Positions 1-64,000 of a stretch of 64,000 bases of DNA are shown in pieces (positions within the stretch are counted from its first letter, which is position 1; every line of letters begins with the position of its first letter). The notes below the pieces were generated by a model. The model was not told the origin of the DNA, ran no database searches, and saw nothing but the letters and a program-made list of their open reading frames with translations. The DNA is taken from contig NZ_PVZV01000007.1 of the NCBI RefSeq assembly GCF_002995495.1, forward strand, positions 62,001-126,000. Direction: 5' to 3'. Origin of the DNA: Actinocorallia populi. Its GTDB lineage: Bacteria; Actinomycetota; Actinomycetes; Streptosporangiales; Streptosporangiaceae. The translations under genes were made by a program, and so were the position numbers.

Positions 1-604
1 GGGCGGCGGTGCTGCGCAGGTTCCAGCGGTACTGGTGGGCGAGGGCGGCGAGTCGGCGGGTCATCATGAGGTCGGCGAGTTTGGACTGGGCATAGGCGCG
101 GTGGGCCGAGTACCGGCGTTCGAACTGCAGGTCGTCCCAGTGGATCCGGCCGTAGCTCGCGGTTCCGCTGGTCATGGTCGCCACCCGGGGCGCCTGCGCG
201 GCGAGCAGTAGCGGGAGCAGCCGGACGGTCAGCGCGAACGGGCCGAGGAAGTTGCTGCCGAACTGGAGCTCGAAGCCGTCGGCGGTCGTCATCCGGGTCG
301 GCGGGGCCATCACTCCGGCGTTGTTGGCCAGGACGTCGACCGGGGTGCCGTCGGCGAGGAGGCTGTCGGTGAACGTCCGCACCGAGGCGAGGTCGGCGAG
401 GTCGACGCGGCGGACCTCCAGTCGTGCTTCGGGGTTCTGGGCGAGAATGTCGGCGCGGGCCTGCTCGCCCTTGGCGGGCGTCCGCACCGCCATGACGACG
501 TGGGCGCCGGCCGCGGCGAGGCGTGCGGCCGCTTCTTTGCCGGTGCCGCTGTTGGCGCCGGTGACGATGGCGAGGCGACCGGTCTGGTCGGGGACCTGGT
601 ACAT
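1..604 (-). CDS. Short-chain dehydrogenase/reductase, C-terminus beyond left edge
   Basis: NAD(P)-dependent oxidoreductase of the classical SDR fold, of the retinol-dehydrogenase-like kind. Visible are the dinucleotide motif TGANSGTG at residues 15-22, NNAG at 94-97, a serine in TMTSG near 146 and the catalytic YAQSK at 171-175. The ATG at 604-602 begins [10 protein letters not shown]. About 200 residues lie in the window and the substrate-binding end is cut off by the edge. It is divergent from a TetR gene and the space between holds three matching operator-like palindromes, so it is probably the regulator's target. Substrate is unknown. Confidence 0.85.
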
Positions 605-727
605 GTTCGCTGTTCCTTCGGAGGTCGGGGTTCGGTCGGACGCCGCGGGAGCGCGGCGGTGGGTTTCAACGTCTCGTGGACCGTCGCGCCGGGTGGGGCG
701 GCCGCGGTAGCGCACTTCACATCATTA

Positions 728-797
728 GAGACCGACGGTCTCTTGTGTGCCCCCCAAGTTAGGCGACCACCGGTCTCCTGTCAAAGGACCGGCGGTC
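728..797. promoter_or_regulatory. Three GACC-N3-GGTC operator copies
   Basis: Seen directly: GACC-N3-GGTC occurs at 730-740, 765-775 and 787-797. The first is extended to a 15-bp palindrome, GAGACCG-A-CGGTCTC, at 728-742. All three lie between the divergent SDR and TetR starts, the last 14 bp before the TetR start codon. By analogy with TetR family operators this is the likely binding region of the adjacent regulator. Confidence 0.6.
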
Positions 798-811
798 ACT
801 AAACTGGGGAG

Positions 812-1513
812 ATGACAGGTTTCCAGCGGGCCCGCAGCCACGAGCAGCAGGAGGAACGGCGAAGAACGATCCTGGACACCACCGCCGGGATGCTCGCCCG
901 GATGCCGGCCGCCAAGGTCGGCTTGAACGAGCTCAGCCGGCAGGCGGGCATGGCCAAGTCCAACGTCCTGCGCTACTTCGAATCCCGCGAGGCCATCCTG
1001 TTGGAACTGCTGGACCGGGCCTGGAGCGAGTGGAACTCCGCCCTGCCCGCCCTCCTGGACGCCGCCATCGACCCCGCCGACCCCGTCGCGCGGCGCGCAG
1101 AGGTGTACGCGCAGGTGTACGCGGCCTCCCTGGCCGACCGGAAAGTCCTGTGCGACCTGTTCAGTGCCCAAGCCGGCGTCCTGGAACACAACGTCTCACC
1201 CGACGTCGCCGCCCGCTACAAGAGGGCCGCCGCCGTCAACCTCACCGCGCTGACCGCCCTCACCCGCCACCACCTGCCCGAACTCGGCGACACCGCACAG
1301 CAGGCGTGCGCCCAGATCCTCATGGCCACCGGCGCCATCTGGACCCACTCGCGCCCCTCGCCCGCCATGCTCGAGGCCTACGCGAAAGACCCCGCCCTCG
1401 CCGCCCTCAGCATGGACTTCGCCTCCGCCCTCCAGGAGACCGTCGCCACCCTCATCGCCGGCACGCTCAGCCGTGCCGAGCCCCGCGATCAACCGATCGG
1501 TCCTGAGCGTTAA
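812..1513 (+). CDS. TetR family transcriptional regulator
   Basis: A 233-residue DNA-binding regulator. The N-terminal helix-turn-helix is seen at about residues 30-60 (LNELSRQAGMAKSNVLRYF), typical of TetR/AcrR proteins. The all-helical C-terminal ligand domain is not diagnostic. It is transcribed away from the SDR gene, and three palindromes in the shared promoter suggest it represses both itself and the SDR. It overlaps the convergent small gene downstream by 4 bp. Its inducer cannot be read from the sequence. Confidence 0.9.
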   Translation: MTGFQRARSHEQQEERRRTILDTTAGMLARMPAAKVGLNELSRQAGMAKSNVLRYFESREAILLELLDRAWSEWNSALPALLDAAIDPADPVARRAEVYAQVYAASLADRKVLCDLFSAQAGVLEHNVSPDVAARYKRAAAVNLTALTALTRHHLPELGDTAQQACAQILMATGAIWTHSRPSPAMLEAYAKDPALAALSMDFASALQETVATLIAGTLSRAEPRDQPIGPER

Positions 1514-1743
1514 CACCGGCCCCGACCCCGGTCCAGGGCGTCTTCGGTCTGGTGGTAGACCGTGACGGGCCGCAGTTCGCCCTTAACGGAGAAGCGGTCG
1601 TCGGGGATGCCTTCGACGAGGAACACCGTCTGGAGTTCCAGGCCGGGCACGAACCCCTCCCATCCCTCGGGGCAGGCGGGATCTGCGGGTGCGACATCAT
1701 CGACTGCGGCGTTTGCGCGGTGAGGTTCGCTGCTGGCGCGCAT
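1510..1743 (-). CDS. Small conserved-looking acidic protein, 77 aa
   Basis: Not recognised. The frame from ATG 1743 encodes a compact acidic protein beginning MRASSEPHRANAAVDD and containing VPGLELQTVFLVEGIPDD; composition and codon use look coding rather than antisense. It begins 19 bp after the stop of the XRE-cupin gene on the same strand, so the two may be co-transcribed. No strong ribosome binding site is visible. There are no cysteines apart from the last residue, no signal peptide and no membrane segment. It could be a partner of the regulator or a small enzyme-associated protein. Confidence 0.5.
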   Translation of the reverse strand: MRASSEPHRANAAVDDVAPADPACPEGWEGFVPGLELQTVFLVEGIPDDRFSVKGELRPVTVYHQTEDALDRGRGRC

Positions 1744-1762
1744 ACGAAATCTCTCGCTGAGT

Positions 1763-2371
1763 TCACCGCCGGCTCCCGGCCTGAGACGACCGATGAGGGT
1801 CGGTGCGTACGTGCGCACGCACCCCTTGCAGGCCGAACAGGATGAGAAGCTCGACCACGCCGCCGTCGGCGCTGCCCAGCCAGTGGGGCAAGGACGTGTC
1901 GAACTCGGCTGCCTCACCGGGCGGCAACATCAGGTCGCGCTCACCGATCACGAGCCGCAGGCGTCCGTTGAGCACGTAGAGCCATTCGAAGCCTTCGTGG
2001 GTCTGCGGGGTCGGTTCGAGGGGTTCCGGCCGGGCAGGGATGATCATCTTGAACGCGTGTACCCCGCCCGGTTGCCGCGACAGTGGCACAAAGGTCATTC
2101 CGAACCGCCTGATCGGCTTGAGGTGGATTCGGGGGTCGCCGGTGCGCGGGGCGCCGACGAGGTCGTCCAGCGGAACGTCGTAGATACGGGCCAGCGGCAG
2201 CAGCAGTTCCAGGCTCGGCCGGCGCTGCCCGCTCTCCAGTCGGGACAGGCTGCTCTCCGACACGCCGATCGTCATCGCGAGATCGGCGAGGGTGATGCCG
2301 CGGTCACGACGCAGCGCACGAAGGCGCGGCCCCACCGCGTCGAGCACATCGTTGTCCGACTTGCGTTCCAT
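1763..2371 (-). CDS. XRE family regulator with C-terminal cupin sensor
   Basis: A 202-residue two-domain regulator. An HTH_3/XRE DNA-binding domain lies at about residues 12-66 (LADLAMTIGVSESSLSRLESG) and a cupin_2 barrel at about 110-185, with EGFEWLYVLNGRLRL and LPPGEAAEFDTSLPHW. In this family the cupin binds a small ligand or metal and tunes repression. It is divergent from the methyltransferase gene with 87 bp between starts, which suggests it controls the methyltransferase-DinB-hydrolase operon as well as itself. The small gene downstream may share its transcript. Confidence 0.9.
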   Translation of the reverse strand: MERKSDNDVLDAVGPRLRALRRDRGITLADLAMTIGVSESSLSRLESGQRRPSLELLLPLARIYDVPLDDLVGAPRTGDPRIHLKPIRRFGMTFVPLSRQPGGVHAFKMIIPARPEPLEPTPQTHEGFEWLYVLNGRLRLVIGERDLMLPPGEAAEFDTSLPHWLGSADGGVVELLILFGLQGVRAHVRTDPHRSSQAGSRR

Positions 2372-2458
2372 CAGGCCATTTTGCCATTACCGCAAGTTTT
2401 CTTACCGATTCATGGTGCGCCTGGCAAGACTGAGCGCCTACCGACACAAGGAGCCTTG

Positions 2459-3085
2459 ATGAGCACCACCGAAGCGGTCGCCTTCTGGGACGGCGTCTAC
2501 GCGGCCCGACCGGCGACCGGCGACCCGCAGCCGAACGCCCGCCTCACCGAGACGGTGACGGGCCTGCCGCCCGGTGACGCGTTGGACCTCGGATGCGGCG
2601 ACGGCGGCGACACGCTGTGGCTCGCCAGCCGGGGGTGGCAGGTCACCGCCGCCGACATCTCGGCCGTGGCGGTCGAGCGGCTCGCCGCTCTCGCCCGCTC
2701 ACACGGCCTGGGCGACCGCGTCACCACCATGCGGACCGACTTGCGCGAGTCTTTCCCACCCGGCGGATTCGACCTGGTCTGCGCCCACTACCTGCACACC
2801 CCCTTCGACCTGGACCGGGCAACCGTACTGCACTCGGCCGCGCACGCACTGCGCCCGGGCGGGCGGCTGCTGGTCGTCGACCACGGCTCGGCCGCGCCAT
2901 GGTCGTGGAACCAGGACCCCGACACCCGCTATCCGAGCCCGCGAGAGGTCGCCGCCGGGATCGATCCGGCCCCGGAGACATGGACGGTCGAGCGGGCCGA
3001 CGCACCCCGCCGGATCGCAACCGGACCAGACGGGCGCACCGCCGAGGTCACCGACCATGTCCTCCTCATCCGCCGCACCGCCTGA
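2459..3085 (+). CDS. Class I SAM-dependent methyltransferase
   Basis: A 208-residue cytosolic Rossmann methyltransferase. Motif I LDLGCGDGG is at residues 42-50, the acidic residue ending strand 2 is in VTAADIS near 68, and a post-motif FDLVCAHYLHTPF follows. It resembles thiopurine/tellurite-type small-molecule methyltransferases. The ATG at 2459 follows AAGGAG at 2448-2453. It is the first gene of a plus-strand run with a DinB-like protein and a lipoprotein hydrolase, divergent from the XRE-cupin regulator. The acceptor substrate cannot be predicted. Confidence 0.9.
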   Translation: MSTTEAVAFWDGVYAARPATGDPQPNARLTETVTGLPPGDALDLGCGDGGDTLWLASRGWQVTAADISAVAVERLAALARSHGLGDRVTTMRTDLRESFPPGGFDLVCAHYLHTPFDLDRATVLHSAAHALRPGGRLLVVDHGSAAPWSWNQDPDTRYPSPREVAAGIDPAPETWTVERADAPRRIATGPDGRTAEVTDHVLLIRRTA

Positions 3086-3129
3086 CACGGCGGCCGGCGC
3101 CCGTCCCCGACAAAGGAAGGGAGACCACG

Positions 3130-3618
3130 ATGCCCAGCACCACCCGTCGCGACATCCCGCCGCCCCGGACCGGAAGCAACGAGACCGAGGTCCTGCGCGG
3201 GTTCCTCGACTACCTCCGGGCCTCGATCGCCGCGAAGGTCGACGGCGCCCCCGAGCCGCAGGTGCGAACAGCCGCGGTTCCGTCGGGCACGAACCTGCTC
3301 GGCCTGCTCAACCACCTGACTTTCGTCGAGCGTTCGATGTTCCTCGGGGACGACGTCACCGACTGGCAGGCGACGTTCCAAGCCGCACCGGCGGACAGCG
3401 TGGCCGATGTCGTGGCCCGCTACCGAGACGCGGTCGAGCGTGCGAACGACGTTCTCGACGAGTGCACTGATCTCGGCGCACCCGTCCCCCGACCGCGGCC
3501 GGACCGCCCCGCTCCCAGCATCCGCTGGGCACTCACCCACATGATCGAGGAGACCGGCCGGCACGCGGGCCATGCGGACATCCTCCGCGAACTCATCGAC
3601 GGCACGACCGGCCGTTGA
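3130..3618 (+). CDS. DinB/DUF664 family protein
   Basis: A 162-residue protein of the DinB-like four-helix bundle superfamily (DUF664 branch). The family signature is the pattern LLGLLNHLTFVERSMF near residue 58 and the closing THMIEETGRHAGHADILRE near 140, which supplies the His residues expected of the metal site. Members include thiol transferases and metal-dependent hydrolases, but most are uncharacterised. It starts 45 bp after the methyltransferase with AAGGAAGGG upstream of ATG 3130, and very likely shares its operon. Confidence 0.82.
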   Translation: MPSTTRRDIPPPRTGSNETEVLRGFLDYLRASIAAKVDGAPEPQVRTAAVPSGTNLLGLLNHLTFVERSMFLGDDVTDWQATFQAAPADSVADVVARYRDAVERANDVLDECTDLGAPVPRPRPDRPAPSIRWALTHMIEETGRHAGHADILRELIDGTTGR

Positions 3619-3643
3619 TCCACCTTCTCCAGGAGGGAAACAC

Positions 3644-4687
3644 ATGATCACAGCACCACGACCGTTGCCGCGCCGCTTCCTCCGATCCACGTGCACGGTG
3701 GCAACCGTGATGCTCAGCCTCCTGATCACGATCGTCACCGCAGCCTGTTCCCTGTCCACTTCCACGCCGACAGCCGGCGAAGACGTTCCCTCCTACGCCG
3801 CCGCCACCCAGGACGATCCCCGGTTCGAGAACGCCTTCCGACACGAATTCGCCGACGTCGACGGCGTCCGTATGCACTACGTGACCGGCGGCAGCGGCAC
3901 GCCAGTCGTGCTGATACACGGTTGGCCGCAGACCTGGTACGGCTGGTGGCCGATCATGCCGGAACTCGCCGAGCACCACACCGTCTACGCCGTTGACCTT
4001 CCCGGACTGGGTGACAGCACCGGCTCACCGTCCGGCTACGACAAGGCCACGCTGGCGCGGTATGTGCACACGCTGATCGCCGATCGTCTCGGAGTGAGCG
4101 ACGCCCGTGTCATCGGGCACGATTTCGGCGCCGCAGTGGCATTCCAGTACGCCAGCCAATTCCCCGACGACACCGCACGCCTCGGCTACCTCGACCTGCC
4201 GCTGCCTGGGCCCGCGATCGATGCGCCCACCTACCGCTCACTGAGCTGGCACATCGCCTTTCACTCCCAGCGACGGGTCCCCGAGGCGGTCGTAGGCGAC
4301 GACGTCCGCGAGTACCTGGCACTGTTCTATCCCCAGGTCTCGTTCGGTGGCACGGCGTTCGGTGGCACCTCTGACCGGTCCCCGTTCACCATCACCGAGA
4401 TCAACGAGTACGCACGAACCTACAGTCGGCCCAAGGTCCTGTCGGGCGGCTTCGAGCTCTACCGCGCCCTCGACAAAGACGTCCGCGACACCGTGGCAGC
4501 AGCACCGATACGTGTCCCAGCCCTGCTCATGACCGCCCAGGGGCAGCTCAACGCGATCCAGGGCACAGTGGCCCCGCGCATGACCAACATCGTGCGGGCG
4601 GTGGACGTGCCGAACGCCGGGCACTGGCTCGTCGAGGAGAACCCCCGGTTCGTCACCGCCGAGCTCTTGCGCTTCCTCGACGGATGA
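3644..4687 (+). CDS. Lipoprotein alpha/beta hydrolase, epoxide-hydrolase type
   Basis: A 347-residue secreted hydrolase. A signal peptide with hydrophobic stretch about 18-33 ends in TAAC, so Cys35 is the probable lipidation site. The mature part is an alpha/beta hydrolase: oxyanion-hole motif HGWP at 92-95, and a nucleophile elbow GHDFG with Asp160 where serine hydrolases have Ser, which is the epoxide hydrolase (or haloalkane dehalogenase) signature. The catalytic His is in NAGHW near the C-terminus. AGGAGGG precedes ATG 3644 and the gap after the DinB gene is 25 bp. Membrane anchoring is unusual for epoxide hydrolases, which are mostly cytosolic. Confidence 0.85.
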   Translation: MITAPRPLPRRFLRSTCTVATVMLSLLITIVTAACSLSTSTPTAGEDVPSYAAATQDDPRFENAFRHEFADVDGVRMHYVTGGSGTPVVLIHGWPQTWYGWWPIMPELAEHHTVYAVDLPGLGDSTGSPSGYDKATLARYVHTLIADRLGVSDARVIGHDFGAAVAFQYASQFPDDTARLGYLDLPLPGPAIDAPTYRSLSWHIAFHSQRRVPEAVVGDDVREYLALFYPQVSFGGTAFGGTSDRSPFTITEINEYARTYSRPKVLSGGFELYRALDKDVRDTVAAAPIRVPALLMTAQGQLNAIQGTVAPRMTNIVRAVDVPNAGHWLVEENPRFVTAELLRFLDG

Positions 4688-4700
4688 CCACGCCACCAAG

Positions 4701-4717
4701 GCGGCGCGGGACGCCGC
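4701..4717. terminator. Short GC hairpin after the hydrolase gene
   Basis: GCGGCG at 4701-4706 pairs with CGCCGC at 4712-4717 across a 5-base loop, 13 bp after the hydrolase stop and between convergent genes. No T-run follows. A weak terminator candidate. Confidence 0.35.
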
Positions 4718-4931
4718 TCGGCACGGGCCGCGGTATCGGGCGTCACCATCCAGTTCACCGACTGGCTCTTGTTTTTCGGCGAGTACTCCTGGGACCCCGA
4801 CAGATACGCTGACCGCCGCATCCGGCCGGGGCCGGTCGTTGTACTCCCCGGGCCGCGATCGACGTCGGCGGTGAGACCATGCCCAGCTCGGTCGAGGTCA
4901 TGGGGTCGGCCGAAGAGGCTGACCAGCGGCT

Positions 4932-5516
4932 TCACGCCTCGACGATGATGGTGCCTATGGTCGATTCCGGGCCGGGCCCTTCCGGACGGTCGACCTTCCA
5001 CCAACCCAGCACATCCTGGTACTCCGGCTGCGGGATCGCACGTCCCTCGGCAGTCATCAGGCGTCCCTGATACGCCTGGGCATAACGTGCTCGAACTGAG
5101 TAGACGCCGGGTTCGTCGGGAACAACAAGGTCGCACGACACATTCACCCACTCCGCCGGACCCGGGTTGTCTTCCGCCAACGCCTCGACGTGCGTGCCGG
5201 CATTGACCACCTTCAAGCCGCCCCCGCTGCGCCGCTTACCGTTCCAGACCGACGCTTGGGCACGATCCTGGCCCGCCAGACCGACGATCACCTGGTTGAC
5301 GGCGTTGCCGCACTCCGAGCAATCATGCAGCACGTCGAAACTGACCTTGTGCGAACCTCCTCCGCGGACGCGTACCACGTCGGTCTGGCCATCGATCCTC
5401 ACATTGCGGATCTTGAACCGAAATCCCTTCCCGCCTCCGTACGGCTCGACCGTCTCGGTGCCAGGAGTGAGAGCCGTGGTTCGGTGGACATCGCTGTGAC
5501 TCGCCTTGTCGGTCAT
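4932..5516 (-). CDS. Hypothetical protein, 194 aa
   Basis: Not recognised. The preferred ATG at 5516 gives MTDKASHSDVHRTTALTP; an upstream start at 5588 would add 24 residues. The protein is beta-rich with a CSEC pair near residue 67 and a central VVNAGTHVEALAED segment. The C-terminal part, CDLVVPDEPGVYSVRARY, resembles an extracellular beta-sandwich or ligand-binding module. No signal peptide is visible from either start. It is convergent with the lipoprotein hydrolase. Codon bias supports coding, but function is unknown. Confidence 0.6.
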   Translation of the reverse strand: MTDKASHSDVHRTTALTPGTETVEPYGGGKGFRFKIRNVRIDGQTDVVRVRGGGSHKVSFDVLHDCSECGNAVNQVIVGLAGQDRAQASVWNGKRRSGGGLKVVNAGTHVEALAEDNPGPAEWVNVSCDLVVPDEPGVYSVRARYAQAYQGRLMTAEGRAIPQPEYQDVLGWWKVDRPEGPGPESTIGTIIVEA

Positions 5517-5670
5517 ATGCCAAGTAAACAGGTGGCCACTGACAAGGGCGGGGCCGCCCTTCAAGGCCCTCCACTCGGGTCGGTGCAACGAGCCCCAAAA
5601 TAGCTCTGCGTGATTGTGGTGACGGGTTCGTCTGGGCCGGATGCCTGGCTGCCTGTGTTCCTCGCTTCGG

Positions 5671-5941
5671 TCACTCCGGTCGAGGGCGTGGGATCTGCTG
5701 GTCGGGTAGGAGGTCGGCGAGTGCGGGCGTACGGCGGCTCACCCCAGGGGCGCGTGCGAGGGCGGCGATGGAGGTCCCCTGGTCCTGGAACCCCTTGCGC
5801 GCCTCTTGGCGGCGGGCGCCTTTTAGCGCGGGGATCTGCGAGGTGGTCGCCGGGTCTTCGAACAGCAGCATCCCGTCGGCAGGGCGGAATCCTTCGGCGA
5901 CGCCCTCGGTGAGAATGTGGCGGTTGTCGTCCTTCGGGGTA
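5671..5941 (-). pseudogene. Remnant with C-terminal HTH, possibly recombinase or transposase
   Basis: The minus frame immediately after the lectin stop carries the segment GFRPADGMLLFEDPA and then KGFQDQGTSIAALARAPGVS, a helix-turn-helix like those at the C-terminus of resolvases and some transposases. No start codon or N-terminal domain accompanies it. It is best read as the scar of a mobile element between the lectin and the hypothetical gene. The identification is weak. Confidence 0.3.
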
Positions 5942-6466
5942 TCAGCGGTAGCGCCACAGCTGGGTGCCGGCGGTGGAGCAGTACTCCAGGACGACATCGG
6001 TTCCGCGTCGGCCCAGGCACTTCCAGCGCGCTTCACTCTTGGTTTCGTCCAGAACGTATTTGACGGCGTCGGCCGAGTCGGGGATCGGATGCTTCGACCA
6101 GACGGACAAGGACGTGATGGAGTTGCAGTTCGGGGCGTGCACCCGTGCTCCGTCGGCGTTCGCCGTCGCCTCCAGGCAGTACATCTGCCTGTTCATCCGG
6201 AGGTTGACGAGGAACATCCGGTCGCATGACCCCGTCGCCCCGCAGTAGTGCTCCCAGTACTGCCCCTGCCCCTGGTCGCAGAAGACGACTTGGGCGTAGG
6301 TGATGGTGGGGGTGCTCTCACCCATCGCATCGAGACACTCGTCGCGCAGGTCGTTGACGATGCTGAAGGCGTCCGCAGCGGCCGGGGAGGCCCCCGCCCC
6401 CACCAGCGCCGCCGCCGCCAAGCCCACTGCGGCGCCCCGCTTCACCCATCTCGACGACATCTCCAT
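5942..6466 (-). CDS. Secreted ricin-B-lectin-like protein
   Basis: A 174-residue exported protein. A Sec signal peptide covers residues 1 to about 31 (positive start, VGLAAAALVGAGA, then SPAAADA). The mature part carries Q-x-W-type repeats of the ricin B trefoil (GQYWEHY, VWSKHP, TQLWRYR) and several paired cysteines (CLDAMG, CDQG, YCGATGSCD, CLEA, CLGR, CST), consistent with a disulfide-bonded carbohydrate-binding domain without an attached catalytic domain. It is probably cell-wall or extracellular glycan binding. The stop lies directly before a mobile-element remnant. Confidence 0.8.
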   Translation of the reverse strand: MEMSSRWVKRGAAVGLAAAALVGAGASPAAADAFSIVNDLRDECLDAMGESTPTITYAQVVFCDQGQGQYWEHYCGATGSCDRMFLVNLRMNRQMYCLEATANADGARVHAPNCNSITSLSVWSKHPIPDSADAVKYVLDETKSEARWKCLGRRGTDVVLEYCSTAGTQLWRYR

Positions 6467-6812
6467 CGATCCTTCCCAGACCCGGCCACCGCTTTACCGA
6501 AGGATAGGAACGAGCCCCGCCCGCCCCCCAGAGGCCAGAGTCCCGGACAGACCCAGGACAACGGTGATCGGCCGCGACGGATCTACTGACGGTTTCGCGA
6601 CCGCTCACAATCCGATCGAAGACCGCGGAGGCTGAGAGCCCCCCACTGTTCCTCAGCCCTCATGGGGGTCCAGTCCGTATATGGGCAAAACCTACAACAG
6701 GACCGCGTTTCCACAGTTCAACCGCTTGGCCCGCAGAGCGGACCTCGTCGCCTGGCCCCGCTTCCGATGTGCCAGACAAAGGACCGTCATCACGTACATG
6801 AAGCCTTCGCAA
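6467..6812. other. Intergenic stretch without a supported gene
   Basis: About 345 bp between the lectin start and the stop of the coiled-coil gene. I see no frame with convincing coding character. The 6690-6800 part has lower GC than its surroundings and would hold the 3' end of the coiled-coil transcript and the lectin promoter. Confidence 0.4.
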
Positions 6813-7997
6813 TCATGGTCGGGCTGCGGATCCACCTCCGTCCGTCGTGCGTGAGGAGGTGTGCCGGGCTTCGGCGCGGGCGGCACGCTCGCGTTGGGCG
6901 GCGGCTTCGACGCGGGCTGCTTGGAGGTCGGTCTCGAGCCGTGCCTGCAGAGCCTGCGCGGCGGCGGCGCCGGCGCGGGTGTCGGCGAGGACGTTGCGGG
7001 CCTGCTCGGCTTCGGCCTGGGCGGCTGTGATCTGCGCGGCCGCCTGCTCCAAGGCGTTGCTCATCTGGGTGCGGACCTCGGCCGCTTCACGCCGTTCCTC
7101 CTGCAGGGCCTGCTCGGCGGCTTCGGCACGGGTCTGCTGGGCGTTGGCCTGACCGCGGGCATCGGCAAGCGCTTCGCGGGCCTGGATGAGGAAGCCGTGC
7201 AGCTCCGCGTTCTCGCGGGCGCGTGCCTCCAGCAGCACGGTGAGCTCGGTGATCTGCGTGCGGGCGCGCTCGGCGTCGTGGCGGCGTGCCTGCCGCGCCT
7301 CGACCAGGTCGGCGGCTGCCCTGTCACGTGCCTGCTCGGCGGCGGTGCGGGCGGTCTCGGCTGCGGTGCGGGCCTGCTGGTGGGCCTCGATGCGCTCGGC
7401 GGCCTCGGCTCGGACACGTTCGGTCTCGGCGCGGGCGTCCGCGGCCTCGCGTTCAGCGGCGGTACGCGCGGTCCGGTGGACGCGGGCGTCTTCGATGGCC
7501 CGTGCGGCGGCGGTCTCTGCGGCGTCGGCGCGGGCCTCGGCGTCGGCGGCGGCCTGCCGGGCGGTGCGGGTCTCGGCCTCCGCCCGCTCGACGCGGACCA
7601 GCGCTCCGGTCTGGGCCTTGTCGAGAAGGCCTGAGAGCTCGGTGAGCTGAGCCTGCAGGGCGGTGATGGCGGCGGGGACGTGCTGGGCGAGCGCCTCGGC
7701 CTGCTTGAGCGGCTCGTCGACGAGGGCGGTATCGGCGGCGCGGCGCTCCCTGCTGGCCTGGTCGGCGTGTGCCTTGCTGCAGTACTTGGGCGGGCGGCCG
7801 CGTCCGGCGGGCGGCAGCGGGAGTTCGCACCCGTCCAGGCCGCATACGCCGCGCGGTACGGGAACGGGAGAAACGCCGTTCGGCTCGGTCGAGGTCTGTT
7901 CTGCCGCAGCGTTGGCTTCAGTCACGCCTCCATCATAGCTTTCGCGCAATGCTCGCGCGTAATAATTAAGCGTATCGCGATAGGTGTAAGTAGTCAC
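6813..7997 (-). CDS. Zinc-finger plus long coiled-coil protein (copy 1)
   Basis: A protein of up to 394 residues. A short putative metal-binding module lies at about residues 52-77 (C52, C57, C73, H77, with GRGRPPKYC between), then about 290 residues of Ala/Glu/Arg-rich heptads with no Pro, predicted as one long coiled coil. GTG 7997 is the longest start; an internal GTG at residue 25 (VTEANAAAEQ) next to GGAGG is an alternative. It is divergent from a tyrosine recombinase with 44 bp between. A paralogue at 37657-38517 shares the zinc region and the local motif TGALxRVxxAE. Plasmid KfrA-like DNA-binding filament proteins are a structural analogy only. Function unknown. Confidence 0.7.
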   Translation of the reverse strand: MTTYTYRDTLNYYARALRESYDGGVTEANAAAEQTSTEPNGVSPVPVPRGVCGLDGCELPLPPAGRGRPPKYCSKAHADQASRERRAADTALVDEPLKQAEALAQHVPAAITALQAQLTELSGLLDKAQTGALVRVERAEAETRTARQAAADAEARADAAETAAARAIEDARVHRTARTAAEREAADARAETERVRAEAAERIEAHQQARTAAETARTAAEQARDRAAADLVEARQARRHDAERARTQITELTVLLEARARENAELHGFLIQAREALADARGQANAQQTRAEAAEQALQEERREAAEVRTQMSNALEQAAAQITAAQAEAEQARNVLADTRAGAAAAQALQARLETDLQAARVEAAAQRERAARAEARHTSSRTTDGGGSAARP

Positions 7998-8015
7998 AGA
8001 ATCTCACGTGCGGGC

Positions 8016-8043
8016 GTTTCACATAATTAGCATTATGTGAAAT
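8016..8043. repeat. dif-like inverted repeat at the recombinase start
   Basis: Arms TTTCACATAAT (8017-8027) and ATTATGTGAAA (8032-8042) are perfect inverted repeats around a 4-base centre TAGC. The inner blocks CATAAT-N4-ATTATG and the right flank ending AAAT coincide with the E. coli dif layout (20 of 28 positions by my hand count). The repeat runs into the recombinase start codon. It could be a recombination core site, an autoregulatory operator, or both. Confidence 0.6.
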
Positions 8044-9211
8044 GATGCGGCGCGTGGACGAACCCCTCTCCGGCACCCTGCTCACCCCGGCCGCAGCCGC
8101 CTCGCGCGCGAAAGTCGCCGTCACCGCCGACGGCCGCACGATCGACGTGCCCGCACCGATGATCGCCAGCGTCGGCGACATCGCCGGGCTGTCCCCCAAG
8201 CGCAAACGCGGAGACGGCGGCGAGGTGCCCGGCGCGGACGTGGACCTCGTCGACGCCCTGCCCCGCGACCTGGTCTGGCCGACCATCGCCGCCTGGCTGA
8301 CCACGGGCAAATCCGTCGCCACCCGCCGAGCCCGGCTGGCCGACCTGGCGGCCTTCCTACGCTGGCTGGACGCACACGCCCCCGGGCTGGCGCTGCTGGC
8401 CGTCACCGAGGACACCATCACCGGCTACCGCGAGAGCATCGCCGCCGGCACCGCCCTCGCCGGCGTCAAGGCCCCCGGCAAACCCCTGGCCGCGGCCTCG
8501 ATCGCCCGACGCCTGTCGAGCCTGGCGTCCTTCTACGCCTACGCCGTCCGGCGCGCGGGCCTGACCCGCAACCCCGCCGACGCCACCCTGGTCGAACGCC
8601 CCGAGGTCTCCGGCGCGGGCAAGACCCCGGCCCGCACCCGCGCCGAGGCCCGCGGCCTGCTGAGCGCGGCTGAGGCCACGTCCTTCGCCGAGCAGTACCC
8701 GATGGACGCGGCCGCGGTCGCACTGCTCCTGATGTGCGCGCTACGCGTCGGCGAGCTCGTCACGCTCACCGCCGGACAGGTGCAGACCGACGCTGGACAT
8801 ACCGTGCTGGTCTTCATCCGCAAAGGCGGCAAGACCGACCGCATCCCCGTCCCGCCCGACGCCCTCGCTCTGCTGCAGCCGCTGCTGGACGGCCGCCCCA
8901 AAAGCGCCCTGGTCTTCGCCCACGACGACGGCCGCCCCTGGAACCGGTGGCGCGTCACCACCGCACTACGAAGAACCGCCCACACCGCCGGCATCGATCC
9001 GGCCCGCCTGACCCCGCACACCGCCCGCACCACCGCCGCCACCGAACTCCTCGACGAAGGCGTCCCCATCGAAGTCGTCCAGACCCTCCTCGGCCACGCC
9101 TCCCCCGTCACCACCCAGCGCTACGACCGCGGCACCCGCCGCCTGTCCGGCCACGGCGCCTACCGCCTGGCCTCCCTCCTCACCGACCGCACACCCTCCC
9201 CCGACCAGTGA
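8042..9211 (+). CDS. Tyrosine recombinase/integrase, Xer-like (intact)
   Basis: A 389-residue site-specific recombinase. A SAM-like core-binding domain spans about residues 75-180 and the catalytic domain 195-375. All catalytic residues are visible: Arg235 (ALRVGEL), Lys261/264 (RKGGK), His326 and Arg329 (PHTAR), His352 (LLGHA) and Tyr361 (QRYDRG). The first 70 residues are an unusual basic/flexible extension. ATG 8042 or the adjacent ATG 8045 is the start; both lie at the end of the dif-like inverted repeat. It is divergent from the coiled-coil gene. A truncated paralogue lies at 35042-35794. No matching second att site was found in the window. Confidence 0.92.
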   Translation: MMRRVDEPLSGTLLTPAAAASRAKVAVTADGRTIDVPAPMIASVGDIAGLSPKRKRGDGGEVPGADVDLVDALPRDLVWPTIAAWLTTGKSVATRRARLADLAAFLRWLDAHAPGLALLAVTEDTITGYRESIAAGTALAGVKAPGKPLAAASIARRLSSLASFYAYAVRRAGLTRNPADATLVERPEVSGAGKTPARTRAEARGLLSAAEATSFAEQYPMDAAAVALLLMCALRVGELVTLTAGQVQTDAGHTVLVFIRKGGKTDRIPVPPDALALLQPLLDGRPKSALVFAHDDGRPWNRWRVTTALRRTAHTAGIDPARLTPHTARTTAATELLDEGVPIEVVQTLLGHASPVTTQRYDRGTRRLSGHGAYRLASLLTDRTPSPDQ

Positions 9212-9410
9212 GAAGCAGACTCTGACGGCCTGATGGCCGGGCCCACTGACAGGAATCACCTATCTGCAAGAGGATCGCGCGGGTTCCGTTACCGGCGATG
9301 CCGATCCTGTCGGCCACGGAGCCGCCGGTCTCGGATCTCAACCCGTTCGGGCCGATGGACTCCGCGCTCAAGTCGCCAGAAATGCCTGCCATGAGGTTGC
9401 GGGGCTCACG

Positions 9411-11177
9411 TCATTCTTTTGCGCGGCCAGTCCGGTCCAGGTGCGCGGAGGCCAGCAGAAGGTAGGCGCTGGCGGTCCAGGTGTAGGCGCGGTCGCGCAG
9501 TCCCGCGCCGGTGAGGGCGTCGAAGTTCTCTGCGAAGCCGGACCGCTCGCACAGGGCGCGGAAACGGGCGCTGATCTCGTCGGCCAAGGCGGTGTGGCCG
9601 GCGCGGCGCAGGCCGTCCTCGATGAGGATCGTGGCGGGGGCCCAGATGGGGCCGCGCCAGTAGCCGTCGGGGTGGTAGTGCGGTGAGCCGGTCAGCTCGG
9701 TGGCCAGGCCGAACTCCGTCAGGTGGGCGGCGATTCGGGCGGCCAGAGCGTCGGCGACGACGGCGGGCAGCTCCTGTCCGAGGATGATCGGCATCAGGTC
9801 GAGCAGCCCGTCGGTGTGCCAGTCGTCGCCGGAGACGACCCCGCGCGCGTGGAAGTGGTCGTCGCGCCAGAGGAGGGCGAACAGGTCGGTGCTCAGCTGG
9901 TCGGCGGTCGCGGTCCACTCGGCGGCCTCGGCGGGCAGGCCGAGCTCGGCGGCGAGGTCGGCGAGCCGGCGGAGCTGGAGGACGAGGAAGGCCGACAGGT
10001 CGGCGGTCTCGATGACCCGTTCGGGGTCGAAGGCGGTCGCGTTGTCCCAGCCGCTGTCGTTGCCGTGCTGGTAGTGCGGCAGGGGGCTGCCGGCGGCCCG
10101 GCGGGAGTCGAGCCAGAACCGGCTCCAGCGACCGAGCCGGTCGTAGGTCTCGGAGAGCTCCCGCCGGGTGAGCTCCCGGGACATCCGACGGCGCAGGAGG
10201 CCGAACGCCCACCCGTGGATGGGCGGCTTGACGTAGTTGTAGAGGACTTCGGAGTGGGTGACGGAGTCGGGTAGCGCGCCGGAGGAGTCCTGATGGTCGA
10301 ACATCACCTGGAACTGGTCGTAGGCGAGGTCCGGGGCGCCGGCGGCCAGGGCGAGGGCGTTGAAGCAGTGGTCCCAGCTCCACACCTTGTCCATCCAGTG
10401 CTTGGACATCAGCACGCCGGGACGGCCCAGGAATCCGGCCGGCCGGACGGTCGCCGACCACAGCACGTACGCGGCGAGCTCGGCGGCCGGAGTCGTCGCG
10501 TCACGCCAGGGGGCGACGGCATCGGCGAACGCGCGGAAGGAGGCGGCGGACTCCAGCGCGAGCAGATCGAACGGCTGGTCACTGCGGTAGGGCGGGCGCG
10601 CGGCCTCGTACTCCTCCAGCGCGATCTCCCAGGGACGGCCGTCGGCGCCCACCGTGAGGGCGCGCCGGACCTCGCCGAGCTCCTGCAGCCCTTCGGCGTG
10701 GACCGTTCCCGCCAGCACCGTGATCCGGTAGCGGCGGCCCGTCTCGTAGGAGGTCAGCACGAACCCGCCGCCCACGGGGTCGGCGTAGAGGTAGGCGCCG
10801 GTGAAGGGGGTGAGCCGGTCGGCCGCCACCGACAGCCGCAGGCCGAGGCGGTCTCCGCGCAGGCGCACGGTGTCGGTGGTGGCGAACACGGCCTGGACCT
10901 GCCCGTCGCCCTGCGCCCAGGTGAGCACGGCCGGCGTCGCCGTGATCTGCGTCTCGGCCCGGGTGGAGCCGTTCACCGGGGTCAGCCGCAGTACGGGGTG
11001 CATCCCGGTGGTGTGGGTCATGAGATGCAGGTCGTCGGCGTAGGTCGCCAGCGCCGTCACCGGGGAGACGGCCAGCCAGGAGCCCTGGCGGCTGAAAGGG
11101 ATCTCCTGCACGGTGAACGTCGGGCCGGACGCGCGGGGGGCGTCGGAGGGCGGGGCGGTACGGGGCGCAGCGGTCAT
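9411..11177 (-). CDS. GH63-like glycoside hydrolase
   Basis: A 588-residue predicted cytosolic glycosidase with an (alpha/alpha)6 barrel. Motifs typical of GH63/MGH-type enzymes are the WSWDHCFNALAL block near residue 268, HGNDSGWDNATAF near 345 and GYWRGPIWAPA near 500. An N-terminal beta domain covers about residues 20-200. Family members cleave alpha-glucosides or mannosylglycerate-type substrates. It lies downstream of sugar ABC permease and binding-protein genes on the same strand, 49 bp after the permease, so it probably processes the imported oligosaccharide. The exact sugar is not predictable. Confidence 0.85.
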   Translation of the reverse strand: MTAAPRTAPPSDAPRASGPTFTVQEIPFSRQGSWLAVSPVTALATYADDLHLMTHTTGMHPVLRLTPVNGSTRAETQITATPAVLTWAQGDGQVQAVFATTDTVRLRGDRLGLRLSVAADRLTPFTGAYLYADPVGGGFVLTSYETGRRYRITVLAGTVHAEGLQELGEVRRALTVGADGRPWEIALEEYEAARPPYRSDQPFDLLALESAASFRAFADAVAPWRDATTPAAELAAYVLWSATVRPAGFLGRPGVLMSKHWMDKVWSWDHCFNALALAAGAPDLAYDQFQVMFDHQDSSGALPDSVTHSEVLYNYVKPPIHGWAFGLLRRRMSRELTRRELSETYDRLGRWSRFWLDSRRAAGSPLPHYQHGNDSGWDNATAFDPERVIETADLSAFLVLQLRRLADLAAELGLPAEAAEWTATADQLSTDLFALLWRDDHFHARGVVSGDDWHTDGLLDLMPIILGQELPAVVADALAARIAAHLTEFGLATELTGSPHYHPDGYWRGPIWAPATILIEDGLRRAGHTALADEISARFRALCERSGFAENFDALTGAGLRDRAYTWTASAYLLLASAHLDRTGRAKE

Positions 11178-11226
11178 GGGGGGATCTCTCGTTTCTGGGT
11201 CGTCGGGGCGCGTCGGACGGGACGGG

Positions 11227-12045
11227 TCAGTCCTTGACGGCCCCGGTGGTCGCGCCCGCGGCGATGTAGCGCTGGGCTGCGACGAGGATCAGCGTCGTGG
11301 GGATGGAGGCGACGACGGCCGTCGCCATGATCGCGTTCCATTGCTGGTTGTTGTTGCCGATGTAGTGGTAGATGCCGAGAGTGATGGGCTGGTGGGTGCC
11401 GCCGCCGTCGAGGGTGCTGGCGAACACGAAGTCCGACCACGACCACAGGAAGGTGAACAGTGAGACGGTGACGACGGCGTTGCGGCTGACCGGCAGGACG
11501 ATCGACCAGAAGGTCCGCACGGGCCCGGCGCCGTCCACCGTGGCGGCCTGGAGCAGTTCCCGGGGAATCCCCGACATGAACGCCGTGAAGATCAGCACGC
11601 CGAACGGGACGGCCAGGGTGGAGTCGGCGACGATCAGCCCGGGGACGGTGTTGAGGAAGCCGAGGCTGAGATAGATGGCGTAGAAGCCCATCGCCATGAT
11701 GATCCCCGGGATCATCTGGGCGGACAGGAGCAGGAAGCTCAACGCGGAGCCGCCGCGAGGCCGCAGCAGGGCCAGGGAGTAGCCGGCCGGGGCGGCGACC
11801 ATGAGGGTGAGCACGACGGTCCCCAATCCGATGACCAGACTGGTGCCCAGGTAGGGGAGCTGCTGGTCGAACACCGCCCGGTAGCCCTCGAAGGTGGGAT
11901 CGGTGGGGAACAGTCGCGGCGGAGTGCGCCGCATGTCGGCGTCGCGGGTGAGGGAGCTGTTGACCATCCAGTAGACGGGGAACAGCATGATCGCGGTGAG
12001 GAGGAGGGCCAGCGCCGTCTTCCACCGGCTGGTCTCGGCCTTCAT
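11227..12045 (-). CDS. Sugar ABC transporter permease, MalG type
   Basis: A 272-residue inner-membrane permease of the CUT1 class. Six hydrophobic segments are apparent and the cytoplasmic EAA loop reads ELLQAATVDGAGPVRTFWS near residue 180, the contact for the ATPase. The start overlaps the upstream permease stop by 4 bp (ATGA at 12042-12045), indicating translational coupling. No ATPase gene is present in the operon. Many actinobacteria use a shared MsiK-type ATPase, so that is the likely solution. Confidence 0.93.
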   Translation of the reverse strand: MKAETSRWKTALALLLTAIMLFPVYWMVNSSLTRDADMRRTPPRLFPTDPTFEGYRAVFDQQLPYLGTSLVIGLGTVVLTLMVAAPAGYSLALLRPRGGSALSFLLLSAQMIPGIIMAMGFYAIYLSLGFLNTVPGLIVADSTLAVPFGVLIFTAFMSGIPRELLQAATVDGAGPVRTFWSIVLPVSRNAVVTVSLFTFLWSWSDFVFASTLDGGGTHQPITLGIYHYIGNNNQQWNAIMATAVVASIPTTLILVAAQRYIAAGATTGAVKD

Positions 12046-13022
12046 GCGAGCACCTTCCTCCGCTCGGCACGGATGTAGAGCAGTCCGAAGACCAGGGCGG
12101 TGACGACCAGGAGGTTGCCCACCGCGGCGCCGGGCCCGAACGACGGGAGCATGCTGCCGAACCCGAGCCGGTAGGACCAGGTCGCGAGCGTCGTCGAGGA
12201 GTCGACCGGCCCGCCCCTGGTCATGATCCAGATGATGTCGAGGACCTTCAGGGTGTAGATCAGGCCCAGCAGGAGGGTGACCGCCGACACCGGGCGCAGC
12301 AGCGGGAAGCTGATCTTCCAGAACCGCTGCCAGGCGTTGGCGCCGTCGAGGGCGGCGGCCTCGTGCAGGCTCTGCGGGATCGCCTGGAGACCGCTGTAGA
12401 GCACGACCAGGTTGAACGGGATGCCGATCCAGATGTTGGCGAGCGTCACCGCGGCCAGTGACCAGTCCGGTGAGGTCAGCCAGCCGACCGGCCCGATCCC
12501 GACCAGGCCGAGCAGGTGGTTGACGACGCCCGTCTCGGTGTTGAGCATCCATGACCAGGTCGAGGCCGAGACGATCAGCGGCAGCAGCCACGGCACGAGG
12601 AACAGCGCCCGCAGCAGGACCGACAGGCGGAAGTGGCGGGAGAAGAAGACCGCCAGGGCCAGGCCGATCGAGAACTGGAACAGCAGCGAGGCGCCGGTGA
12701 ACACCGCCGTGTGCCACAGGGCGGGCAGGAAGGTCTTGTCGGCGAAGACCTCGCGGTAGTTGTCCAGGCCGATGAAGGGGGCGTCTCCGGACACGAACGA
12801 CCGGACCGTGTAGTCCCGCACGCTCAGGTCGAGGTTGCGGTACAGGGGGTAGGCGTAGAACAGGAGCAGGTAGGCCACGACAGGGGCGAGGAACGCCCAT
12901 GCCGTCCACTGCGGGGAGCGTGCGCGCGCGGTGCGGCGTGCTCGGGCGGGGGCCGGGCGACGCGGGGCGGCGGACACAGGGGCGTCCGCCGCCGCACGCC
13001 CGGCAAGGCGCGTGGAATCCAT
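12042..13022 (-). CDS. Sugar ABC transporter permease, MalF type
   Basis: A 326-residue CUT1 permease. A positively charged, Ala/Arg-rich N-terminal tail of about 38 residues precedes six membrane segments, beginning AWAFLAPVVAYLLLF. The EAA loop SLHEAAALDGANAWQRFWK is near residue 225. It sits between the binding protein (33 bp upstream) and the MalG-type permease (4-bp overlap) in one operon. The LacI-type operator upstream of the binding-protein gene should govern the whole unit. Confidence 0.93.
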   Translation of the reverse strand: MDSTRLAGRAAADAPVSAAPRRPAPARARRTARARSPQWTAWAFLAPVVAYLLLFYAYPLYRNLDLSVRDYTVRSFVSGDAPFIGLDNYREVFADKTFLPALWHTAVFTGASLLFQFSIGLALAVFFSRHFRLSVLLRALFLVPWLLPLIVSASTWSWMLNTETGVVNHLLGLVGIGPVGWLTSPDWSLAAVTLANIWIGIPFNLVVLYSGLQAIPQSLHEAAALDGANAWQRFWKISFPLLRPVSAVTLLLGLIYTLKVLDIIWIMTRGGPVDSSTTLATWSYRLGFGSMLPSFGPGAAVGNLLVVTALVFGLLYIRAERRKVLA

Positions 13023-13055
13023 GCCGAGGTCTCCAGAGTGCCGTTCGGGAACGGG

Positions 13056-14300
13056 TTACTTGACCGAGGACTGCGCGGTCTTCAGCGCGTCGGCGGGGGC
13101 GGCGGATCCGGACAGGGCGGCCTGCACCGCGGTCCACAGCTGCTCGGAGATCTTCGGATACTTCGTGCCGAGGTCGTCACTGGTGCGGCCCTTGGCGGCG
13201 TTGACGGCCTCCACCCACACCTTGAGCTCGGGCGTGGCCTGGACCTGCCGGTCCTGGATCGCGGTGGTCGCCGCGATGTACGACAGCGTGGTGTCGGCGG
13301 TCAGGGCGTTGTCACCGCTGGTCAGACAGGAGACGATCTTGGAGGAGGTGGTGTAGCGCCCGGCTTCCTTCTGGACCGGGACGGTCACGAACTCCCCGCC
13401 CGTCGGCGCCGGCGCGAGTCCGCCGTCCTTGGCCGGGATCGGGATGATGCCGTAGTCGAAACCGGCCTTCTTGGCGTTCTCCAGCTGCCATGTGCCGTTC
13501 TCGGCGAAGGCGTAGTCGCCGGTGGCGAACTCCTGCCAGCTGGTGGTCTGGGTGTTGCTGAGGACCGACTTGGGCGCCAGCCCGTCCTTCAGCCAGCCCT
13601 CCCACAGCGACAGCGCGGCCACGCCGTTGGCGTCGTCGAGCTGGGTCAGCCTGCCCTGGCCGCCCCAGAACCAGGGCAGGAACTGGAAGCTGCCCTCCTC
13701 CGTGCCGATCGCGGAGAAGGTGATGCCCTTCTTGCCCTTGGCCTTCACCTTCTGCAGGGCCGCGGTGAGCGACGCCCAGTCCTTGACCGAGGCGGGGTCG
13801 ACGCCGGCGGCGTCCAGGACCTCCTTGTTGTAGTAGAGCGCCAGGGTGTTGGCGCCGATCGGGATGCCGAAGGACCTGCCGCCCGACTGCCCTGCGGCCA
13901 GCAGGTTCGGCACGATCTGGGTGACGTCGGTCCCGGTGTCCTCGGTGGTGGTGAGGACACCGGCCTCGGCGAGGGTCGACACGACGGGGTTGTCGACGAT
14001 CAGGACGTCCGGTGCCGAGCCCTGCTGGGCGGCCAGGAGGGCCTTGTTGGTGAGGTCGGTCGTGTCGTAGGCGGTGCGCTTGATCGTGACGCCCGCGTCG
14101 GCGCCGCACTTGTCGATCAGCTTCGCCCATGCGGCCGTGCCGTCGAACTGGGGATAGGGGTCCCACACGGTGTAGGCGCCGCTGGCCGCGGAGCCCTTCG
14201 TGTCATCGGACGAGCAGGCCGAGGCCAGCCCCGTCACGGTGAGCAGTGCGAGTGCGGCGCCCAGGATGCGGGCTCTGTCGGGGATGGCGCGGGTGGTCAT
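13056..14300 (-). CDS. Extracellular sugar-binding lipoprotein
   Basis: A 414-residue solute-binding protein for the ABC importer. The signal peptide ends with lipobox LASAC, so Cys29 is lipidated; the mature protein has the SBP_bac_1 pattern (YYNKEVLDAAGVDP, then FATGDYAFAENGTWQ). It is first in the operon with the two permeases and the glycosidase. A perfect 12+12 inverted repeat 44 bp upstream of the start is a convincing LacI-family operator. Ligand is probably an oligosaccharide matched to the GH63-like enzyme. Confidence 0.93.
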   Translation of the reverse strand: MTTRAIPDRARILGAALALLTVTGLASACSSDDTKGSAASGAYTVWDPYPQFDGTAAWAKLIDKCGADAGVTIKRTAYDTTDLTNKALLAAQQGSAPDVLIVDNPVVSTLAEAGVLTTTEDTGTDVTQIVPNLLAAGQSGGRSFGIPIGANTLALYYNKEVLDAAGVDPASVKDWASLTAALQKVKAKGKKGITFSAIGTEEGSFQFLPWFWGGQGRLTQLDDANGVAALSLWEGWLKDGLAPKSVLSNTQTTSWQEFATGDYAFAENGTWQLENAKKAGFDYGIIPIPAKDGGLAPAPTGGEFVTVPVQKEAGRYTTSSKIVSCLTSGDNALTADTTLSYIAATTAIQDRQVQATPELKVWVEAVNAAKGRTSDDLGTKYPKISEQLWTAVQAALSGSAAPADALKTAQSSVK

Positions 14301-14343
14301 CGTCGTCCTTTCCCGGAGGGTGCAAGGGGGGGGATCCCGGCGG

Positions 14344-14372
14344 GTCGAACCGATTCGCGTAATCGGTTCGAC
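14344..14372. promoter_or_regulatory. LacI-type operator O1
   Basis: GTCGAACCGATT (14344-14355) and AATCGGTTCGAC (14361-14372) form a perfect 12-bp inverted repeat with a 5-base centre, 44 bp upstream of the binding-protein start. The GAACCGATT half-site recurs at two further places before the LacI gene. Confidence 0.75.
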
Positions 14373-14490
14373 GAACAGTAGGCATGCGGCCGACGAGCGT
14401 CAACAGTCCATCGGAAGTTTTCCGGGAACGCCCAGCTAAAAGGCTTTCTAGGGGGCGATCAGGCGAGATCGAGGTTGGACAGAAGGATGT

Positions 14491-14521
14491 GAACCGATTC
14501 GATGACCTGCGTGATCGGTTC
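14491..14521. promoter_or_regulatory. LacI-type half-sites O2, widely spaced
   Basis: GAACCGAT (14491-14498) and ATCGGTTC (14514-14521) are inverted copies of the O1 half-site separated by 15 bases, between the divergent importer operon and the regulator. The spacing differs from O1, so these may be two separate half-sites. Confidence 0.5.
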
Positions 14522-14593
14522 TTCCTCCGGCCTCGGGCCTCTGGTCGCCGCCCTGTGTTTGACGCGGCGGCACGAGACTCTCTACCGTGTGGT

Positions 14594-14605
14594 CGAACCG
14601 GTTCG
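14594..14605. promoter_or_regulatory. LacI-type operator O3 (CGAACCGGTTCG)
   Basis: A perfect 12-bp palindrome with central CG-type symmetry and the same GAACC/GGTTC half-sites as O1. It lies about 50 bp before the LacI coding start and is probably autoregulatory. Confidence 0.6.
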
Positions 14606-14654
14606 CCGATGCGTTCTCCTGGTCGGCCCCGCCATCCGTCCCCGGAGGTGTCCC

Positions 14655-15698
14655 ATCAGCCGGACTGAGAGTTCGCCGGTCAACATCGGCGAGATCGCCC
14701 GCCGCGCCCAGGTGTCGCGCAGCACCGTCTCCTATGCGCTGTCGGGCAAGCGCCCCGTCTCGGAGGAGACGCGCCGACGCATCCAGAAGGTGATCGAGGA
14801 GATGGGGTACCGGCCGAACGCCGCCGCCCGGGCCCTGGCGCGCGGCGAGACCCGGACGCTCGGCCTCGTCTTCCCGCCGGCCAGCAGCCACTACACCGAA
14901 ATGCAGCTCGACTTCATCGGCGGCCTGGTCGAGGCCGCCGGAGCCCGTGACTACGACGTGCTCATGTCGCAGGCGGGCGCCGGCGAGGACCGGTCCTTCC
15001 AGCGCCTGGTGGGCGAACGCCGGGTCGACGGCGCGATCCTCATGGAGATCCGGCTCCAGGACGCCCGTGTCGAACAGATGCGCGCGTCCGGCTTCCCGTT
15101 CGTCACGATCGGCCGCACGCGCCATCCCGACGGGACCGCCTGGGTGGATCTCGACCATCTCGCCCTGGTGACCCGCTGCGTCCGGCACCTGTCGGATCTC
15201 GGCCACCGGCACCTGGCGTTCGTCAACCGCTCCCAGGCGCTCCTGGACGCGGGATACGAATCGGCGCGGCGCGGCCTGGACGGCTTCGAGATCGCGGTGC
15301 GCGAACTCGACCTCACCGGGATCCACTACCCGTGCGACGACGACGCCGCCGCCGGAGAGGCGTGCGCGGCCCGCATCATGGCCGAACATCCGCACGTCAC
15401 AGGGATCGTCACCGTGAACGAGGCCGCGCTGGGCGGCCTCTACCGGGGGCTCACCGAGGCGGGCCGGAAGATCCCGCGTGATATCTCGGTCACCGGCATC
15501 GCCGGGGCCCGCTGGGCGGACGCCGTCACCCCCGCCCTCACCGCCGCCGACGTCCCCGCCCACGACATGGGGCGGATCGCGATCGACCTGCTCCTGGAGC
15601 GCATCGCGGAACCCTCGGCTCCCTACCGCACCCGGCTCCTGACACCGCCGGTGATCCTCCGTGCCAGCACCGGACCCGCCGCCCTGCCCCCCTCCTGA
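14655..15698 (+). CDS. LacI family regulator of the sugar operon
   Basis: About 347 residues. An N-terminal LacI helix-turn-helix with hinge (NIGEIARRAQVSRSTVSYAL, then RPNAAARALARG) is followed by a periplasmic-binding-protein-like sensor domain. It is divergent from the importer/glycosidase operon and flanked by three matching operators. The start is odd: the frame has no ATG, GTG or TTG near the expected place. GGAGG at 14644-14648 is spaced six bases from an in-frame ATC at 14655, which gives the expected N-terminus ISRTESSPVNIGE. GTG 14589 is the nearest canonical start but lies within operator O3 and lacks a Shine-Dalgarno. Confidence 0.85.
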   Translation: MSRTESSPVNIGEIARRAQVSRSTVSYALSGKRPVSEETRRRIQKVIEEMGYRPNAAARALARGETRTLGLVFPPASSHYTEMQLDFIGGLVEAAGARDYDVLMSQAGAGEDRSFQRLVGERRVDGAILMEIRLQDARVEQMRASGFPFVTIGRTRHPDGTAWVDLDHLALVTRCVRHLSDLGHRHLAFVNRSQALLDAGYESARRGLDGFEIAVRELDLTGIHYPCDDDAAAGEACAARIMAEHPHVTGIVTVNEAALGGLYRGLTEAGRKIPRDISVTGIAGARWADAVTPALTAADVPAHDMGRIAIDLLLERIAEPSAPYRTRLLTPPVILRASTGPAALPPS

Positions 15699-15797
15699 CG
15701 TCCTCCCGCGCCGCATGCCGCGGCGGCAGCGTCCAGCGAACGGCGGGACAGTCTGAACTACGAACAGGCCCTAGTGAGCGCTGGTTGACTGTGCGCC

Positions 15798-16586
15798 ATG
15801 ACCGAACTGATCGATGTGCCGGACGCGGGGAACGACTGGGAGCCTGCGACATCGTTCCAGGCAGGCAGGCGCAATCCCGCATGGCAGGCCTCGGCCTTTC
15901 AGAGTGCCGCCTGGACGCTGCGTATGCTGGCGTTGCTGTCGGTGGACCTGGAGGCGGTGGCTCGGCGCCTGCGGCTGACTTTGGAGACGTCGTGGGACGG
16001 GCACGGAGCACTGCGGGCTGCATTCTTCGTGCTGGATGGGACGGACTTCGTGGTCACCCACCACGAAGGCGACGCGCCGGGAACACATGTCTGGACCAGG
16101 GATGGCGGGCCGATCGATTCGGCCGAGCGCGTAGGCAGCCTCCTCGCGGCCCTCGGGGTAGGGCCGGAAGCGGTGGCGTACTCCGTCTGGGGATCGGGTA
16201 CCGATCTGTCCCGAGTGCCGGCCGCCTGGAGGCGAGACCGGACCAGACCGGTGTGGTCGCGCCAGGAGTTCTGGGAGCACTTCAAGAAGCGCCCGCGCAT
16301 GTTCGTCAGCCGCGTCAGCTTTGGGAGTGTCACCGGGTTCCTCGCGGGATACGACACGGCTTCCGACGGGGTCTTGCTGGACGGATTCCGGGAGTGGCTC
16401 GCCGTCAAGCTGGGGTCCGGATGGAACCTGGTGTGGTGGGCTCTCGTGGAGATCCTGGCCTTCCCCGATGGACGTCCTGCCGAGCCGTGGTCCCATGAGG
16501 ACGACCAGCATGCCGTCGATGAACTCATCAGCCTGATGGACGAGTTCTTCGAACACATCGCCCGTGGCTCCGACCGCGCAGTCTGA
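15798..16586 (+). CDS. Hypothetical protein, 262 aa
   Basis: Not assigned to a family with confidence. The N-terminal half (about 30-115) is an alpha/beta region ending in FVVTHHEGDAPGTHVW. The C-terminal half starts at WSRQEFWEHFKKRPRMFVS and contains FLAGYD and LLDGFREWLAVKLG, a layout like a family of small proteins found next to polymorphic toxins (KRPGMY...FL.GY), so an immunity-like role is possible. No toxin gene is adjacent. It is cytosolic by composition. The start ATG 15798 is the first in a clear coding frame. Confidence 0.6.
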   Translation: MTELIDVPDAGNDWEPATSFQAGRRNPAWQASAFQSAAWTLRMLALLSVDLEAVARRLRLTLETSWDGHGALRAAFFVLDGTDFVVTHHEGDAPGTHVWTRDGGPIDSAERVGSLLAALGVGPEAVAYSVWGSGTDLSRVPAAWRRDRTRPVWSRQEFWEHFKKRPRMFVSRVSFGSVTGFLAGYDTASDGVLLDGFREWLAVKLGSGWNLVWWALVEILAFPDGRPAEPWSHEDDQHAVDELISLMDEFFEHIARGSDRAV

Positions 16587-16898
16587 CCTGCGGCTCAGCC
16601 CTTCATAAGATCGCCATAACCGCTTTCCGGCGTACTTCGGTCGTCCCCCAAGCTCGGCCGACCCCCGGCGATGGCGCTCGAGCAGGTCCGGCACGCCAAG
16701 GCACTGCTGGGCACAGGTCGCGCAGTCCGATTGGAACGGCCGGTAGCGACAAGCTGAGGATCGCGGTGTCGGTTCGGTGACGAGCCTCCAGCCGACCCGG
16801 GATGGCCCAGATCCAGAAGCGGCTGGCCTCGGACATGGTCGTGTTGCAGCGACAGGCCGACGACCCGGCGATGAACGGCGGCGGGAGCCTTTGCGGCG
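16587..16898. other. Intergenic stretch between convergent genes
   Basis: About 310 bp with only short frames. A plus-strand frame from ATG 16671 gives 28 codons and another from 16804 gives a fragment of unclear origin. I see no supported gene, RNA or repeat. Confidence 0.35.
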
Positions 16899-17546
16899 TC
16901 AGATGCGGCCGGTCTCGTGGGCCCACATGGCGACCTCGACGCGGTTTCGGGCGCCGAGCTTTCGCATGAGGCTGGCGAGGTGGGCTTTGACGGTGCTCGG
17001 GGTGACGTAGAGCTCGCTGGCGATCTCATTGTTGGTGCGGCCTTGGGCTACGGACACGAGGACTTCCTCCTCGCGGGCGGTGAGCGGTTCCATCGGCTGC
17101 CTCGGTGGCGAGGTCTCTGCGCGCGCGAACGCTGCGAGCAGCCGGACGGTCACGCTGGGTGCGATCAGTGCGTTTCCGTCGGCGGCGGCGTGGATGGCCT
17201 GGGTCAACAGGGCGGGTCCGGCGTCCTTGAGCAGGAACCCGCGGGCGCCGGCTTTGAGTGCCCCGTGGACATACTCGTCGAGGTCGAAGGTGGTGATGAC
17301 CACGATCGGCAGGGGGTCGGTGACGCCGGGGCCGGCGAGGTGTCGGGTGGCTTCGATGCCGTCCACCAGCGGCATCCGGATGTCGAACAGGCCGACGTCG
17401 GGGCGCAGCTGGAGCGCCAGGCGGATCGCTTCGCGCCCGTCGGCGGCCGCGCCGACCACTTCGATGTCGGGTTGGGCGTCGAGCAGCATGGTCAGCCCGG
17501 TGCGCACGATGGGCTGGTCGTCGGCGATGAGGACCCTGATGCTCAT
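16899..17546 (-). CDS. NarL/LuxR-type response regulator
   Basis: A 215-residue two-component response regulator. The receiver domain has the acidic pair DD at 9-10, phospho-acceptor Asp55 (FDIRMP) and Lys in LLKDAG near 106. A LuxR helix-turn-helix at about 150-210 contains LTAREEEVLVSVAQGRTNNE. Its start overlaps the histidine kinase stop by 4 bp (17543-17546), showing coupling. Target genes are not evident; the nearest gene across the kinase is a DUF6326 membrane protein. Confidence 0.95.
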   Translation of the reverse strand: MSIRVLIADDQPIVRTGLTMLLDAQPDIEVVGAAADGREAIRLALQLRPDVGLFDIRMPLVDGIEATRHLAGPGVTDPLPIVVITTFDLDEYVHGALKAGARGFLLKDAGPALLTQAIHAAADGNALIAPSVTVRLLAAFARAETSPPRQPMEPLTAREEEVLVSVAQGRTNNEIASELYVTPSTVKAHLASLMRKLGARNRVEVAMWAHETGRI

Positions 17547-18688
17547 CGTGGTGTCCCTGTTCGGGGCAGGACCGCCTCTACCCGCCAGCCCCGCTCGGCG
17601 GCGGGGCCTGCGTGGAAGGTGCCGCCGAGCAGTGAGGCGCGTTCCCGCATGCCCACCAGGCCGTAGCCTGCTGGGGCGCGGCCGCCGGCGGCGGAGCCGT
17701 CGTCGTCGATGGTCAGCCGTACCCGGTCGGCGTCGCCTGTGACGGCGACGGTGACCCGGGTCGCGTGGCGGGCGTGCCGTCGAGCGTTGGTGATGGACTC
17801 CTGGGCCAGGCGGTAGATCGCGGCCCCGACCGCCGGGCTGAGGTCGTCGAGCTCGCCGAACAGCGTCACCTCGACGCGGGGACGCGTCCGGCCATCGGTG
17901 GCGAGCTGCTCGACCTCGGCCACGCCGGGCTGCGGCGCGAACTCGGTGTCCTGTGTGGAGCGGAGCACGCCGACGATGGCGCGCAGCTCGGTGAGGGTGC
18001 GGGTCGCTGCGTCCTCGATGACGGCCAGTGCCTCGATGGCACGCTCGGGGTGGGAGGCCGCGATGGCACGTCCTGCTTGGGCCTGGATGGCGATGCCCGA
18101 GACGTGGTGGGCGACGGTGTCGTGGAGTTCACGAGCGAGCAGTTCGCGTTCGCGGGCCTTGGCTTGGTCGATGTCGCGGATGCGGATCCTCGTGCGATAG
18201 CGGATCGCGGCGCCGAGCGCGGCGACGAACAGGAAGAACGCGTATCCGGCGACCTTCTCCGCCACGCTGCCCGGTTCGGCGACGTAGGTGACGGCCAGCC
18301 AGAGCAGGAGGACGCCGAGGCCGCTGGCGGCTTCCCGACCGGAGCCCCACCGGAACAGGGCGTAGGCGATGACCAGGGTGGCCGAGACACTCGAGGGCAG
18401 CGTGCCTTGCGTTCCGGTGAGGACTCGGACGATGTCGACCACCGTCACCGTGCCGAAAGCCACCGCGGCCGCGACGAGCGGGTGCGTACGTCGCCACGGA
18501 AGGGGTGCGACGACCGCGAGCGCAGCGATGACCAGCAGCGGGAGCGGCGCCATGTCCTCACGGAGCACCGCTTCCAGCACTGACCAGCAGATCAGTACCG
18601 CGACCAGGGCCCGGTCCCGCAGCCTCCGGTCCGGGGGATTCGCGGGTCGAGGTTCGGCCCACAGCGAGCGGAGTGCGTTGGTGGCCAT
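17543..18688 (-). CDS. Sensor histidine kinase, NarL-cognate type (HisKA_3)
   Basis: About 381 residues. Several hydrophobic segments in the first 190 residues form a membrane sensor without a large extracellular loop. The HisKA_3 dimerisation motif RELHDTVAHHVSG carries the phospho-His, and the HATPase_c domain shows QESITNARRHA (N box) and GYGLVGMRERA (G box). The start is taken as ATG 18688 (MATNALRSLW); an extension to 18739 is possible. It is coupled to the response regulator by a 4-bp overlap. Confidence 0.93.
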   Translation of the reverse strand: MATNALRSLWAEPRPANPPDRRLRDRALVAVLICWSVLEAVLREDMAPLPLLVIAALAVVAPLPWRRTHPLVAAAVAFGTVTVVDIVRVLTGTQGTLPSSVSATLVIAYALFRWGSGREAASGLGVLLLWLAVTYVAEPGSVAEKVAGYAFFLFVAALGAAIRYRTRIRIRDIDQAKARERELLARELHDTVAHHVSGIAIQAQAGRAIAASHPERAIEALAVIEDAATRTLTELRAIVGVLRSTQDTEFAPQPGVAEVEQLATDGRTRPRVEVTLFGELDDLSPAVGAAIYRLAQESITNARRHARHATRVTVAVTGDADRVRLTIDDDGSAAGGRAPAGYGLVGMRERASLLGGTFHAGPAAERGWRVEAVLPRTGTPR

Positions 18689-18850
18689 CCTGATCAGCCT
18701 AGGCAGCCCGCGTGTTCGGTGCATCCGCCGAAAGTACAAGAGGTCGGCTGTGCCAACGGCCAGGTCGGATCAGGCTCCGGAGCCGATGTGCCCGCCGCCG
18801 GCATCCGTGAAGGTGGAAGCACCCACCTGATCAAGCCAAGGAGCATGGTG

Positions 18851-19375
18851 ATGAGAACGCCTCAATCCCCCACCGCACCAGAGAATCCGCCGTCCCAGAG
18901 CACGCTGGAAGATCTGCGCCTGCCCGTGCAGGCCAAGCTCGCCGCAGCATGGACCAGCTTCATGTTCCTCTACATCTACGTCGACTACCTCGCTCTGTAC
19001 AAGCCCGGCTTCGTGGACGACCTCCTGGCCGGCATCGTCCACGAGTTCGACCTGGGCCCGACCTTCGTCGCCGTTGCGCTCACGCTCATGGCCGTCCCGA
19101 TCCTCATGATCCTGCTCTCCGCGACGCTGCCCGCCCGTGTCAACCGCACCATCAACCTCGTCGTGGCAACGCTCTACATCCCCGTCTCGGTGTTCAACGC
19201 GGCAGGGGAGCCGTGGTCCTACTCCTATTTCTACGGCCTCTCCATCGGACTCGAGGTGCTTCTCCTGGCCTTCATCCTGCGCTCCGCCTGGAACTGGCCA
19301 CGCCGCACCGCATCACCGGCGACCCTGGCAGCCGGCCTCGACAGCGAGCCGCTCCGCCCGCCGCAGCAGGCGTGA
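18851..19375 (+). CDS. DUF6326 family membrane protein
   Basis: A 174-residue inner-membrane protein with four hydrophobic segments (SFMFLYIYVDYLALY, ALTLMAVPILMILLS, INLVVATLYIPVSVF, LEVLLLAFILRSAW), matching the DUF6326 layout. AAGGAG at 18838-18843 is properly spaced for ATG 18851, not for the upstream in-frame ATG 18845, so the start is MRTPQSPTAP. It is divergent from the histidine kinase, which may regulate it. Function is unknown. Confidence 0.78.
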   Translation: MRTPQSPTAPENPPSQSTLEDLRLPVQAKLAAAWTSFMFLYIYVDYLALYKPGFVDDLLAGIVHEFDLGPTFVAVALTLMAVPILMILLSATLPARVNRTINLVVATLYIPVSVFNAAGEPWSYSYFYGLSIGLEVLLLAFILRSAWNWPRRTASPATLAAGLDSEPLRPPQQA

Positions 19376-19452
19376 CCGGCCCGTGAGGAGGATCGGACTT
19401 CGGCGATAGCGGGCTGGTCCCGCGTCGGTTCGGCGACGGCCGATGGCTCGGG

Positions 19453-19515
19453 TTAGGCGGTTTCGTCGGCCTCGGCGAGGGCGCGGTAGACGGAGGCGAT
19501 CGAGGGGTTCTGGCC
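19453..19515 (-). pseudogene. Possible resolvase C-terminal scrap
   Basis: A minus-strand stretch reads NPSIASVYRALAEADE before a stop, like the last helix-turn-helix of a serine recombinase. It abuts the orphan FAD-oxidase C-terminus. Only about 20 codons, so this is tentative. Confidence 0.22.
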
Positions 19516-19517
19516 CG

Positions 19518-19874
19518 ATGTTCTCGACCGCCGTCAGCCGGTTCCAGCGCAACCTGCAGACGAACTCGCCGCTGCGGTCTCTCGGCGGGGCGGTCACTGA
19601 CGTGCCCGCCGACGCCACCGCCTTCCCGCACCGGCGCCACGGCACGCTGGTGATCGCCTCGGTGTTCCCGCCGCAACGCGGCGCCGGACTGGACGCGGTC
19701 TGGAGACCTCTCGCCCGGCGCGTCGAGGGCGCCTACCTGGGCTTCGAAAGCCGCCCGGACACCAACGCGTTCGACCGCATCTACCCGGGCGTGACAGGTG
19801 GCCGGGTCACCCGGCTCTGGAAGCACTACGACCCCGAAGGGACCTTCCAAGCCTTGTGGACGTCCCGCTCGTAA
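19518..19874 (+). pseudogene. Orphan C-terminal fragment of an FAD-linked oxidase (BBE)
   Basis: About 118 codons matching only the end of a berberine-bridge-enzyme-like oxidase. The segment GGAVTDVPADATAFPHR parallels GGAVSDVPADATAFAHR of the fusion gene at 20545-22788, and the BBE tail is recognisable in YLGFESRPDTNAFDRIYPG and HYDPEGTF. No FAD-binding domain precedes it. The upstream side carries a recombinase-like scrap, so the fragment is probably what an insertion or deletion left of a second oxidase gene. Confidence 0.7.
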
Positions 19875-19914
19875 CCTCTGTCGCCCGGCTCAGGGCCGTC
19901 TCTCCCCCTTTTTG

Positions 19915-20409
19915 TTAACAGGCCTCTTCGCACGGCGGGTCGGCTTCGTCCTCTTGATCCAGGTGGGCGAGGACGCGCTCGTTGACGGCGGTGAGGACGG
20001 CGCGTTCCTCGGGCGTCATGAGGTCGAGGAAGTGCTCGCGCAGGCGCTGCGCGTGAGGGGGGACCGTCGCCTCGATCACGGCGCGGCCCTGGGGGGTCAG
20101 GCAGAGGAGGGAGCTGCGGGCGTCGTCGGGGTTGGCCTCGCGGGTGATGAGGCCGCGCTGCTCCATGCGGCGGACCTGGTGGGACAGGCGGCTCTTCTCC
20201 CACAGCAGCGCACAGCGCACGGCCAGGGACGTCATCCGTCCTTCGGGGGCGCCGGCGAGGGTGACGAGGACGCCGTAGTCGGCGCCGGACAGGCCCGAGT
20301 CGCTCATCAGGGAGCGGGTGAGCCGCGCACCGAGCCGGGCGTGCAGTTGCAGGTGTGCGCGCCAGGCCCGGCCCTCTTCCTCCGACAGGTGCTCGAGCTC
20401 GTACTTCAT
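19915..20409 (-). CDS. MarR family transcriptional regulator
   Basis: A 164-residue winged-helix regulator: MTSLAVRCALLWEKSRLSHQVRRME is the recognition region and GLITREANPDDARSSLL the wing. The start MKYELEHLSEEEG at 20409 is preferred to the longer frame from 20442, because the shorter form leaves the first operator free. It is divergent from the monooxygenase-oxidase fusion with three related 16-bp palindromes between them, the standard MarR arrangement for repressing a target and itself. Confidence 0.92.
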   Translation of the reverse strand: MKYELEHLSEEEGRAWRAHLQLHARLGARLTRSLMSDSGLSGADYGVLVTLAGAPEGRMTSLAVRCALLWEKSRLSHQVRRMEQRGLITREANPDDARSSLLCLTPQGRAVIEATVPPHAQRLREHFLDLMTPEERAVLTAVNERVLAHLDQEDEADPPCEEAC

Positions 20410-20428
20410 CCTTCCAGCATAGCCACAA

Positions 20429-20523
20429 GGTTGACGTATCACCCTGATCGGCGAAGGTGAGGAAGCCCACGCGAACAGGTTGATGCATCATCCAAATCTA
20501 GAGTTATGGTTGACACGTCATCC
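20429..20523. promoter_or_regulatory. Three MarR-type operators GGTTGA-N4-TCAyCC
   Basis: Imperfect palindromes GGTTGACGTATCACCC (20429-20444), GGTTGATGCATCATCC (20478-20493) and GGTTGACACGTCATCC (20508-20523) lie between the MarR and fusion-gene starts. The third covers the upstream ATG at 20506, supporting ATG 20545 as the real start of the fusion gene. Confidence 0.7.
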
Positions 20524-20544
20524 TCAATGATGTGGAGGCCTTTC

Positions 20545-22788
20545 ATGCCCGACTACGGTCACGACCTGCGCTTCGGCTCCTTCCTCACCCCCTCGGCCGC
20601 CGACCCGCGGCAGGCCGTGGACCTCGCCGTCCTCTCCGAGAAGGCAGGGCTGGGGCTGGTGACCTTCCAAGACCACCCCTACCAACCCGGGTTCCTCGAC
20701 ACCTGGACCCTGCTCAGCTGGGTCGCCGCGCGCACCGAGCGCGTCCACCTGGCCGGCAACGTGCTCAACCTCCCGTTGCGCAACCCCGCGGTGCTCGCGC
20801 GCGCGGTCGCGAGCCTCGACCTGCTGTCCGGCGGGCGCGTCGACCTGGGCCTGGGCGCGGGCGCGTTCCTGGAGGCCGTCGCCGCGATGGGCGGCCCCTC
20901 CCTCACCGCCGGGGAGTCCGTCACCGCGCTGGCCGAGGCGATGCGGATCATCCGCGGCGTCTGGCGCCCCGAAGACCGCGCACCGCTGCGGGTGCGCGGG
21001 GACTTCCACCGGGTGGACGGGGCCAAGCGCGGGCCCGCCCCCGCGCATGACGTGCCGATCTGGCTCGGCGCCTACAAACCGCGCATGCTGCGGCTCGTGG
21101 GGGCCGAAGCCGACGGGTGGCTGCCGTCCCTGCCCTACCTTTCCTCACCGTCGCTGCGCGAAGGCAACACGCTCATCGACGAGGCCGCCGAGGAGGCCGG
21201 ACGCGACCCGCGGGAGATCCGGCGCCTGCTCAACATCATGGGCGGCTTCGGCTCCTCTGCCGAGCCGTTCCAGGGGCCGTCCGAACAGTGGATCGACCTG
21301 CTCCTGCCACTCGTCCTGGAGGACGGGATGAGCACGTTCCTCATCGCGTCCGACGACCCGCGGGCCATCGAGACCTTCGCCCGGGACGTCGCGCCGGCCG
21401 TCCGAGAGGCCGTCGCCGCCGAGCGAGCCCGGGCCGGAACGCCTTCCGGCAGGGTCCGTCCAGCCGCCGTCCTCGCCGCCCGCCGCGCGGACATCGACTA
21501 CGACGCGGTGCCCGCCTCGCTCGCCGACCGTGCCGTCGAACCGGGCGACCGCGCGTATGACGGCCTGCGTTCGACCTATCTCTGGGACGGCTCCCCCGGT
21601 CTCGTCCTGCGGCCGTCCGACGCCGCCCAGACCGCCGAGGCCGTCGCGTTCGCCCGCACCCAGCGGGTGCCGCTCGCCGTGCGCAGCGGCGGCCACGGCA
21701 TCAGCGGCCGGGCCACGAACGACGGCGGGGTCGTCCTGGACCTGGGTGCGCTGGACGACGTCGAGGTGATCGACCGGTCCCGGAGACTGGTGCGGGTCGG
21801 AGCGGGCGCGCGCTGGGGCGACGTCGCGGCGCGACTCGCGGAGCACGGCCTGGCGATCAGTTCCGGCGACTACGGCGACGTCGGCGTCGGCGGGCTCGCG
21901 ACGGCCGGAGGGCTCGGCCTTCTCGCCCGCTCCTACGGGTTGACGATCGACCACGTCGTGGCGGCCGACGTCGTCCTCGCCGATGGCAGTCGGGTGAGAG
22001 CCGACGCCGACCACCACCCGGACCTGTTCTGGGGGCTGCGCGGAGCGGGCGCCAACCTCGGTGTCGTCACTTCCTTGGAGATCGAGGCGGCCGAGGTGGA
22101 CGACGTCGTCCAGGGCACATTTATTTACGACGCGGCCGACACCGCGGTGTTCCTCCAACGCTGGGGTGAACTCGTCGAGGCGTCGCCCCGGGAGCTGACG
22201 GCCTTCCTCAGCCTGTTCCGGCAGGCAGGCCGCGTCCTCGCACAGACCACGGCGGTGTGGGCGAACGCGGATACCGAAACGGCGATCGCCGCGCTGGAGC
22301 CGTTCCTCGAGCTCGGCCCGGTCCTCGGGCAGCAGGCACATCTCGTCCCGTACGCGGCGCTCATGGCGCCCGCCCACAACGCCCACCACGGGGACGGCAG
22401 GCTGCGTTCGCGCTCGGCGCTCGCCGAGCACCTGGACGCGCACACCGTGAAGGTGCTCGCGGAGATGTTCGAACGCGGCGACACCGGCATCGTGCAGATC
22501 CGCTCGATGGGCGGCGCCGTCTCTGACGTTCCGGCCGATGCGACCGCCTTCGCCCACCGTGACCGGCGCTTCGCCCTCAACGCCGTCCTGCGCGCCCGTG
22601 GCGAGGCATGGGACGAGCTCGGCTCCGACGCCGTTTATCTCAGCTTCGAAACCCACGACCAGGAGGCCGCGCTTCCCCGCGCCTTCCCCGCGGCGACGCT
22701 GGCCAGGCTCCGCGCGGTCAAGCGCGCCTACGATCCCGACAACGTCTTTCGCAACAACTTTCCCATCGACCCCGAAGCCGGTGCCTGA
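20545..22788 (+). CDS. Luciferase-like monooxygenase fused to FAD-linked oxidase
   Basis: A 747-residue two-enzyme fusion. Residues 1 to about 300 are a bacterial-luciferase-like barrel using F420 or FMN (LRFGSFLTP, TFQDHPY, LSGGRVDLGLGAGAF, MPIWLGAYKP-like PIWLGAYKPRM). Residues about 320-745 are an FAD_binding_4 plus BBE oxidase, with the flavinylation His in RSGGHGISG. The second site that carries 6-S-Cys in bicovalent BBE enzymes reads SGDYGDVGVGG, with no Cys, so single covalent attachment is expected. GGAGG at 20534-20538 sets the start. The fusion suggests two successive oxidations on one substrate. It is under a divergent MarR regulator. Confidence 0.9.
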   Translation: MPDYGHDLRFGSFLTPSAADPRQAVDLAVLSEKAGLGLVTFQDHPYQPGFLDTWTLLSWVAARTERVHLAGNVLNLPLRNPAVLARAVASLDLLSGGRVDLGLGAGAFLEAVAAMGGPSLTAGESVTALAEAMRIIRGVWRPEDRAPLRVRGDFHRVDGAKRGPAPAHDVPIWLGAYKPRMLRLVGAEADGWLPSLPYLSSPSLREGNTLIDEAAEEAGRDPREIRRLLNIMGGFGSSAEPFQGPSEQWIDLLLPLVLEDGMSTFLIASDDPRAIETFARDVAPAVREAVAAERARAGTPSGRVRPAAVLAARRADIDYDAVPASLADRAVEPGDRAYDGLRSTYLWDGSPGLVLRPSDAAQTAEAVAFARTQRVPLAVRSGGHGISGRATNDGGVVLDLGALDDVEVIDRSRRLVRVGAGARWGDVAARLAEHGLAISSGDYGDVGVGGLATAGGLGLLARSYGLTIDHVVAADVVLADGSRVRADADHHPDLFWGLRGAGANLGVVTSLEIEAAEVDDVVQGTFIYDAADTAVFLQRWGELVEASPRELTAFLSLFRQAGRVLAQTTAVWANADTETAIAALEPFLELGPVLGQQAHLVPYAALMAPAHNAHHGDGRLRSRSALAEHLDAHTVKVLAEMFERGDTGIVQIRSMGGAVSDVPADATAFAHRDRRFALNAVLRARGEAWDELGSDAVYLSFETHDQEAALPRAFPAATLARLRAVKRAYDPDNVFRNNFPIDPEAGA

Positions 22789-22801
22789 AGCCGCCTCGAC
22801 C

Positions 22802-22829
22802 GGGCCGGCCGCACTCCTGCGGTCGGCCC
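22802..22829. terminator. Bidirectional terminator hairpin
   Basis: GGGCCGGCCGC (22802-22812) and GCGGTCGGCCC (22819-22829) pair with one mismatch across a 6-base loop, between the convergent fusion and TetR genes. Confidence 0.6.
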
Positions 22830-22841
22830 CCGCACTTCCCG

Positions 22842-23456
22842 TCAGGGGCGGAAGAGCCGCTCGATGAGGAGTTGCCAGCTGTCGGCCACGGGCCGGACGG
22901 CGCCTTCGAGGGCGCGGTCGTCCGAGCCGGGATCCTGCAGGAAGAGCAGGAAGGCGCCCTCCAGCGCGGAGGCGAGCTGGACGGAGAGCGTGTCGGGGTC
23001 CGCGAGCTCGCGGTCCGCCAGGCCGATCAGCATGCGCAGGTGGACGCGGGAGAAGTTGCCCTCGCCGGCGGGGGCTGGGTGGTCGCGTTCCAGGGACGCG
23101 CGCGCGATCGCGTGCCGTTCGACGAGGAAGGCCGTCCGGGCGCGGCCGTAGGCGACCATGCGCTCGACCGGGCCGGCGCCGGGTCCGAGCGGGGGCGGGC
23201 CGGCCAGGACGCTCTCCTGGAAGCGCCGCTCGTCCTCGTCGATGAGAGCGCGGAAGATGCCGGCGCGGCTGCCGAACCGGCGGAAGACCGTGCCCTTGCC
23301 GAGTCCGGCCTGCTCGGCGAGTCCGTCCATCGTCAGCTTCTCGACCCCGTCCTCCGCGATCATCGCGCGCATCGTCTCCAGCAGGAGCTCGCGGTTGCGG
23401 GCGGCGTCGGCGCGCTCGGGCCGTGGTCTGCCGAAGGGGATGACCGGGGAGTTCAC
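22842..23456 (-). CDS. TetR family transcriptional regulator
   Basis: A 204-residue regulator. The helix-turn-helix is at about residues 38-66 (LTMDGLAEQAGLGKGTVFRRF), with a helical ligand domain after it. It is divergent from an FMN azoreductase gene with 133 bp between starts. The shared region holds a CCCC-(A/T-rich)-GGGG imperfect inverted repeat around 23470-23500 that may be the operator. Redox or electrophile-responsive control of the azoreductase is a reasonable inference from the pairing. Confidence 0.9.
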   Translation of the reverse strand: MNSPVIPFGRPRPERADAARNRELLLETMRAMIAEDGVEKLTMDGLAEQAGLGKGTVFRRFGSRAGIFRALIDEDERRFQESVLAGPPPLGPGAGPVERMVAYGRARTAFLVERHAIARASLERDHPAPAGEGNFSRVHLRMLIGLADRELADPDTLSVQLASALEGAFLLFLQDPGSDDRALEGAVRPVADSWQLLIERLFRP

Positions 23457-23589
23457 GGAAACAAACTATCCCCCCGGGAATTAAACGGGGTAAAGTCCGC
23501 TTATGCTTCTGTGGCGGGTGCGACCACGGAGTCCCGCCCGCCGTCCGAGGCCGCGCTCCTCGCGGCCCGCCTCCCGAAGAGAGAGACCC

Positions 23590-24222
23590 ATGACGCTGTT
23601 CCGCCTGGACGCCAGCATCCTTCCCGCCACCTCCGCCGGCGCCGAGATCGCCGACATCATTGAAGCGGAATGGACCGCGGCCCGGCCCGACGCCCCGATC
23701 GTGCGACGCCACCTCGGCACCGACCCGCTGCCCGCCGACGCCTGGGCCCACGCCACCACGGCGGGAGGCGTCCCGGAGACCGAGCGCACCCCGGCCCAGC
23801 ACGACGCCGTCGCCCTGGCCGGTGCGCTCGCCGACGAGATCCGGGCGGCCGACGCGGCCGTCCTGGCCGTGCCGCTCTACAACTTCGGCGTCTCCCAGCA
23901 CTTCAAGACCTGGATCGACCTGGTGCTGGCCGGCGCCGGCCCGACCGACCCCCTTCTCAAGGGCACCCCGACCGTCCTCATCGCGACGCTCGGCGGCGGC
24001 TACGGCCCCGGCACCCCCCGCGAGGGCTGGGACCACTCGACGCCCTACCTGGAGCGCATCCTGCGCGACGTCTGGCAGGCCGACCTGACGGTGGTCAAGC
24101 GCGAGCTCACCCTGGCCCGCACCACCCCGGCCATGGCGGACCTGCGCGACCTCGCCGACGAGCACCACGCCCGCGCCCTCACCGAGGCCCGAGACAGCGC
24201 CCGCACCCTCCTGCGCGCCTGA
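23590..24222 (+). CDS. FMN-dependent NADH-azoreductase/quinone reductase
   Basis: A 210-residue flavodoxin-fold oxidoreductase of the AzoR/acyl-carrier-phosphodiesterase-named family. Diagnostic are PLYNFGVSQHFKTWIDLV near residue 97, contacting FMN, and TLGGGYGPGTPREGWDH near 137. It reduces quinones and azo compounds by two-electron transfer in the cytosol, protecting against electrophiles. ATG 23590 follows GAAGAGAGA; an upstream ATG at 23503 gives an unlikely basic extension. The divergent TetR gene is the probable regulator. Confidence 0.9.
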   Translation: MTLFRLDASILPATSAGAEIADIIEAEWTAARPDAPIVRRHLGTDPLPADAWAHATTAGGVPETERTPAQHDAVALAGALADEIRAADAAVLAVPLYNFGVSQHFKTWIDLVLAGAGPTDPLLKGTPTVLIATLGGGYGPGTPREGWDHSTPYLERILRDVWQADLTVVKRELTLARTTPAMADLRDLADEHHARALTEARDSARTLLRA

Positions 24223-24612
24223 CACCGCGCGGTGACGACCGCGGCGGTGCAAGACGGCCATCCGATCTCGCTGAAGGCGGCCGCTCTCCCCGGATACCGC
24301 TCGGTGTCCGGCCGGGCCGAACGTGGACGCCATCACGTTGCGGGCGGCGGCATGCGCCTCCGCCGACGGTGCCACCGACGATCTGGCTGGTGGCCGTCTT
24401 CTCGTTGAGAATGCGTCCGCCGTCGATCGCCGAGACCACGCGCGACGCGGATCGAGGTGTCGGTGTGAGTGATGCCGCCCGACGGACGCCGCAGACCTCG
24501 CCGAAATCGAGGAACGGTACTGGAATCCAACACGGGAGCACATCACCTACAGGCCAGCATGCTCCCACTGTGAAGACACGGGCCAGACCCAGCCCGGCTG
24601 TCGTTGATTCCT
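24223..24612. other. Non-coding or degraded stretch
   Basis: About 390 bp with no intact gene. A plus-strand frame ending near 24606 reads ...EERYWNPTREHITYRP then CSHCEDTG before a stop, which looks like the end of a lost protein with a CxxC pair, but no start or family could be recognised. It borders an IS256-type fragment. Confidence 0.35.
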
Positions 24613-24745
24613 TCACCGATCCTCCGCGAGCCCGTCGCAGACCGCCATGAGCACGTCTTTGACGCCGCGGTTCTTCAGGTCGGTCAGGACATGGGCCCAC
24701 GACTTGGCGCCCTCGCCTCCGTCGCCGGCCCGGATTCCTGCGACA
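24613..24745 (-). pseudogene. IS256-family (mutator) transposase fragment
   Basis: The minus frame reads GDGGEGAKSWAHVLTDLKNR followed by GVKDVLMAVCDGL, the conserved block around the second catalytic Asp of IS256/Mutator transposases. Both sides are cut: the frame ends in a stop just after and has no N-terminal domain. No terminal inverted repeats were found nearby, so this is an old remnant. Confidence 0.7.
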
Positions 24746-24800
24746 GGCCGGTTCGTGGGGCGGTTCCCGTCCCCGATCCGCCGGAGGTGCCGGCAGGGGC

Positions 24801-25589
24801 TCAAGCGGGTGGCCGCTGGACGCGCACCTGGTGTTCGGTCGCGGTGAAGCCGAGGCGGCGGTACAGGCCGATCGCCTCGGCGTCCGGATCCGCGACGATG
24901 ACCAGGGTGCGGGCTCCGGCCGCGCGGGCGTGCTCGGCGGCGGCGTGCAGCAGGGCGGAGGCAAGCCCGCGGCGGCGGTGGGCAGGATGGGTCGACACCT
25001 GCTGGTAGCGGGCCAGACCCCGGCCGTCCGGGACGATCCCGAGCGCGGCGACCACCTGTCCCCCCTCGAACGCCCCGAACCAGGTGGCCAGGCCGGATGT
25101 GCACAGCCGCCGGTCCTCGGCGGCCTTCGCCACCAGGAACGCATCGTTCTCCGCGGTCGGCGCCACTTCGGACGTCACCCGCCGCAGCGCGACGAGGCCG
25201 TCCCACTCCCCCGCCGAGACCAGCGGCCGGATCTCCGCCCCCGCCGGGTGGCCTGGAGCGCGCAGCCTTTCGGCCGTCAGCACGGTGTCGGCCCCGGTCT
25301 CCGACCCGGCAAGTCCCCACGATGCGACCGCTTCCCGAACGCGTCCGAGGAGCTCTGGTCCGGTCCCGTCCACCCCGATCGCGATGTGGGAGGCGTCCGG
25401 CAGTTCGCTCCGGAAGATCTCCAGAGCGCGCGGCAGAACGTCCGGCGCGGCCAGCACGAAGTTCCCCCACCAAAAGTGCGGGTTATCCGCAGTCCGCACC
25501 ACCAGATAGTCGGGATGCTCGGTGACGTCGGCTCCCGCGATCCGGCGCAGATGCAGGTCGGTCCGGTAGGCGAGGCTCTGGATGTGCAC
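24801..25589 (-). CDS. GNAT family N-acetyltransferase
   Basis: A 262-residue protein with an N-terminal domain of about 120 residues (HPDYLVVRTADNPHFWWGNF, then IFRSELP) seen in a subset of actinobacterial GNATs, and a C-terminal acetyltransferase domain. The acetyl-CoA loop is HPAHRRRGLASALL near residue 207, followed by LYRRLGFTATEHQVRV. It transfers an acetyl group from acetyl-CoA to an unknown amine. It stands alone between mobile-element fragments. Start ATG 25589 gives MHIQSLAYRTDLHL. Confidence 0.85.
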   Translation of the reverse strand: MHIQSLAYRTDLHLRRIAGADVTEHPDYLVVRTADNPHFWWGNFVLAAPDVLPRALEIFRSELPDASHIAIGVDGTGPELLGRVREAVASWGLAGSETGADTVLTAERLRAPGHPAGAEIRPLVSAGEWDGLVALRRVTSEVAPTAENDAFLVAKAAEDRRLCTSGLATWFGAFEGGQVVAALGIVPDGRGLARYQQVSTHPAHRRRGLASALLHAAAEHARAAGARTLVIVADPDAEAIGLYRRLGFTATEHQVRVQRPPA

Positions 25590-25640
25590 CCCGTCATCCT
25601 AGGGACAGGCCCTCTGACCTGTGCCGATCCCACCTGCCCC

Positions 25641-25830
25641 TGCCGCGGACCCACCGCCACCGGCCCGGCCTGGAACTGGCCGCCTGGGACCTCGACCGTG
25701 CCGGCCGGCGCATCTTCCGCCTCGACCGCCACCGGAGCCCGCTTCCGCTCGCGCGACCTGCCCGCCGCCTACGTTCAGGACCGGCTTGGCTCCCGCCCCG
25801 CCCGCTACGACATCAGACCACCCGAAAGCC
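25641..25830 (+). pseudogene. WYL-domain regulator fragment
   Basis: One plus frame gives LELAAWDLDRAGRRIFRLDR, which matches the WYL-domain core of YafY-type regulators. A shift of frame then continues with TGARFRSRDLPAAYV, the next conserved block. The HTH half is missing and the join requires a frameshift. Decayed remnant. Confidence 0.6.
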
Positions 25831-25845
25831 ACGTAAGCCGTGGTC

Positions 25846-26442
25846 TTATGCGGTTTCGTCCGGCTGCTCGGCAGAGCGCGACCGTCGATGAGCCGCGACT
25901 CGTTCGCGGGTCGCGCATCGGCGGGAGCAGTAGCGGCGTTCCGGGCCGCTGCCCTGGGTGATGAAGGCGTTCTGGCAGCTGGTCGATGCGCAGATCCTGC
26001 CGGGCGGGCGTTGGCGGTCCCAGACGAGTACGGCCAGGGACATGCAGGACGAGGCGAGGAGCCACTCGTCCCAGGGGGCGTTGTCGTCGTGGTCGAGGTG
26101 GGGGTGCCAGGGGGTGCCGCCGCCGTGCGATGTCAGGCGGAGCGGGCCGGTGTGATCCTTCAGGAGGCGGTTGAGGGCGGCCGCGGCGTCGTCGGCGTGT
26201 TCGGCGGCGAAGACCTGCCGCAGCGATGCGGCTGCCGCGCGCATACCGGCAATGTCGCGGGCGGTGAGGTCGATGGGGTCGGGCTCTCCGTATGCGCGGA
26301 GCACGTCGGCGACGTCGGCCGGGTCGGGGTGCTCGTCGGCCAGGGCGTTGACCAGGGCGGCGGCCCGCCGGGCCGTGGTCAGCACGGAGTGCCGGGTGGA
26401 CCGGTCGTCGCCGTTGAAGGACACGGAAGCAATGTAACGCAT
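25846..26442 (-). CDS. CGNR zinc-finger (ABATE domain) regulator
   Basis: A 198-residue predicted transcriptional regulator. The N-terminal ABATE-like helical domain begins LTTARRAAALVNALADE. The C-terminal CGNR-type finger is at about residues 150-185 (CASTSCQNAF, RYCSRRCATRERVAAHR), four Cys followed by a basic helix. Here the usual CGNR tetrapeptide is replaced by CQNAF. ATG 26442 is preferred to the longer frame from 26499, which would run across the MFS promoter. It is divergent from the MFS gene with 38 bp between starts and probably controls it. Confidence 0.85.
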   Translation of the reverse strand: MRYIASVSFNGDDRSTRHSVLTTARRAAALVNALADEHPDPADVADVLRAYGEPDPIDLTARDIAGMRAAAASLRQVFAAEHADDAAAALNRLLKDHTGPLRLTSHGGGTPWHPHLDHDDNAPWDEWLLASSCMSLAVLVWDRQRPPGRICASTSCQNAFITQGSGPERRYCSRRCATRERVAAHRRSRSAEQPDETA

Positions 26443-26457
26443 CTTGCATGGTTTTGA

Positions 26458-26471
26458 GTTACGTCCGTAAC
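26458..26471. promoter_or_regulatory. Inverted repeat GTTACG-TC-CGTAAC
   Basis: A perfect 6+6 inverted repeat lies between the divergent CGNR and MFS starts, 10 bp before the MFS ATG. A related TGTAACG occurs inside the CGNR start region. Candidate operator. Confidence 0.5.
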
Positions 26472-26480
26472 GTCCCGGCC

Positions 26481-27683
26481 ATGAGAAAGCGTTACCCACT
26501 TCGCTTGTATCTCGTGGGGGCGGCGACAGCCCGTACCGGGGACGAGATGTCAGGACCGGCGCTCATGCTGGCGGGATTCGCCCTGACCGGTTCGGCCCTC
26601 GAAGCGTCGTCGCTGCTCGCGGGCATCACCGTCTCCGCTGCGGTCGGTGGCCCGATGCTGGGGGCGCTCCTCGACAGGACAGGGCGGCCGGGACGCCTGC
26701 TGGCCGGTGCGCTCGTCCTCTATGCGGCCGGGCTGGGAATGATCATCGCGGGACTGGGCCGGTTGCCGTTCGCTGTCACCATCTTGGTCGCGGTGCTGAC
26801 AGGGCTGCTGGGACCGGCCCTCTCGGGTGGTTGGACGGCCCAACTTCCGCGCGTGCTGCCGGGCGACCGCCTGCCCCGGGCGAACACGCTCGACGCCATG
26901 ACGTTCAGCGCGGCGAGTCTCGCCGGTCCGGTCCTTGCCGGCGGCGCGGCAGAGGCGCTGGGAGCCCCGACGGCCGTGGTGGTCTCCGCGGTGCTCATCA
27001 CTTTGGCGTTGCCCGCCGCGTGGAGGCTGCCCGCTCGTCCCGGCCGAACGCCACAGACCGGGGCGACTTCGATGTTCAGCGACCTTGTCGCCGGAACGCG
27101 GGTCATCGCCGGAAGGCCTGCACTGGCCCGAGCTACCCTCACCTCCGTCCTCTCCTGCGTCGCCCAGGGAATGCTGATGGCGTGCATCCCGCTCCTGGGC
27201 GAACGCGTCCTGGGCGGAGCCGGCCACGGCGCGGCGCTGCTCTCCTGTGCGGCGGTCTCCGCCTTGGCGGCCAATGCCGTACTCGCCCGGTTCCCGCGTG
27301 CAGTCGCCCCTGACACGATCATCTGGGTCGGTGCTCTCGTTCAGGCTGCCGCATTGACCTTTGCCATAGGGGGTCAGCCGGTCGCGCTCATCGTGGCCGT
27401 GCTCATCGCAGGGGTCGGGGAGGGGCCTCAGCTGACCGCCCTGTTCGCCGTTCGCCACCGAGAGGCACCCGAACACCTGCGGGGCCAGATCTTCACCACT
27501 GGCGCCAGCCTCAAAATCACGGGATTCGCCTTGGGCGCGGCGGTCGCCGGACCGCTCGCGACCTGGTCCCTTCCAGGCGCATTGGCATTCGCAGCGAGTG
27601 TGGCGGCCCTCGCGGCACTGGCGTTCTTCGCGATCCCGTCGGCTCCCACGTCCGGCCCTGAACGATCGCCCGACCTTCGATGA
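26481..27683 (+). CDS. MFS transporter
   Basis: A 400-residue, 12-segment major facilitator of the drug-efflux kind. The first loop motif is seen as GALLDRTGRPGRLLAGAL near residue 62, and RTGDEMSGPALMLAGFAL starts helix 1. ATG 26481 (MRKRYPLRLY) is preferred because the longer frame from 26448 overlaps the putative operator. Divergent from the CGNR regulator. Substrate unknown; export of a small molecule is the usual role. Downstream lies mobile-element debris. Confidence 0.88.
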   Translation: MRKRYPLRLYLVGAATARTGDEMSGPALMLAGFALTGSALEASSLLAGITVSAAVGGPMLGALLDRTGRPGRLLAGALVLYAAGLGMIIAGLGRLPFAVTILVAVLTGLLGPALSGGWTAQLPRVLPGDRLPRANTLDAMTFSAASLAGPVLAGGAAEALGAPTAVVVSAVLITLALPAAWRLPARPGRTPQTGATSMFSDLVAGTRVIAGRPALARATLTSVLSCVAQGMLMACIPLLGERVLGGAGHGAALLSCAAVSALAANAVLARFPRAVAPDTIIWVGALVQAAALTFAIGGQPVALIVAVLIAGVGEGPQLTALFAVRHREAPEHLRGQIFTTGASLKITGFALGAAVAGPLATWSLPGALAFAASVAALAALAFFAIPSAPTSGPERSPDLR

Positions 27684-27785
27684 CCACGCTCAACTCGAGC
27701 AGCGGATCCCGTCGCGGCGGCCGTGCCCCGCGCGAACCGCTGGCCGCATACCGGACAACGCATGCCCGACCCGGCTGTGCGTTCC

Positions 27786-27839
27786 CTTCCGATCCCACGG
27801 CCACGTCGTGTGGCGGGCGCAGGTGAGCCATCGCCGTGG
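27786..27839. repeat. 54-bp dispersed repeat, copy 1 (partner 46018-46071)
   Basis: Matches 46018-46071 at 48 of 54 positions by hand alignment, including GTCGTGTGGCGG and CCATCGCCGTGG. Neither copy is inside an intact gene. On the minus strand both could encode MAHLRPPHD. It is probably a fragment of a degraded repeated element. Confidence 0.5.
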
Positions 27840-27912
27840 AAGGCCGCTCGTACTTCCTCGTGCCGGGCGCCGTCGAGTGCGGGTGATTCGGCCGCAGTAG
27901 TGAGCCTGCGTT

Positions 27913-28423
27913 CTACCCGGGGCTTTCTGGGTTCCCGTGGATGATGCGGTGGATGGTGGAGCGGCCGACGCTGTACTCGGTGGCCAGGTCGGCGAGGGAG
28001 ACCTGGCCTTCGGCGTAGCGGCGGCGGATGGAGTGGCGTGCGGGCTCGGGCAGTTTGGGTTGCTTGCCTTTGAGCTTGCCGTTCTTCTTCGCCAGGGCCA
28101 TGCCCTCGCGGGTGCGCTGGTGCCCGATCTTGGCTTCGAACTCGGCGACCATGGCGAGGGTCTGGAGGAACAGCCGGCCGAAGGGGTCGCTCCAGTCGTA
28201 GACGCTGGCGCCCAGGCCGAACTTGGTGACGGTGAACACCGTCCCAGACGGCGGCGAGGGCCTGGTCGAGGCCGGCCCGGTCGCGGCGGGTGGTGCCGGA
28301 GAATCCGCGGTCGATGTAGATGCGGTCCTGCGGGACGCCGAGCGCGAGCAGCTGCTCGGCCTGGATCACGACGTCCTGTCCGTCGGTGCTGCAGCGGGCG
28401 TAGCCGACCCGGGCTCCGTTCAC
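27913..28423 (-). pseudogene. Serine recombinase (resolvase/invertase), frameshifted and internally deleted
   Basis: The start at 28423 gives MNGARVGYARCSTDGQD with the catalytic serine, then DRIYIDRGFSGTTRRDRAG. After residue 60 the frame is lost, and a second minus frame (28239-27913) carries the rest: FGRLFLQTLAMVAEFE, then KNGKLKGKQPKLPEPARHSI and the HTH LADLATEYSVGRSTIHRII. About 30 residues around the usual DRLARS block are missing at the join (VFTVTKFGLGASVYDW). Inactive as it stands. Repeats lie directly upstream. Confidence 0.85.
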
Positions 28424-28455
28424 GCGCTCAAGTGCTCCGGATAGGGGACCTTCAC

Positions 28456-28558
28456 CGGAACAGTTCGCGGAACAGCTATACGGAACACCTTGACCTGGGG
28501 TTCTGTTCGGGCGGCTGGCGTTCCGTTGGAGGATCCCCTAACGGAACACCCACCAACG
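28456..28558. repeat. CGGAACA repeats upstream of the resolvase
   Basis: CGGAACA occurs at 28456-28462, 28468-28474 and 28481-28487 (12-13 bp apart, about one helical turn) and again at 28552-28558. GTTCCG-like inverse copies lie between. The array sits immediately upstream of the resolvase start, where a res-type binding site would be expected. Confidence 0.5.
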
Positions 28559-28559
28559 G

Positions 28560-28803
28560 CCGCCACCTCAGCCACAGACCTGGCGGGCCGTCATCGAGAC
28601 GATTTGACCGACCGCTCGCCCACCTGGCGGCTGTCTGGGGACACGTTCGGGAGCAGGGCGCCGGCCAGGCGGCCCGGTGGCGTCCGCAAGACAAAAAAAC
28701 CTGACAAAAGGTGTCTGGTTATGGGGCGAGCATGGTTCGACCGGTCGGCGCCGATGGCGGACGTGGACCGGCGCCCACGGATAGATCGACAGACAGGACC
28801 GCA
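28560..28803. other. Leader region of the PPOX-UvrA operon
   Basis: No gene is supported here. The stretch contains an A-run segment near 28686-28705 and the 16-mer CACGTTCGGGAGCAGG (28642-28657), which recurs at 34779-34794. It should hold the promoter of the downstream operon. Confidence 0.35.
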
Positions 28804-29331
28804 ATGCGCGAAACGCCAGAAGAACTCAAAGAGCTGCAGGCCCTCCTGGACGCCTCGCTCTCCCGCTCCACCTCGCACCTCCGCTCGATCATCAATACCG
28901 AGAGCACACTGACCGCAGAGCAGCTCACCCAGGTCCTCACCGGCATGTGCACCCTCGCCCTGTCCACCGTGACCGCGAAGGGCGAACCGCGGATCAGCGG
29001 CGTGGACGGGCACCTCCTGCACGGAAAGTGGCACTTCGGCACGGCGCGCGGCGCCGCCAAGGCCCGCCATCTGGCCGCCCGCCCCGCCGCCAGCACCGCG
29101 CACATGCGCGGCGAGGACCTAGGCGTGTTCACGCACGGCACGGTGGAGATCCTCAACCCCCAGCACGGCGAGCCGGCCGCAGACTGGCCGGACCTGCTCG
29201 CCTACCTCAAGGACTTCTACGGCGACGACTCCGACTGGGACAACGACGTGGTCTACTACCGGCTGCATCCGCACTGGATGAGCGTCTACGCCCCCGACTT
29301 CGCCAAGCTCATCGAAGCCGACGGCCGGTGA
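28804..29331 (+). CDS. PPOX-family FMN/F420-binding protein
   Basis: A 175-residue split-beta-barrel protein of the pyridoxamine-5'-phosphate-oxidase-like superfamily. Core strands are seen in MCTLALSTVTAKGEPRISGV, HGKWHFGTARGAAKARHLA and STAHMRGEDLGVFTHGTVEI. Members reduce or oxidise small substrates with FMN or F420. The stop is 1 bp before the UvrA-like start, so the two are co-translated. The link between a flavin protein and a DNA-repair-type ATPase is unusual and may indicate self-protection against a DNA-active compound. Confidence 0.85.
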   Translation: MRETPEELKELQALLDASLSRSTSHLRSIINTESTLTAEQLTQVLTGMCTLALSTVTAKGEPRISGVDGHLLHGKWHFGTARGAAKARHLAARPAASTAHMRGEDLGVFTHGTVEILNPQHGEPAADWPDLLAYLKDFYGDDSDWDNDVVYYRLHPHWMSVYAPDFAKLIEADGR

Positions 29332-29332
29332 C

Positions 29333-31819
29333 ATGGGACGCGAGACCATCGACGTGGTGGGGGCCCGCACCAACAATCTGCGGGACGTGTCCCTGAGCAT
29401 CCCCAAGGGGCGGCTCGTCGCGTTCACCGGGGTGAGCGGCAGCGGCAAGACCTCGCTGGCCGTCGACACCCTGCACAACGAGGCCCAACTGCGGTACTTG
29501 GAGGGGCTTTCGCCGTTCGTGCGGCAGTACATCACCCAGCGCAACCGGCCGAAGGTCGACCGCATCCTCGGGCTCGGCGCGACGCTCGCGGTCGATCAGC
29601 GGCGCCTGAACCGCAATCCCCGCTCCACGGTCGCGACGATCACCGGCATCGACGGCCACCTGGGGCTGCTGTATTCGCGCCTCCCCGCGATCGGAGCGGA
29701 CCCTGCCGCGGACGAAAGCAGGCATCTGACGACCGCCCACTTCGACCGCAACACGCCCGAAGGAGGCTGCGGGGACTGCCACGGGGTGGGCGGACGTTGG
29801 CAGGCCCAAGAGGACCTGGTCATCACCCGCCCGGAACTCCCGCTCTTCAAGGGAGCCTCGCCCTGGTACGCGAAATGGCGGTCAGGAGAGCATGCGTTCG
29901 TGCCCGCGCTCGCCGAGAAACGGGGTGTGGACCTCGATCTGCCGTGGCGGTCGCTGCCCGAGGAGTTCCGCCACTGCGTGCTGTACGGCACGGGCGACGA
30001 GACGGTCGAGGCGAGCGTCGACATACCGAACAAGAACGAGACGGCCCTGGTGACCTACACCTCCAGCCAGCCGCTGCGAGGTGCGCTCGCCGAGGTCGAG
30101 CGGGTGTTCGTGAACGCCCAGACGCCCAACGCCAAGCAGCGCTACCTCCCGTACATGCGCAAGCTGCCCTGCGGGGCCTGCGGCGGCAGCGGATACGACC
30201 AGGCGGCCCGGTCCGTGCGGCTCGGCGGCCTGACGTACCCGGACCTGCTCGAGGTGGAGGTGCGGGAGGTCCGCGACTGGGCGGAGCGTGTGGCCGACGG
30301 CCTGGACGCCCGGCAACGCGAGGTGGGCGAGCCGCTGCTGCAGGACCTCGGCCGCAGGCTCGGCATCCTCGACCGGCTCGGGCTGGCCCATCTCCAGCTG
30401 TCCCGGAGCGCAGCGACCCTCTCAGGGGGCGAGCTGCAGCGGACCCGGCTCGCCGCTCAGCTCAGCACCGAGCTGAGCGGCATCGTCTTCGTCCTGGACG
30501 AGCCCGGGACGGGGCTGCACCCGGCGGACAAGGCGCACCTGCTCGACATCGCCCTGGAGCTGCGCGAAGCCGACAACACCGTGCTTCTCGTCGAGCACGA
30601 CCCCGAACTCATCGCCCGGGCCGACTGGGTGATCGACATGGGGCCGGGCGCGGGCAGCCTCGGCGGCGAGGTCCTGGTGTCGGGGCCTCCCGCCGACGTG
30701 GCCGCCCACCCTGAGTCACTGACCGGCCGCTACCTGGCCGGTGAGGGGCCGCGGCTGCGCCGGACCCGCCGTCCGGTCGGGGACGGCACCGGCTGGGTGG
30801 AGCTGCACGGCCTGCACGCACACAACGTGACCGCGGACCTGGTGCGTTTCCCCGTCGGGCGGCTCACCTGCCTGACGGGGGTGAGCGGCAGCGGCAAGAG
30901 CAGCCTGCTCGGCGCGCTCGGGACGGGTGCCGAAGCGGCCCTCAGCAGAAAGGCGTCCGACACGGTGCGGAAGGTGAGCGGCCTCGACGGGTTCGGCTGG
31001 GTCGCCGTCGTCGACCAGGACCCGCTCGGACGGACACCGCGCTCCAACCCGGCCACGTACAGCAAGGCGTTCGACATCATCCGCGCTCTGTTCGCCGAAA
31101 CCGACGCGGCTCGTGAACGAGGAGTCGACGCCTCCTGGTTCAGTTTCAACACCGCGGGCGGCGGCCGCTGCGAGACCTGCACGGGCTACGGCCGAAAGCT
31201 GGTCGACATGCACTTCCTACCGGACGTGTGGGTGGTCTGCGACGCGTGCGAGGGCCGCCGGTACGAACCGGAGGCCTTGGAGATCAAATATCAGGGCCTG
31301 GCCATCGACCAGGTGTTGGAGCTGACCGTCACCGAGGCCGTCGAGCGATTCCCCGAACCCCGGCGGCTCGCGGAGACCTTGAGGGCGTTGGATCAGGTCG
31401 GGCTCGGTTACCTGCAGCTCGGCCAGAGCGCCACGGAGCTGTCCGGCGGTGAGGCGCAGCGGTTGAAGCTGGCGTCTGCGATCCAGCGTGGCGCCACGAG
31501 CCGCAAGGCCGGCCTCGTCGTTCTCGACGAACCCGTCTCAGGCCTGCACCCGTCCGACGTCCAGCGCGTGGTGGACGCTTTGGACGTGCTGCTGGACTCG
31601 GGCAACACCGTTGTCGTGGCCGAGCACGACATCCCCGTCGCCGCGTCCGCGGACTGGGTGATCGACCTGGGGCCGGGCGCCGGTCCGGACGGAGGAGCGG
31701 TGGTCGCGGAGGGTGCCCCGGACGTCGTCGCGGCGGCGGAGACCCCGACCGCCGGGTTCCTCCGCCGGTACGCGGCGGGCCTGCCGCTCCTGGAGCGTCA
31801 CCCGGCCTTGGCGGGGTGA
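29333..31819 (+). CDS. UvrA-like ATPase, short paralogue
   Basis: An 828-residue twin ABC ATPase of the excinuclease UvrA family, versus about 950 for housekeeping UvrA. Two Walker A motifs (GVSGSGKTS near 34, GVSGSGKSS near 519), two signatures (LSGGELQRTRLA, LSGGEAQRLKLA) and two Walker B motifs (FVLDEPGTGLHP, VVLDEPVSGLHP) are intact. The C-terminal zinc finger CETCTGYG...CDACEGRRY is complete. The N-terminal insertion is reduced (CGDCHGVGGRW), so UvrB contact is probably altered. Similar stand-alone UvrA paralogues (DrrC type) give resistance to DNA-binding antibiotics. Translationally linked to the PPOX gene. Confidence 0.93.
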   Translation: MGRETIDVVGARTNNLRDVSLSIPKGRLVAFTGVSGSGKTSLAVDTLHNEAQLRYLEGLSPFVRQYITQRNRPKVDRILGLGATLAVDQRRLNRNPRSTVATITGIDGHLGLLYSRLPAIGADPAADESRHLTTAHFDRNTPEGGCGDCHGVGGRWQAQEDLVITRPELPLFKGASPWYAKWRSGEHAFVPALAEKRGVDLDLPWRSLPEEFRHCVLYGTGDETVEASVDIPNKNETALVTYTSSQPLRGALAEVERVFVNAQTPNAKQRYLPYMRKLPCGACGGSGYDQAARSVRLGGLTYPDLLEVEVREVRDWAERVADGLDARQREVGEPLLQDLGRRLGILDRLGLAHLQLSRSAATLSGGELQRTRLAAQLSTELSGIVFVLDEPGTGLHPADKAHLLDIALELREADNTVLLVEHDPELIARADWVIDMGPGAGSLGGEVLVSGPPADVAAHPESLTGRYLAGEGPRLRRTRRPVGDGTGWVELHGLHAHNVTADLVRFPVGRLTCLTGVSGSGKSSLLGALGTGAEAALSRKASDTVRKVSGLDGFGWVAVVDQDPLGRTPRSNPATYSKAFDIIRALFAETDAARERGVDASWFSFNTAGGGRCETCTGYGRKLVDMHFLPDVWVVCDACEGRRYEPEALEIKYQGLAIDQVLELTVTEAVERFPEPRRLAETLRALDQVGLGYLQLGQSATELSGGEAQRLKLASAIQRGATSRKAGLVVLDEPVSGLHPSDVQRVVDALDVLLDSGNTVVVAEHDIPVAASADWVIDLGPGAGPDGGAVVAEGAPDVVAAAETPTAGFLRRYAAGLPLLERHPALAG

Positions 31820-33018
31820 CGCCGTTCGAGCCGGGTGGAGAAGAGCAGGATGCCGAGTCCGGCCACCGACAGCACCGCACCCACCAGGGCGGGCGCGCGG
31901 TAGCCGTACCCGGAGGCGATCACCAGGCCACCGAGCCAGGCGCCGAGGGCGTTGGCGAGGTTGAGGGATGCGTGGTTCATCGCCGAACCGAGGTTGACGG
32001 CGTCCCCGGCGACGTCCATCAGCCGCAGTTGCAGGTTGGTGACGAGGACCGAGGCGGTGGCGGTGACCGCGAACACCACCGGGAGCAGCCACCAGCCATG
32101 GGGCGCCACCGTCCAGAAGACGAGCATGACCGCGGTAGAGGCGGCGGTCGCCTGGATCAAGGTCCGCAGGACCGACCGGGCGGCCAGCTCGCCGCCCAGC
32201 CACGTCCCGAACACCATGCCGAGGCCGAAGACCAGCAGGAACACCGGCACCGCCCCCTCGGCGAGCCCGCTGACGCGGGTGACCGTGGTGGCGATGTAGG
32301 AGTAGACGGCGAACATGCCCGCGAAGCCGATCGAGCCGACCGCCAGGGTGAGCCAAACCTGGCGGCGGGTGAAGAACTCCCCGGCCTCCCGGCCTCCGGC
32401 GGCCTGCCCGTCGCCCGGCACCGAGGGCACGAACGCCAGCACCAGGACGGCGGTCAGCGCTGCGAGCGCGGCGGCGGCCAGGTAAGCCGAACGCCATCCG
32501 GTGTGCTGCCCGAGCCAGGTGGCGGCCGGCACCCCGATCACATTGGAGACCGAAAGGCCCATGAACACCCCCGCCACGGCCCTGCCGCGGCGTTCGGGCG
32601 TCGTCAGGCCCGCCGCGACCAGGCTCGCCGCGCCGAAGTAGGCGCCGTGCGGCAGCCCGTCGAGGAACCGGGCCGCGGTGAGCATGCCGTAGCCGGTGGC
32701 GGCCGCGCTCATCAGGTTGAACACTGCGTAGGCGGCCATCAGACCAGCCAGCAGGCCGCGGCGCGGCAGCCGGGCGGCGAAGAACGAGATGACAGGGACG
32801 CCGACGACCACACCGAGCGCGTAGGCGGAGATCGTGTGCCCCGCCGTGGGCTCGTCCACACCGATGCCCTCGGCGATCTGCGGCAGCAGCCCCATCGTCA
32901 CGAACTCGGTCGTGCCGATCGCGAAGCCGCCGACGGCCAGCGTCAGCACGGCGAGCACGAAGCGGCGGCCGCCGACCGGGCCGGGCGGAGAGGACGGGAC
33001 GGACGGGAGCGCGGACAT
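31798..33018 (-). CDS. MFS transporter, AraJ/DHA1-like
   Basis: A 406-residue, 12-segment transporter. VGGFAIGTTEFVTMGLLPQI near residue 29 is the signature of the AraJ/CmlR-like DHA1 group, and SAMNHASLNLANALGAWLGG near 345 is the matching helix-11 motif. Such proteins export drugs, arabinose or chloramphenicol-like compounds. The RBS is AGGAAG before ATG 33018. It converges on and overlaps the UvrA-like gene by 22 bp, so the two 3' ends are antisense. Confidence 0.9.
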   Translation of the reverse strand: MSALPSVPSSPPGPVGGRRFVLAVLTLAVGGFAIGTTEFVTMGLLPQIAEGIGVDEPTAGHTISAYALGVVVGVPVISFFAARLPRRGLLAGLMAAYAVFNLMSAAATGYGMLTAARFLDGLPHGAYFGAASLVAAGLTTPERRGRAVAGVFMGLSVSNVIGVPAATWLGQHTGWRSAYLAAAALAALTAVLVLAFVPSVPGDGQAAGGREAGEFFTRRQVWLTLAVGSIGFAGMFAVYSYIATTVTRVSGLAEGAVPVFLLVFGLGMVFGTWLGGELAARSVLRTLIQATAASTAVMLVFWTVAPHGWWLLPVVFAVTATASVLVTNLQLRLMDVAGDAVNLGSAMNHASLNLANALGAWLGGLVIASGYGYRAPALVGAVLSVAGLGILLFSTRLERRHPAKAG

Positions 33019-33153
33019 GGACGATCTTCCTGTGAGCCGTGGACGCCGTGGTCAGCGCGTCCGGGACCCGCGCCGGATTCCGTACGCTACCAGCCGTTTC
33101 ATCCCGTGACGGTCCGTCCTTCGCCCACCAAGATCTGGTCTAGATTCGTCATC

Positions 33154-33951
33154 GTGCGGATCATTTCTCTCAACGCCTGGGGCGGTGCGCTGTTCAACGG
33201 ACTCACCGCCTGGCTGGACACGTGCGACGCCGACATCCTGTGCCTCCAAGAGGTGACGCACACCTCAGGAGTCGGCGGCTGGACGCACTTCGAGGACGCC
33301 GAACGAGCGCTGCCGCAGCGGGCGAGCCTCCTGGCCGACGTCCGCGCGCGCCTTCCCCGCCACCACGGTCTGTTCACCGCGAGCGACTCCGGGCCGGTCC
33401 ACGACAGCGAGAACCGCCCGCACCGGGAGGACTTCGGGCTCGCGACCTTCGTCGCGGAGGAGCTTCCCCTCGTCGGGCTGCGCTCGGGGTTCGTGCACGG
33501 CGACCACGCCGACCACGTCGGCGAGTGGCCGAGCAGCGGCCGTCCCCGCGCCGCCCTTGCCGTCCGCGTCCTCGACCGGCGGGCCGGGTGTTTCGTCACC
33601 GTCGTGAATTTCCACGGCCTCCGCGATTCCCGAGGCAAGATCGACACCTCGGAGCGCCGCGTGCAGGCCGAACGGCTCGCGGGCCTCGTCGCCGAAGCCC
33701 GCGAGAAGGACGACCTGACGGTGGTGTGCGGCGATTTCAACCTGCTGCCCGACAGCGAGACGTTCTCCGTCCTCGCGGAGATCGGCCTGACCGACCTCGT
33801 CCGAGACGCCGACACCAGGAGCTCCCGCTACACCAAGCCCGTCCGGCACGCGAGCTACCTCCTGGTCTCCGACCCCTCGGCCGTCGCCCGGTTCGAGATC
33901 ATGACCGACCCCGAGGTGTCCGACCACCGCGCCCTGATCCTCGACCTTTGA
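33154..33951 (+). CDS. Endonuclease/exonuclease/phosphatase (EEP) family hydrolase
   Basis: A 265-residue metal-dependent phosphoesterase. The EEP motifs are in order: SLNAWGG (Asn), CDADILCLQEVTH (metal-binding Glu), NFHGLRDS, CGDFNLLPDSE (Asp/Asn) and VSDHRALIL (catalytic Asp-His). The start is GTG 33154 (VRIISLNAW). No clear Shine-Dalgarno precedes it and TAGATT lies just upstream, so the message may be leaderless. Substrate may be DNA, a nucleotide or a sugar phosphate. No signal peptide. Confidence 0.88.
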   Translation: MRIISLNAWGGALFNGLTAWLDTCDADILCLQEVTHTSGVGGWTHFEDAERALPQRASLLADVRARLPRHHGLFTASDSGPVHDSENRPHREDFGLATFVAEELPLVGLRSGFVHGDHADHVGEWPSSGRPRAALAVRVLDRRAGCFVTVVNFHGLRDSRGKIDTSERRVQAERLAGLVAEAREKDDLTVVCGDFNLLPDSETFSVLAEIGLTDLVRDADTRSSRYTKPVRHASYLLVSDPSAVARFEIMTDPEVSDHRALILDL

Positions 33952-33964
33952 GCGCCGCCGACGA

Positions 33965-34396
33965 TCAGACGAGACGCTCCGCCTCCTCCAGCAGGTAGCG
34001 GCGCTCCACTTCGTTGCGGGTCAGTTCGGCGGCCTCCCGGTAGAGGGAAGCTGCGTCGGACGCCGAACCGGTCAGGCGGAGCAGGTGGGGCGCGGACGGC
34101 ACGAACGCGGTGGCGCACCAGGGGATCGTCCTCCAGAGCGTGGCGGCGGCCGAGGCCGTCCAGCAGCGCCAAGCCTCGGTCGGCTCCGTAGGCGACGGCG
34201 ACCACCCGGCTCAGCCGCACCGGAGCGGTGGGCGCGAGGCGCTCCACAGGTACAGCACGGCGATCTGCGGCCAGTCGGTGTGCCCGGGCGTCTCGGCGGA
34301 GGCGTGCACCGCGGCGATCGCCGCCTGGATCTGGTACGGGCCGATCTCGCGGCGCGGCCACACCGCGTCGATCAGCGCCGTGCCGGGGCTTGACGA
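33965..34396 (-). pseudogene. ECF sigma factor C-terminal fragment (DUF6596 type), frameshifted
   Basis: Three successive minus frames rebuild the end of a SigI/DUF6596-type ECF sigma factor: GPYQIQAAIAAVHASAETPG with TDWPQIAVLYLW, then VVAVAYGADRGLALLDGL, then ASLYREAAELTRNEVERRYL up to the stop at 33965. The DNA-binding sigma2/sigma4 domains are absent. At least two frameshifts. Decayed remnant. Confidence 0.75.
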
Positions 34397-34460
34397 ACAT
34401 CGAAACTGTGATTCTTGAGGTGGCGATCCTCCTCGCGGGCCTACCGCACCCCTACCCGGC

Positions 34461-34785
34461 GGCTGAGGCCACGCTCAGGCGTGGTGCACGCGGTAACACT
34501 CACCAGGTGGCTGGCCGACGAACTGCTGCCCGGCCCGGCGTGCATGGCCGGGGTGGCCGGCTGGGACCCGTATGCCGCTCATCCGGATCGGGGAGAGGTG
34601 ACCTGCAGGCGGTGCCTGCGCCTGGCCGACCCCCAGCCACAAGGCGTCGACCAGCTCGCCCTCTTCACCGTCGACGGCGCAGAATCCCGGCCGGGCATGA
34701 GTTTGTCGACGGACGGCCCTCCGTGGCGATCATGAACCACAATCGTGATCAATCACCCAGCTACTTTGGGGCTGAGGCCACGTTC
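34461..34785. repeat. Direct repeat GGCTGAGGCCACGyTC flanking a small gene
   Basis: A 16-bp sequence at 34461-34476 recurs at 34770-34785 with one change. The pair brackets the small gene 34481-34735. The right copy continues into CACGTTCGGGAGCAGG, shared with 28642-28657. It may be a duplicated target or an att-like repeat. Confidence 0.45.
34481..34735 (+). CDS. Small Cys-containing protein, 84 aa
   Basis: Not recognised. The frame from GTG 34481 reads VVHAVTLTRWLADELLPGPA, then MAGVAGWDPYAAHP and GEVTCRRCLRL. The CRRC pair plus an earlier Cys (GPACMAG) suggests a small zinc-binding site. Tiny proteins of this style are frequent in actinobacterial integrative elements. It is flanked by a direct repeat and by element fragments on both sides, so its origin is probably mobile. 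Confidence 0.5.
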   Translation: MVHAVTLTRWLADELLPGPACMAGVAGWDPYAAHPDRGEVTCRRCLRLADPQPQGVDQLALFTVDGAESRPGMSLSTDGPPWRS

Positions 34786-34867
34786 GGGAGCAGGACGCCT
34801 TGCCGACCGACCCGACCCCGCCTCTGCGGTGAACGCCGATGGCTCCGAGCAACGATAGAGAGGGACC

Positions 34868-35086
34868 GTGAACCGGCTTCCTGACCACCTGAGAGACTCG
34901 GCGACCACGCGCACCGATGCAGCCGCACAGCGAGCCCGAGATGGACTCAAGAAACTCGTCGACGCGCGTCGGCCGATTAATTTCGCTGCGGTCGCCCGGG
35001 AGGCTGCGGTGAGTACCGACTTCCTCTACCGGCACGTTGAACTACGCGCGCTGATCGAACAGCACCGCACCAAGACGACCGGTCAA
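34868..35086 (+). pseudogene. DUF6262-type transposon accessory protein, N-terminal fragment
   Basis: ATG 34868 begins about 72 codons resembling DUF6262/TnpC-like proteins of Tn554-style elements: DGLKKLVDARRPINFAAVAR then EAAVSTDFLYRHVELRALIE. After about 35086 the frame runs antisense into the recombinase remnant and the coiled-coil C-terminal half is missing. The native gene normally follows two tyrosine transposases, none of which remain intact here. Confidence 0.65.
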
Positions 35087-35794
35087 CCTGCTCGGCGACC
35101 AGCACTGGACAACCACCCCACCGACTCCACCTCGGCTGCCGTACGCGCACTGGTGAGGTTCCCCCGTTCGACGGCCGGGCACGGGGATGTGCGAGAGCGA
35201 GCCGTGCTTGCGCTGCAGCACCACCCGCAGCTGCCCGTCGCTGACCTCGAACGAAGACGGCCGCAGCCCGCACACCTCGCCCGCCCGCGGCCCCAGTACC
35301 AGCAGCAGCCGCACCGCCACCGATTCCGCCAGCCCGTACCGGTCGACGAAATCCTCGCTCTCCGCGGCCGTCAGCATCGCCGCCGCCTGCTCGCGGCTGA
35401 ACGCCGGCGTCTTGCCCACCCGCGCCAGCCGCGGCCGCGCCACCATCTCCGGATCCGCCGGGTTGGCTGTCAGTCCCGCCCGCCGCATCGCATACCCGTA
35501 GAACTTCCGTAGGGACGACAGGCGGCGCGCCATGCTCGCGGCCGCCAGCGGCTGGCCCGGGGTGCGTACCCCGGCCCGCGCCGAGCCCTCCAGCAGTGAG
35601 TTGCGGTAGTCGACCACGACGTCCTCCCGCACCGCCAGCAGCCCCATGCCCCGTGCGTGCACCCGAAGCCACAGCACGAATGCCGCCAGGTCCGCCAGGT
35701 GGGCCTGCCGCGTATTGACCTGCTGGGAGTCCGCCAGCCACGCCGCCACCGTCACCCACACCGGCACCCGCGGCAGCCCGTCAATCAGCCTCAC
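35042..35794 (-). pseudogene. Tyrosine recombinase (copy 2), C-terminal catalytic half lost
   Basis: Homologous to the recombinase at 8042-9211 over about 207 residues: LADLAAFVLWLRVHA, PLAAASMARRLSSLRKFYGY, RRAGLTANPADPEMVARP and the catalytic Arg in LGPRAGEVCGL. After SHIPVPGR near 35173 the similarity stops. The His-x-x-Arg, His and Tyr residues are gone, replaced by sequence that joins the DUF6262 fragment. Cannot recombine DNA. It lies 35 bp after the pentapeptide gene on the same strand. Confidence 0.85.
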
Positions 35795-35829
35795 GAGGCT
35801 CTGGTTTCAGCTCCTCGGCGCACCGGTGG

Positions 35830-37443
35830 TCAGCGTTTGACCCGGTTGCGGATGGCGAGCAGGGAGAAGCCCAGGAACAGCGGGCCCAGCAGCCGAGCGG
35901 CGAGGTTGATGTACTTGCCGGGGTCGGTCAGCTCGGCGTCGGGAGCGCGGAAGATGACGGCGTTGAGGGTGATCTCGACGGCCTTGCCGATCCGGTCGTC
36001 GAGTTTGCGGATGGGCTTGCTCTGGTGGACGGTCACCGCGATCGGCTGCGCGCCAGTGGGCGCGGTGAGGGTCCCGTCGGCTTTGAAGTCCTTACCCTTG
36101 ACCGGAAACCCCCACAGGGTCAGGGCGATGACGGTGGCCGCGACGACGAGAGCGAGGCAGGCCAGCGCCCGTCTCACCCGCAGTGCGTACCCCGAGGTCG
36201 CCCAGTACAGGAACAGCAGCCACCGGTCCGGACGACGATCGGTGCGGGCGGCGGCGCGGCGCATCTCCATCTCGCCGTAGTAGAAGTCCGCGGCGCCGGG
36301 CTCGTTCTTGCCCTCCTCGAACGCCTTGCGCAGCTGCCGGTAGAGCACCTGTACCCGCTCGGGTCCGACCACGTCTACCCTCTCGGGCGCCGCCGTCCAG
36401 CCCCGGCCCGCCCGCCCGCCTAGGCCGGCGCGCCAGTGGTGCTCCTCAGCCAGCACCTGCCGGTCCCCTGAGGGGTCCCAGGCGAAGACGCAGCGGCCGT
36501 CCAGGACGATCTCATCCAGCCGGTGGATCCCGGCGAACCTGCACGCGCTCAGGTCGACGTCGGTGAGCACGAGCCGCTCGACATCCGCCCCCCGCAGCGA
36601 GACCATCCGCACCCCGCCGTCCGGGCGGGACAGGTGAGTCTCGGAGATCCCCTCAAACGGCTGGGCCATCCCGTGCACGCTCAACGGTCCCGCGCACACC
36701 GCATATCCTGCGTCCACCGCGGTCCCCCGCAACCGCAGCACCACCCGGCCGTGCGACCTCAACCGCACGAAGGACAGTTCACCGACGGCGCCCTCCACCA
36801 CCAGTTCCACCTGCACCTCGGCACGATCGAAGACCAGCCTGTCGGCGACGCACCGAAACACCGCATCCCCCAGCAACCGCGACCCCTCGAACAATCCCTT
36901 GCTGAAGGTCGCTTCGTTGAAGTTGGCGTTTTGGCTGAAGGCCGCTTTGCTGAAGCGGGCGTCTTGGGTGAAGGCCGCCCTGTCGAAGTGGGCGTCTTGG
37001 GTGAAGGTCACCCCGCCGAAGTGGGCGTTTTGGGTGAAGGTTGCCCTGTCGAAGTCGGCGTGCCCGCTGAAGGTCGCCCCGAAGAAGTCGGCGCGCCCGC
37101 TGAAGGTCGCTTTACTGAAGTTGGCGTCTTGAGTGAAGATCGCCATGTCGAAGTTGGCGTCCTGGGTGAGGGCCGCCCCGCCGAAGTCGGCTTTACCGAA
37201 CCGGGGGGAGCCGTCGTCAGTGACACTGTCCAGTAGCTGGTCCAGTAGGGCCGCGGTAAAGACGACGTTGCGAGCGTCGATCGTCGCTCCGGGGGCGAGC
37301 CCATCGAGGTAGGCGGCGAGATTGTCGTTCGGCAGATGTGCCAGGCAGCGGCCTCCGGCGGCGACCGGCGCCCCGCACAGGTCCCCGGGTTCGGCGCCTG
37401 GGCGCAGGGACGGCTCGGCGCAGGCGGGAGGCGGAGGGGTCAT
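35830..37443 (-). CDS. Pentapeptide-repeat protein with C-terminal membrane segments
   Basis: A 537-residue protein. An N-terminal Cys-containing segment with the pattern CAEPSLRPGAEPGDLCGAP is followed at about residues 80-190 by some 20 A(D/N)F-type pentapeptides (ANFDMAIFTQDANFSKATF), predicting a right-handed beta-helix. A middle domain follows (to about 400), then FYYGEMEMRRAAAR, and two membrane helices near the end (LACLALVVAATVIALTLWG and ARLLGPLFLGFSLLAIR). The fused FYYGEMEMRR plus TM layout is common to actinobacterial pentapeptide proteins of unknown role. ATG 37443 has GGGAG upstream. Divergent from zinc-finger/coiled-coil copy 2. Confidence 0.85.
   Translation of the reverse strand: MTPPPPACAEPSLRPGAEPGDLCGAPVAAGGRCLAHLPNDNLAAYLDGLAPGATIDARNVVFTAALLDQLLDSVTDDGSPRFGKADFGGAALTQDANFDMAIFTQDANFSKATFSGRADFFGATFSGHADFDRATFTQNAHFGGVTFTQDAHFDRAAFTQDARFSKAAFSQNANFNEATFSKGLFEGSRLLGDAVFRCVADRLVFDRAEVQVELVVEGAVGELSFVRLRSHGRVVLRLRGTAVDAGYAVCAGPLSVHGMAQPFEGISETHLSRPDGGVRMVSLRGADVERLVLTDVDLSACRFAGIHRLDEIVLDGRCVFAWDPSGDRQVLAEEHHWRAGLGGRAGRGWTAAPERVDVVGPERVQVLYRQLRKAFEEGKNEPGAADFYYGEMEMRRAAARTDRRPDRWLLFLYWATSGYALRVRRALACLALVVAATVIALTLWGFPVKGKDFKADGTLTAPTGAQPIAVTVHQSKPIRKLDDRIGKAVEITLNAVIFRAPDAELTDPGKYINLAARLLGPLFLGFSLLAIRNRVKR
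36895..37185. repeat. Tandem 15/30-bp repeats encoding the pentapeptides
   Basis: DNA of the pentapeptide region is near-identical in 30-bp units (each containing GAAGTNGGCGTNTTGGGTGA-like sequence on the plus strand). The low divergence between units points to recent expansion or gene conversion inside the coding region. Confidence 0.6.
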
Positions 37444-37595
37444 CGCGGTGGGCTCCCTTTGCTGGTGCGATCCGTGGTCAGACGTCCCGGCGCACGCGGG
37501 TGGTTCCCCGGCGGCGGCGCGGCACCCGTATGCAGGCACCCGCTCCGGTGACCGGTGACATATCTAGGAATATGGCACCGACACTGCGTGGGATG

Positions 37596-37614
37596 GGTTT
37601 CAGGTTTTGAAACC
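37596..37614. promoter_or_regulatory. Inverted repeat GGTTTCA-N5-TGAAACC
   Basis: A perfect 7+7 inverted repeat between the divergent pentapeptide and coiled-coil genes, 42 bp before ATG 37657. Candidate operator or protein-binding site, in the same relative position as the dif-like repeat next to copy 1. Confidence 0.5.
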
Positions 37615-37656
37615 GAAACCAAGGTTCTCGATTTCTGGGTGAGAAACCTCGCCAGC

Positions 37657-38517
37657 ATGGTCCGCGTGGACATATCCCAGGACGGCCGTGCTGAGCACGG
37701 CGAGGAGGCCTCGAGCGAGCAGCCGCAGACGATCCGCACCGGGTTCTGCAGCGTCTGCGCCGGCCCGTTCGAGCACTCCCCCGGCCGCCGCGGCGGCCGC
37801 CCGCCCACCAAGTGCCCCGACTGCCGCGACGGCCGTACCTCCGTCGTCGGCGCCGACCCGCTCCTGGCCGTCCTGCGCCACGCCCAGTCCCTGCGCGAGT
37901 CGCTCGCGCCTGACCTGGAGCGCACCCTGCACACCCTCACCGCACTGAACCAGGCCCTGGAGAAGTCCGAGACCGGCGCCCTGGCCCGGGTGCGCACCGC
38001 CGAGAAGAGTGCCGACGACGCCCGCGCCACCGCCGCCCAGGCCCTGCGCGACCGCACCACCGCCGAAGACCGCGCGGCCGAGGCCGAGCGCACACGCAAA
38101 GAGGGCCTCGGCCGGGCCGACCGCGAGGTGGCCGCCGCCCAGGCCGCCCAGGACAAGGCCGAAGACCGCGAGGAGCAGGCCCGCGCCGAGGCCGGCCGGC
38201 ACCTGGAAGCCCTGGGGGAGGCCAAGGCGAACCTGGCCGCCGCCCAGAGCGCGCGGCAGGACGCCGAAACCGCCCGCGCCCAGGCCCAAGCTGCCCAGGA
38301 GCGCGCCGCGGCCGCCGAACGCGACACCGCGATCGCCGTCGCCGCGCGGGACGAGGCCCGGCGCCAGGTCGCCGAGGAGCGCGGGCTCCTGCGCGCGGAG
38401 GTCGAGCGGGGCATGGCCGCAGAGCAGCGGGCAGCGGCCGTCGAAGACGAACTCACGAAAACACGCGCGAGGATCCGGCAGCTCGAGACGCAAGAAGAGG
38501 AACGCCCGCGGGAGTGA
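37657..38517 (+). CDS. Zinc-finger plus long coiled-coil protein (copy 2)
   Basis: A 286-residue paralogue of the protein at 6813-7997. An N-terminal four-Cys module C31-x2-C34...C53-x2-C56 contains GRRGGRPPTKC, parallel to GRGRPPKYC of copy 1. Then comes TGALARVRTAEKSADDARAT, aligned with TGALVRVERAEAETRTARQA, and about 190 residues of uninterrupted Ala/Glu/Arg heptads. ATG 37657 is chosen because upstream sequence to 37555 contains an inverted repeat and reads as a promoter. It lies near a degraded tyrosine recombinase, as copy 1 lies near an intact one. Likely DNA-binding filament or partition-like protein; not demonstrated. Confidence 0.72.
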   Translation: MVRVDISQDGRAEHGEEASSEQPQTIRTGFCSVCAGPFEHSPGRRGGRPPTKCPDCRDGRTSVVGADPLLAVLRHAQSLRESLAPDLERTLHTLTALNQALEKSETGALARVRTAEKSADDARATAAQALRDRTTAEDRAAEAERTRKEGLGRADREVAAAQAAQDKAEDREEQARAEAGRHLEALGEAKANLAAAQSARQDAETARAQAQAAQERAAAAERDTAIAVAARDEARRQVAEERGLLRAEVERGMAAEQRAAAVEDELTKTRARIRQLETQEEERPRE

Positions 38518-38822
38518 TGCACTGCGGCCTCCTCCCGCTCCCTCCTGGCCCAGATCTCCCAGCAGCGGCAGAGGGCCGGAGGGCCGGCCCGGGCAGGAGC
38601 GGTCTGACGTACTGCACGGCACCGCAGCACCCCTGGTAAAGAACAGATCATGCACCTAGGAGGGCCAGGAGTACTCGCCGAAGAAACAACGGATCTATCT
38701 CTGACCTGTGCAGACGGAGCCCTGCCCGAAGGGCTGGTGACCGTTCCCCTCGGCGAGTCCGCGCCACCCTGTTGGCGCCGGCGAGGCCTACGGTCGGGCC
38801 GCGTGGCGAGGTTCCTGGAGGT
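38518..38822. other. Intergenic stretch between convergent genes
   Basis: About 305 bp. A plus-strand frame from ATG 38650 with GGAGG inside it could encode 77 residues but runs antisense through the NTF2 gene end, so I do not call it. Nothing else is supported. Confidence 0.35.
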
Positions 38823-39224
38823 CTACCTGATTTCGGTCGCCTGGGACCACACCACCCGCCACTGGCCGTCGATGTTCTCGTAGCTGTCGGTGTGCCAGTA
38901 GGTGGCGCGAGGAACCGGATGGCCCCCGAAGACCACTTCAAGGGTGGCCTGGTAGCGGATGACGGCGGCGTTCTCGTGGACGCGGACGTCGATGGGACCG
39001 GGCTCCCAAGCGACATAGTCGATATGTCCGGTCGCGATGGCCCCGAGGTAGTCATCCCTGGACAGCGCCGCACCGATGGGGGTGACGAGCTGGAAGTCCG
39101 GTGCGTGCAGCTCGGACGCGACGGCGGTATCGCCTGCTACAAGCGCGCGGAGCCGGGCGCGCTCGACCTCGCGGATCTGTTCTGCGACCGCGTGGACGGC
39201 GGGGACGTCGGCTGTCTGTGGCAT
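38823..39224 (-). CDS. NTF2-like/DUF4440 protein
   Basis: A 133-residue cone-shaped alpha+beta fold protein (SnoaL/DUF4440 group). Typical are the helix IREVERARLRALVAGD, the strand FQLVTPIG with a following LSRDDYLGAI, and the end WRVVWSQATEIR. Family members act as small isomerases, hydrolases or accessory proteins, and the active site cannot be assigned. Divergent from a TetR gene at 133 bp with a palindrome between, so it is likely the regulated gene. Confidence 0.8.
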   Translation of the reverse strand: MPQTADVPAVHAVAEQIREVERARLRALVAGDTAVASELHAPDFQLVTPIGAALSRDDYLGAIATGHIDYVAWEPGPIDVRVHENAAVIRYQATLEVVFGGHPVPRATYWHTDSYENIDGQWRVVWSQATEIR

Positions 39225-39320
39225 GGGGCTTCGCTCCTGGGTTCTGCGGTCGGACGAGGGGCGATGGCGGGGCGGTGTCGGCCGCCGACACCGCTAGACA
39301 AACTATCGGAGCTTGTCCAA

Positions 39321-39339
39321 CTGGACTCTGTTCGTCCAG
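39321..39339. promoter_or_regulatory. Inverted repeat CTGGAC-N7-GTCCAG
   Basis: A perfect 6+6 inverted repeat 18 bp before the TetR ATG in the divergent NTF2/TetR region. A second looser pair, GACAA...TTGTC, lies just upstream at about 39297-39317. TetR operator candidates. Confidence 0.5.
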
Positions 39340-39356
39340 AAGGCTAGCGTATCGGC

Positions 39357-39950
39357 ATGGCAGACGACCGAATCGGGCACATCCTCGATAGCGCGCTGAT
39401 CGTTTTCAGCCAGTACGGGTACGCCAAGACGACCATGCAGGACATCGCCCGCGCCGCCGGGATGTCCCGTGCCGCGCTCTACCTCCATTTCGCCAGCAAA
39501 GAGGAGCTCTTCCGGGCGGGATCCCGAAGAGCTCACTCCCGGGCGCTCGGACACGCGGACGCGGCCCTCGCCGAGCAGGGCGACGTGCTGTCGCGAGTCG
39601 ACGCCGCGATGACCGCCTACTTCGGGGAACTGAAGGCGCAGATCTCATCGAGCGTCCACGGCGGGGAACTGGTCGACGCCACCCTCGCCATCACGGGGAA
39701 CATCGTCGGCGAAGCCCGTGCCGCCCTGGTGGCCCGGCTGGTCTCCGCGCTGGAGGCGGCCGCGGCAGCGGGGGAGGTACGGCTCTCGCACGTCGACGCG
39801 ACCGCCGAGGACATCGCGCTCCTCCTGCTGGCCGTCGTGGACGGGCTGCAGAAGACGAGCGCGGACCCGGCGCTCTGGCATCGGCAAAGGGCCCTGTTCC
39901 TGCGCCTGGTGCGCGGGGCGATCACCTCACCCGGCGGCATCGGTTCATGA
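39357..39950 (+). CDS. TetR family transcriptional regulator
   Basis: A 197-residue regulator. The HTH is at about residues 25-50 (TTMQDIARAAGMSRAALYLHFASKEELF). The C-terminal half resembles TetR_C_33-like helical domains. Divergent from the NTF2-like gene with a palindrome in between. Downstream it runs straight into an IS5-type transposase remnant in the opposite direction. Confidence 0.9.
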   Translation: MADDRIGHILDSALIVFSQYGYAKTTMQDIARAAGMSRAALYLHFASKEELFRAGSRRAHSRALGHADAALAEQGDVLSRVDAAMTAYFGELKAQISSSVHGGELVDATLAITGNIVGEARAALVARLVSALEAAAAAGEVRLSHVDATAEDIALLLLAVVDGLQKTSADPALWHRQRALFLRLVRGAITSPGGIGS

Positions 39951-39959
39951 CCGTCCCCT

Positions 39960-40405
39960 CGCCGGGCCCCTTGAGTGGAGGAACCGCCGCGCGACCTTCC
40001 TGGATCCTGTCCCGCAGCAGTTCCTCCAGCCGGTTCGCCGGATTGCCCGGACTCGGTCCGACCGTTTCGTCCTGCCCGATTCCCCTTTTCGCGGGGTGCT
40101 CCCGCGGCATGCTGGTGCGCCTGCACGACGGTCGAGTCCCACCGCCGCACGCCAGTCGATCAAGCCCTCGGCGCCCCCGCCTGCTTGCACCGCCGTCGGC
40201 AACCGTGCCCACCTCCCGTCTTCTGACCAGCGACGATGCCGTTTATAGACCGTCACCCAGTGCCCGAACCGCTCCGGCAGGTCCCGCCACGGCACACCTG
40301 TGCGCGCCCGGTAGAACGCCCCGTTGATCACCTTGCGGTGATCATTCCACCGGCTCCCGCGCACACCACCGACTGGCAGGATCGGCCGCAGTGTCGGCGG
40401 TCAGT
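39960..40405 (-). pseudogene. IS5-family transposase remnant, frameshifted
   Basis: Minus frames join to a truncated IS5/IS1647-type transposase: LRPILPVGGVRGSRWNDHRK, INGAFYRARTGVPWRDLPER then FGHWVTVYKRHRRWSEDG, and after a frameshift WDSTVVQAHQHAAGAPREKG, where the Asp is the first of the DDE triad. The rest of the catalytic domain is missing. The flanks show no clear inverted repeats. Confidence 0.8.
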
Positions 40406-40547
40406 GGGAATTCCCCAGCGGCGGCCACTTGGCGGGGAGCCATCTGGCCGCCGGTGGTCACTCTGCGTTCCCGGATGGTTCGTCGTTCTTGATCGGTCCC
40501 GGCGGCAGCCAGGGCCTGGCTCCGGTGGCACCTGGATGGGGTTGTTG

Positions 40548-40568
40548 CACATGCCGTAGCGGCATGTG
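40548..40568. promoter_or_regulatory. Hairpin CACATGCCG-TAG-CGGCATGTG
   Basis: Perfect 9+9 inverted repeat with a 3-base centre, 40 bp upstream of the MerR gene. It may be the MerR-type binding site, a terminator for upstream transcription, or an IS end. Confidence 0.5.
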
Positions 40569-40608
40569 GTGGGGTCGGGGCACCACATCACGAAAGGCTC
40601 TGTCTGCG

Positions 40609-41487
40609 ATGTACCCCTCCCTCACGCCTCCCCGGCAGGTCAAGATCGGTGATGCCGCTGCGTTCGCCGGGATCACCCCACGCGCCATCCGCCACTACCA
40701 CGAGATCGGTCTGCTGCCGGAGCCCGAGCGCGGCGGGGACGGCCGCCGCCGCTACGGCCATGACGACATGACCCGCCTGCTGTGGATCCGCAAGATGGCT
40801 GATGCCGGTATCAGCCTGGACGACATGCGGGCCGCCTTCGGCGAAGCCCGGGACGAAGCTGGAGACGAAGCCCTGGATATCGAGTCGGTCCTGAGCAGGC
40901 TGGAGGAAACCTTGGCGGCGCAGGAGGCCGCCATCAAACGTCGGCGCGCGGCTGTCCAGCGCCTGCAGGCGGTGGGCAGCCCGCTGGGGCTGCTCTCCGA
41001 ACCGGTCACGGACCGGCTCAGCCCCCTGCCCCCGGGTGCGTTGCGCCCCTCCGATCTGGACGCCCTGCTGGTCACAGAACGGATCTTCGGGCCGCTGGGC
41101 GCCGCCATCCAGGCCGGCACGTTCATCGTGCTGGCCACCCACCCCGACCTGCGGGCCGAGGAGGACCGTCTTGAGGCGGCCGAGGCCGCCCTCGACGACG
41201 GCGTCGAACCCGACGACCCGCGCGTCGAAGAGCTCGCCGTACAGCGATGCGCTCACCAAATGGCCCTGAACCAGGCCATCGAGGCAGCTGGTCTCGACGC
41301 GGCCGAGGAGAAGATCTTCGAGATCTACGACGCCGACCTGAAAGGGGAGGAGGGCACAGAGATGAGCACCGCCACAGCGATCACCAAGATGCCTTACGAC
41401 TTCTCTCCTGCCCGGATGCGCTGCGTGGAACTCGCCGGACGGCTCTTCGACGAGGCCCTTGCCGACGCCCACTCCGCGGACAGCTGA
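40609..41487 (+). CDS. MerR family regulator, long form
   Basis: A 292-residue regulator, about twice the usual MerR length. The winged HTH is at residues about 12-80 (VKIGDAAAFAGITPRAIRHY, then HEIGLLPEPERGGDGRRRYG), and the dimerisation helix at about 95-135 (SVLSRLEETLAAQEAAIKRR). The C-terminal 150 residues form a helical sensor domain like those in MerR proteins of multidrug or thiopeptide type, with few cysteines. ATG 40609 follows GAAAGG. No divergent target is adjacent; a hairpin lies in its promoter. Confidence 0.88.
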   Translation: MYPSLTPPRQVKIGDAAAFAGITPRAIRHYHEIGLLPEPERGGDGRRRYGHDDMTRLLWIRKMADAGISLDDMRAAFGEARDEAGDEALDIESVLSRLEETLAAQEAAIKRRRAAVQRLQAVGSPLGLLSEPVTDRLSPLPPGALRPSDLDALLVTERIFGPLGAAIQAGTFIVLATHPDLRAEEDRLEAAEAALDDGVEPDDPRVEELAVQRCAHQMALNQAIEAAGLDAAEEKIFEIYDADLKGEEGTEMSTATAITKMPYDFSPARMRCVELAGRLFDEALADAHSADS

Positions 41488-41717
41488 TCGCCTGTGCTCG
41501 GCACTGACGTGGCCCGACAACCGGTTGTGTTCATCCGCATGTGACCGATCGGGTCAGACGTCGAGCGCAGCTCCATTCCTCATTCGTCAGATCACTACGG
41601 CCCACACACCAAGCGTGAACAACCACACGCCCGCTGTCAGCAGATCCACGAAACAGGTCCTAGCCCTCCCACGGGACACCTCATGCAGACAAGGGACAAC
41701 TAACTGCAGAATCCCAG

Positions 41718-42044
41718 GAACAGAAAACTGCAGAGTCGCAGCAGGCCACCCGCGACGCCGCAGCATCAGCCGCCGAGGCCGCAGCCGCACTGGCCACCAG
41801 CCACGCCTAGCTTGAAGCCGCTCACGCAGCCCGCCAGGCCGCCGAAGACCGCGCCGCCGCAGCGGCCGAGCGCGCGGCTGGCGCGGAACGCGAGAGGACC
41901 GCCGCCCAGCAGGCGGCGGCCGTCGCTGACGCCGCGCTCCTGACCGCTCAGGAGGAGGTCCGCGCCCTGCACACCGAGGCAGCCGAGCTGCGTGAGCGCG
42001 CGCCCGCGCTGAGGCCCTCGCCCGGCCCGCTGATTGAGCGGTAA
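41718..42044 (+). pseudogene. Third coiled-coil remnant with in-frame TAG
   Basis: A plus frame of about 108 codons is pure Ala/Glu/Arg heptad sequence (ATRDAAASAAEAAAALATSH, stop, LEAAHAARQAAEDRAAAAAE, then TAQEEVRALHTEAAELRERA). The TAG is at 41808-41810. Style and composition match the C-terminal coiled coils of the two zinc-finger proteins in this window. No zinc module or start is present. Confidence 0.55.
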
Positions 42045-42071
42045 CCGCTGAACGTTTCCCTTCTCCGGGGT

Positions 42072-43230
42072 TCAGTAGGGAGCGGCGACGGTGCCCGCGG
42101 TGCCCCAGGACTTGTAGGTCATGGTGAAGGGGGATCGGACGACGGCTCCCGGTCTTAGTTCGACGAGCATGTTGACCTCAAAGGATTGCGGGAGATGTTC
42201 GGAAGTCAGGAGGAGGACGAATTTGATGTCCGTGGCTGCGAATTCCGCTCCGGTCTTCGGAGTTCCGGGTGCGTCTGCGGTCATGAGCGGGGACGGAACG
42301 GCCGGGAACCGGGCGGTTGATGCGGCGGGGCCTGGCCAGCGGGGACAGGCGCAGGGTCGTCCAGCGGTAGGTGCGGGCATCGGCGAGTGCGGTGTCCGGG
42401 GTCAGGGCGATGGTGCGGCCCTCGGCCAGGACGTCCGGCAGGGGCATGGTCGTGTGGCCGAGGAGGCGGGTCAGGACCTGCTGCATGTCGGGGCGGCGGA
42501 CGGGGTCCTTAGCCAGGCAGGCGGTGAGAAGCTCGTGCAGGGGGCGATCGAGAAGGCCGGGAACGGGTGCTGCGTTCAGAATGCGATGCAGGATGGCGGG
42601 CAGGGTGTCCTGGCCGAAGGGCGGCTGTCCGGTGGCGGCGAACGTGAGGGTCGACGCCCAGGCGACGACGTCCGCAGCAGGCATCACCCGTTGCCCTGAC
42701 ACCTGCTCGGGCGCCATGTAGCCGGGAGTGCCGAGGACGGAACTGGTCGCTGAGACGGTGGCGTCCAACTGCCGTGCGATGCCGAAGTCGATGACGCGGG
42801 GACCCTCGGAGCCGAGCAGGACGTTGCCGGGCTTGAAGTCGCGGTGGACGACGCCGGCCTGGTGGATGGCGGCCAACGCGGTCGCGGTGCCGACGGCCAG
42901 CCGGTAGAGAGACGGCCCGGTCAGCGGCCCGGATCCCTCGACGACCTCCCGCAGGGACGGACCGTCGATGTACTCGGTGACGATGAAGTCCGGCCCGACC
43001 TCGACGATCGGCGCGGCCTTCCGCGCCGCGGCGACCTCCCGCTGGAAGGAGCCGTCGATCGCTCCCCGCATGAGCTTGACCGCGTACCTGCCCCCGTCGT
43101 CCCTCTCACCCAGGTAGACGATGCCTTGGCCGCCTTCGCCGATGCGGCCGAGCAACCGGTAGCGGCCGAGGACCTCATGATCGCGAGGGTGGAGGGGCTG
43201 TATCCGGCCAAGGCTAGAACATGCCCCAAG
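42072..43230 (-). pseudogene. Hanks-type Ser/Thr protein kinase, 5' end lost and frameshifted
   Basis: An eukaryotic-like kinase domain is complete: glycine loop IGEGGQGIVYLGE, Lys in YAVKLM, catalytic loop VVHRDFKPGNVLL, VIDFGIA (DFG) and YMAPEQ. But no start codon lies in frame close to the N-terminus (reading ...LGRIQPLHPRDHEVLGRYRL). Near 42340 the frame is lost and the expected C-terminal domain (TGAEFAATDIKFVLLLTSEH, ending in KSWGTAGTVAAPY) continues in another frame to 42072. Either a decayed gene, or sequencing errors mask an intact cytosolic kinase. Confidence 0.75.
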
Positions 43231-43453
43231 ATCATGGCTTTTCCGGCTTGAACCTGTAGCCGCCCATAACACGGGAAACCTCCGCCCAGGCGGAGCCAGT
43301 CGGTTTCCCTCAAGGCCAACGGCGCTCCGACGACCTCGAAACCGAATGCAACTCCCGGTATCCGCCCTCCATCCGCAGTCCGCGGCGCTGACTGATGTTC
43401 CCCGGCTTCTGTGGAGTCGCTGATGTTCCCCGGGTCGGGTGGAGTGCGCGCAC

Positions 43454-44071
43454 TCAACGTTCTGAACGGATCGGCTCCGCCGGCGCGGGGCCCAGCCCGT
43501 GGATGGCGAAGTCGATCGCGGTGGCCAGCCGCTGTGGATCATGTCCGGCGCGTTCCCGGACCCGCAGTCCGAGCACCGTGGTGAACAGCAGTTCCACGGC
43601 GGCGTCGAGATCGAGGTCGGTGGGCAGTTCGCCGGTGCGACGCCCCTCGTCCAGCAGTGACCGCAGTGCCGACCGGGTGACCTCGAAGGCCGCCTCGGTC
43701 CGCGCGCTGACCTCGGTGTCCGTGGTGCCCAGTTCGGTGGCGGTGTTCACCACCAAGCAGCCTGGTCCGGGCTCGGCGTCGGCGGTGCAGCCCACCAGCC
43801 ACCCCAGCCAGTCCCGTAGCACGTCGCGAACCGGCTGACCGGCGGTCGCCAGCCGCTCCCTGGCCTGGGCGGACTCGGTGGCGCGGTAGTGGTCGAGGGC
43901 GCGCAGGAACAGCGTGTGCTTGTCCTCGAACGTCCGGTAGAGGCTGCTGGGCGTGAGGTGGAGTTCGGCGCCCAGGTCGCGGACCGAGGTGGCGTTGTAG
44001 CCGCGACGCCAGAACAGGTCGGTCGCCCGGGCGACCGCCTCTTGCTCGTCGAACTGCCGAGGTCGTGCCAT
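43454..44071 (-). CDS. TetR family transcriptional regulator
   Basis: A 205-residue regulator. The HTH at about residues 25-52 (TSVRDLGAELHLTPSSLYRTFEDK) is of the AcrR/NemR style, and the C-terminal domain carries a CTADAEPGPGCLVVN pattern common to TetR_C_11-type proteins. Divergent from an MFS exporter; two copies of a GGAGCGATCGCTCC palindrome lie between, giving a classical efflux repressor arrangement. Confidence 0.92.
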   Translation of the reverse strand: MARPRQFDEQEAVARATDLFWRRGYNATSVRDLGAELHLTPSSLYRTFEDKHTLFLRALDHYRATESAQARERLATAGQPVRDVLRDWLGWLVGCTADAEPGPGCLVVNTATELGTTDTEVSARTEAAFEVTRSALRSLLDEGRRTGELPTDLDLDAAVELLFTTVLGLRVRERAGHDPQRLATAIDFAIHGLGPAPAEPIRSER

Positions 44072-44093
44072 GCGCCTACCTTAGCCGACTTGT

Positions 44094-44146
44094 GGAGCGA
44101 TCGCTCCCATACTAAGGTCCGACATCATATGGGAGCGATCGCTCCC
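44094..44146. promoter_or_regulatory. Twin operators GGAGCGATCGCTCC
   Basis: Perfect palindromes at 44094-44107 (14 bp) and 44131-44146 (16 bp, with an extra G/C pair), 37 bp apart, about 3.5 helical turns. The second includes the upstream ATG 44129, so that codon is operator and not start. Confidence 0.8.
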
Positions 44147-44173
44147 AAATTGGCATCCCCTGTGGAGGTAGAC

Positions 44174-45370
44174 GTGACGACCACCGGACAGACCACCCGG
44201 GCCGTCCGGCAAGAGCCGGAGCCAAGCCGCTGGGCGGCCGTGGCGGCCGTGGCGCTGGGCACGTTCTTGCTGGTCACCGCCGAACAATTGCCCATCGGGC
44301 TGCTCACCGACGTGGGCTCGGCGCTGCGGGTGTCCGAAGGCTCGGCCGGGCTGATGGTGACCGTGCCCAGCCTCGTCGCGGCGGTCGCGGCCCCGGTGGT
44401 CCCGGCACTGGTCGGCGGGCTGGACCGGCGGCTGCTGCTCCTCGGCCTGATGGGATTGATGACGCTCGCCAACCTGGCGTCCGCACTGGCGCCGAACTTT
44501 GCCGTGCTGGTGTCGTCCCGGGTGCTGGTCGGAGTGGCGATCGGCGGGTTCTGGGCGGTCGCCGGCGGCCTGGCGGTCCGGCTGGTGAACGAGGCGCATG
44601 TGCCGCGGGCCACCGCGATCGTCTTCGGCGGAGTCGGCGCGGCGAACGTGTTCGGCGTGCCGATCGGCACGGTGATCGGCGGGCTGACCGGATGGCGGAT
44701 CGCGTTCACGACCCTCAGCGCGCTGGCGCTGGTCGCGCTGGTCGCACTACTGACCGTGCTGCCGCCGCTGGCCGCGTCACAAGTGATGAGCCCGCGCCTG
44801 CTGGCCCGGCAGCTGCGCAACCCCGGCGTCCGGGTCGGCATCCTGGCCACCTTCCTCCTGGTGACCGGTCATTTCGTGGCCTACACCTTCGTCAGCCCGG
44901 CCCTGCAGCGGCTGTCCGGGATCGACGCGCGGCTGGTCGGGCCTCTGCTGTTCGGGTTCGGCATCGCGGGCATGGTCGGCAACTTCGCAGCCGGTGCGGC
45001 TCTGGCCCGCCGGACGTACCGCACCGTGCAGGTGATCACCCTGGCCCTGGCCGTCGCGATGCCGCTGTTCGTGCTGCTGGGCCGAGGCACGACCGGCGGC
45101 ATCGCGCTGCTGATCGTGTGGGGCCTGGCCTACGGCGGGGTGTCGGTCGGACTGCAGACCTGGATGATCAAGGCCGCGCCGCGCGCGGTGGAGGCGGCCT
45201 CCGCGCTGTGGGTGGCGGTGTTCAACCTGTCGATCGGCCTCGGCGCGCTGGTCGGCGGCGTCATCCTCGACTCGTTCGGCCTGCCGGGCGTGCTGTGGAT
45301 CGGCGGCGCTGCCGCCCTGGTCGCTGCACTGGCGGTGTGGACCGCACGAGGCAACGCCAACCTGCGGTAA
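44174..45370 (+). CDS. MFS transporter, DHA1 family
   Basis: A 398-residue, 12-segment exporter related to AraJ/PbuE-type permeases: FLLVTAEQLPIGLLTDVG in helix 1, RVLVGVAIGGFWAVAGG in helix 4, GLQTWMIKAAPRAVEAASAL near helix 11. GGAGG at 44164-44168 fixes GTG 44174 as start; the in-frame ATG 44129 lies inside an operator. Regulated by the divergent TetR protein. Substrate probably a small drug-like or purine-like molecule. Confidence 0.92.
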   Translation: MTTTGQTTRAVRQEPEPSRWAAVAAVALGTFLLVTAEQLPIGLLTDVGSALRVSEGSAGLMVTVPSLVAAVAAPVVPALVGGLDRRLLLLGLMGLMTLANLASALAPNFAVLVSSRVLVGVAIGGFWAVAGGLAVRLVNEAHVPRATAIVFGGVGAANVFGVPIGTVIGGLTGWRIAFTTLSALALVALVALLTVLPPLAASQVMSPRLLARQLRNPGVRVGILATFLLVTGHFVAYTFVSPALQRLSGIDARLVGPLLFGFGIAGMVGNFAAGAALARRTYRTVQVITLALAVAMPLFVLLGRGTTGGIALLIVWGLAYGGVSVGLQTWMIKAAPRAVEAASALWVAVFNLSIGLGALVGGVILDSFGLPGVLWIGGAAALVAALAVWTARGNANLR

Positions 45371-45547
45371 CGGCCCCGAACTCCTACGGCTACGACGAGC
45401 CGCAAAGTAGCGGTGCGTGATGGCGGTTACTGTGCGTGCTTCGTTTTCCAGGCGTCCCGGAACTCGTCCCGAAAGTCGGACGGCTTGCGATGATTGTGGG
45501 ACGGATTTCGGGAAGGTGTGATCTGGGCGAACGCGTCTGGTCTCCGC

Positions 45548-45575
45548 CGTCCCGGAAACGTTCGCTTCCGGGACG
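45548..45575. repeat. Hairpin CGTCCCGGAA-N8-TTCCGGGACG
   Basis: Perfect 10+10 inverted repeat with an 8-base loop. No T-run, about 180 bp from the MFS stop. It may be a terminator or a REP/att-like palindrome. Confidence 0.5.
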
Positions 45576-45774
45576 AGAGAACTGGTCGGTCCTCTCCCCC
45601 GTACAAGGGTTCATGCTCATAGGCCTGGTGCTGGCTTGTGAGGATGTGCACCTCATGCAGGCCGATCGGGTCAGGTCGGGCTGCGGGTGGCGAAGACGCC
45701 GGTGCGGGAGCGGGTGGCGTCGCGCGTGGGTGGACGGTGAGCGTGTCACGGTCGGCACGGTCCAGCCAGGGGTT

Positions 45775-46012
45775 CCGGTAGTAACGAAGAAATCTCCGAC
45801 GAATATGCGCCTGGGGTGCGGAGACGCAACAGACTTCCAGCTCTGCCTGATCACCCCCCGCTCCGCTGCAGGTCAACGCCACGCGCCCTGGTCTGTCACC
45901 GATACGGACACCAGCCGTGAGCCGCCGCCCCAGCCAAGACCTCCCGGCGAGCGCCGCCTGTGAAAGCGCAGGTCATCGGCATATCGGACCGAAATTTCTT
46001 CGTTGCTACCGG
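45775..46012. repeat. Inverted 19-mers bracketing about 200 bp
   Basis: CCGGTAGTAACGAAGAAAT (45775-45793) is the reverse complement of ATTTCTTCGTTGCTACCGG (45994-46012) but for one base. Flanking GCATAT is also shared. The arms delimit a 238-bp MITE-sized segment with no gene. Confidence 0.5.
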
Positions 46013-46017
46013 CCCCT

Positions 46018-46071
46018 CTTCCGAACCCGCGGCCCCGTCGTGTGGCGGCCGCAGATGGGCCATCGCCGTGG
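46018..46071. repeat. 54-bp dispersed repeat, copy 2
   Basis: Partner of 27786-27839 (48 of 54 matches by hand). It begins 6 bp after the right arm of the inverted 19-mer pair, so it may be part of the same element. Confidence 0.5.
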
Positions 46072-46165
46072 CCGACACAGTCCTGCTACGCGATCAGCGG
46101 TGGCTGCCGCCCGGCGCAAGCTCGGTGCTCGACGCAGTCATTGGTCTCCTGCGGCTTCACGGCGG

Positions 46166-46645
46166 TCAGTTCCCGGTGGTCAACCAGCGGCGTACGTCGG
46201 CCATGGCGGTGCCGTCGCTGTCGGCGTCGATGCCGGCGGCCAGGTCGGCGATGGAGATGCGGGCGAGTGCGTCCGACCAGGCGTCTTGGGCGGCGGCCAT
46301 CGCGCGGGAGATCGCGCATGGCCGTGAGCAGCGTTCGGCGGGAATGCCGAGCGGTCCGCGCTGCCTGATCTCGGAGCACCGGTATGCGGGCTCGGTTCCG
46401 TCGATGGCCCGCACCACCTCCAGAGCGCTGATCTGAGCGGGGGGCCTGGTGAGGATGTAGCCGCCGGCCTGGCCCATGGTGGAGCGGACGATCCCGGCCC
46501 GCGACAGCGCCTGCAGGTGCTTGGCCGTGTGCGCAGGCGGGGTGCCGTGCAGTTCCGCGAGTCGCGCCGCCGGCACCGGTTCGCGGCTCTGGCTGAGCGT
46601 GACGCAGCCGTGCAGCGCCCACTCCACTCCGCTGGACATCTTCAT
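46166..46645 (-). CDS. Rrf2 family regulator, likely Fe-S sensing
   Basis: A 159-residue winged-helix regulator of the Rrf2/NsrR/IscR family. The HTH is in VPAARLAELHGTPPAHTAKH and the wing in STMGQAGGYILTRPPAQIS. Three cysteines in the usual cluster-binding loop (YRCSEIRQ, AERCSRPC) suggest a redox- or NO-sensitive Fe-S centre. Divergent from an MFS gene with two palindromes of identical spacing between them. Start ATG 46645 (MKMSSGVEWALHG) is clear. Confidence 0.9.
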   Translation of the reverse strand: MKMSSGVEWALHGCVTLSQSREPVPAARLAELHGTPPAHTAKHLQALSRAGIVRSTMGQAGGYILTRPPAQISALEVVRAIDGTEPAYRCSEIRQRGPLGIPAERCSRPCAISRAMAAAQDAWSDALARISIADLAAGIDADSDGTAMADVRRWLTTGN

Positions 46646-46660
46646 GAACCCACCCTACCC

Positions 46661-46716
46661 ATCTCGGATATGAGATGTCCGAGATGTGATAGGAACTCGG
46701 ACAAGAAATATCCGAG
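46661..46716. promoter_or_regulatory. Two Rrf2 operators CTCGGA-N9-TCCGAG
   Basis: ATCTCGGA-N9-TCCGAGAT at 46661-46685 and CTCGGA-N9-TCCGAG at 46696-46716 share arms and spacing. They lie between the divergent Rrf2 and MFS starts. Confidence 0.75.
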
Positions 46717-46735
46717 ATCAATGGTGGGAGAGTCC

Positions 46736-47929
46736 ATGACACTCGAAGCAGTGCCGACCGGCCGCACGTCACTGGGGGTGGCGGCCCTGGCGTTGTTCGT
46801 CGCGGCGGCGAATCTGCGGCCGGCCATCGCGGCGGTCTCGCCGCTGGTGGACCAGATCCGCGCCGACCTGGATCTGTCGGCGACCGGGGTGTCGCTGTTG
46901 ACCGCCGTCCCGACGCTCGCCATGGGAGTGTGCGCGCCGCTGGGCGCGTATGCGGGTCGACGATACGGGCTGCAGTCCGGCGTGCTCGCCGGGCTCGTGA
47001 TCATCGCCTTGGCCACCGCGGCCCGTCTGCTCGGCGACTCCACCTGGCTGCAGCTGAGCAGTGCGGCGGTCGTCGGAGCAGGGATCGCCGTCACTCAGAC
47101 GCTGCTGCCCGCCGTGGTCAAGGCGCGCTTCGCCGCCCGCGCCGGCCTGGCCACCGGCCTTTACACCGCCGGACTCGGCCTGGGCGGCGCGGTGGCGGCC
47201 GGGGTGAGCGCGCCGTTGGCCGACGCCCTCGGCTCCTGGCCGGGAGCGCTGGCGTCCTGGGCGGTGCTCGCCCTGGCGGGCATCGCGTTGTGGTCGGCCG
47301 CCAAGGGCCCCCTGAACCTGGACGACGTCACGGCCCCCGCCGGGCCCGCGACCAAGGGCATGCCCTGGCGCAGCGGCGCGGCCTGGCACATCACCATGCT
47401 GTCGGCCGCCAACTCCGCCCTGTACTACTGCGAGCTGGCCTGGGTGGCGCCGCTTCTGCACGATGACGCCGGGCGCGACACGGCGGCCGCCGGGGCCATG
47501 ATGACCGTGATGATCTCCATCCAGGTCGTCGCGATGCTGGCCGTACCGGCCCTGCTGGGAGAACGCCGCAGCACACGGGCGGGCCTGGCGCTCATGACGA
47601 CGCTGACCGCTGCCGGCTTCCTGGGGCTGGCGTACGCGCCGGACACGGCGACGTGGCTGTGGATCGCGGTGCTGGGTGTGGGACACGGCGGGCTGTTCAC
47701 CCTCGTGCTGACCCTGCCCGTCCTGGTCGGCCGCGACGCCGACGAAGCGGGACGGATCAGCGCGATGGCTTTCTTCGTCGGCTACGGCTGCGCCGCGCTG
47801 GCCCCTCTGATGGCGGGTGTGCTGCGCGATACCACGGGTGATTTCACTCTCGCCTTCGGCGTGCTGGGCGGGCTCGGCCTGCTGATGCTCGTGCCCGTCG
47901 CACGCCTCCGCAGTACCGTCAGCCCTTGA
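46736..47929 (+). CDS. MFS transporter, CynX-like
   Basis: A 397-residue transporter of the cyanate permease (CynX/NimT) group: FVAAANLRPAIAAVSPLVDQ in helix 1 is the family hallmark and GLYTAGLGLGGAVAAGVSAP marks helix 5. GGGAG at 46725-46729 favours ATG 46736 over ATG 46721. Paired with a cysteine-rich Rrf2 regulator, which hints at export of a nitro, NO-related or redox-active compound. A bidirectional terminator follows. Confidence 0.9.
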   Translation: MTLEAVPTGRTSLGVAALALFVAAANLRPAIAAVSPLVDQIRADLDLSATGVSLLTAVPTLAMGVCAPLGAYAGRRYGLQSGVLAGLVIIALATAARLLGDSTWLQLSSAAVVGAGIAVTQTLLPAVVKARFAARAGLATGLYTAGLGLGGAVAAGVSAPLADALGSWPGALASWAVLALAGIALWSAAKGPLNLDDVTAPAGPATKGMPWRSGAAWHITMLSAANSALYYCELAWVAPLLHDDAGRDTAAAGAMMTVMISIQVVAMLAVPALLGERRSTRAGLALMTTLTAAGFLGLAYAPDTATWLWIAVLGVGHGGLFTLVLTLPVLVGRDADEAGRISAMAFFVGYGCAALAPLMAGVLRDTTGDFTLAFGVLGGLGLLMLVPVARLRSTVSP

Positions 47930-47950
47930 AGGGACCGGTTCAGACGACGA

Positions 47951-47993
47951 AAGTCACGCCGAAGCGGCCTGGCCGCTGTCCTCAGCGTGACTT
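47951..47993. terminator. Compound bidirectional terminator
   Basis: Outer arms AAGTCACGC (47951-47959) and GCGTGACTT (47985-47993) enclose inner arms AGCGGC (47963-47968) and GCCGCT (47972-47977). It lies between the convergent MFS and membrane-protein genes, and the outer arms give A/T ends in both directions. Confidence 0.8.
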
Positions 47994-48033
47994 CCGGTCC
48001 GGTGCTCGTCATGCCCCGTCTCGTCGCGGAAGG

Positions 48034-48648
48034 TCACATGTCCGCGGACTGTTCCGCAAGCGCGGGGGTCCGGCCGGTCTTGGCGGGGCGGCGGCGCAGG
48101 TGGTAGGCGACGGCGAGCACGAGAACGACCGGCCCCCATACCCGGAGCGGGGCGGTGCTGATCATCGCGAGTGCCTTCCACCAGCCGTTTTCGTACGAGA
48201 CGTCCTGCCCCACACCGAACACGGTGAGGGTTTGACCGTCGCCGACCGGCACGGAAGCGAACAGCACGGTGAGGATCAGCCCGCCGAGCACCGCGGGAAC
48301 GACCGCCGCGAGGGGCCGGACCCGCCTGCCGCCGACGAACGGGATCCAGGCGGGCGCGACCTCACCCCAGCCGCGCACCAGCCCGATGCACAGGAAGGCG
48401 ATCAGCTCCGACACCACGCTCAATCCGAACACATACGGAATGCTCACCCAGAGACTCGGCATGCCGCCCTCACCCTGCTGCCCCATTTCGAAATGAAACG
48501 CGAAAGGCAGCCGCCACAGGCAGGAGGGCAAAAGGAGCAACGGCATCGCGTAGGCCAGGCGCAGTGCCCAGCGCGGAACGGGCCGCTCGGTGTCGTTGAC
48601 GGCCGGAGCGGTGTGGAAGACCATGCGCACGAACTTGTCGATCACCAT
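48034..48648 (-). CDS. Integral membrane protein, 204 aa
   Basis: Not assigned. Four hydrophobic segments are seen (LRLAYAMPLLLLPSCLWRL, YVFGLSVVSELIAFLCIGLV, AAVVPAVLGGLILTVLFASV, VWGPVVLVLAVAYHL). Loops carry WGEVAPAWIPFVGGRRV, a motif common in small actinobacterial membrane proteins of unknown role. ATG 48648 is preferred; the frame can be read upstream to 48819 but that part is basic and lacks coding character. Single gene between a terminator and a 280-bp spacer. Confidence 0.7.
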   Translation of the reverse strand: MVIDKFVRMVFHTAPAVNDTERPVPRWALRLAYAMPLLLLPSCLWRLPFAFHFEMGQQGEGGMPSLWVSIPYVFGLSVVSELIAFLCIGLVRGWGEVAPAWIPFVGGRRVRPLAAVVPAVLGGLILTVLFASVPVGDGQTLTVFGVGQDVSYENGWWKALAMISTAPLRVWGPVVLVLAVAYHLRRRPAKTGRTPALAEQSADM

Positions 48649-48930
48649 GGTCAGTAGTCTTCTCTCCCGTCCCGCCTTTGTGATCACCCATGCGAACCCG
48701 GATGCTCCCCCTCGCGGGTGAATCCGGGTGGCCCGCGAGAAGGGGAATGGGCCAGTCACCGAAGGCTTGTCCCGCACTTTCTTTGAACGGGGAAAACACC
48801 ATTTAGCAAGACCATGCACAGGGTGCAGGGAGCCGAAATGAAGTCTCTGGGAAAACCTCGGTGGGCAAGGCGCATCACCAAGCGGTGTCGAAGTGGACTC
48901 CGGAGCGGAACAGCAGCCGGCCGGGGAACG

Positions 48931-49542
48931 TCAGCCGGCCTCCTCGCGGAGCAGGCGCGCGCGGTCCCGCCACGCCTGCTCCCACTGGCGGGTCAGCGCC
49001 GGGTAGACGACCAGGTGGCGGAACGGTGCGATGAGAGCCATGTACAGCCGTCCGAGCCGGCCGTTGGGCTTGACCAGGACCGCCATCCGCAGCTCGTGCC
49101 CACCGTTCGCGGACGGCGCCCAGCCGAGGTGCATGACCGCGTGGACGGTCTTGTTCGCCAGTTCGCCGGCGCGCTCGTCGTGGGTCTCGTACAGGGGGAT
49201 GAACGGAGTGCTCCTGGACCCCGGATCCCTCGCGGTCCGCCGCAGGTCATCCGGCACGCGGTCGCGGAGTGACGGAACCCGCGCGGCGATGCCCGCATCG
49301 TCCGTATCCCATCCGAGCAGCGCGCCGAGCTTCCACCGCACCGCGAACAGGAACCGCATCGGCCACGGCCCCTCCTCTCCGGGGCCGGAACCCATGATCG
49401 CGGCGAGCATCGCGGGAAAGTCGTCGGGTCCGGAGCCCGGAGCGGCGAACGCCCACACGTCCTCCAGCCGGAAGTCGTGGGCGATCTCGTGGATCCGCCA
49501 CGGCCGGTCGGTGTGGGCCGTGGCGGGGAGCTTCGTCGTCAT
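48931..49542 (-). CDS. DUF2867 family protein
   Basis: A 203-residue cytosolic protein: WRIHEIAHDFRLEDVWAF, RFLFAVRWKLGALLGWD, TVHAVMHLGWAP and YMALIAPFRHLVVYPALTRQ are typical of DUF2867 proteins, often fused to or near oxidoreductases. The role is unknown; a ligand-binding START-like fold is plausible. It starts 10 bp after the monooxygenase-like gene on the same strand and is in that operon, under the divergent TetR gene. Confidence 0.8.
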   Translation of the reverse strand: MTTKLPATAHTDRPWRIHEIAHDFRLEDVWAFAAPGSGPDDFPAMLAAIMGSGPGEEGPWPMRFLFAVRWKLGALLGWDTDDAGIAARVPSLRDRVPDDLRRTARDPGSRSTPFIPLYETHDERAGELANKTVHAVMHLGWAPSANGGHELRMAVLVKPNGRLGRLYMALIAPFRHLVVYPALTRQWEQAWRDRARLLREEAG

Positions 49543-49552
49543 GGCCTCCCCC

Positions 49553-49837
49553 TCACTTCGAGAGGAGCATGGAGATCTGGCGCGGCGCGCGTTCACGCTC
49601 GTCGTAGGCGATGACGTCGCCGAGGTCCGCGGCGGCGGCGATGCCCTCCTGGAGGGCTTCCTCGGTCTCGAACCGCACGATCGTGACGACGGCCTCGGCA
49701 TCGGGGGTGGCCCAGACCTCGGCGGACCGGCATCCGGGCTTTTCCTCCAGGAACGCGCGCACCCGGTGCGCACGGCCGACGAACTCCTCGAAGTGATTGG
49801 GCTGCGGGTAGTGGAAGGCGACAAATCCGACGGACAT
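49553..49837 (-). CDS. Small monooxygenase-like (ABM/dimeric alpha-beta barrel) protein
   Basis: A 94-residue protein with the ferredoxin-like fold of antibiotic-biosynthesis monooxygenases: FVAFHYPQPNHFEEFVGRAH, KPGCRSAEVWATPDAEAVVT, then FETEEALQEGI. AGGGGAGA precedes ATG 49837. First gene of a two-gene operon with DUF2867. Two 19-bp repeats lie between it and the TetR gene. Confidence 0.75.
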   Translation of the reverse strand: MSVGFVAFHYPQPNHFEEFVGRAHRVRAFLEEKPGCRSAEVWATPDAEAVVTIVRFETEEALQEGIAAAADLGDVIAYDERERAPRQISMLLSK

Positions 49838-49853
49838 CTCGCTGTCTCCCCTC

Positions 49854-49907
49854 ATATGTACGCTGACGTATAGAACGAGGCTAGCCCCATATGTACGGCT
49901 GCGTATA
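49854..49907. promoter_or_regulatory. Twin operators ATATGTACG-N4-CGTATA
   Basis: The pattern occurs at 49854-49872 and 49889-49907, 35 bp apart, in the divergent ABM/TetR interval. Imperfect dyad with GTACG and CGTAT halves. Confidence 0.75.
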
Positions 49908-49933
49908 CATGGCGGAGAAGTGAGGTGGGACAT

Positions 49934-50500
49934 ATGGCAGGCGTGATCCGTACACCGCTGGACAAATGGGTCGAGGAAGGGCTCAAGGTCCTGGCCGTCG
50001 GCGGTCCGGACGCCGTCCGCGTCGAGGTGCTGGCGAAGAGGCTCGGCGTCACCAAGGGCGGTTTCTACGGGTACTTCGCCAACCGCGAGGCGTTGTTGGA
50101 GGCGATGCTCGACACGTGGGAGCGGGAGAGCGTCGATGAGGTGATCGACCGCGTCGAGCACGAGGGCGGCGACCCGAAGGACAAGATCCAGCTGGCCGGC
50201 ATGCTCACCTTCTCCGGAGACCGCCTGCTCCCCCTCGACCTCGCGGTCCGCGACTGGGCCCGCCGCGACGAGGCGGTCGCCGAGCGCCTGCGCCGGGTGG
50301 ACAACCGCCGGATGGCCCTGCTGCGCGAGATGATCGGCTCCTTCTGCTCCGACCCCGACGAGGTCGAGGCCCGCAGCCTGATCGCCTTCTGCACGGCGAT
50401 CGCCCACCAGACCCTGGCCGTCGACCACGAAGGCCGCACCCGCGCCGACGTCCTCGACCGTGCCGGCGACCTGATCCTCGACCGCACCCGAGCCGAGTAG
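49934..50500 (+). CDS. TetR family transcriptional regulator
   Basis: A 188-residue regulator with HTH VEVLAKRLGVTKGGFYGYFANREALL at about residues 30-56, the KGGFYGYF form being characteristic of a common actinobacterial subgroup. The C-terminal domain resembles TetR_C_39-like sequences (LLPLDLAVRDWARRDEAVAE). ATG 49934 is used; GTG 49925 is an alternative. It likely represses the ABM-DUF2867 operon through the twin operators. Confidence 0.9.
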   Translation: MAGVIRTPLDKWVEEGLKVLAVGGPDAVRVEVLAKRLGVTKGGFYGYFANREALLEAMLDTWERESVDEVIDRVEHEGGDPKDKIQLAGMLTFSGDRLLPLDLAVRDWARRDEAVAERLRRVDNRRMALLREMIGSFCSDPDEVEARSLIAFCTAIAHQTLAVDHEGRTRADVLDRAGDLILDRTRAE

Positions 50501-50585
50501 ACCCGCACCCGGGTCCGTGCGACGAAGTGCGAAGGAGGCCGTTCCTGCAGCGACGGCGAGGTCGCCGCGGCACCGGGCCAGGGGG

Positions 50586-50912
50586 TCATTTCTCGGCCGC
50601 GCCGAGCTCCCTGGTCACGGATGCCTGGTAGGCCTCCGCGTAGGTGGGAGAGTCCTTGATGAGGTCGTCGCAGAACGCGGCGACGTCGTTGCCGATGAGT
50701 TCCAAGACCCCTTTGCCCGCGGCGACGCCCTCCTCGAAGAAGTCGACGATCCCGGGGAGCAGGGGCCCGTCGGGCAGGTCGATCGGGCCGACCTTGAACA
50801 GGTACCTCTGCATCTCCTTGTAGACGATCTGGTAGTCCGGCGGGAGCGCCTTGACGCGCGCCATGTGCGCCCGCCACTGCTTCTTGCCCTCGATGATGTC
50901 CTGGATGCCCAC
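50586..50912 (-). CDS. DUF1048 family protein
   Basis: A 108-residue helical protein of the DUF1048 family: EGKKQWRAHMARVKALPPDY, YKEMQRYLFKVGP, GIVDFFEEGVAAGKGVLELI and GNDVAAFCDDLI are diagnostic. Family members stand next to PadR regulators and are thought to work with them, but function is unproven. GTG 50912 begins 1 bp after the stop of a second, frameshifted DUF1048 gene. Confidence 0.88.
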   Translation of the reverse strand: MGIQDIIEGKKQWRAHMARVKALPPDYQIVYKEMQRYLFKVGPIDLPDGPLLPGIVDFFEEGVAAGKGVLELIGNDVAAFCDDLIKDSPTYAEAYQASVTRELGAAEK

Positions 50913-50913
50913 G

Positions 50914-51271
50914 TCAGCCTCCCAGTCGGCTCAATTTCCTTGCGACATTCCTGTTCAGCTGCTCGCGCCACCGGTCGCGATAGGTTCGAGCCCCTTGGCC
51001 GCCGGCCAATGCCGTGCAAAAGCCTCCGATGTCATCGCCGAGCACCTCGTGGATGCCCTGCCCGTCCGCCGCCGTCTCTTCCAGCAGTCCCAGGGCGGCA
51101 TCGAAGATCGGCATCAGGTTGCGGCCGGTGAAGTCCCCGTAGGGAGAGAGGTGGCCCTTGATCTGCTCCCATGCCGCTCGGTAGTCGTCCGGCAGGGCCC
51201 TCGGCCCGCGCTTCGAACGCCTTCCACTCCCTGGTGAGATCGCTGCCTGTGACGGTCTCCCAGAAGTTCAT
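50914..51271 (-). pseudogene. Second DUF1048 gene with a frameshift
   Basis: ATG 51271 begins MNFWETVTGSDLTREWKAFE and the frame is lost near 51205. The neighbouring frame continues the family sequence: RALPDDYRAAWEQIKGHLSP, then MPIFDAALGLLEETAADGQG, VLGDDIGGFCTALAG and the stop at 50914. One-base shift. The start overlaps the PadR stop by 4 bp. May be a sequencing error or a recent mutation, since the rest is well preserved. Confidence 0.82.
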
Positions 51272-51594
51272 CTCCCGCCCCCCTTGAGCTTGTCGATGCG
51301 TGATGAGACGTACTGCCATTTCGCCCAGAACTTCGCGAGTTCCTCGCGTCCGGCGTTGTTGAGCGCGTAGAACTTGCGCGGCGGACCGACCTCGGACGGC
51401 CGTTTCGTCACCTGGACGAGCCCGTTCCGCTCCAGCCGCAGCAAGATCGTGTACACCGTCCCCTCGACGACGTCGACGAAGCCGAGTTCGTTCAGCCGAC
51501 GCGTGATGGCGTACCCGTAGGTCTCCTCGCCATCGATGATCTCCAGCACGCAGCCTTCGAGCGTGCCCTTCAACATCTCCGTCAGGTCGTCCAA
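51268..51594 (-). CDS. PadR family transcriptional regulator
   Basis: A 108-residue winged-helix repressor. LKGTLEGCVLEIIDGEETYG and TVYTILLRLERNGLVQV form the HTH and wing, followed by KFYALNNAGREELAKFWAKW. The family-consistent start is TTG 51594 (LDDLTEMLKG) preceded by AGAGG; a longer frame reaches 51786 but crosses the promoter. Heads an operon with two DUF1048 genes, the usual PadR-DUF1048 partnership. A repeated CCGGGTACC lies upstream. Confidence 0.85.
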   Translation of the reverse strand: MDDLTEMLKGTLEGCVLEIIDGEETYGYAITRRLNELGFVDVVEGTVYTILLRLERNGLVQVTKRPSEVGPPRKFYALNNAGREELAKFWAKWQYVSSRIDKLKGGGR

Positions 51595-51611
51595 CCGGGC
51601 CTCTTCGATCT

Positions 51612-51637
51612 CCGGGTACCTTGTGATACCGGGTACC
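51612..51637. promoter_or_regulatory. Direct repeat CCGGGTACC in the PadR promoter
   Basis: The 9-mer occurs at 51612-51620 and 51629-51637, 17 bp apart, each centred on the palindrome GGTACC, 18 bp upstream of the PadR start. Candidate regulator-binding sites. Confidence 0.5.
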
Positions 51638-51845
51638 ACTATACGGTGCCACCGAGTAGTGAAGCAACGCCCGGCCATCACCGCCCCGGCCCTCCGGGGG
51701 TCCCCGTAGCGATTCGGCCAGGCGCTGTCGGCACGCGAGTCACACGCCAAGGCCAGGACGGATGCGGCCCTGGCTGAGCGGGTCAAGAAGGGAAGGAGCC
51801 GAACCGGACCGGGGGCCGCAGGGTCCCGGCTGGAGCACCGGCGTC

Positions 51846-52207
51846 GTTCGTGCCCGCCCGGTACGCCGACCCCGGCACCTACCTGTTCACCCCTGAGCAG
51901 TGGGAGGGCAAGCGCGCGGAGTTCTGCCGGCTGGTCCGCAAGCCCGTCGTGGCTGCCGAGGCGATCGGCCGGGTCAAGGAGGGGCTCCGCCAGGCGCTGG
52001 AAGATCTCGAGGAGACCCTGGAGAGCGCCGCGCCGGATGACGTCGGCACGGTCCGCCTGGACGATCGGGTACTACGCGACGGGCATCAAGGGAACTCTGC
52101 GCCCAAGGCCGCGAGGTGCCCGACGAGCTGCTGTCGTTCATCGCCCCGGCAACCGCGAGAACATCGGCTTCATCGAGGCCGGCACGACCTTCCTGCTCGA
52201 TCCCTGA
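51846..52207 (+). pseudogene. Tn3-family transposase (TnpA) remnant
   Basis: The first part in one frame, VPARYADPGTYLFTPEQWEG then KRAEFCRLVRKPVVAAEAIG and LRQALEDLEETLESAAPDDV, matches the internal linker of actinobacterial Tn3-type transposases. After a gap, VPDELLSFIAP and RENIGFIEAGTTFLLDP resemble the transposase C-terminus before the stop at 52205-52207. The catalytic domain between is absent. No 38-bp terminal repeats were recognised. Confidence 0.6.
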
Positions 52208-52267
52208 ACTCAAAGCTCGGTGCGGCGTCTGTCGGTGCTGGGGTGCGGGAGGGAACTCGTGCGCTGG

Positions 52268-53278
52268 TCAGTGCCAGGTGGGCATCATGGCGTCGGGGTA
52301 GCGGGAGCCGGCTGCTCCGTGCGGCAGGATCTCCTGGATGCGGTTGAGGTCCTGGGGGGTGAGGGTGATCTGCGCGGCGGCGACGTTCTGCTCCAGGCGT
52401 TGCGGGCTGCGGGTGCCGGGGATGGGCACGATGTCGTCGCCCTGGGCGAGCAGCCAGGCCAGGGCCAGCTGGGTGACGGTGATGCTCTTGCCCTCTGCCA
52501 GGGCTGTCAGCTCGCGGACGGCAGCCAGGTTCTTCTCGTAGTTTCCGGGCTGCCAGCGGTCGTCCCGGCCGCGCATGTCGTCGGCGGGGTACTCGGCGGC
52601 CGGTTTGACGGCGTCGGTGAGGAAGCCGCGGCCCAGCGGCGAGTAGGGCACGAAGCCGATGCCCAGTTCCCGGACCACCGGCAGGACATCGGCCTCCACG
52701 GACCGCTCGAACACCGAGTACTCGGTCTGCAGCACCGAGACGGGGTGAACCGCGTGGGCGCGCCGGATGGTGTCGGGGCCGGCTTCGCTCAGCCCGAAGT
52801 AGCGCACCTTGCCTGCGGCGATCAGCTCTGCGACCGTGCCGGCCACGTCCTCGATGGGGACGTTCGGGTCCACGCGGTGCTGGTAGAGCACATCGATGTG
52901 ATCGGTGCCGAGATGGCGGAGGCTGTCATCGGTGACCTTGCGGATGTTGGCGGGGCGGCTGTCGAGGGCGATGGAGATCTTGGACGGGTCGCTGAAGTCG
53001 TAGCCGAACTTGGTGGCGAGCAGGATGTCGTCGCGGAAGCCCTTGACGGCGCGGCCGAGGAGCTGCTCGTTGATGCCGATGCCCAGGCCGTACAGCTCGG
53101 CGGTGTCGAAGAGGGTGACGCCGAGTTCATGGGCGCGGCGGATCGTGGCGATGCTGCTCTGCTCGTCCGGCGCCCCGTAGCCGATGGTCATGCCCATGGT
53201 GCCCAGGCCGATCGCCCCGGCCTGCAGGCCCTGACCGCCCAGAGTACGGCGAGGAAGGTTCGTGGTGTGTTGTTCCAT
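52268..53278 (-). CDS. Aldo/keto reductase
   Basis: A 336-residue NADPH-dependent (alpha/beta)8-barrel reductase of the AKR11/13 type. The catalytic tetrad is visible: Asp and Tyr in FDTAELYG, Lys in LATKFGY and His in LYQHRVDPNVP. The cofactor end shows IPGTRSPQRLEQNVAAA. ATG 53278 (MEQHTTNLPRRTLGG) is preferred to the start at 53314. Divergent from an AraC regulator with about 87 bp between, a common stress-response pairing for aldehyde detoxification. Confidence 0.92.
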   Translation of the reverse strand: MEQHTTNLPRRTLGGQGLQAGAIGLGTMGMTIGYGAPDEQSSIATIRRAHELGVTLFDTAELYGLGIGINEQLLGRAVKGFRDDILLATKFGYDFSDPSKISIALDSRPANIRKVTDDSLRHLGTDHIDVLYQHRVDPNVPIEDVAGTVAELIAAGKVRYFGLSEAGPDTIRRAHAVHPVSVLQTEYSVFERSVEADVLPVVRELGIGFVPYSPLGRGFLTDAVKPAAEYPADDMRGRDDRWQPGNYEKNLAAVRELTALAEGKSITVTQLALAWLLAQGDDIVPIPGTRSPQRLEQNVAAAQITLTPQDLNRIQEILPHGAAGSRYPDAMMPTWH

Positions 53279-53365
53279 GCTCTCAACGTTAGGCACGTGC
53301 GACCCGGGGGTCATGGGGCAATGGCCGCATAGGATTGCCTGATCCTCTCAGGGAAGAAGCACGCC

Positions 53366-54250
53366 ATGCTGAATCGTCTCGCTGCGGCCATCGACCGGCA
53401 CTGTGCGGGACCGGGTTCGGACACCGCCATCCCGCGGCTGTCCCTGATCGCGGTCGACGAACCCGTCGAGTCCACCGGCCATCTGTACGAGCCGATGATC
53501 TGCTTCGTCGCCGGCGGCGCGAAACGCACCACCGCAGGAGATCTCAGCGAGGTCGCCCACGCCGGCGAGATGCTCCTCACCACGATCGACCTGCCCGTCG
53601 CCGTCGACCTGGAGGAACTGCCCTACCGGTCGGCCGTGATGCACCTCGACGGCCAGGCGCTCGCCGACCTGCTCGTCGAACTGGACGAGACCGGCCCGGC
53701 CGTTCCGTCGCCCGCGGCAGGGCAGGTCAAAGCGCCGATGCCACCGGAACTCCTCGACGCGGCCACCCGCTGGGTCGAACTCCTCGACACCCCTGAGGAC
53801 ATCGGTCCCCTCGCACCCCGGATCGAGAGCGAGATCCTCTACCGGCTGCTGCGCGGCCCTTTCGGCGCCATCCTGCGTCAGGGGACGCTGGCCGACTCGA
53901 CCACGAGCCGGGTGCGGCAGGTCACGCGATGGATCTGCGAGCACTACAACGAGCCGCTCAGCATCGACGCGATCGCCGCCGTTGCGCAGATGAGCCCCGC
54001 CAGCCTGTACCGCCACTTCAAAGCGGCAACGGGCATGAGCCCGCTCAAATACCAGAAACACCTACGGCTCCAGGAAGCCCGACGCCGCCTGGCCGTCGGC
54101 GACGCCACCGTCACCCAGATCGCCCGAGCAGTCGGATACACCAGCCCCACCCAGTTCAACCGCGAATACCGCAGCACCTACGGCCTCCCACCCGGACAGG
54201 ACGCAACCCGCCTGCGCACCCGACCCACCCGCACCACCACCCGACTGTGA
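53366..54250 (+). CDS. AraC family regulator with AraC_N domain
   Basis: A 294-residue activator. An N-terminal AraC_N cupin-like domain (YEPMICFVAGGAKRTTAGDL) is followed by two HTH motifs at about 190-285 (LSIDAIAAVAQMSPASLYRH, VTQIARAVGYTSPTQFNREY). Members next to aldo/keto reductases regulate them in response to alcohols or aldehydes. ATG 53366 is the natural start. The last 20 residues are Arg/Thr-rich and unusual. Confidence 0.9.
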   Translation: MLNRLAAAIDRHCAGPGSDTAIPRLSLIAVDEPVESTGHLYEPMICFVAGGAKRTTAGDLSEVAHAGEMLLTTIDLPVAVDLEELPYRSAVMHLDGQALADLLVELDETGPAVPSPAAGQVKAPMPPELLDAATRWVELLDTPEDIGPLAPRIESEILYRLLRGPFGAILRQGTLADSTTSRVRQVTRWICEHYNEPLSIDAIAAVAQMSPASLYRHFKAATGMSPLKYQKHLRLQEARRRLAVGDATVTQIARAVGYTSPTQFNREYRSTYGLPPGQDATRLRTRPTRTTTRL

Positions 54251-54361
54251 ACCTCGCCCCGAGAGCCGTCCCCTTCCCCTCATCAGCGCGCCCAGGCGTT
54301 CATCTTCTGGATTTTCGCCGTTCGCTACGGGGACCCCTCGGCCCGCTGCCCTGACGGTGGT

Positions 54362-54805
54362 TCAGGATGGTCGTCGGCTGTGGAAGACCTGGCCGTAGAG
54401 CCTCGTCACGGAGATCCGCACGACCATCCGGCCGTGTTCGATCATCTTGCGGTCGAAGGCGGGCCGCTCCTCCCCCGCTTCGAGGGCGGAGTGCACCGCG
54501 TGGAGTTCGTCGATCGCTGCATCGCCGGGGGTGGTCGCGATGGCGGTGGTGGCCGTCCCTTGGGCGACGGCGAAGTTGAAGAAGTCCTCGCCGGGCACGT
54601 GCAGGACCGCGCGGGGGTCGCGTAGCAGGTTGCGGCCCTTGACGCGCCGGGTGGTCGTGGAGACGCGGATGGTTCGGGCCTCGGGGTCGGCGACGTAGTA
54701 CACGTTCGACAGCTGGGGCGTCCCGTCCTGGCCGACCGTCGCCAGGATCCCTTCGCGGCGGGCCGCCACGATCTTCCACAGATCGGCCTGCGCGGGAGGC
54801 TTCAT
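54362..54805 (-). CDS. PPOX-class F420/FMN-dependent protein
   Basis: A 147-residue split-barrel flavin or F420 binder: EGILATVGQDGTPQLSNVYY, TIRVSTTTRRVKGRNLLRDP and DPRAVLHVPGEDFFNFAVAQ are the family's three blocks, which point to the F420-using TIGR03618-like subgroup. It starts 79 bp after the NTF2-like gene on the same strand and may be the last gene of the TauD operon. Confidence 0.85.
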   Translation of the reverse strand: MKPPAQADLWKIVAARREGILATVGQDGTPQLSNVYYVADPEARTIRVSTTTRRVKGRNLLRDPRAVLHVPGEDFFNFAVAQGTATTAIATTPGDAAIDELHAVHSALEAGEERPAFDRKMIEHGRMVVRISVTRLYGQVFHSRRPS

Positions 54806-54884
54806 GACGACCTCCTTGGGAGGGCTCCGGTGGGCCGGAGGAGGACGGGACGGTTCGCCATGGGGTTCCTTTCGTTGAGGCGGG

Positions 54885-55457
54885 TCACGCGGAGGACCAG
54901 CGTGCGGGGGCCGGGGTCTCCTGCAGGAGCGGGCGGAGGTAGGAGAGGTCCTCCTTGTCTCGAGTGCCTTGGAGGTAGCCCTGCTCGAGGAAGAAGGAGG
55001 ACTGCAGGACGGAGGCGTCGGCGGTGAACATGACCTCGACGGTCGAGCGCCGCACGGCGATGCGCCACTGGCCGTCGCGCCGCTCCAGGCGGTCGAGGTA
55101 GCGGCCGCTGATGAACTGCGCGGTGCGTCCGTTCTTGCTCAGCAGGACGACGATGGCGTAGCTGTCGCAGTGCGCGACATCGCCGTCGATCTCGCAGGCG
55201 TGGGTGGTGATGTTGTGGGTGTGGACCTGGGAGGTGGCCTCGTGTGCGGCGTTGGCCCAGGCGGCGTAATCGGTGCCGGTGTTGGTCGCCAGGCCGTGCT
55301 CGTCGGTGGCGTCGGGGTGGTAGGCGCCGGTGATCAGGCCGACGTCGTGGCGGTCGCAGCCGCGCGCGTGGCGGGTGATGCAGTCGAGGATCTCGGTGCG
55401 GTCCTTCAGATGGCGCACATCCTGCCGCAGCTCCTGCAGGTCGTGGTCGGCGGCCAT
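54885..55457 (-). CDS. NTF2-like (SnoaL_4) protein, ring-hydroxylating-dioxygenase beta-subunit-like
   Basis: A 190-residue cone-fold protein: EILDCITRHARGCDRHDVGL, AYHPDATDEHG, the TSQVHTHNITTHACEIDGDV stretch and SGRYLDRLERRDGQWRIAVR. This group is annotated as SnoaL-like or as beta subunits of aromatic dioxygenases, and no alpha subunit is adjacent here. Its ATG overlaps the TauD stop (TGATG), so the two are translationally coupled and probably work on the same substrate. Confidence 0.85.
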   Translation of the reverse strand: MAADHDLQELRQDVRHLKDRTEILDCITRHARGCDRHDVGLITGAYHPDATDEHGLATNTGTDYAAWANAAHEATSQVHTHNITTHACEIDGDVAHCDSYAIVVLLSKNGRTAQFISGRYLDRLERRDGQWRIAVRRSTVEVMFTADASVLQSSFFLEQGYLQGTRDKEDLSYLRPLLQETPAPARWSSA

Positions 55458-56290
55458 CAGGCGACCATCTCTTCACCGGCCAGGGTGGTGCGGTGCATCA
55501 GGCGCAGGGAGGTGGGTTCGAAGGGGGTGGCGCGGTGCAGCATCCCGGTGTTGTCCCAGATCACCAGGTCGCCCGGCTGCCAGCGGTGGCGCAGCACCCG
55601 CTCGGGACGGGTCGCCCGTTCCAGCAGGCCTTCGAGCAGCGCCCGCCCCTGCTCGGAGTCCATCCCGACCACATCGCCCGCGGTGGCGCCCAGCAGCAGC
55701 GACTTGCGGCCGGTGCGGCGGGTCCACACCAGCGGGTGGATCTTGGCGGGCACCTTCTCCCAGGCGGCGCGCTCCCGCTCCGAGGCATCGGGGACGGCCC
55801 GCGCCTGGGCGTTGGCGAAGCTGTGCACCACGCGCAGAGCCTCCAGCTCGGCCTTCTCGGCCTCGGGCAGCTCCTGGTAGGCCAGGTAGGTGTTGACGAA
55901 CTCGGTGTCACCGCCGGCGGGGTCCACTTCGCGGGCGGTGAGCAGGGTGGCCTTCTGCGGGAGCTCGTCGGTGGCGCCGTCGATGTGCCACAGGAAGTTG
56001 CCCTTCCGGTAGCGGGCCAGCACGGTGTTGGTCTTGGCCGGGTCCAGGGTGATCGTGGCGATCTCCGGCAGGCGGTGCTCGCCGGTCCTGGCCGAGACCA
56101 CCTCGCCCAGCAGGCGGCTGAGCGCCACCAGGTCCTCGTCGCTGATGTCGAGCCCGCGGTAGACCACGACGCCGTGCTCGTCCAGCGCCGCCCGGACCTT
56201 TTCGGCGGCCCGGGGATCGACCAGCTGCCCGCCGGACGCGCCGGTGACCTCGAGGCCGAACGGTTCGAGCGGGGTGAAGGTGACGGCCAT
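55457..56290 (-). CDS. TauD/TfdA family Fe(II)/2-oxoglutarate dioxygenase
   Basis: A 277-residue non-heme iron dioxygenase. The iron ligands are His102 and Asp104 (WHIDG) and His252 (LHRATPF), with Arg263/267 for 2-oxoglutarate. It hydroxylates a substrate next to a heteroatom so that an ether, sulfonate or similar bond breaks (TfdA, TauD). The substrate is not predictable, but the neighbouring aromatic catabolic genes make an aryloxy-type compound plausible. Divergent from a TetR gene; first gene of its operon. Confidence 0.93.
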   Translation of the reverse strand: MAVTFTPLEPFGLEVTGASGGQLVDPRAAEKVRAALDEHGVVVYRGLDISDEDLVALSRLLGEVVSARTGEHRLPEIATITLDPAKTNTVLARYRKGNFLWHIDGATDELPQKATLLTAREVDPAGGDTEFVNTYLAYQELPEAEKAELEALRVVHSFANAQARAVPDASERERAAWEKVPAKIHPLVWTRRTGRKSLLLGATAGDVVGMDSEQGRALLEGLLERATRPERVLRHRWQPGDLVIWDNTGMLHRATPFEPTSLRLMHRTTLAGEEMVA

Positions 56291-56426
56291 CTCGCCTCCT
56301 CAGATGTTGGTGTTGTGTACAAGAACACCGCATCTAAATGGCGAGAGTCAAGTTCTCTTCCTTGTAGACGGCGATATGCTGAAGTACGGACCAGCGGCCT
56401 GGACGACAGACAGGGAGGCACCCGGG

Positions 56427-57056
56427 ATGACCTCGCCCCGACCGCGGCGCCGCGCCGGATCCGCGGGTTCCAGGACCCGGGCGGTGATCCTGCGCAGCAC
56501 CGAGCGGATCATGCTGGAACAGGGTTACGCGGCGATCACCTATCGCAGCGTCGCCACGGAGGCGGGGGTGACACCCGGGCTGGTCCAGTACTACTTCCCC
56601 GCCATCGGGGAGTTGTTCGTCGCCGTGCTGCGCGCCGGCACCGACAGGATCGTCGAGCGGATGGCCCGGCTGCCGGAGGCCGAGCAGCCCCTCAGAGCCA
56701 TATGGGACTACGCCGGCGACAGGACCGGCACCGCGCTCCTCATGGAGTTCATGGCGCTGGCCAACCACCGCAAGGAGCTGGGACCCGTCATCGGCGAGGG
56801 CGGCGAACGCGTCCGGCGGGCGCAATCGGAGGCCCTCACCCGGGCCTGGAGCCGCTACGGGCTCTCGCAGGACGACCTGCCGCCCGCCGCCCTGCTCTTC
56901 CTCATGTCCTGCATCCCGCGAATGATGCACCTGGAGGAGTCGTTCGGCACCTTCACCGGCCACGCCGAGACCGTCGCCCTCGTGGAGCGCTTCCTCGACC
57001 AGGTCGAGCCGCGAACCGAACGACAGGCCCTGCCCGGAGGAGATCTCAAGTCTTGA
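56427..57056 (+). CDS. TetR family transcriptional regulator
   Basis: A 209-residue regulator; HTH at about residues 35-62 (AITYRSVATEAGVTPGLVQYYF). GGGAGG at 56413-56418 sets ATG 56427. Divergent from the TauD gene with 136 bp between. That space contains TTGTGTACAAG and CTTGTAGAC segments that may be operator halves. It likely controls the TauD-NTF2-PPOX unit. Confidence 0.9.
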   Translation: MTSPRPRRRAGSAGSRTRAVILRSTERIMLEQGYAAITYRSVATEAGVTPGLVQYYFPAIGELFVAVLRAGTDRIVERMARLPEAEQPLRAIWDYAGDRTGTALLMEFMALANHRKELGPVIGEGGERVRRAQSEALTRAWSRYGLSQDDLPPAALLFLMSCIPRMMHLEESFGTFTGHAETVALVERFLDQVEPRTERQALPGGDLKS

Positions 57057-57077
57057 TCCAGGAGCCCGGACAGGCCT

Positions 57078-57118
57078 GCGGCGATGGCGAGAGAGGAGGC
57101 TCCCCTCGCCATCGCCGC
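57078..57118. terminator. Bidirectional terminator, 14-bp stem
   Basis: GCGGCGATGGCGAG (57078-57091) and CTCGCCATCGCCGC (57105-57118) form a perfect stem with a 13-base loop between the convergent TetR and flavin monooxygenase genes. Confidence 0.85.
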
Positions 57119-57124
57119 CGGGTT

Positions 57125-58222
57125 TCAGGGAAGGGCGGTCATCATGGCGGCGACGCGGGCCATGGCACCGGGGACGTCGGCGTCGGGACCGGGTTCCATC
57201 TGCCACCTGGCGATCTGGAGTGAGGTGTCCACGACGGTGCGGATGCGGTCGATGCGGCGGTCTCGGAACTCGTCGAACAGCTTCTGGTCGGCGGTTCCGC
57301 TCTCCAGGAGCAGTTCGGCCAGGACGGAGGCGTCTTCCAGGCACTGGGCGGCGCCCTGGGCGAGGGTGGGCGGGCAGGCGTGGAGGGCGTCCCCGAGCAG
57401 GAGGACGTTGCCGCGGTTCCAGGGTCCGTCGACCAGGAGCCACTCGAAGTGGGTGTAGTTGATCGGCGCGTCGTCGGTGATGGTCGGCTTGATCTCCTCC
57501 CAGGCGCCGCCGTAGGGCCGGGCGAGTTCGCGCATCATCGCGGCGAGGCGTTCACGGGGGATGACGGCCTGGTCGGTGACCTTGTCGACGAGGTAGGCGT
57601 AGATGGAGTCCTCGCCGGTGGGGCAGTACCCGGCGATGTAGCACGGGCCTCCGTACATGAGCTCGGTGCGCCGGACCCGGGCGGGGCGCGGGACGTGGGC
57701 GCGCCACGCGCCCATGCCGACCGGCTGCGGCCGGGTGTCGATGCCGATCATTTCGCGGACGGAGGAGCGGATGCCGTCGGCGCCGATGACGAGGTCGTAC
57801 TCACCGGTGGTGCCGTCGTCGAAGGCGACGGGGTCGACGGAGGTCACGGTGCGGCCGAGCATGAGCTCGGCGCCGGCGTTCTCCGCCGCTTCGACGAGGA
57901 CGGAGCACAGGGCGGGCCGGTACATGCCCAGGGACGCGGGAAGGTCCGGTCCGCCGGACTTGATGTCCTGGCTTTCGAAGAGCAGCTCTCCGGTGGGGGT
58001 CTGGATGCCGACGGAGTCGAAGGCGTACCCCTCGGCTTCGACCCGCGGCCAGACGCCGAGGTCGCGCAGGACGCGCAGGGCGTTGCCCTGCAGGGTGATG
58101 CCGGAGCCCAGGGCGGTCCAGGTGGGTTTGAGTTCGGCCAGCTCGACGTCGACGCCCGCGCGTGCGAGCAGGATCGCCAGGCTGGTCCCGGCGATGCCGC
58201 CGCCGACGATGAGAACCTTCAT
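57125..58222 (-). CDS. FAD-dependent aromatic hydroxylase-like monooxygenase
   Basis: A 365-residue class A flavoprotein monooxygenase (PHBH fold). GGGIAGTSLAILLARAG near residue 7 binds FAD, VIGADGIRSSVRE near 148 is the DG motif, and LLLGDALHACPPTLAQGAAQ near 272 is the GD motif. Such enzymes add a hydroxyl to an activated aromatic ring with NAD(P)H and O2. Third gene after the extradiol dioxygenase and FAH-like hydrolase, 41 bp behind, so it likely prepares the catechol that the dioxygenase cleaves. Confidence 0.93.
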   Translation of the reverse strand: MKVLIVGGGIAGTSLAILLARAGVDVELAELKPTWTALGSGITLQGNALRVLRDLGVWPRVEAEGYAFDSVGIQTPTGELLFESQDIKSGGPDLPASLGMYRPALCSVLVEAAENAGAELMLGRTVTSVDPVAFDDGTTGEYDLVIGADGIRSSVREMIGIDTRPQPVGMGAWRAHVPRPARVRRTELMYGGPCYIAGYCPTGEDSIYAYLVDKVTDQAVIPRERLAAMMRELARPYGGAWEEIKPTITDDAPINYTHFEWLLVDGPWNRGNVLLLGDALHACPPTLAQGAAQCLEDASVLAELLLESGTADQKLFDEFRDRRIDRIRTVVDTSLQIARWQMEPGPDADVPGAMARVAAMMTALP

Positions 58223-58263
58223 GATGCCTCGCTGTGGGGTGGTCTGGGGGGATGGGCGGTAGG

Positions 58264-59238
58264 TCAGGCGGGGACGCAGCGGTTGTGCTGGGCGCCGATG
58301 CCGTCGATCGCGGCTTCCAGGACGTCTCCGGGCCGAAGGAAGCGCTTCCAGTGGCCGCCGTTGCCCTTGGGGCTTCCGGTGAGGACGAGGTCGCCGGGCA
58401 GCAGCCGTACGGAGGCCGACGCCTCGGCGACCAGGCGGGCCACGTCGAAGATCATGTCGTCGGCGGTCTCGTCCTGCATGGTCTGCCCGTTGAGCTTCAG
58501 GGTCAGGTGCAGGCGGGACGGGTCGGGCACGAACCGCGCGGGGACGATGAACGGGCCGGTGGGCAGGAACGTCGGCTGGTTCTTGGCGCGCAGCCAGTCC
58601 CCTCCGAGGGCCCGGTGCTCGGGAGGGAACTGCCAGTCCCGTGCGCTGATGTCGTTGCACACCGTGTATCCGGCGACGTGCTCCAAGGCCTGCTCGGGCG
58701 TCACGTGCCGGGCGGGGCGCCCGATGACGACGGCGAGTTCGGCCTCCCAGTCGGGCTGGGTGGCGCCCTCGGGAAGGAGGATGTCGTCGTGGGCTCCGCA
58801 CATCGCCGACGGCAGGCCGATGAACAGGAAGGGCCTGCCTTCGCTGAAGGCCTTGAGCTGCTGCTCCGCTGCCGCCCGCGCCGCGGCGTCGTCGCCGCCC
58901 GCGGCCCGCGCCTGGGCGGTGGCCATCTCCAGCAGGTGGGCGCGGTAGTTCGCGCCCGCCTGGATGATGTGGCGCGGGGCGACCGGCGGGAGGACGCGCA
59001 GGTCCCTCAGGTCGAACCCGTCGGTGTCACGGGTGCTCTGGGCCAGCTCTTCGAGCCGCGGGAGGTTCTCCTGCCACTGCTCCAGGATGCCGCGTACTGT
59101 GACGGGACCGTCCATGAGTCCGACGTCCGAAAGGGGCAGGACCCGGTCGTCCACCACGAGGCCGGCGAAGGGGCCGCCGGAGGAGCGGGTGAAGGTGCCG
59201 AGCGCGAAGCGCCGCGTGGTGGCGGGAGTGTCGCTCAC
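58264..59238 (-). CDS. Fumarylacetoacetate hydrolase family protein
   Basis: A 324-residue FAH-fold enzyme. The hinge GANYRAHLLEM near residue 98 and metal ligands in DWEAELAVVIG and VCNDISARDWQ are present, and LVLTGSPKGNGGHWKRFLRP closes the domain. The family includes decarboxylases/hydratases and hydrolases of meta-cleavage or maleylpyruvate-type products. GTG 59238 is preceded by GGAG and lies 14 bp after the dioxygenase stop. Position in the operon fits the step after ring cleavage. Confidence 0.92.
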   Translation of the reverse strand: MSDTPATTRRFALGTFTRSSGGPFAGLVVDDRVLPLSDVGLMDGPVTVRGILEQWQENLPRLEELAQSTRDTDGFDLRDLRVLPPVAPRHIIQAGANYRAHLLEMATAQARAAGGDDAAARAAAEQQLKAFSEGRPFLFIGLPSAMCGAHDDILLPEGATQPDWEAELAVVIGRPARHVTPEQALEHVAGYTVCNDISARDWQFPPEHRALGGDWLRAKNQPTFLPTGPFIVPARFVPDPSRLHLTLKLNGQTMQDETADDMIFDVARLVAEASASVRLLPGDLVLTGSPKGNGGHWKRFLRPGDVLEAAIDGIGAQHNRCVPA

Positions 59239-59252
59239 CCGGTTCTCCTTCC

Positions 59253-60179
59253 TCAGCGCTTGTAGGGGCGGACGGTCTCGTTGGGCTGCATGACGAAGTG
59301 GTGCCCCCACATCTCGGGCCGCTTGCCCTTGCGGACGTCGATGAACCGCGGGGAGTGCGCCTCGCCCTCGGGGATGGGCAGGCCGTCCCAGCCGTACTCG
59401 ATGAAGAACCCGGAGGGGTTGCGGATGTAGAAGGAGACGGTCTGGTCGCCGATGTGGCGGCCGAGCCTCATCTGCAGGTCGGGGTTCTGGTCGCCGCCCA
59501 GGACGTCGTAGTAGGCGTAGCCGACGTCGTCGAGGGAGTTGCACTCCAGGTAGACGTGGTGGAGGCCGAGCATGTCCTCCATCTGCAGGAAGGCGATGCT
59601 GTGGTGGCGGGGGTTGGAGCGCAGGAACCACATGTCGCCCAGCGGCGGGTTCAGGCGGATGATGTCGGTGGTCTGGAAGCCCAGGACCTCGGTGTGCCAC
59701 TCCGAGGCCTCCTTGGCGTCGGGCACGACGAACACCACGTGGCCCAGGCCCTGGTCTCCGGTGACGAAGCCCTGGTGGGGGCGGGGCGGGTCCCAGTCGC
59801 GGTAGCCGCTGGACTGGTAGCAGAACGCCTCGTACGGCTGGCCGTACAGGTCGGTGAACGTCACCAGTTCCTGGACGCCGCGCGCTTCGCAGAGTTCCCG
59901 GCCGGCCCGCCGCGGGGCGGCGCCGGCCTTCTCCAGCCGGTCGGTCAGGGAGTCGAGGTCGCGGTGGTTGAGCACCTCCCACCCCACGTAGGCGAGTCTG
60001 TGCTCCGGGCCGGGGTGGATGGACAGGCGGTAGTCGGCGTCGTCGATTTTGACGCGGACGGCGCCGTCGTCGCCGTCCGGACCGAGCATGCACGCGAAGG
60101 TCTCCGGCGCCCAGGTGCGCCATTCGGCGTGGTCCGGTGATTCGACTCCGACATATCCGAGTTTTGCGATCTCCGTCAT
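59253..60179 (-). CDS. Type I extradiol dioxygenase (BphC-like, VOC fold)
   Basis: A 308-residue two-module VOC enzyme. The presumed Fe(II) ligands His147 (GLGHVV), His207/208 (LHHVYLE) and Glu261 (FFIEYG) fall at the positions and spacing of BphC (146, 210, 260). His192/193 in RHHSIAF fits the acid-base His. It cleaves a catechol next to its hydroxyls using O2. First gene of an operon with an FAH-like hydrolase and a flavin monooxygenase. Palindromes upstream at 60200-60241 mark a controlled promoter. Confidence 0.95.
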   Translation of the reverse strand: MTEIAKLGYVGVESPDHAEWRTWAPETFACMLGPDGDDGAVRVKIDDADYRLSIHPGPEHRLAYVGWEVLNHRDLDSLTDRLEKAGAAPRRAGRELCEARGVQELVTFTDLYGQPYEAFCYQSSGYRDWDPPRPHQGFVTGDQGLGHVVFVVPDAKEASEWHTEVLGFQTTDIIRLNPPLGDMWFLRSNPRHHSIAFLQMEDMLGLHHVYLECNSLDDVGYAYYDVLGGDQNPDLQMRLGRHIGDQTVSFYIRNPSGFFIEYGWDGLPIPEGEAHSPRFIDVRKGKRPEMWGHHFVMQPNETVRPYKR

Positions 60180-60199
60180 GAGAGAACTCCTTCTGCTGA

Positions 60200-60241
60200 G
60201 TGTCTGCGAAATCTAGACACGCAGAGTGCATTTCCGGAAAT
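60200..60241. promoter_or_regulatory. Palindromes upstream of the dioxygenase operon
   Basis: GTGTCT-N9-AGACAC (60200-60220) and ATTTCCGGAAAT (60230-60241) lie 20-60 bp before the dioxygenase start. The second resembles AAATGCGCATTT in the LysR promoter, so a common regulator is possible. Confidence 0.55.
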
Positions 60242-60281
60242 CAATGTCACAGATATGTGCTATTACGCCGACCCGGGAGGC

Positions 60282-61292
60282 CTAGAGGTCGAGAACGAGT
60301 TCGGGGGTTCGCGAGCGCGACACGCAGGTCAGGATCACGTTGTTCGCAGCGCGCTGCCCGGTGTCGAGCAGGCCGTCACGATGGTCGGGAACACCGCGAA
60401 GGACCCTGACCGCGCACGCTCCGCAGAAGCCCGCTCCGCAGGAGACGGGCACCTCGACTCCCATGGCGCGGAGCCCCTCGTTCAGTGACGTGCCTGCCGG
60501 GACCGAGAACGACAACTTCGAGCGCGCCAGGACCAGATCCACCGCCGGGGAGTCGCCGCCCGCTCCGGCAGGGGGCTCGAAACTCTCCCGGAACAGGCGG
60601 ACACCGGGCCGGTCGGCGAGCACGCGATCGATCGCGGCGACGAACGGTTCAGGACCGCACGTGTACACCGCGCATCCGTCCCGCACATCGTGCAGGACGG
60701 ATGCGATGTCCTCGCGTTCCCGCGCGACCGTGACGGCGTGCCTGAGGTCCGCCAGCTCCCGCCAGTCGGCGACCTGCCGGGCGTCGTGCCCGAAAAGGGC
60801 CAGCGACCAGGGCCGGCGGGCCGCGTCGGCCAGGCGTGCCAAGGGGATCAGCGGCGCGACTCCCGCGCCGCCCGCGACGAACGTGTACCTGCCGGCCCCG
60901 GCCAGCGTGAGGCCCGGGAGGACTCCCAGGTATCCGATCCGGTCGCCGGCCCGCAGCCGGTCGTGGACGTGGTCCGACCCTCCCCTGGAGGCGCCGTGCC
61001 TGCGCACGAGGACCAGCCAGCGGCCGCGGTCCTCAGTGCGCCCGCACAGGGAGTAGGGGCGGACGAGCCCTTCGGCGAGCACCAGGTTCACATGGCTGCC
61101 GGCCGCCCATCGCGGCAGCGGCCGCCCGTCCGGGTCCCGCAGGCCGACGGCGACGAGGGAAGGGCTGAGGAAGGTCTTGTCCGCCACGACGAGCGACCCC
61201 CCTGGGCCGCCCGGTCTGCGCGCGGGGGGGCGGGTGCGCCCGTAGGGGGATCGCCACCCGTGTGCCGGAAGAGGGGAAGGTTCGGAGGTCAT
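60282..61292 (-). CDS. Phthalate-dioxygenase-reductase-type oxidoreductase (FMN/NAD/2Fe-2S)
   Basis: A 336-residue electron-transfer protein. RPYS (78-81) binds flavin, GGAG (141-144) and CGPE (212-215) bind NAD, and the C-terminal plant-type 2Fe-2S domain has Cys285, Cys290, Cys293 and Cys323. It passes electrons from NADH to an oxygenase. No Rieske oxygenase or P450 is in the window, so the partner lies elsewhere or beyond. ATG 61292 (MTSEPSPLPAHG) is preferred to 61406. Divergent from the LysR gene. Confidence 0.92.
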   Translation of the reverse strand: MTSEPSPLPAHGWRSPYGRTRPPARRPGGPGGSLVVADKTFLSPSLVAVGLRDPDGRPLPRWAAGSHVNLVLAEGLVRPYSLCGRTEDRGRWLVLVRRHGASRGGSDHVHDRLRAGDRIGYLGVLPGLTLAGAGRYTFVAGGAGVAPLIPLARLADAARRPWSLALFGHDARQVADWRELADLRHAVTVAREREDIASVLHDVRDGCAVYTCGPEPFVAAIDRVLADRPGVRLFRESFEPPAGAGGDSPAVDLVLARSKLSFSVPAGTSLNEGLRAMGVEVPVSCGAGFCGACAVRVLRGVPDHRDGLLDTGQRAANNVILTCVSRSRTPELVLDL

Positions 61293-61372
61293 GCCTGGAA
61301 GGTAATGAGCGCGGCATCGCCCCCGCCGGAGTGGATCATGTGCGGACGCGATACCAGTTATGAAATGCGCAT

Positions 61373-61384
61373 TTTCCGCACCGC
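61373..61384. promoter_or_regulatory. LysR-type palindrome AAATGCGCATTT
   Basis: A perfect 12-bp palindrome midway between the divergent reductase (61292) and LysR (61481) starts, in an A/T-richer stretch. Candidate LysR recognition site. Confidence 0.55.
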
Positions 61385-61480
61385 GATATCGGGGGTTGTA
61401 TCGCACGTCACACTTGCCGGTAGTGTCGAGTGGCCGGGCACCACCCCATGCCCGGAGATTTTCGAGGAAAGCGGCGCCGC

Positions 61481-62419
61481 ATGGAACTGGGTAGATTCGA
61501 TCTCAACCTGCTGGTCGTATTGGACGCGCTGCTGCGGGAGAAGAACGTCACCCAGGCCGCCAAACGGCTGCACCTGTCCCAGCCGGGAGTCAGCACGGCC
61601 CTGTCGCGGCTGCGCAAGATGCTGGACGACCCCCTGCTGGTCCGGCAGGGACGGCACCTCGCCCTCACGCCGCGAGCGGAGGCGCTCATCGGGCCGGTCC
61701 GCGAGACGCTGGCGACCATCGAGCAGAGCATTCTGCAGTCGCCCGGATTCGATCCCGAAAGCGACACCCGGACCTTCTCCATCCTGGCCAGCGACTATGT
61801 CGGGATCGCCCTCCTGCGGCCGCTGCTGGCCCGCATCGGCGACCAGGCCGCGCGCGTGCGCATCGACATGAGCGCGCTCACCGCCGGGTGGCTCGACCAG
61901 GTCAAGCGCGACGAGGTGGACCTCGCGATCGTCCCGGACCGGATGGTCACCGGGAGCGACCTCGAATCGCTCTCGAGCACGCGGCTGATCGAGGACCGCT
62001 TCGTCGCCGTCGTCTGGAAGGAGCACCCGGCCGCCGCCCAGGGCCGGCTGACGGCCGCCGACCTCGGCCGCTGGCCCTACCTGGCCTTCGCCCCGCCCCA
62101 GGGAACGAGCCTGGTCGAGGACGGGCTGAACGAACTGGGCATCAGCCGCTCCGTGGAGGCCACGGGGTCGAACTTCGCCTCCCTGGCGTTCATGCTTCCG
62201 GACACCATGATGATCACTTTCCTTCCGGAGCGGCTCGCCGCCAGGGTGGCGCCCGCCGCGCAGGTCGTCGTCGTCCAGCCGGACTTCCGGTTGCGGCCGC
62301 TCACCCAGTCCGCCTTCTGGCATCCGCGACGCGACCGGGACGGCGGCCATGTGTGGCTGAGGCGGGAACTGCTGGCCACCTCGCAGGCGGAGTTCGCCGA
62401 CCCGGATGCCCCGGCGTGA
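61481..62419 (+). CDS. LysR family regulator, NodD/NahR-like
   Basis: A 312-residue regulator. HTH at residues about 20-40 (NVTQAAKRLHLSQPGVSTAL). The opening MELGRFDLNLLVVLDALLRE is typical of the NodD/NahR/LinR group that responds to aromatic inducers. The sensor domain follows, with DLAIVPDRMV and TMMITFLPERLA. ATG 61481 is chosen over 61430. It probably activates the extradiol operon and the reductase in response to an aromatic ligand. Confidence 0.92.
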   Translation: MELGRFDLNLLVVLDALLREKNVTQAAKRLHLSQPGVSTALSRLRKMLDDPLLVRQGRHLALTPRAEALIGPVRETLATIEQSILQSPGFDPESDTRTFSILASDYVGIALLRPLLARIGDQAARVRIDMSALTAGWLDQVKRDEVDLAIVPDRMVTGSDLESLSSTRLIEDRFVAVVWKEHPAAAQGRLTAADLGRWPYLAFAPPQGTSLVEDGLNELGISRSVEATGSNFASLAFMLPDTMMITFLPERLAARVAPAAQVVVVQPDFRLRPLTQSAFWHPRRDRDGGHVWLRRELLATSQAEFADPDAPA

Positions 62420-62455
62420 GCGGCCGGCCTGGCCGGAGCGCCGGGTAGGACGGCG

Positions 62456-62484
62456 CAGGCCCGCGTGTCAGCCACGCGGGCCTG
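62456..62484. terminator. Bidirectional terminator, 12-bp stem
   Basis: CAGGCCCGCGTG (62456-62467) and CACGCGGGCCTG (62473-62484) pair perfectly with a 5-base loop, between the convergent LysR and enolase genes. Confidence 0.85.
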
Positions 62485-62499
62485 TCGTGCCCTCGGGGT

Positions 62500-63840
62500 T
62501 CAGGCGAAGCGGGACAGCTCCCGGCCGCCGGCGTAGCCGGCCTTGCCGCCCAGCGCGGACTCCAGCCGGATGAGCCGGTTCCACTTGGCCGTACGCTCCG
62601 AGCGCATGGTCGACCCGACCTTGATCTGACCGGTGCGCCACCCCACGGCCAGGTCGGCCAGCCACGTGTCCTCGGTCTCGCCGGAGCGAGCCGACAGCAC
62701 GGTGGTGTAACGGGCGGAGTGCGCGCGGCGGACCACGTCGAGCGCGTCGGACAGCGTGCCGGCCTGGTTGGGCTTCACGAGCACCGCGTTGGCGGCGCGG
62801 GCGGTGATGCCGTCCTCCAGGCGGTCCAGGCTCGTCACGAAGAAGTCGTCGCCCAGCAACTGCACGTGCTGTCCGGACCTCGCCGAACCGAGCACGCGGG
62901 TGGCCTCGGGCCAGCCCTCCCAGTCGTCCTCGGCGAGCGCGTCCTCCAGGGAGACGATCGGGAACTCCGCACACCACTGCGCCAGTTCCGCGATCAGCTC
63001 CGCCGACGTCAGCCGCCGCTGCTCGGCGGCCAGCACGTAGTGGCCGTCCCGGTCGAAGAACTGCGTCGCGGCGATGTCGATGGCGATGCCCACCCCGCGG
63101 CCGTCCCCGCCGTCGAGTGCCAGCCCGGCCCGCTCGATGCCGCGGCACAGCACCTCCAGGGCGGTCCGGTTGGCGGGCAGGACCGGCCCCAGTCCTCCTT
63201 CGTCGGCGACCAGCGCCACCGGCAGCCCCCGCTCGGCCAGGACCTGCGCGGTCCCCTCGCGTACGCGCGACGCCCACTCGATCGCCTCGGCGAAGGAACC
63301 GGCGCCCAGCGGGACGACGAGGAAGTCCTGAACGTCGATCGAGCGGCCCGCGTGGGCCCCGCCGGAGATGATGTTGACCATCGGCACGGGCAGCAGCGGG
63401 GCCTCGCCCTCGCGACCGGCCATCGCGGCGGCGTGCTCCCACAGCTCCCGTCCCCTGCTGCGGGCCGCGGCGACGGCGGCGGCGACGGACACCGACAAGA
63501 TCGCGTTCGCGCCCAGCCGGCCGAGTCCGGCGGTCCCGTCGAGTTCGCGCATCCGCCGGTCGAGGGCCGCCTGGTCGGCGGCGTCCCGGCAGCGGACCGC
63601 GCGGGCGATCTCGCCCTCGACGTTGGCGACCGCCTTGAGGACGCCGTTGCCCGCGTAGCGGCCCGCGTCCCCGTCGCGCAGTTCCCGTGCCTCGTGCGTA
63701 CCGGTCGACGCGCCGGAGGGGACGGTGGCGTCGCCGCGGCTGCCGTCGGCCAGGACGACCTCGCAGCCGACCGTGGGCTTGCCGCGCGAATCCAGGGCCT
63801 GCCAGGCGTGCAGGGTCGAGATGGCGGTATCGGACGTCAT
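62500..63840 (-). CDS. Enolase paralogue (phosphopyruvate hydratase)
   Basis: A 446-residue enolase-superfamily enzyme converting 2-phosphoglycerate to phosphoenolpyruvate. The flexible loop SGASTGTHEA, VADEGGLGPVLP (usual VGDEGGFAP), the metal-ligand region SLEDALAEDDWEGW (usual EDP) and the catalytic Lys loop VLVKPNQAGTLSDALDVV are present. The altered DEGG and EDP regions set it apart from the housekeeping form. The ATG overlaps the upstream stop by 4 bp (63837-63840). That linkage and its location outside the usual setting suggest a specialised second enolase. Confidence 0.9.
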   Translation of the reverse strand: MTSDTAISTLHAWQALDSRGKPTVGCEVVLADGSRGDATVPSGASTGTHEARELRDGDAGRYAGNGVLKAVANVEGEIARAVRCRDAADQAALDRRMRELDGTAGLGRLGANAILSVSVAAAVAAARSRGRELWEHAAAMAGREGEAPLLPVPMVNIISGGAHAGRSIDVQDFLVVPLGAGSFAEAIEWASRVREGTAQVLAERGLPVALVADEGGLGPVLPANRTALEVLCRGIERAGLALDGGDGRGVGIAIDIAATQFFDRDGHYVLAAEQRRLTSAELIAELAQWCAEFPIVSLEDALAEDDWEGWPEATRVLGSARSGQHVQLLGDDFFVTSLDRLEDGITARAANAVLVKPNQAGTLSDALDVVRRAHSARYTTVLSARSGETEDTWLADLAVGWRTGQIKVGSTMRSERTAKWNRLIRLESALGGKAGYAGGRELSRFA

Positions 63841-64000
63841 TTGATCAACTCCCAGGCGTTCAGGACGCCGTTCATCTGGTCGTTCCGGTGGTCGTCGACG
63901 AGCAGCGCCCTGCCCAGGTCCCTGGTGCGCGGCCTTTGGGGCCCGGTGAGGTAGGGGGCGGGGCTCTTGCCGTCGACTCTGGCGATCAGCAGGCATCCGA
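63837..64000 (-). CDS. Unidentified protein, C-terminal 54 residues (right edge)
   Basis: The minus frame reads GCLLIARVDGKSPAPYLTGP, then RTRDLGRALLVDDHRNDQMN up to the stop overlapping the enolase ATG. The ARVDGKSP segment recalls the end of some sugar-kinase or phosphotransferase-like proteins, but too little is present to assign. Its coupling to the enolase suggests joint action in a phosphorylated-C3 pathway. Confidence 0.5.
   Translation of the reverse strand, partial: GCLLIARVDGKSPAPYLTGPQRPRTRDLGRALLVDDHRNDQMNGVLNAWELIK

Follow-up and report, generated by a model that had tools for sequence, protein, structure and literature searches.

A divergently encoded Xer-like recombinase and zinc-head/long-helix protein around a dif-like palindrome in Actinocorallia populi: a proposed site-specific resolution module

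Plasmid dimer resolution at cer and psi combines an XerCD core with accessory sites that are bound by the architectural proteins PepA and ArgR. In the TnpS/TnpT systems with rst (Tn4651 of pWW0, TnXax1 and TnXocp1), as set out in two reports (PMC4619425, PMC7157771), a recombinase is encoded divergently from a DNA-binding coiled-coil helper. The KfrA proteins of IncP-1 and IncU plasmids, according to the abstracts of PMC7821693 and PMC7783346, join a DNA-binding head to a long coiled-coil tail, have a repetitive operator and form filaments. Here we describe a locus of Actinocorallia populi. It lies in a window of 64,000 nucleotides, the whole stretch of DNA analysed (assembly GCF_002995495.1, contig NZ_PVZV01000007.1, positions 62,001 to 126,000), and has the following parts.

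6813-7925, minus strand: helper gene for a zinc-head/long-helix protein of 370 aa, a proposed accessory protein (ORF list, relatives, alignment)
7767-7844, minus strand: Cys/His head of the helper, C28-x4-C33-x15-C49-x3-H53 (pattern shared by all 26 rows of alignment A4)
7963-7992, no strand: accessory element, an imperfect inverted repeat TAATTAAGCGTATCGC/GCGATAGGTGTAAGTA, 75% (repeat comparison with genus relatives)
8017-8042, no strand: dif-like core TTTCACATAA-TTAGCA-TTATGTGAAA with perfect palindromic arms, a proposed crossover site (palindrome search, relatives)
8042-9211, plus strand: Xer-like tyrosine recombinase, 389 aa, intact, catalytic residues present (ORF, Pfam, alignment to XerD)

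We think it probable that these parts make up a site-specific resolution module, in which an Xer-type recombinase and a dif-like core are joined by a divergent zinc-head/long-helix architectural accessory factor with its accessory repeats. This reading is based on the anatomy of the locus, its recurrence, the co-variation between core and recombinase clade and between array and head (in closer subtypes), and clustering near the terminus in relatives.

The divergent gene pair is real, and the recombinase is as fully equipped as the preliminary description had claimed. It matches Pfam Phage_integrase (E 4e-29) and a SAM-like N-domain, and alignment to XerD (1a0p) finds R235, K261 or K264, H326, R329, H352 and Y361 in place, which we take to be the catalytic residues. 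The fold together with the R-K-H-R-H-Y residues, by which the class is defined, marks it as an Xer-like tyrosine recombinase. An assignment as an XerC, XerD or XerS equivalog was tried and rejected, with scores of 109.7, 108.6 and 53.3 bits where the NCBIfam cut-offs are 335, 330 and 267. XerC/XerD-like genes are present elsewhere in the same genome. Searches with the recombinase returned one distant locus, from a MAG, among genome contigs, no relative among phages, and one relative in a plasmid collection, in which no helper relative was found.

The helper carries the Cys/His module described for it; the pattern C-x2/4-C...C-x3-H occurs in every row of alignment A4 (26 rows, the window's helper among them), and the head presumably binds metal (zinc) and DNA. 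The longest helper ORF reaches a GTG at 7997, on which the 44-bp spacing given in the preliminary description depends. The two genus relatives have no room for a start at that position, as their open frames reach no further than 14 and 3 codons upstream from the helper starts; thus GTG 7925 is the likely start and the gap to the recombinase is 116 bp. Beyond the head lies a proline-free stretch of 285 residues with 32% Ala, whose 3.5-residue periodicity is no higher than in shuffles (p 0.3-0.4), so the reported run of about 290 residues of unbroken heptads is not borne out. A single-sequence structure model predicts helices at residues 51-153, 159-313 and 317-357; the Cys/His head (residues 1-49) stays below pLDDT 50. 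The helper has no match in Pfam or NCBIfam at E<=1, KfrA_N included in the Pfam search, or in PHROGs at E<=0.001, and a profile of its head against the PDB gave, judging by name, only look-alikes of coiled-coil type (best E 0.024).

The perfect palindrome at 8017-8042, between both genes, was missed in the preliminary description. The window holds one match to this core-shaped palindrome at <=3 mismatches, and 100 shuffles hold none. Since the genome contains no second core at <=3 mismatches, a chromosomal substrate is not evident. The accessory element at 7963-7992 is apparently a decayed form of the ACGCG repeat array of genus relatives, with 2 ACGCG-type matches in the accessory region of the window as compared with 8 in each of two genus relatives. 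An exact inverted-repeat arm test gave p 0.98 for this region and p<0.05 in only 6 of 25 loci (L039, L052, L057, L090, L099 and L145); the case for an accessory array therefore rests on motif counts and not on symmetry.

A second, broken module lies at 35-38.5 kb of the window.

35042-35794, minus strand: truncated recombinase paralogue, 51% identity over residues 67-272 (sequence comparison)
35830-37443, minus strand: pentapeptide-repeat protein inside the second, broken module (Pentapeptide_3, E 1e-20)
37555-37578, no strand: weak core-like palindrome GTGACATAT-CTAGGA-ATATGGCAC, 1 of 9 arm positions mismatched, which may be chance
37657-38517, plus strand: second zinc/coiled-coil protein with a C-x2-C...C-x2-C head (E 4e-4 to the first copy)

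Another such pair had been noted here next to a degraded recombinase paralogue, and it exists, although the pentapeptide-repeat gene separates its members. Likeness of the paralogue to the recombinase stops at the residue equivalent to 272, with loss of the C-terminal catalytic part. The inner bases of the palindrome are unlike those of the standard core. The second helper copy does show a 3.5-residue periodicity above shuffles (p <= 0.002). The candidate third coiled-coil remnant at 41718-42044 is a frame of like composition that contains an in-frame stop.

The recurrence of the pair was examined with a zinc-head profile search of 318 genomes, which yielded 60 helper loci, all 60 examined with one helper ORF scored per locus, in 49 of the genomes; widening the search to the order returned only the same family among the matches listed. 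Genes in relatives were called with our own codon-bias caller, and recombinases with HMMs that had been built on these loci. A divergent tyrosine recombinase is present at 27 of the 60 loci, where about 0.1 would be expected by our own arithmetic from 53 integrase matches in five genomes. Three of the 27 are weak matches with little similarity (L152, L158 and L160; E 5e-12 to 1e-11), and 24 remain without them. Random placement of the helper gene relative to tyrosine recombinases, named beforehand as the finding that would speak against the pair, was thus not observed, and the claim of a functional unit is supported, though 33 of 60 loci have no adjacent recombinase. No family other than the recombinase is commonly shared as a neighbour within 6 kb: the recombinase is there at 26/60 loci, always on the upstream side of the helper, and the next families reach 6/60.

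A dif-like palindrome occurs at 33 of the 60 helper loci, where about 0.2 would be expected in total (0.003 per locus, estimated from the remaining sequence of those loci). The filter (9+6+9, YAA/TTR-type inner ends, 700 bp around the helper gene start) misses L057, which has 2 mismatches and is outside the 33, and counts the unusual cores of L152, L159 and L160. Recombinase and palindrome are both present at 20 loci. Among 30 recombinase loci, conserved core arms with a varying centre were found at 17 (16 at <=4 mismatches, L025 at 6; L018, L034 and L037 are one repeated plasmid unit), and also on plasmid pAGRA3207_1; the core is missing at 13. Recombinase and core occur with no adjoining helper in two settings: a circular plasmid that carries a ParA gene, and a contig made up of a 22.2-kb unit repeated about 2.8 times.

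The helper could instead be mainly an autoregulator or a KfrA-like, partition-like filament, its adjacency to the recombinase being regulatory. The architecture of KfrA outlined above would fit, as would the 13 of 60 loci with helper and palindrome but no adjacent recombinase and the 20 with neither. We regard this as improbable, because recombinase-less loci often keep the core and because core-1 helper genomes have a recombinase elsewhere: all ten carry one of the window's clade, adjacent in seven, and in the other three (G252, G168 and G038) it lies on another contig that lacks a core and is 48-56% identical.

An alternative in which the pair would be the integrase and the regulator of some integrative element, with the palindrome as attP, is likewise improbable. 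The Phage-integrase fold, the site beside the gene and the patchy distribution agree with it, whereas each locus has one core, wider loci hold no second match at <7 mismatches, no element genes are widely shared within 6 kb, and the same single core occurs on a plasmid. No attL/attR pair bounding an element was found in the module's own genome (<=3 mismatches) or in the wider loci (<7 mismatches).

The core varies with the recombinase. Core-1 helper loci include 7 recombinases, of which the six besides the window's are 48-65% identical to it, while all 7 share 29-33% identity with that of L096. Core-2 helper loci include 11, the ten besides that of L096 being 62-88% identical to it and all 11 being 32-36% identical to the window's. 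The array varies with the helper head: in closer subtypes, a second repeat array sits between core and helper gene, and type A heads occur with ACGCG-type repeats both beside core 1 (3/3 loci) and beside core 2 (17/17), while type B heads occur with TCCG[AT] repeats beside core 1 (7/7). That the array motif tracks the head subtype and the core tracks the recombinase clade in these subtypes argues that the helper binds the array and the recombinase binds the core. Part of the link between motif and head is due to rows related by descent, and both the array motifs and the palindrome filter were picked after examples had been seen. Among loci not viewed at the choice of motifs, A matches outnumber B matches at 10 of the 11 with KAHADQASR-type heads, a subset drawn after seeing the result. 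Over the new loci as a whole, A exceeds B in 11/17 and B exceeds A in 5/17 with type A heads; the corresponding counts are 3/7 and 3/7 for type B heads and 7/11 and 3/11 for unclassified heads. The motifs are absent from distant head variants among the new loci (six type A, seven type B). The array-motif signal is confined to close head subtypes, a subset named post hoc. As the adjacent array tracks the zinc-head subtype in those closer subtypes, a DNA-binding accessory is the best-supported of the roles suggested earlier for the coiled-coil protein; a directionality factor finds no support here.

If the resolution module works as we propose, the recombinase would bind the two TTTCACATAA arms and exchange strands around the 6-bp centre. 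The helper would bind through its zinc head to accessory repeats of its own (about 7950-7995), which lie some 40-60 bp away from the core, and would join two such helper/array complexes through its helical tail. Recombination would be restricted to properly aligned sites, either direct repeats on one molecule or a replicated dimer, both promoters in the intergenic gap may be autoregulated, and as an outcome dimers or multimers of circular DNA would be separated. From the evidence above we infer binding of metal and of DNA, bridging, recombination with its catalysis, and resolution by the module.

The parallel with TnpS/TnpT raises the reading that the pair is the cointegrate resolvase of a Tn3-family transposon, made attractive by the PF01526 transposases, or fragments of them, that 7 of 26 genomes carry no more than about 7 kb from the helper (G001, G274, G234, G149, G049, G098 and G240). 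We consider it very improbable. In all three elements whose ends were found (G234, G274 and G149) the helper lies outside the Tn3 terminal repeats and the reading is rejected, the other four neighbours being unbounded; two of the three carry a serine resolvase. The window has no transposase match, the nearest on that contig being about 67 kb off.

Location suggests a further role, as a terminus-dedicated second dif system acting on sister chromatids beside canonical XerCD/dif. On 5 of 5 single-contig chromosomes (helper E<=1e-15) the helper lies at 0.477-0.499 of the circle from dnaA, as compared with 7 of 49 other phage-integrase matches of the same chromosomes in the terminus zone, and it lies 20-104 kb from canonical dif in 11 genomes with both on one contig, 9 of which have recombinase or core. 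We nevertheless judge this role unlikely. Three of the five chromosomes are from one genus, the five do not include G100 (single-contig, weak match 8e-7), and canonical dif and XerC/XerD-like genes are also present. Recombinase-only loci are not restricted to the terminus (G228 0.04, G173 0.33, G268 0.46), and five helper-only distant variants are >107 kb from dif by contig-end distance (G252:C4, G323:C28, G334:C20, G337:C72 and G324:C67). In the window's own genome the dif match and the module are on different contigs (6 and 7, respectively) and, were these two to abut, would still be no less than about 265 kb apart. The near-universality within a clade of a chromosome dif/Xer system is not seen, with only 49 of 318 genomes carrying the helper. 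Tn3 transposases are terminus-biased too, 8 of 9 merged places being at >=0.473 (14 matches in G001, G098 and G130, neighbouring fragments merged), which suggests that the terminus zone collects foreign DNA. Tn917 is said to prefer the terminus. The passages of PMC5371812 on terminus preference concern Tn7 and IS200/IS608, not Tn3. Replacement of dif by the module is ruled out, as canonical dif is present in 35 of the 49 helper genomes and the window's own genome has XerC/XerD-like genes. More broadly, and only as a doubtful possibility, the loci may belong to an undescribed class of terminus-associated Xer systems. In such a class the recombinase/core half and the zinc-head helper/array half would be interchangeable and would have been shuffled among plasmids and chromosomes, and a dedicated coiled-coil filament protein would license dif-like recombination of replicated DNA in the terminus region, alongside canonical XerCD/dif.

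If the resolution module is as proposed, the combination of a recombinase, a dedicated DNA-binding coiled-coil helper and core and accessory sites would have arisen or been reassembled on at least two occasions, each with an unrelated DNA-binding head. Recombination modules that are small and orthogonal would then be available, in which nature has apparently swapped recombinase/core and helper/array halves, so that helper function is directly testable. The proposal would also raise the question of why the terminus region of many circular actinobacterial chromosomes houses such modules.

The accessory factors of cer and psi are host enzymes or regulators, unlike a dedicated divergent coiled-coil protein. 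The single-recombinase systems XerS/difSL and XerH/difH also differ, since the module coexists with canonical dif and XerC/D-like genes and has a dedicated helper; the XerS model scores the recombinase at 53 against a cut-off of 267. KfrA has another head domain, and the abstracts of PMC7821693 and PMC7783346 do not mention a recombinase partner. A limited literature search (titles and abstract openings) found no description of such a pair in actinobacteria among the matches listed. The earlier remark that no described system with this pair was known went too far, since the layout is shared by TnpS/TnpT of Tn4651-type transposons, although neither protein is a close relative. In TnpS-rst-TnpT, as in the window, the core palindrome is on the recombinase side and the accessory palindrome on the helper side, the accessory repeats being clear in relatives and decayed in the window. 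The TnpT head is KfrA_N (E 2.6e-26) whereas that of the window's helper is a Cys/His head with no KfrA_N match, comparison of the helper with TnpT found no similarity, likeness of the recombinase to TnpS is at superfamily level only (24%, E 1e-4), and the core sequences are unlike. By analogy of layout, the module would work like TnpS-rst-TnpT while not being a member of that family.

The helper gene of the window, which encodes a zinc-head, long-helix protein, and its neighboring recombinase gene lie in a genome of 8.25 Mb in 25 contigs. The relevant features of the window are as follows.

6813-7925 (-): helper protein with a Cys/His head; ORF call, divergent from the recombinase
8017-8042: dif-like core TTTCACATAATTAGCATTATGTGAAA, a palindrome in the helper-recombinase gap
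8042-9211 (+): intact Xer-like tyrosine recombinase; ORF call, domain and structure comparison
35042-38517: truncated recombinase, pentapeptide-repeat gene (35830-37443), weak core-like palindrome (37555-37578), GAAACC repeats (by eye) and second zinc/coiled-coil gene

The divergent pair was confirmed as first described, but its 44-bp spacing was not. Judging from the sequences of two genus relatives, the helper likely starts at the GTG at 7925 and not at 7997, because only 14 and 3 codons are open 5' of the start in these relatives, so that the gap would be 116 bp. The helper tail consists of 285 proline-free, Ala-rich residues, for which a single-sequence AlphaFold model predicts helices at 51-153, 159-313 and 317-357, leaving the head unresolved. 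Searches of Pfam, NCBIfam and PHROGs gave no match to the helper at the limits used.

The preliminary description had proposed the helper and recombinase as a two-gene recombination module, and homologues of the helper are indeed not randomly placed. A zinc-head profile built from a 26-row alignment and run on 318 genomes (E<=1e-15) matched 60 places in 49 genomes, all of which were inspected as the window itself or the stretches around the others. A divergent tyrosine recombinase adjoins the helper in 27 of the 60 (24 without three weak ones), versus about 0.1 expected by our arithmetic from 53 phage-integrase matches in five genomes. A dif-like palindrome lies in the 700 bp around the helper gene start in 33 places, where about 0.2 are expected from a background of 0.003 per 700 bp in the remainder of these loci. 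Both elements are present in 20 places and neither in another 20. The sole neighbor commonly shared within 6 kb is the recombinase (26/60, every time upstream of the helper), the next most frequent families reaching 6/60 on mixed sides; thus these loci do not represent a single syntenic region passed down as a whole.

The core was overlooked in the preliminary description. It has a single match in the window (0 in 100 shuffles) and a single match genome-wide at <=3 mismatches, and it has the shape of the dif core, with two arms ending TAA/TTA flanking a 6-bp center. Relatives of the recombinase (E<=1e-40) are present in 24 of 297 family genomes. The same palindrome was found within ~1.5 kb in 17 of the 30 listed recombinase loci and, in addition, on plasmid pAGRA3207_1, and was absent from the other 13 loci over that distance; 16 of the 17 are at <=4 mismatches and L025 is at 6, and three (L018, L034 and L037) are repeats of a single plasmid unit. 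In loci read more widely, the core lies 5' of the recombinase start, mostly within ~60 bp, and is farther away in L054 and L057 by our own gene calls. Across loci the arms are conserved and the center is variable. A more distant recombinase adjoins another core type, the perfect palindrome GTCTCCATAATACTGATTATGGAGAC (L036:2524-2549), with a CATAA-N6-TTATG center. In five loci with a core but no helper, a conserved small protein of ~108-115 aa, perhaps an alternative partner, is encoded downstream of the recombinase on the same strand.

L041:15265-15606
L042:4086-4412
L043:2962-3309
L045:1568-1915
L046:9287-9631

Core-1 palindromes (CACAYAA type) adjoin seven recombinases: that of the window plus six sharing 48-65% identity with it. 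All seven have 29-33% identity to the recombinase of the core-2 reference locus, L096. Core-2 palindromes (GATAA type) adjoin eleven: the L096 recombinase plus ten sharing 62-88% identity with it. All eleven have 32-36% identity to the window's. Core type therefore follows recombinase clade. A second repeat array lies between the core and the helper gene. Type A heads (C-x4-C) occur with ACGCG/CGCGT/CGCGAA repeats in 3/3 core-1 and 17/17 core-2 loci, and TCCG[AT] repeats accompany type B heads (C-x2-C) in 7/7 core-1 loci. Among seven other rows, a locus that combines a type A head and a third core has two A matches and one B, four unclassified heads have 4-6 A matches and no B, and the last two have neither motif in numbers. 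Thus, the array follows the helper. These motifs were picked after inspection of 25 loci; among loci unseen at that point, A matches outnumber B in 10/11 heads of the close KAHADQASR subtype and in 11/17 of all type A heads, and neither motif is favored in seven more distant type B loci. The window's genus combines a type 1 core with a type A head, and the window's array is decayed, with two matches versus eight in each genus relative.

The second zinc/coiled-coil gene and degraded recombinase paralogue noted earlier are both present at 35042-38517, together with a pentapeptide-repeat gene missing from that account; the segment looks like another, distinct module of this kind that has decayed. 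Pentapeptide-repeat genes directly adjoin this recombinase type here and at L011:12140-12886 on pAGRA3207_1. The candidate third remnant (41718-42044) is an Ala-rich, helical reading frame interrupted by a stop codon. Far from the module, a short ORF at 27913-28239 (-) clusters with proteins of L046 and L054 that resemble serine resolvases.

In three genomes (G252, G168 and G038), the helper shares a contig with its array and core but no window-clade recombinase adjoins them, although G168 has a weak recombinase-like fragment ~4 kb away. Each genome has a window-clade recombinase (48-56% identical) on another contig, where the core is absent; counting these, 10/10 genomes with a core-1 helper locus have such a recombinase. 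This arrangement supports joint use of helper and core, with the recombinase acting from a distance. Recombinase and core also occur with no helper alongside on pAGRA3207_1, a circular 18.7-kb plasmid with ParA, and on contig 1 of G014, where the three pieces that were read (L048, L049 and L050) have one core apiece. This contig (62,024 bases) repeats a 22.2-kb unit ~2.8 times in tandem (copies 99.7-99.8% identical); either a circular plasmid was assembled past its full length or the multimer is genuine. Both cases fit multimer resolution but do not prove it.

In five single-contig chromosomes, three from one genus, the helper lies at 0.496, 0.493, 0.477, 0.494 and 0.499 of the circle from dnaA (E<=1e-15; G100, single-contig with only a weak match, was left out), as compared to 7/49 other phage-integrase matches of the same genomes at >=0.475 (Fisher p 0.00025, ignoring relatedness). 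Canonical dif (GATAATGNNCATTATGTYAAGT, <=3 mismatches) was found in 35 of the 49 helper genomes. It shares a contig with the helper in 11, at 20, 39, 43, 43, 50, 50, 66, 78, 82, 83 and 104 kb, and the best match is on another contig in the remaining 24. Judged by distance to contig ends, five further helpers (G252:C4, G323:C28, G334:C20, G337:C72 and G324:C67) necessarily lie >107 kb from dif; these are distant heads with no recombinase or core (L140, L150, L149, L153 and L151). Even with contigs 6 and 7 abutting, at least ~265 kb would separate the dif match from the window's module, which includes recombinase and core. A plausible alternative to a function at the terminus is that foreign DNA of any kind collects in this zone, because Tn3-family transposases are likewise terminus-biased, with 8/9 places at 0.47-0.50 of the circle from dnaA (14 matches merged; G098, G001 and G130). 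Separately, three species have an additional Xer-like recombinase gene 3-4 kb from canonical dif (around 4.5-9.1 kb of L161 in G085, L162 in G130 and L163 in G197) and, nearby, another dif-like palindrome CGGACAGAA-N6-TTCTGTCCG, perfect in two; the two may form a further recombination system linked to the terminus.

Of 26 genomes searched, 7 have a Tn3 transposase or fragment no more than ~7 kb from the helper. In the three of these with clear terminal repeats (G234, G274 and G149) the element does not include the helper, and a serine resolvase is present in two of the three elements. A role as the Tn3 resolvase was thus rejected for these three genomes.

The order of helper gene, accessory repeats, core and divergent recombinase gene is that of tnpT-rst-tnpS, the resolution system of Tn4651-type transposons, as laid out on plasmid pWW0.

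29463-30461 (-): TnpT, 332 aa, KfrA_N head
30494-30513: accessory palindrome
30590-30614: core-like AAAACGG...CCGTTTT, by eye
30642-31613 (+): TnpS

The record lists a 'DNA-binding protein' and a 'site-specific integrase', which we take to be the products of tnpT and tnpS. According to PMC4619425, TnpT has an accessory site and TnpS a core. By analogy, the helper would align two core sites, which the recombinase would then exchange. The module differs in head domain, homology and transposon context and is therefore set outside TnpS/TnpT. We propose, on this likeness, that the module works like TnpS/TnpT, although it is not a member of that system.
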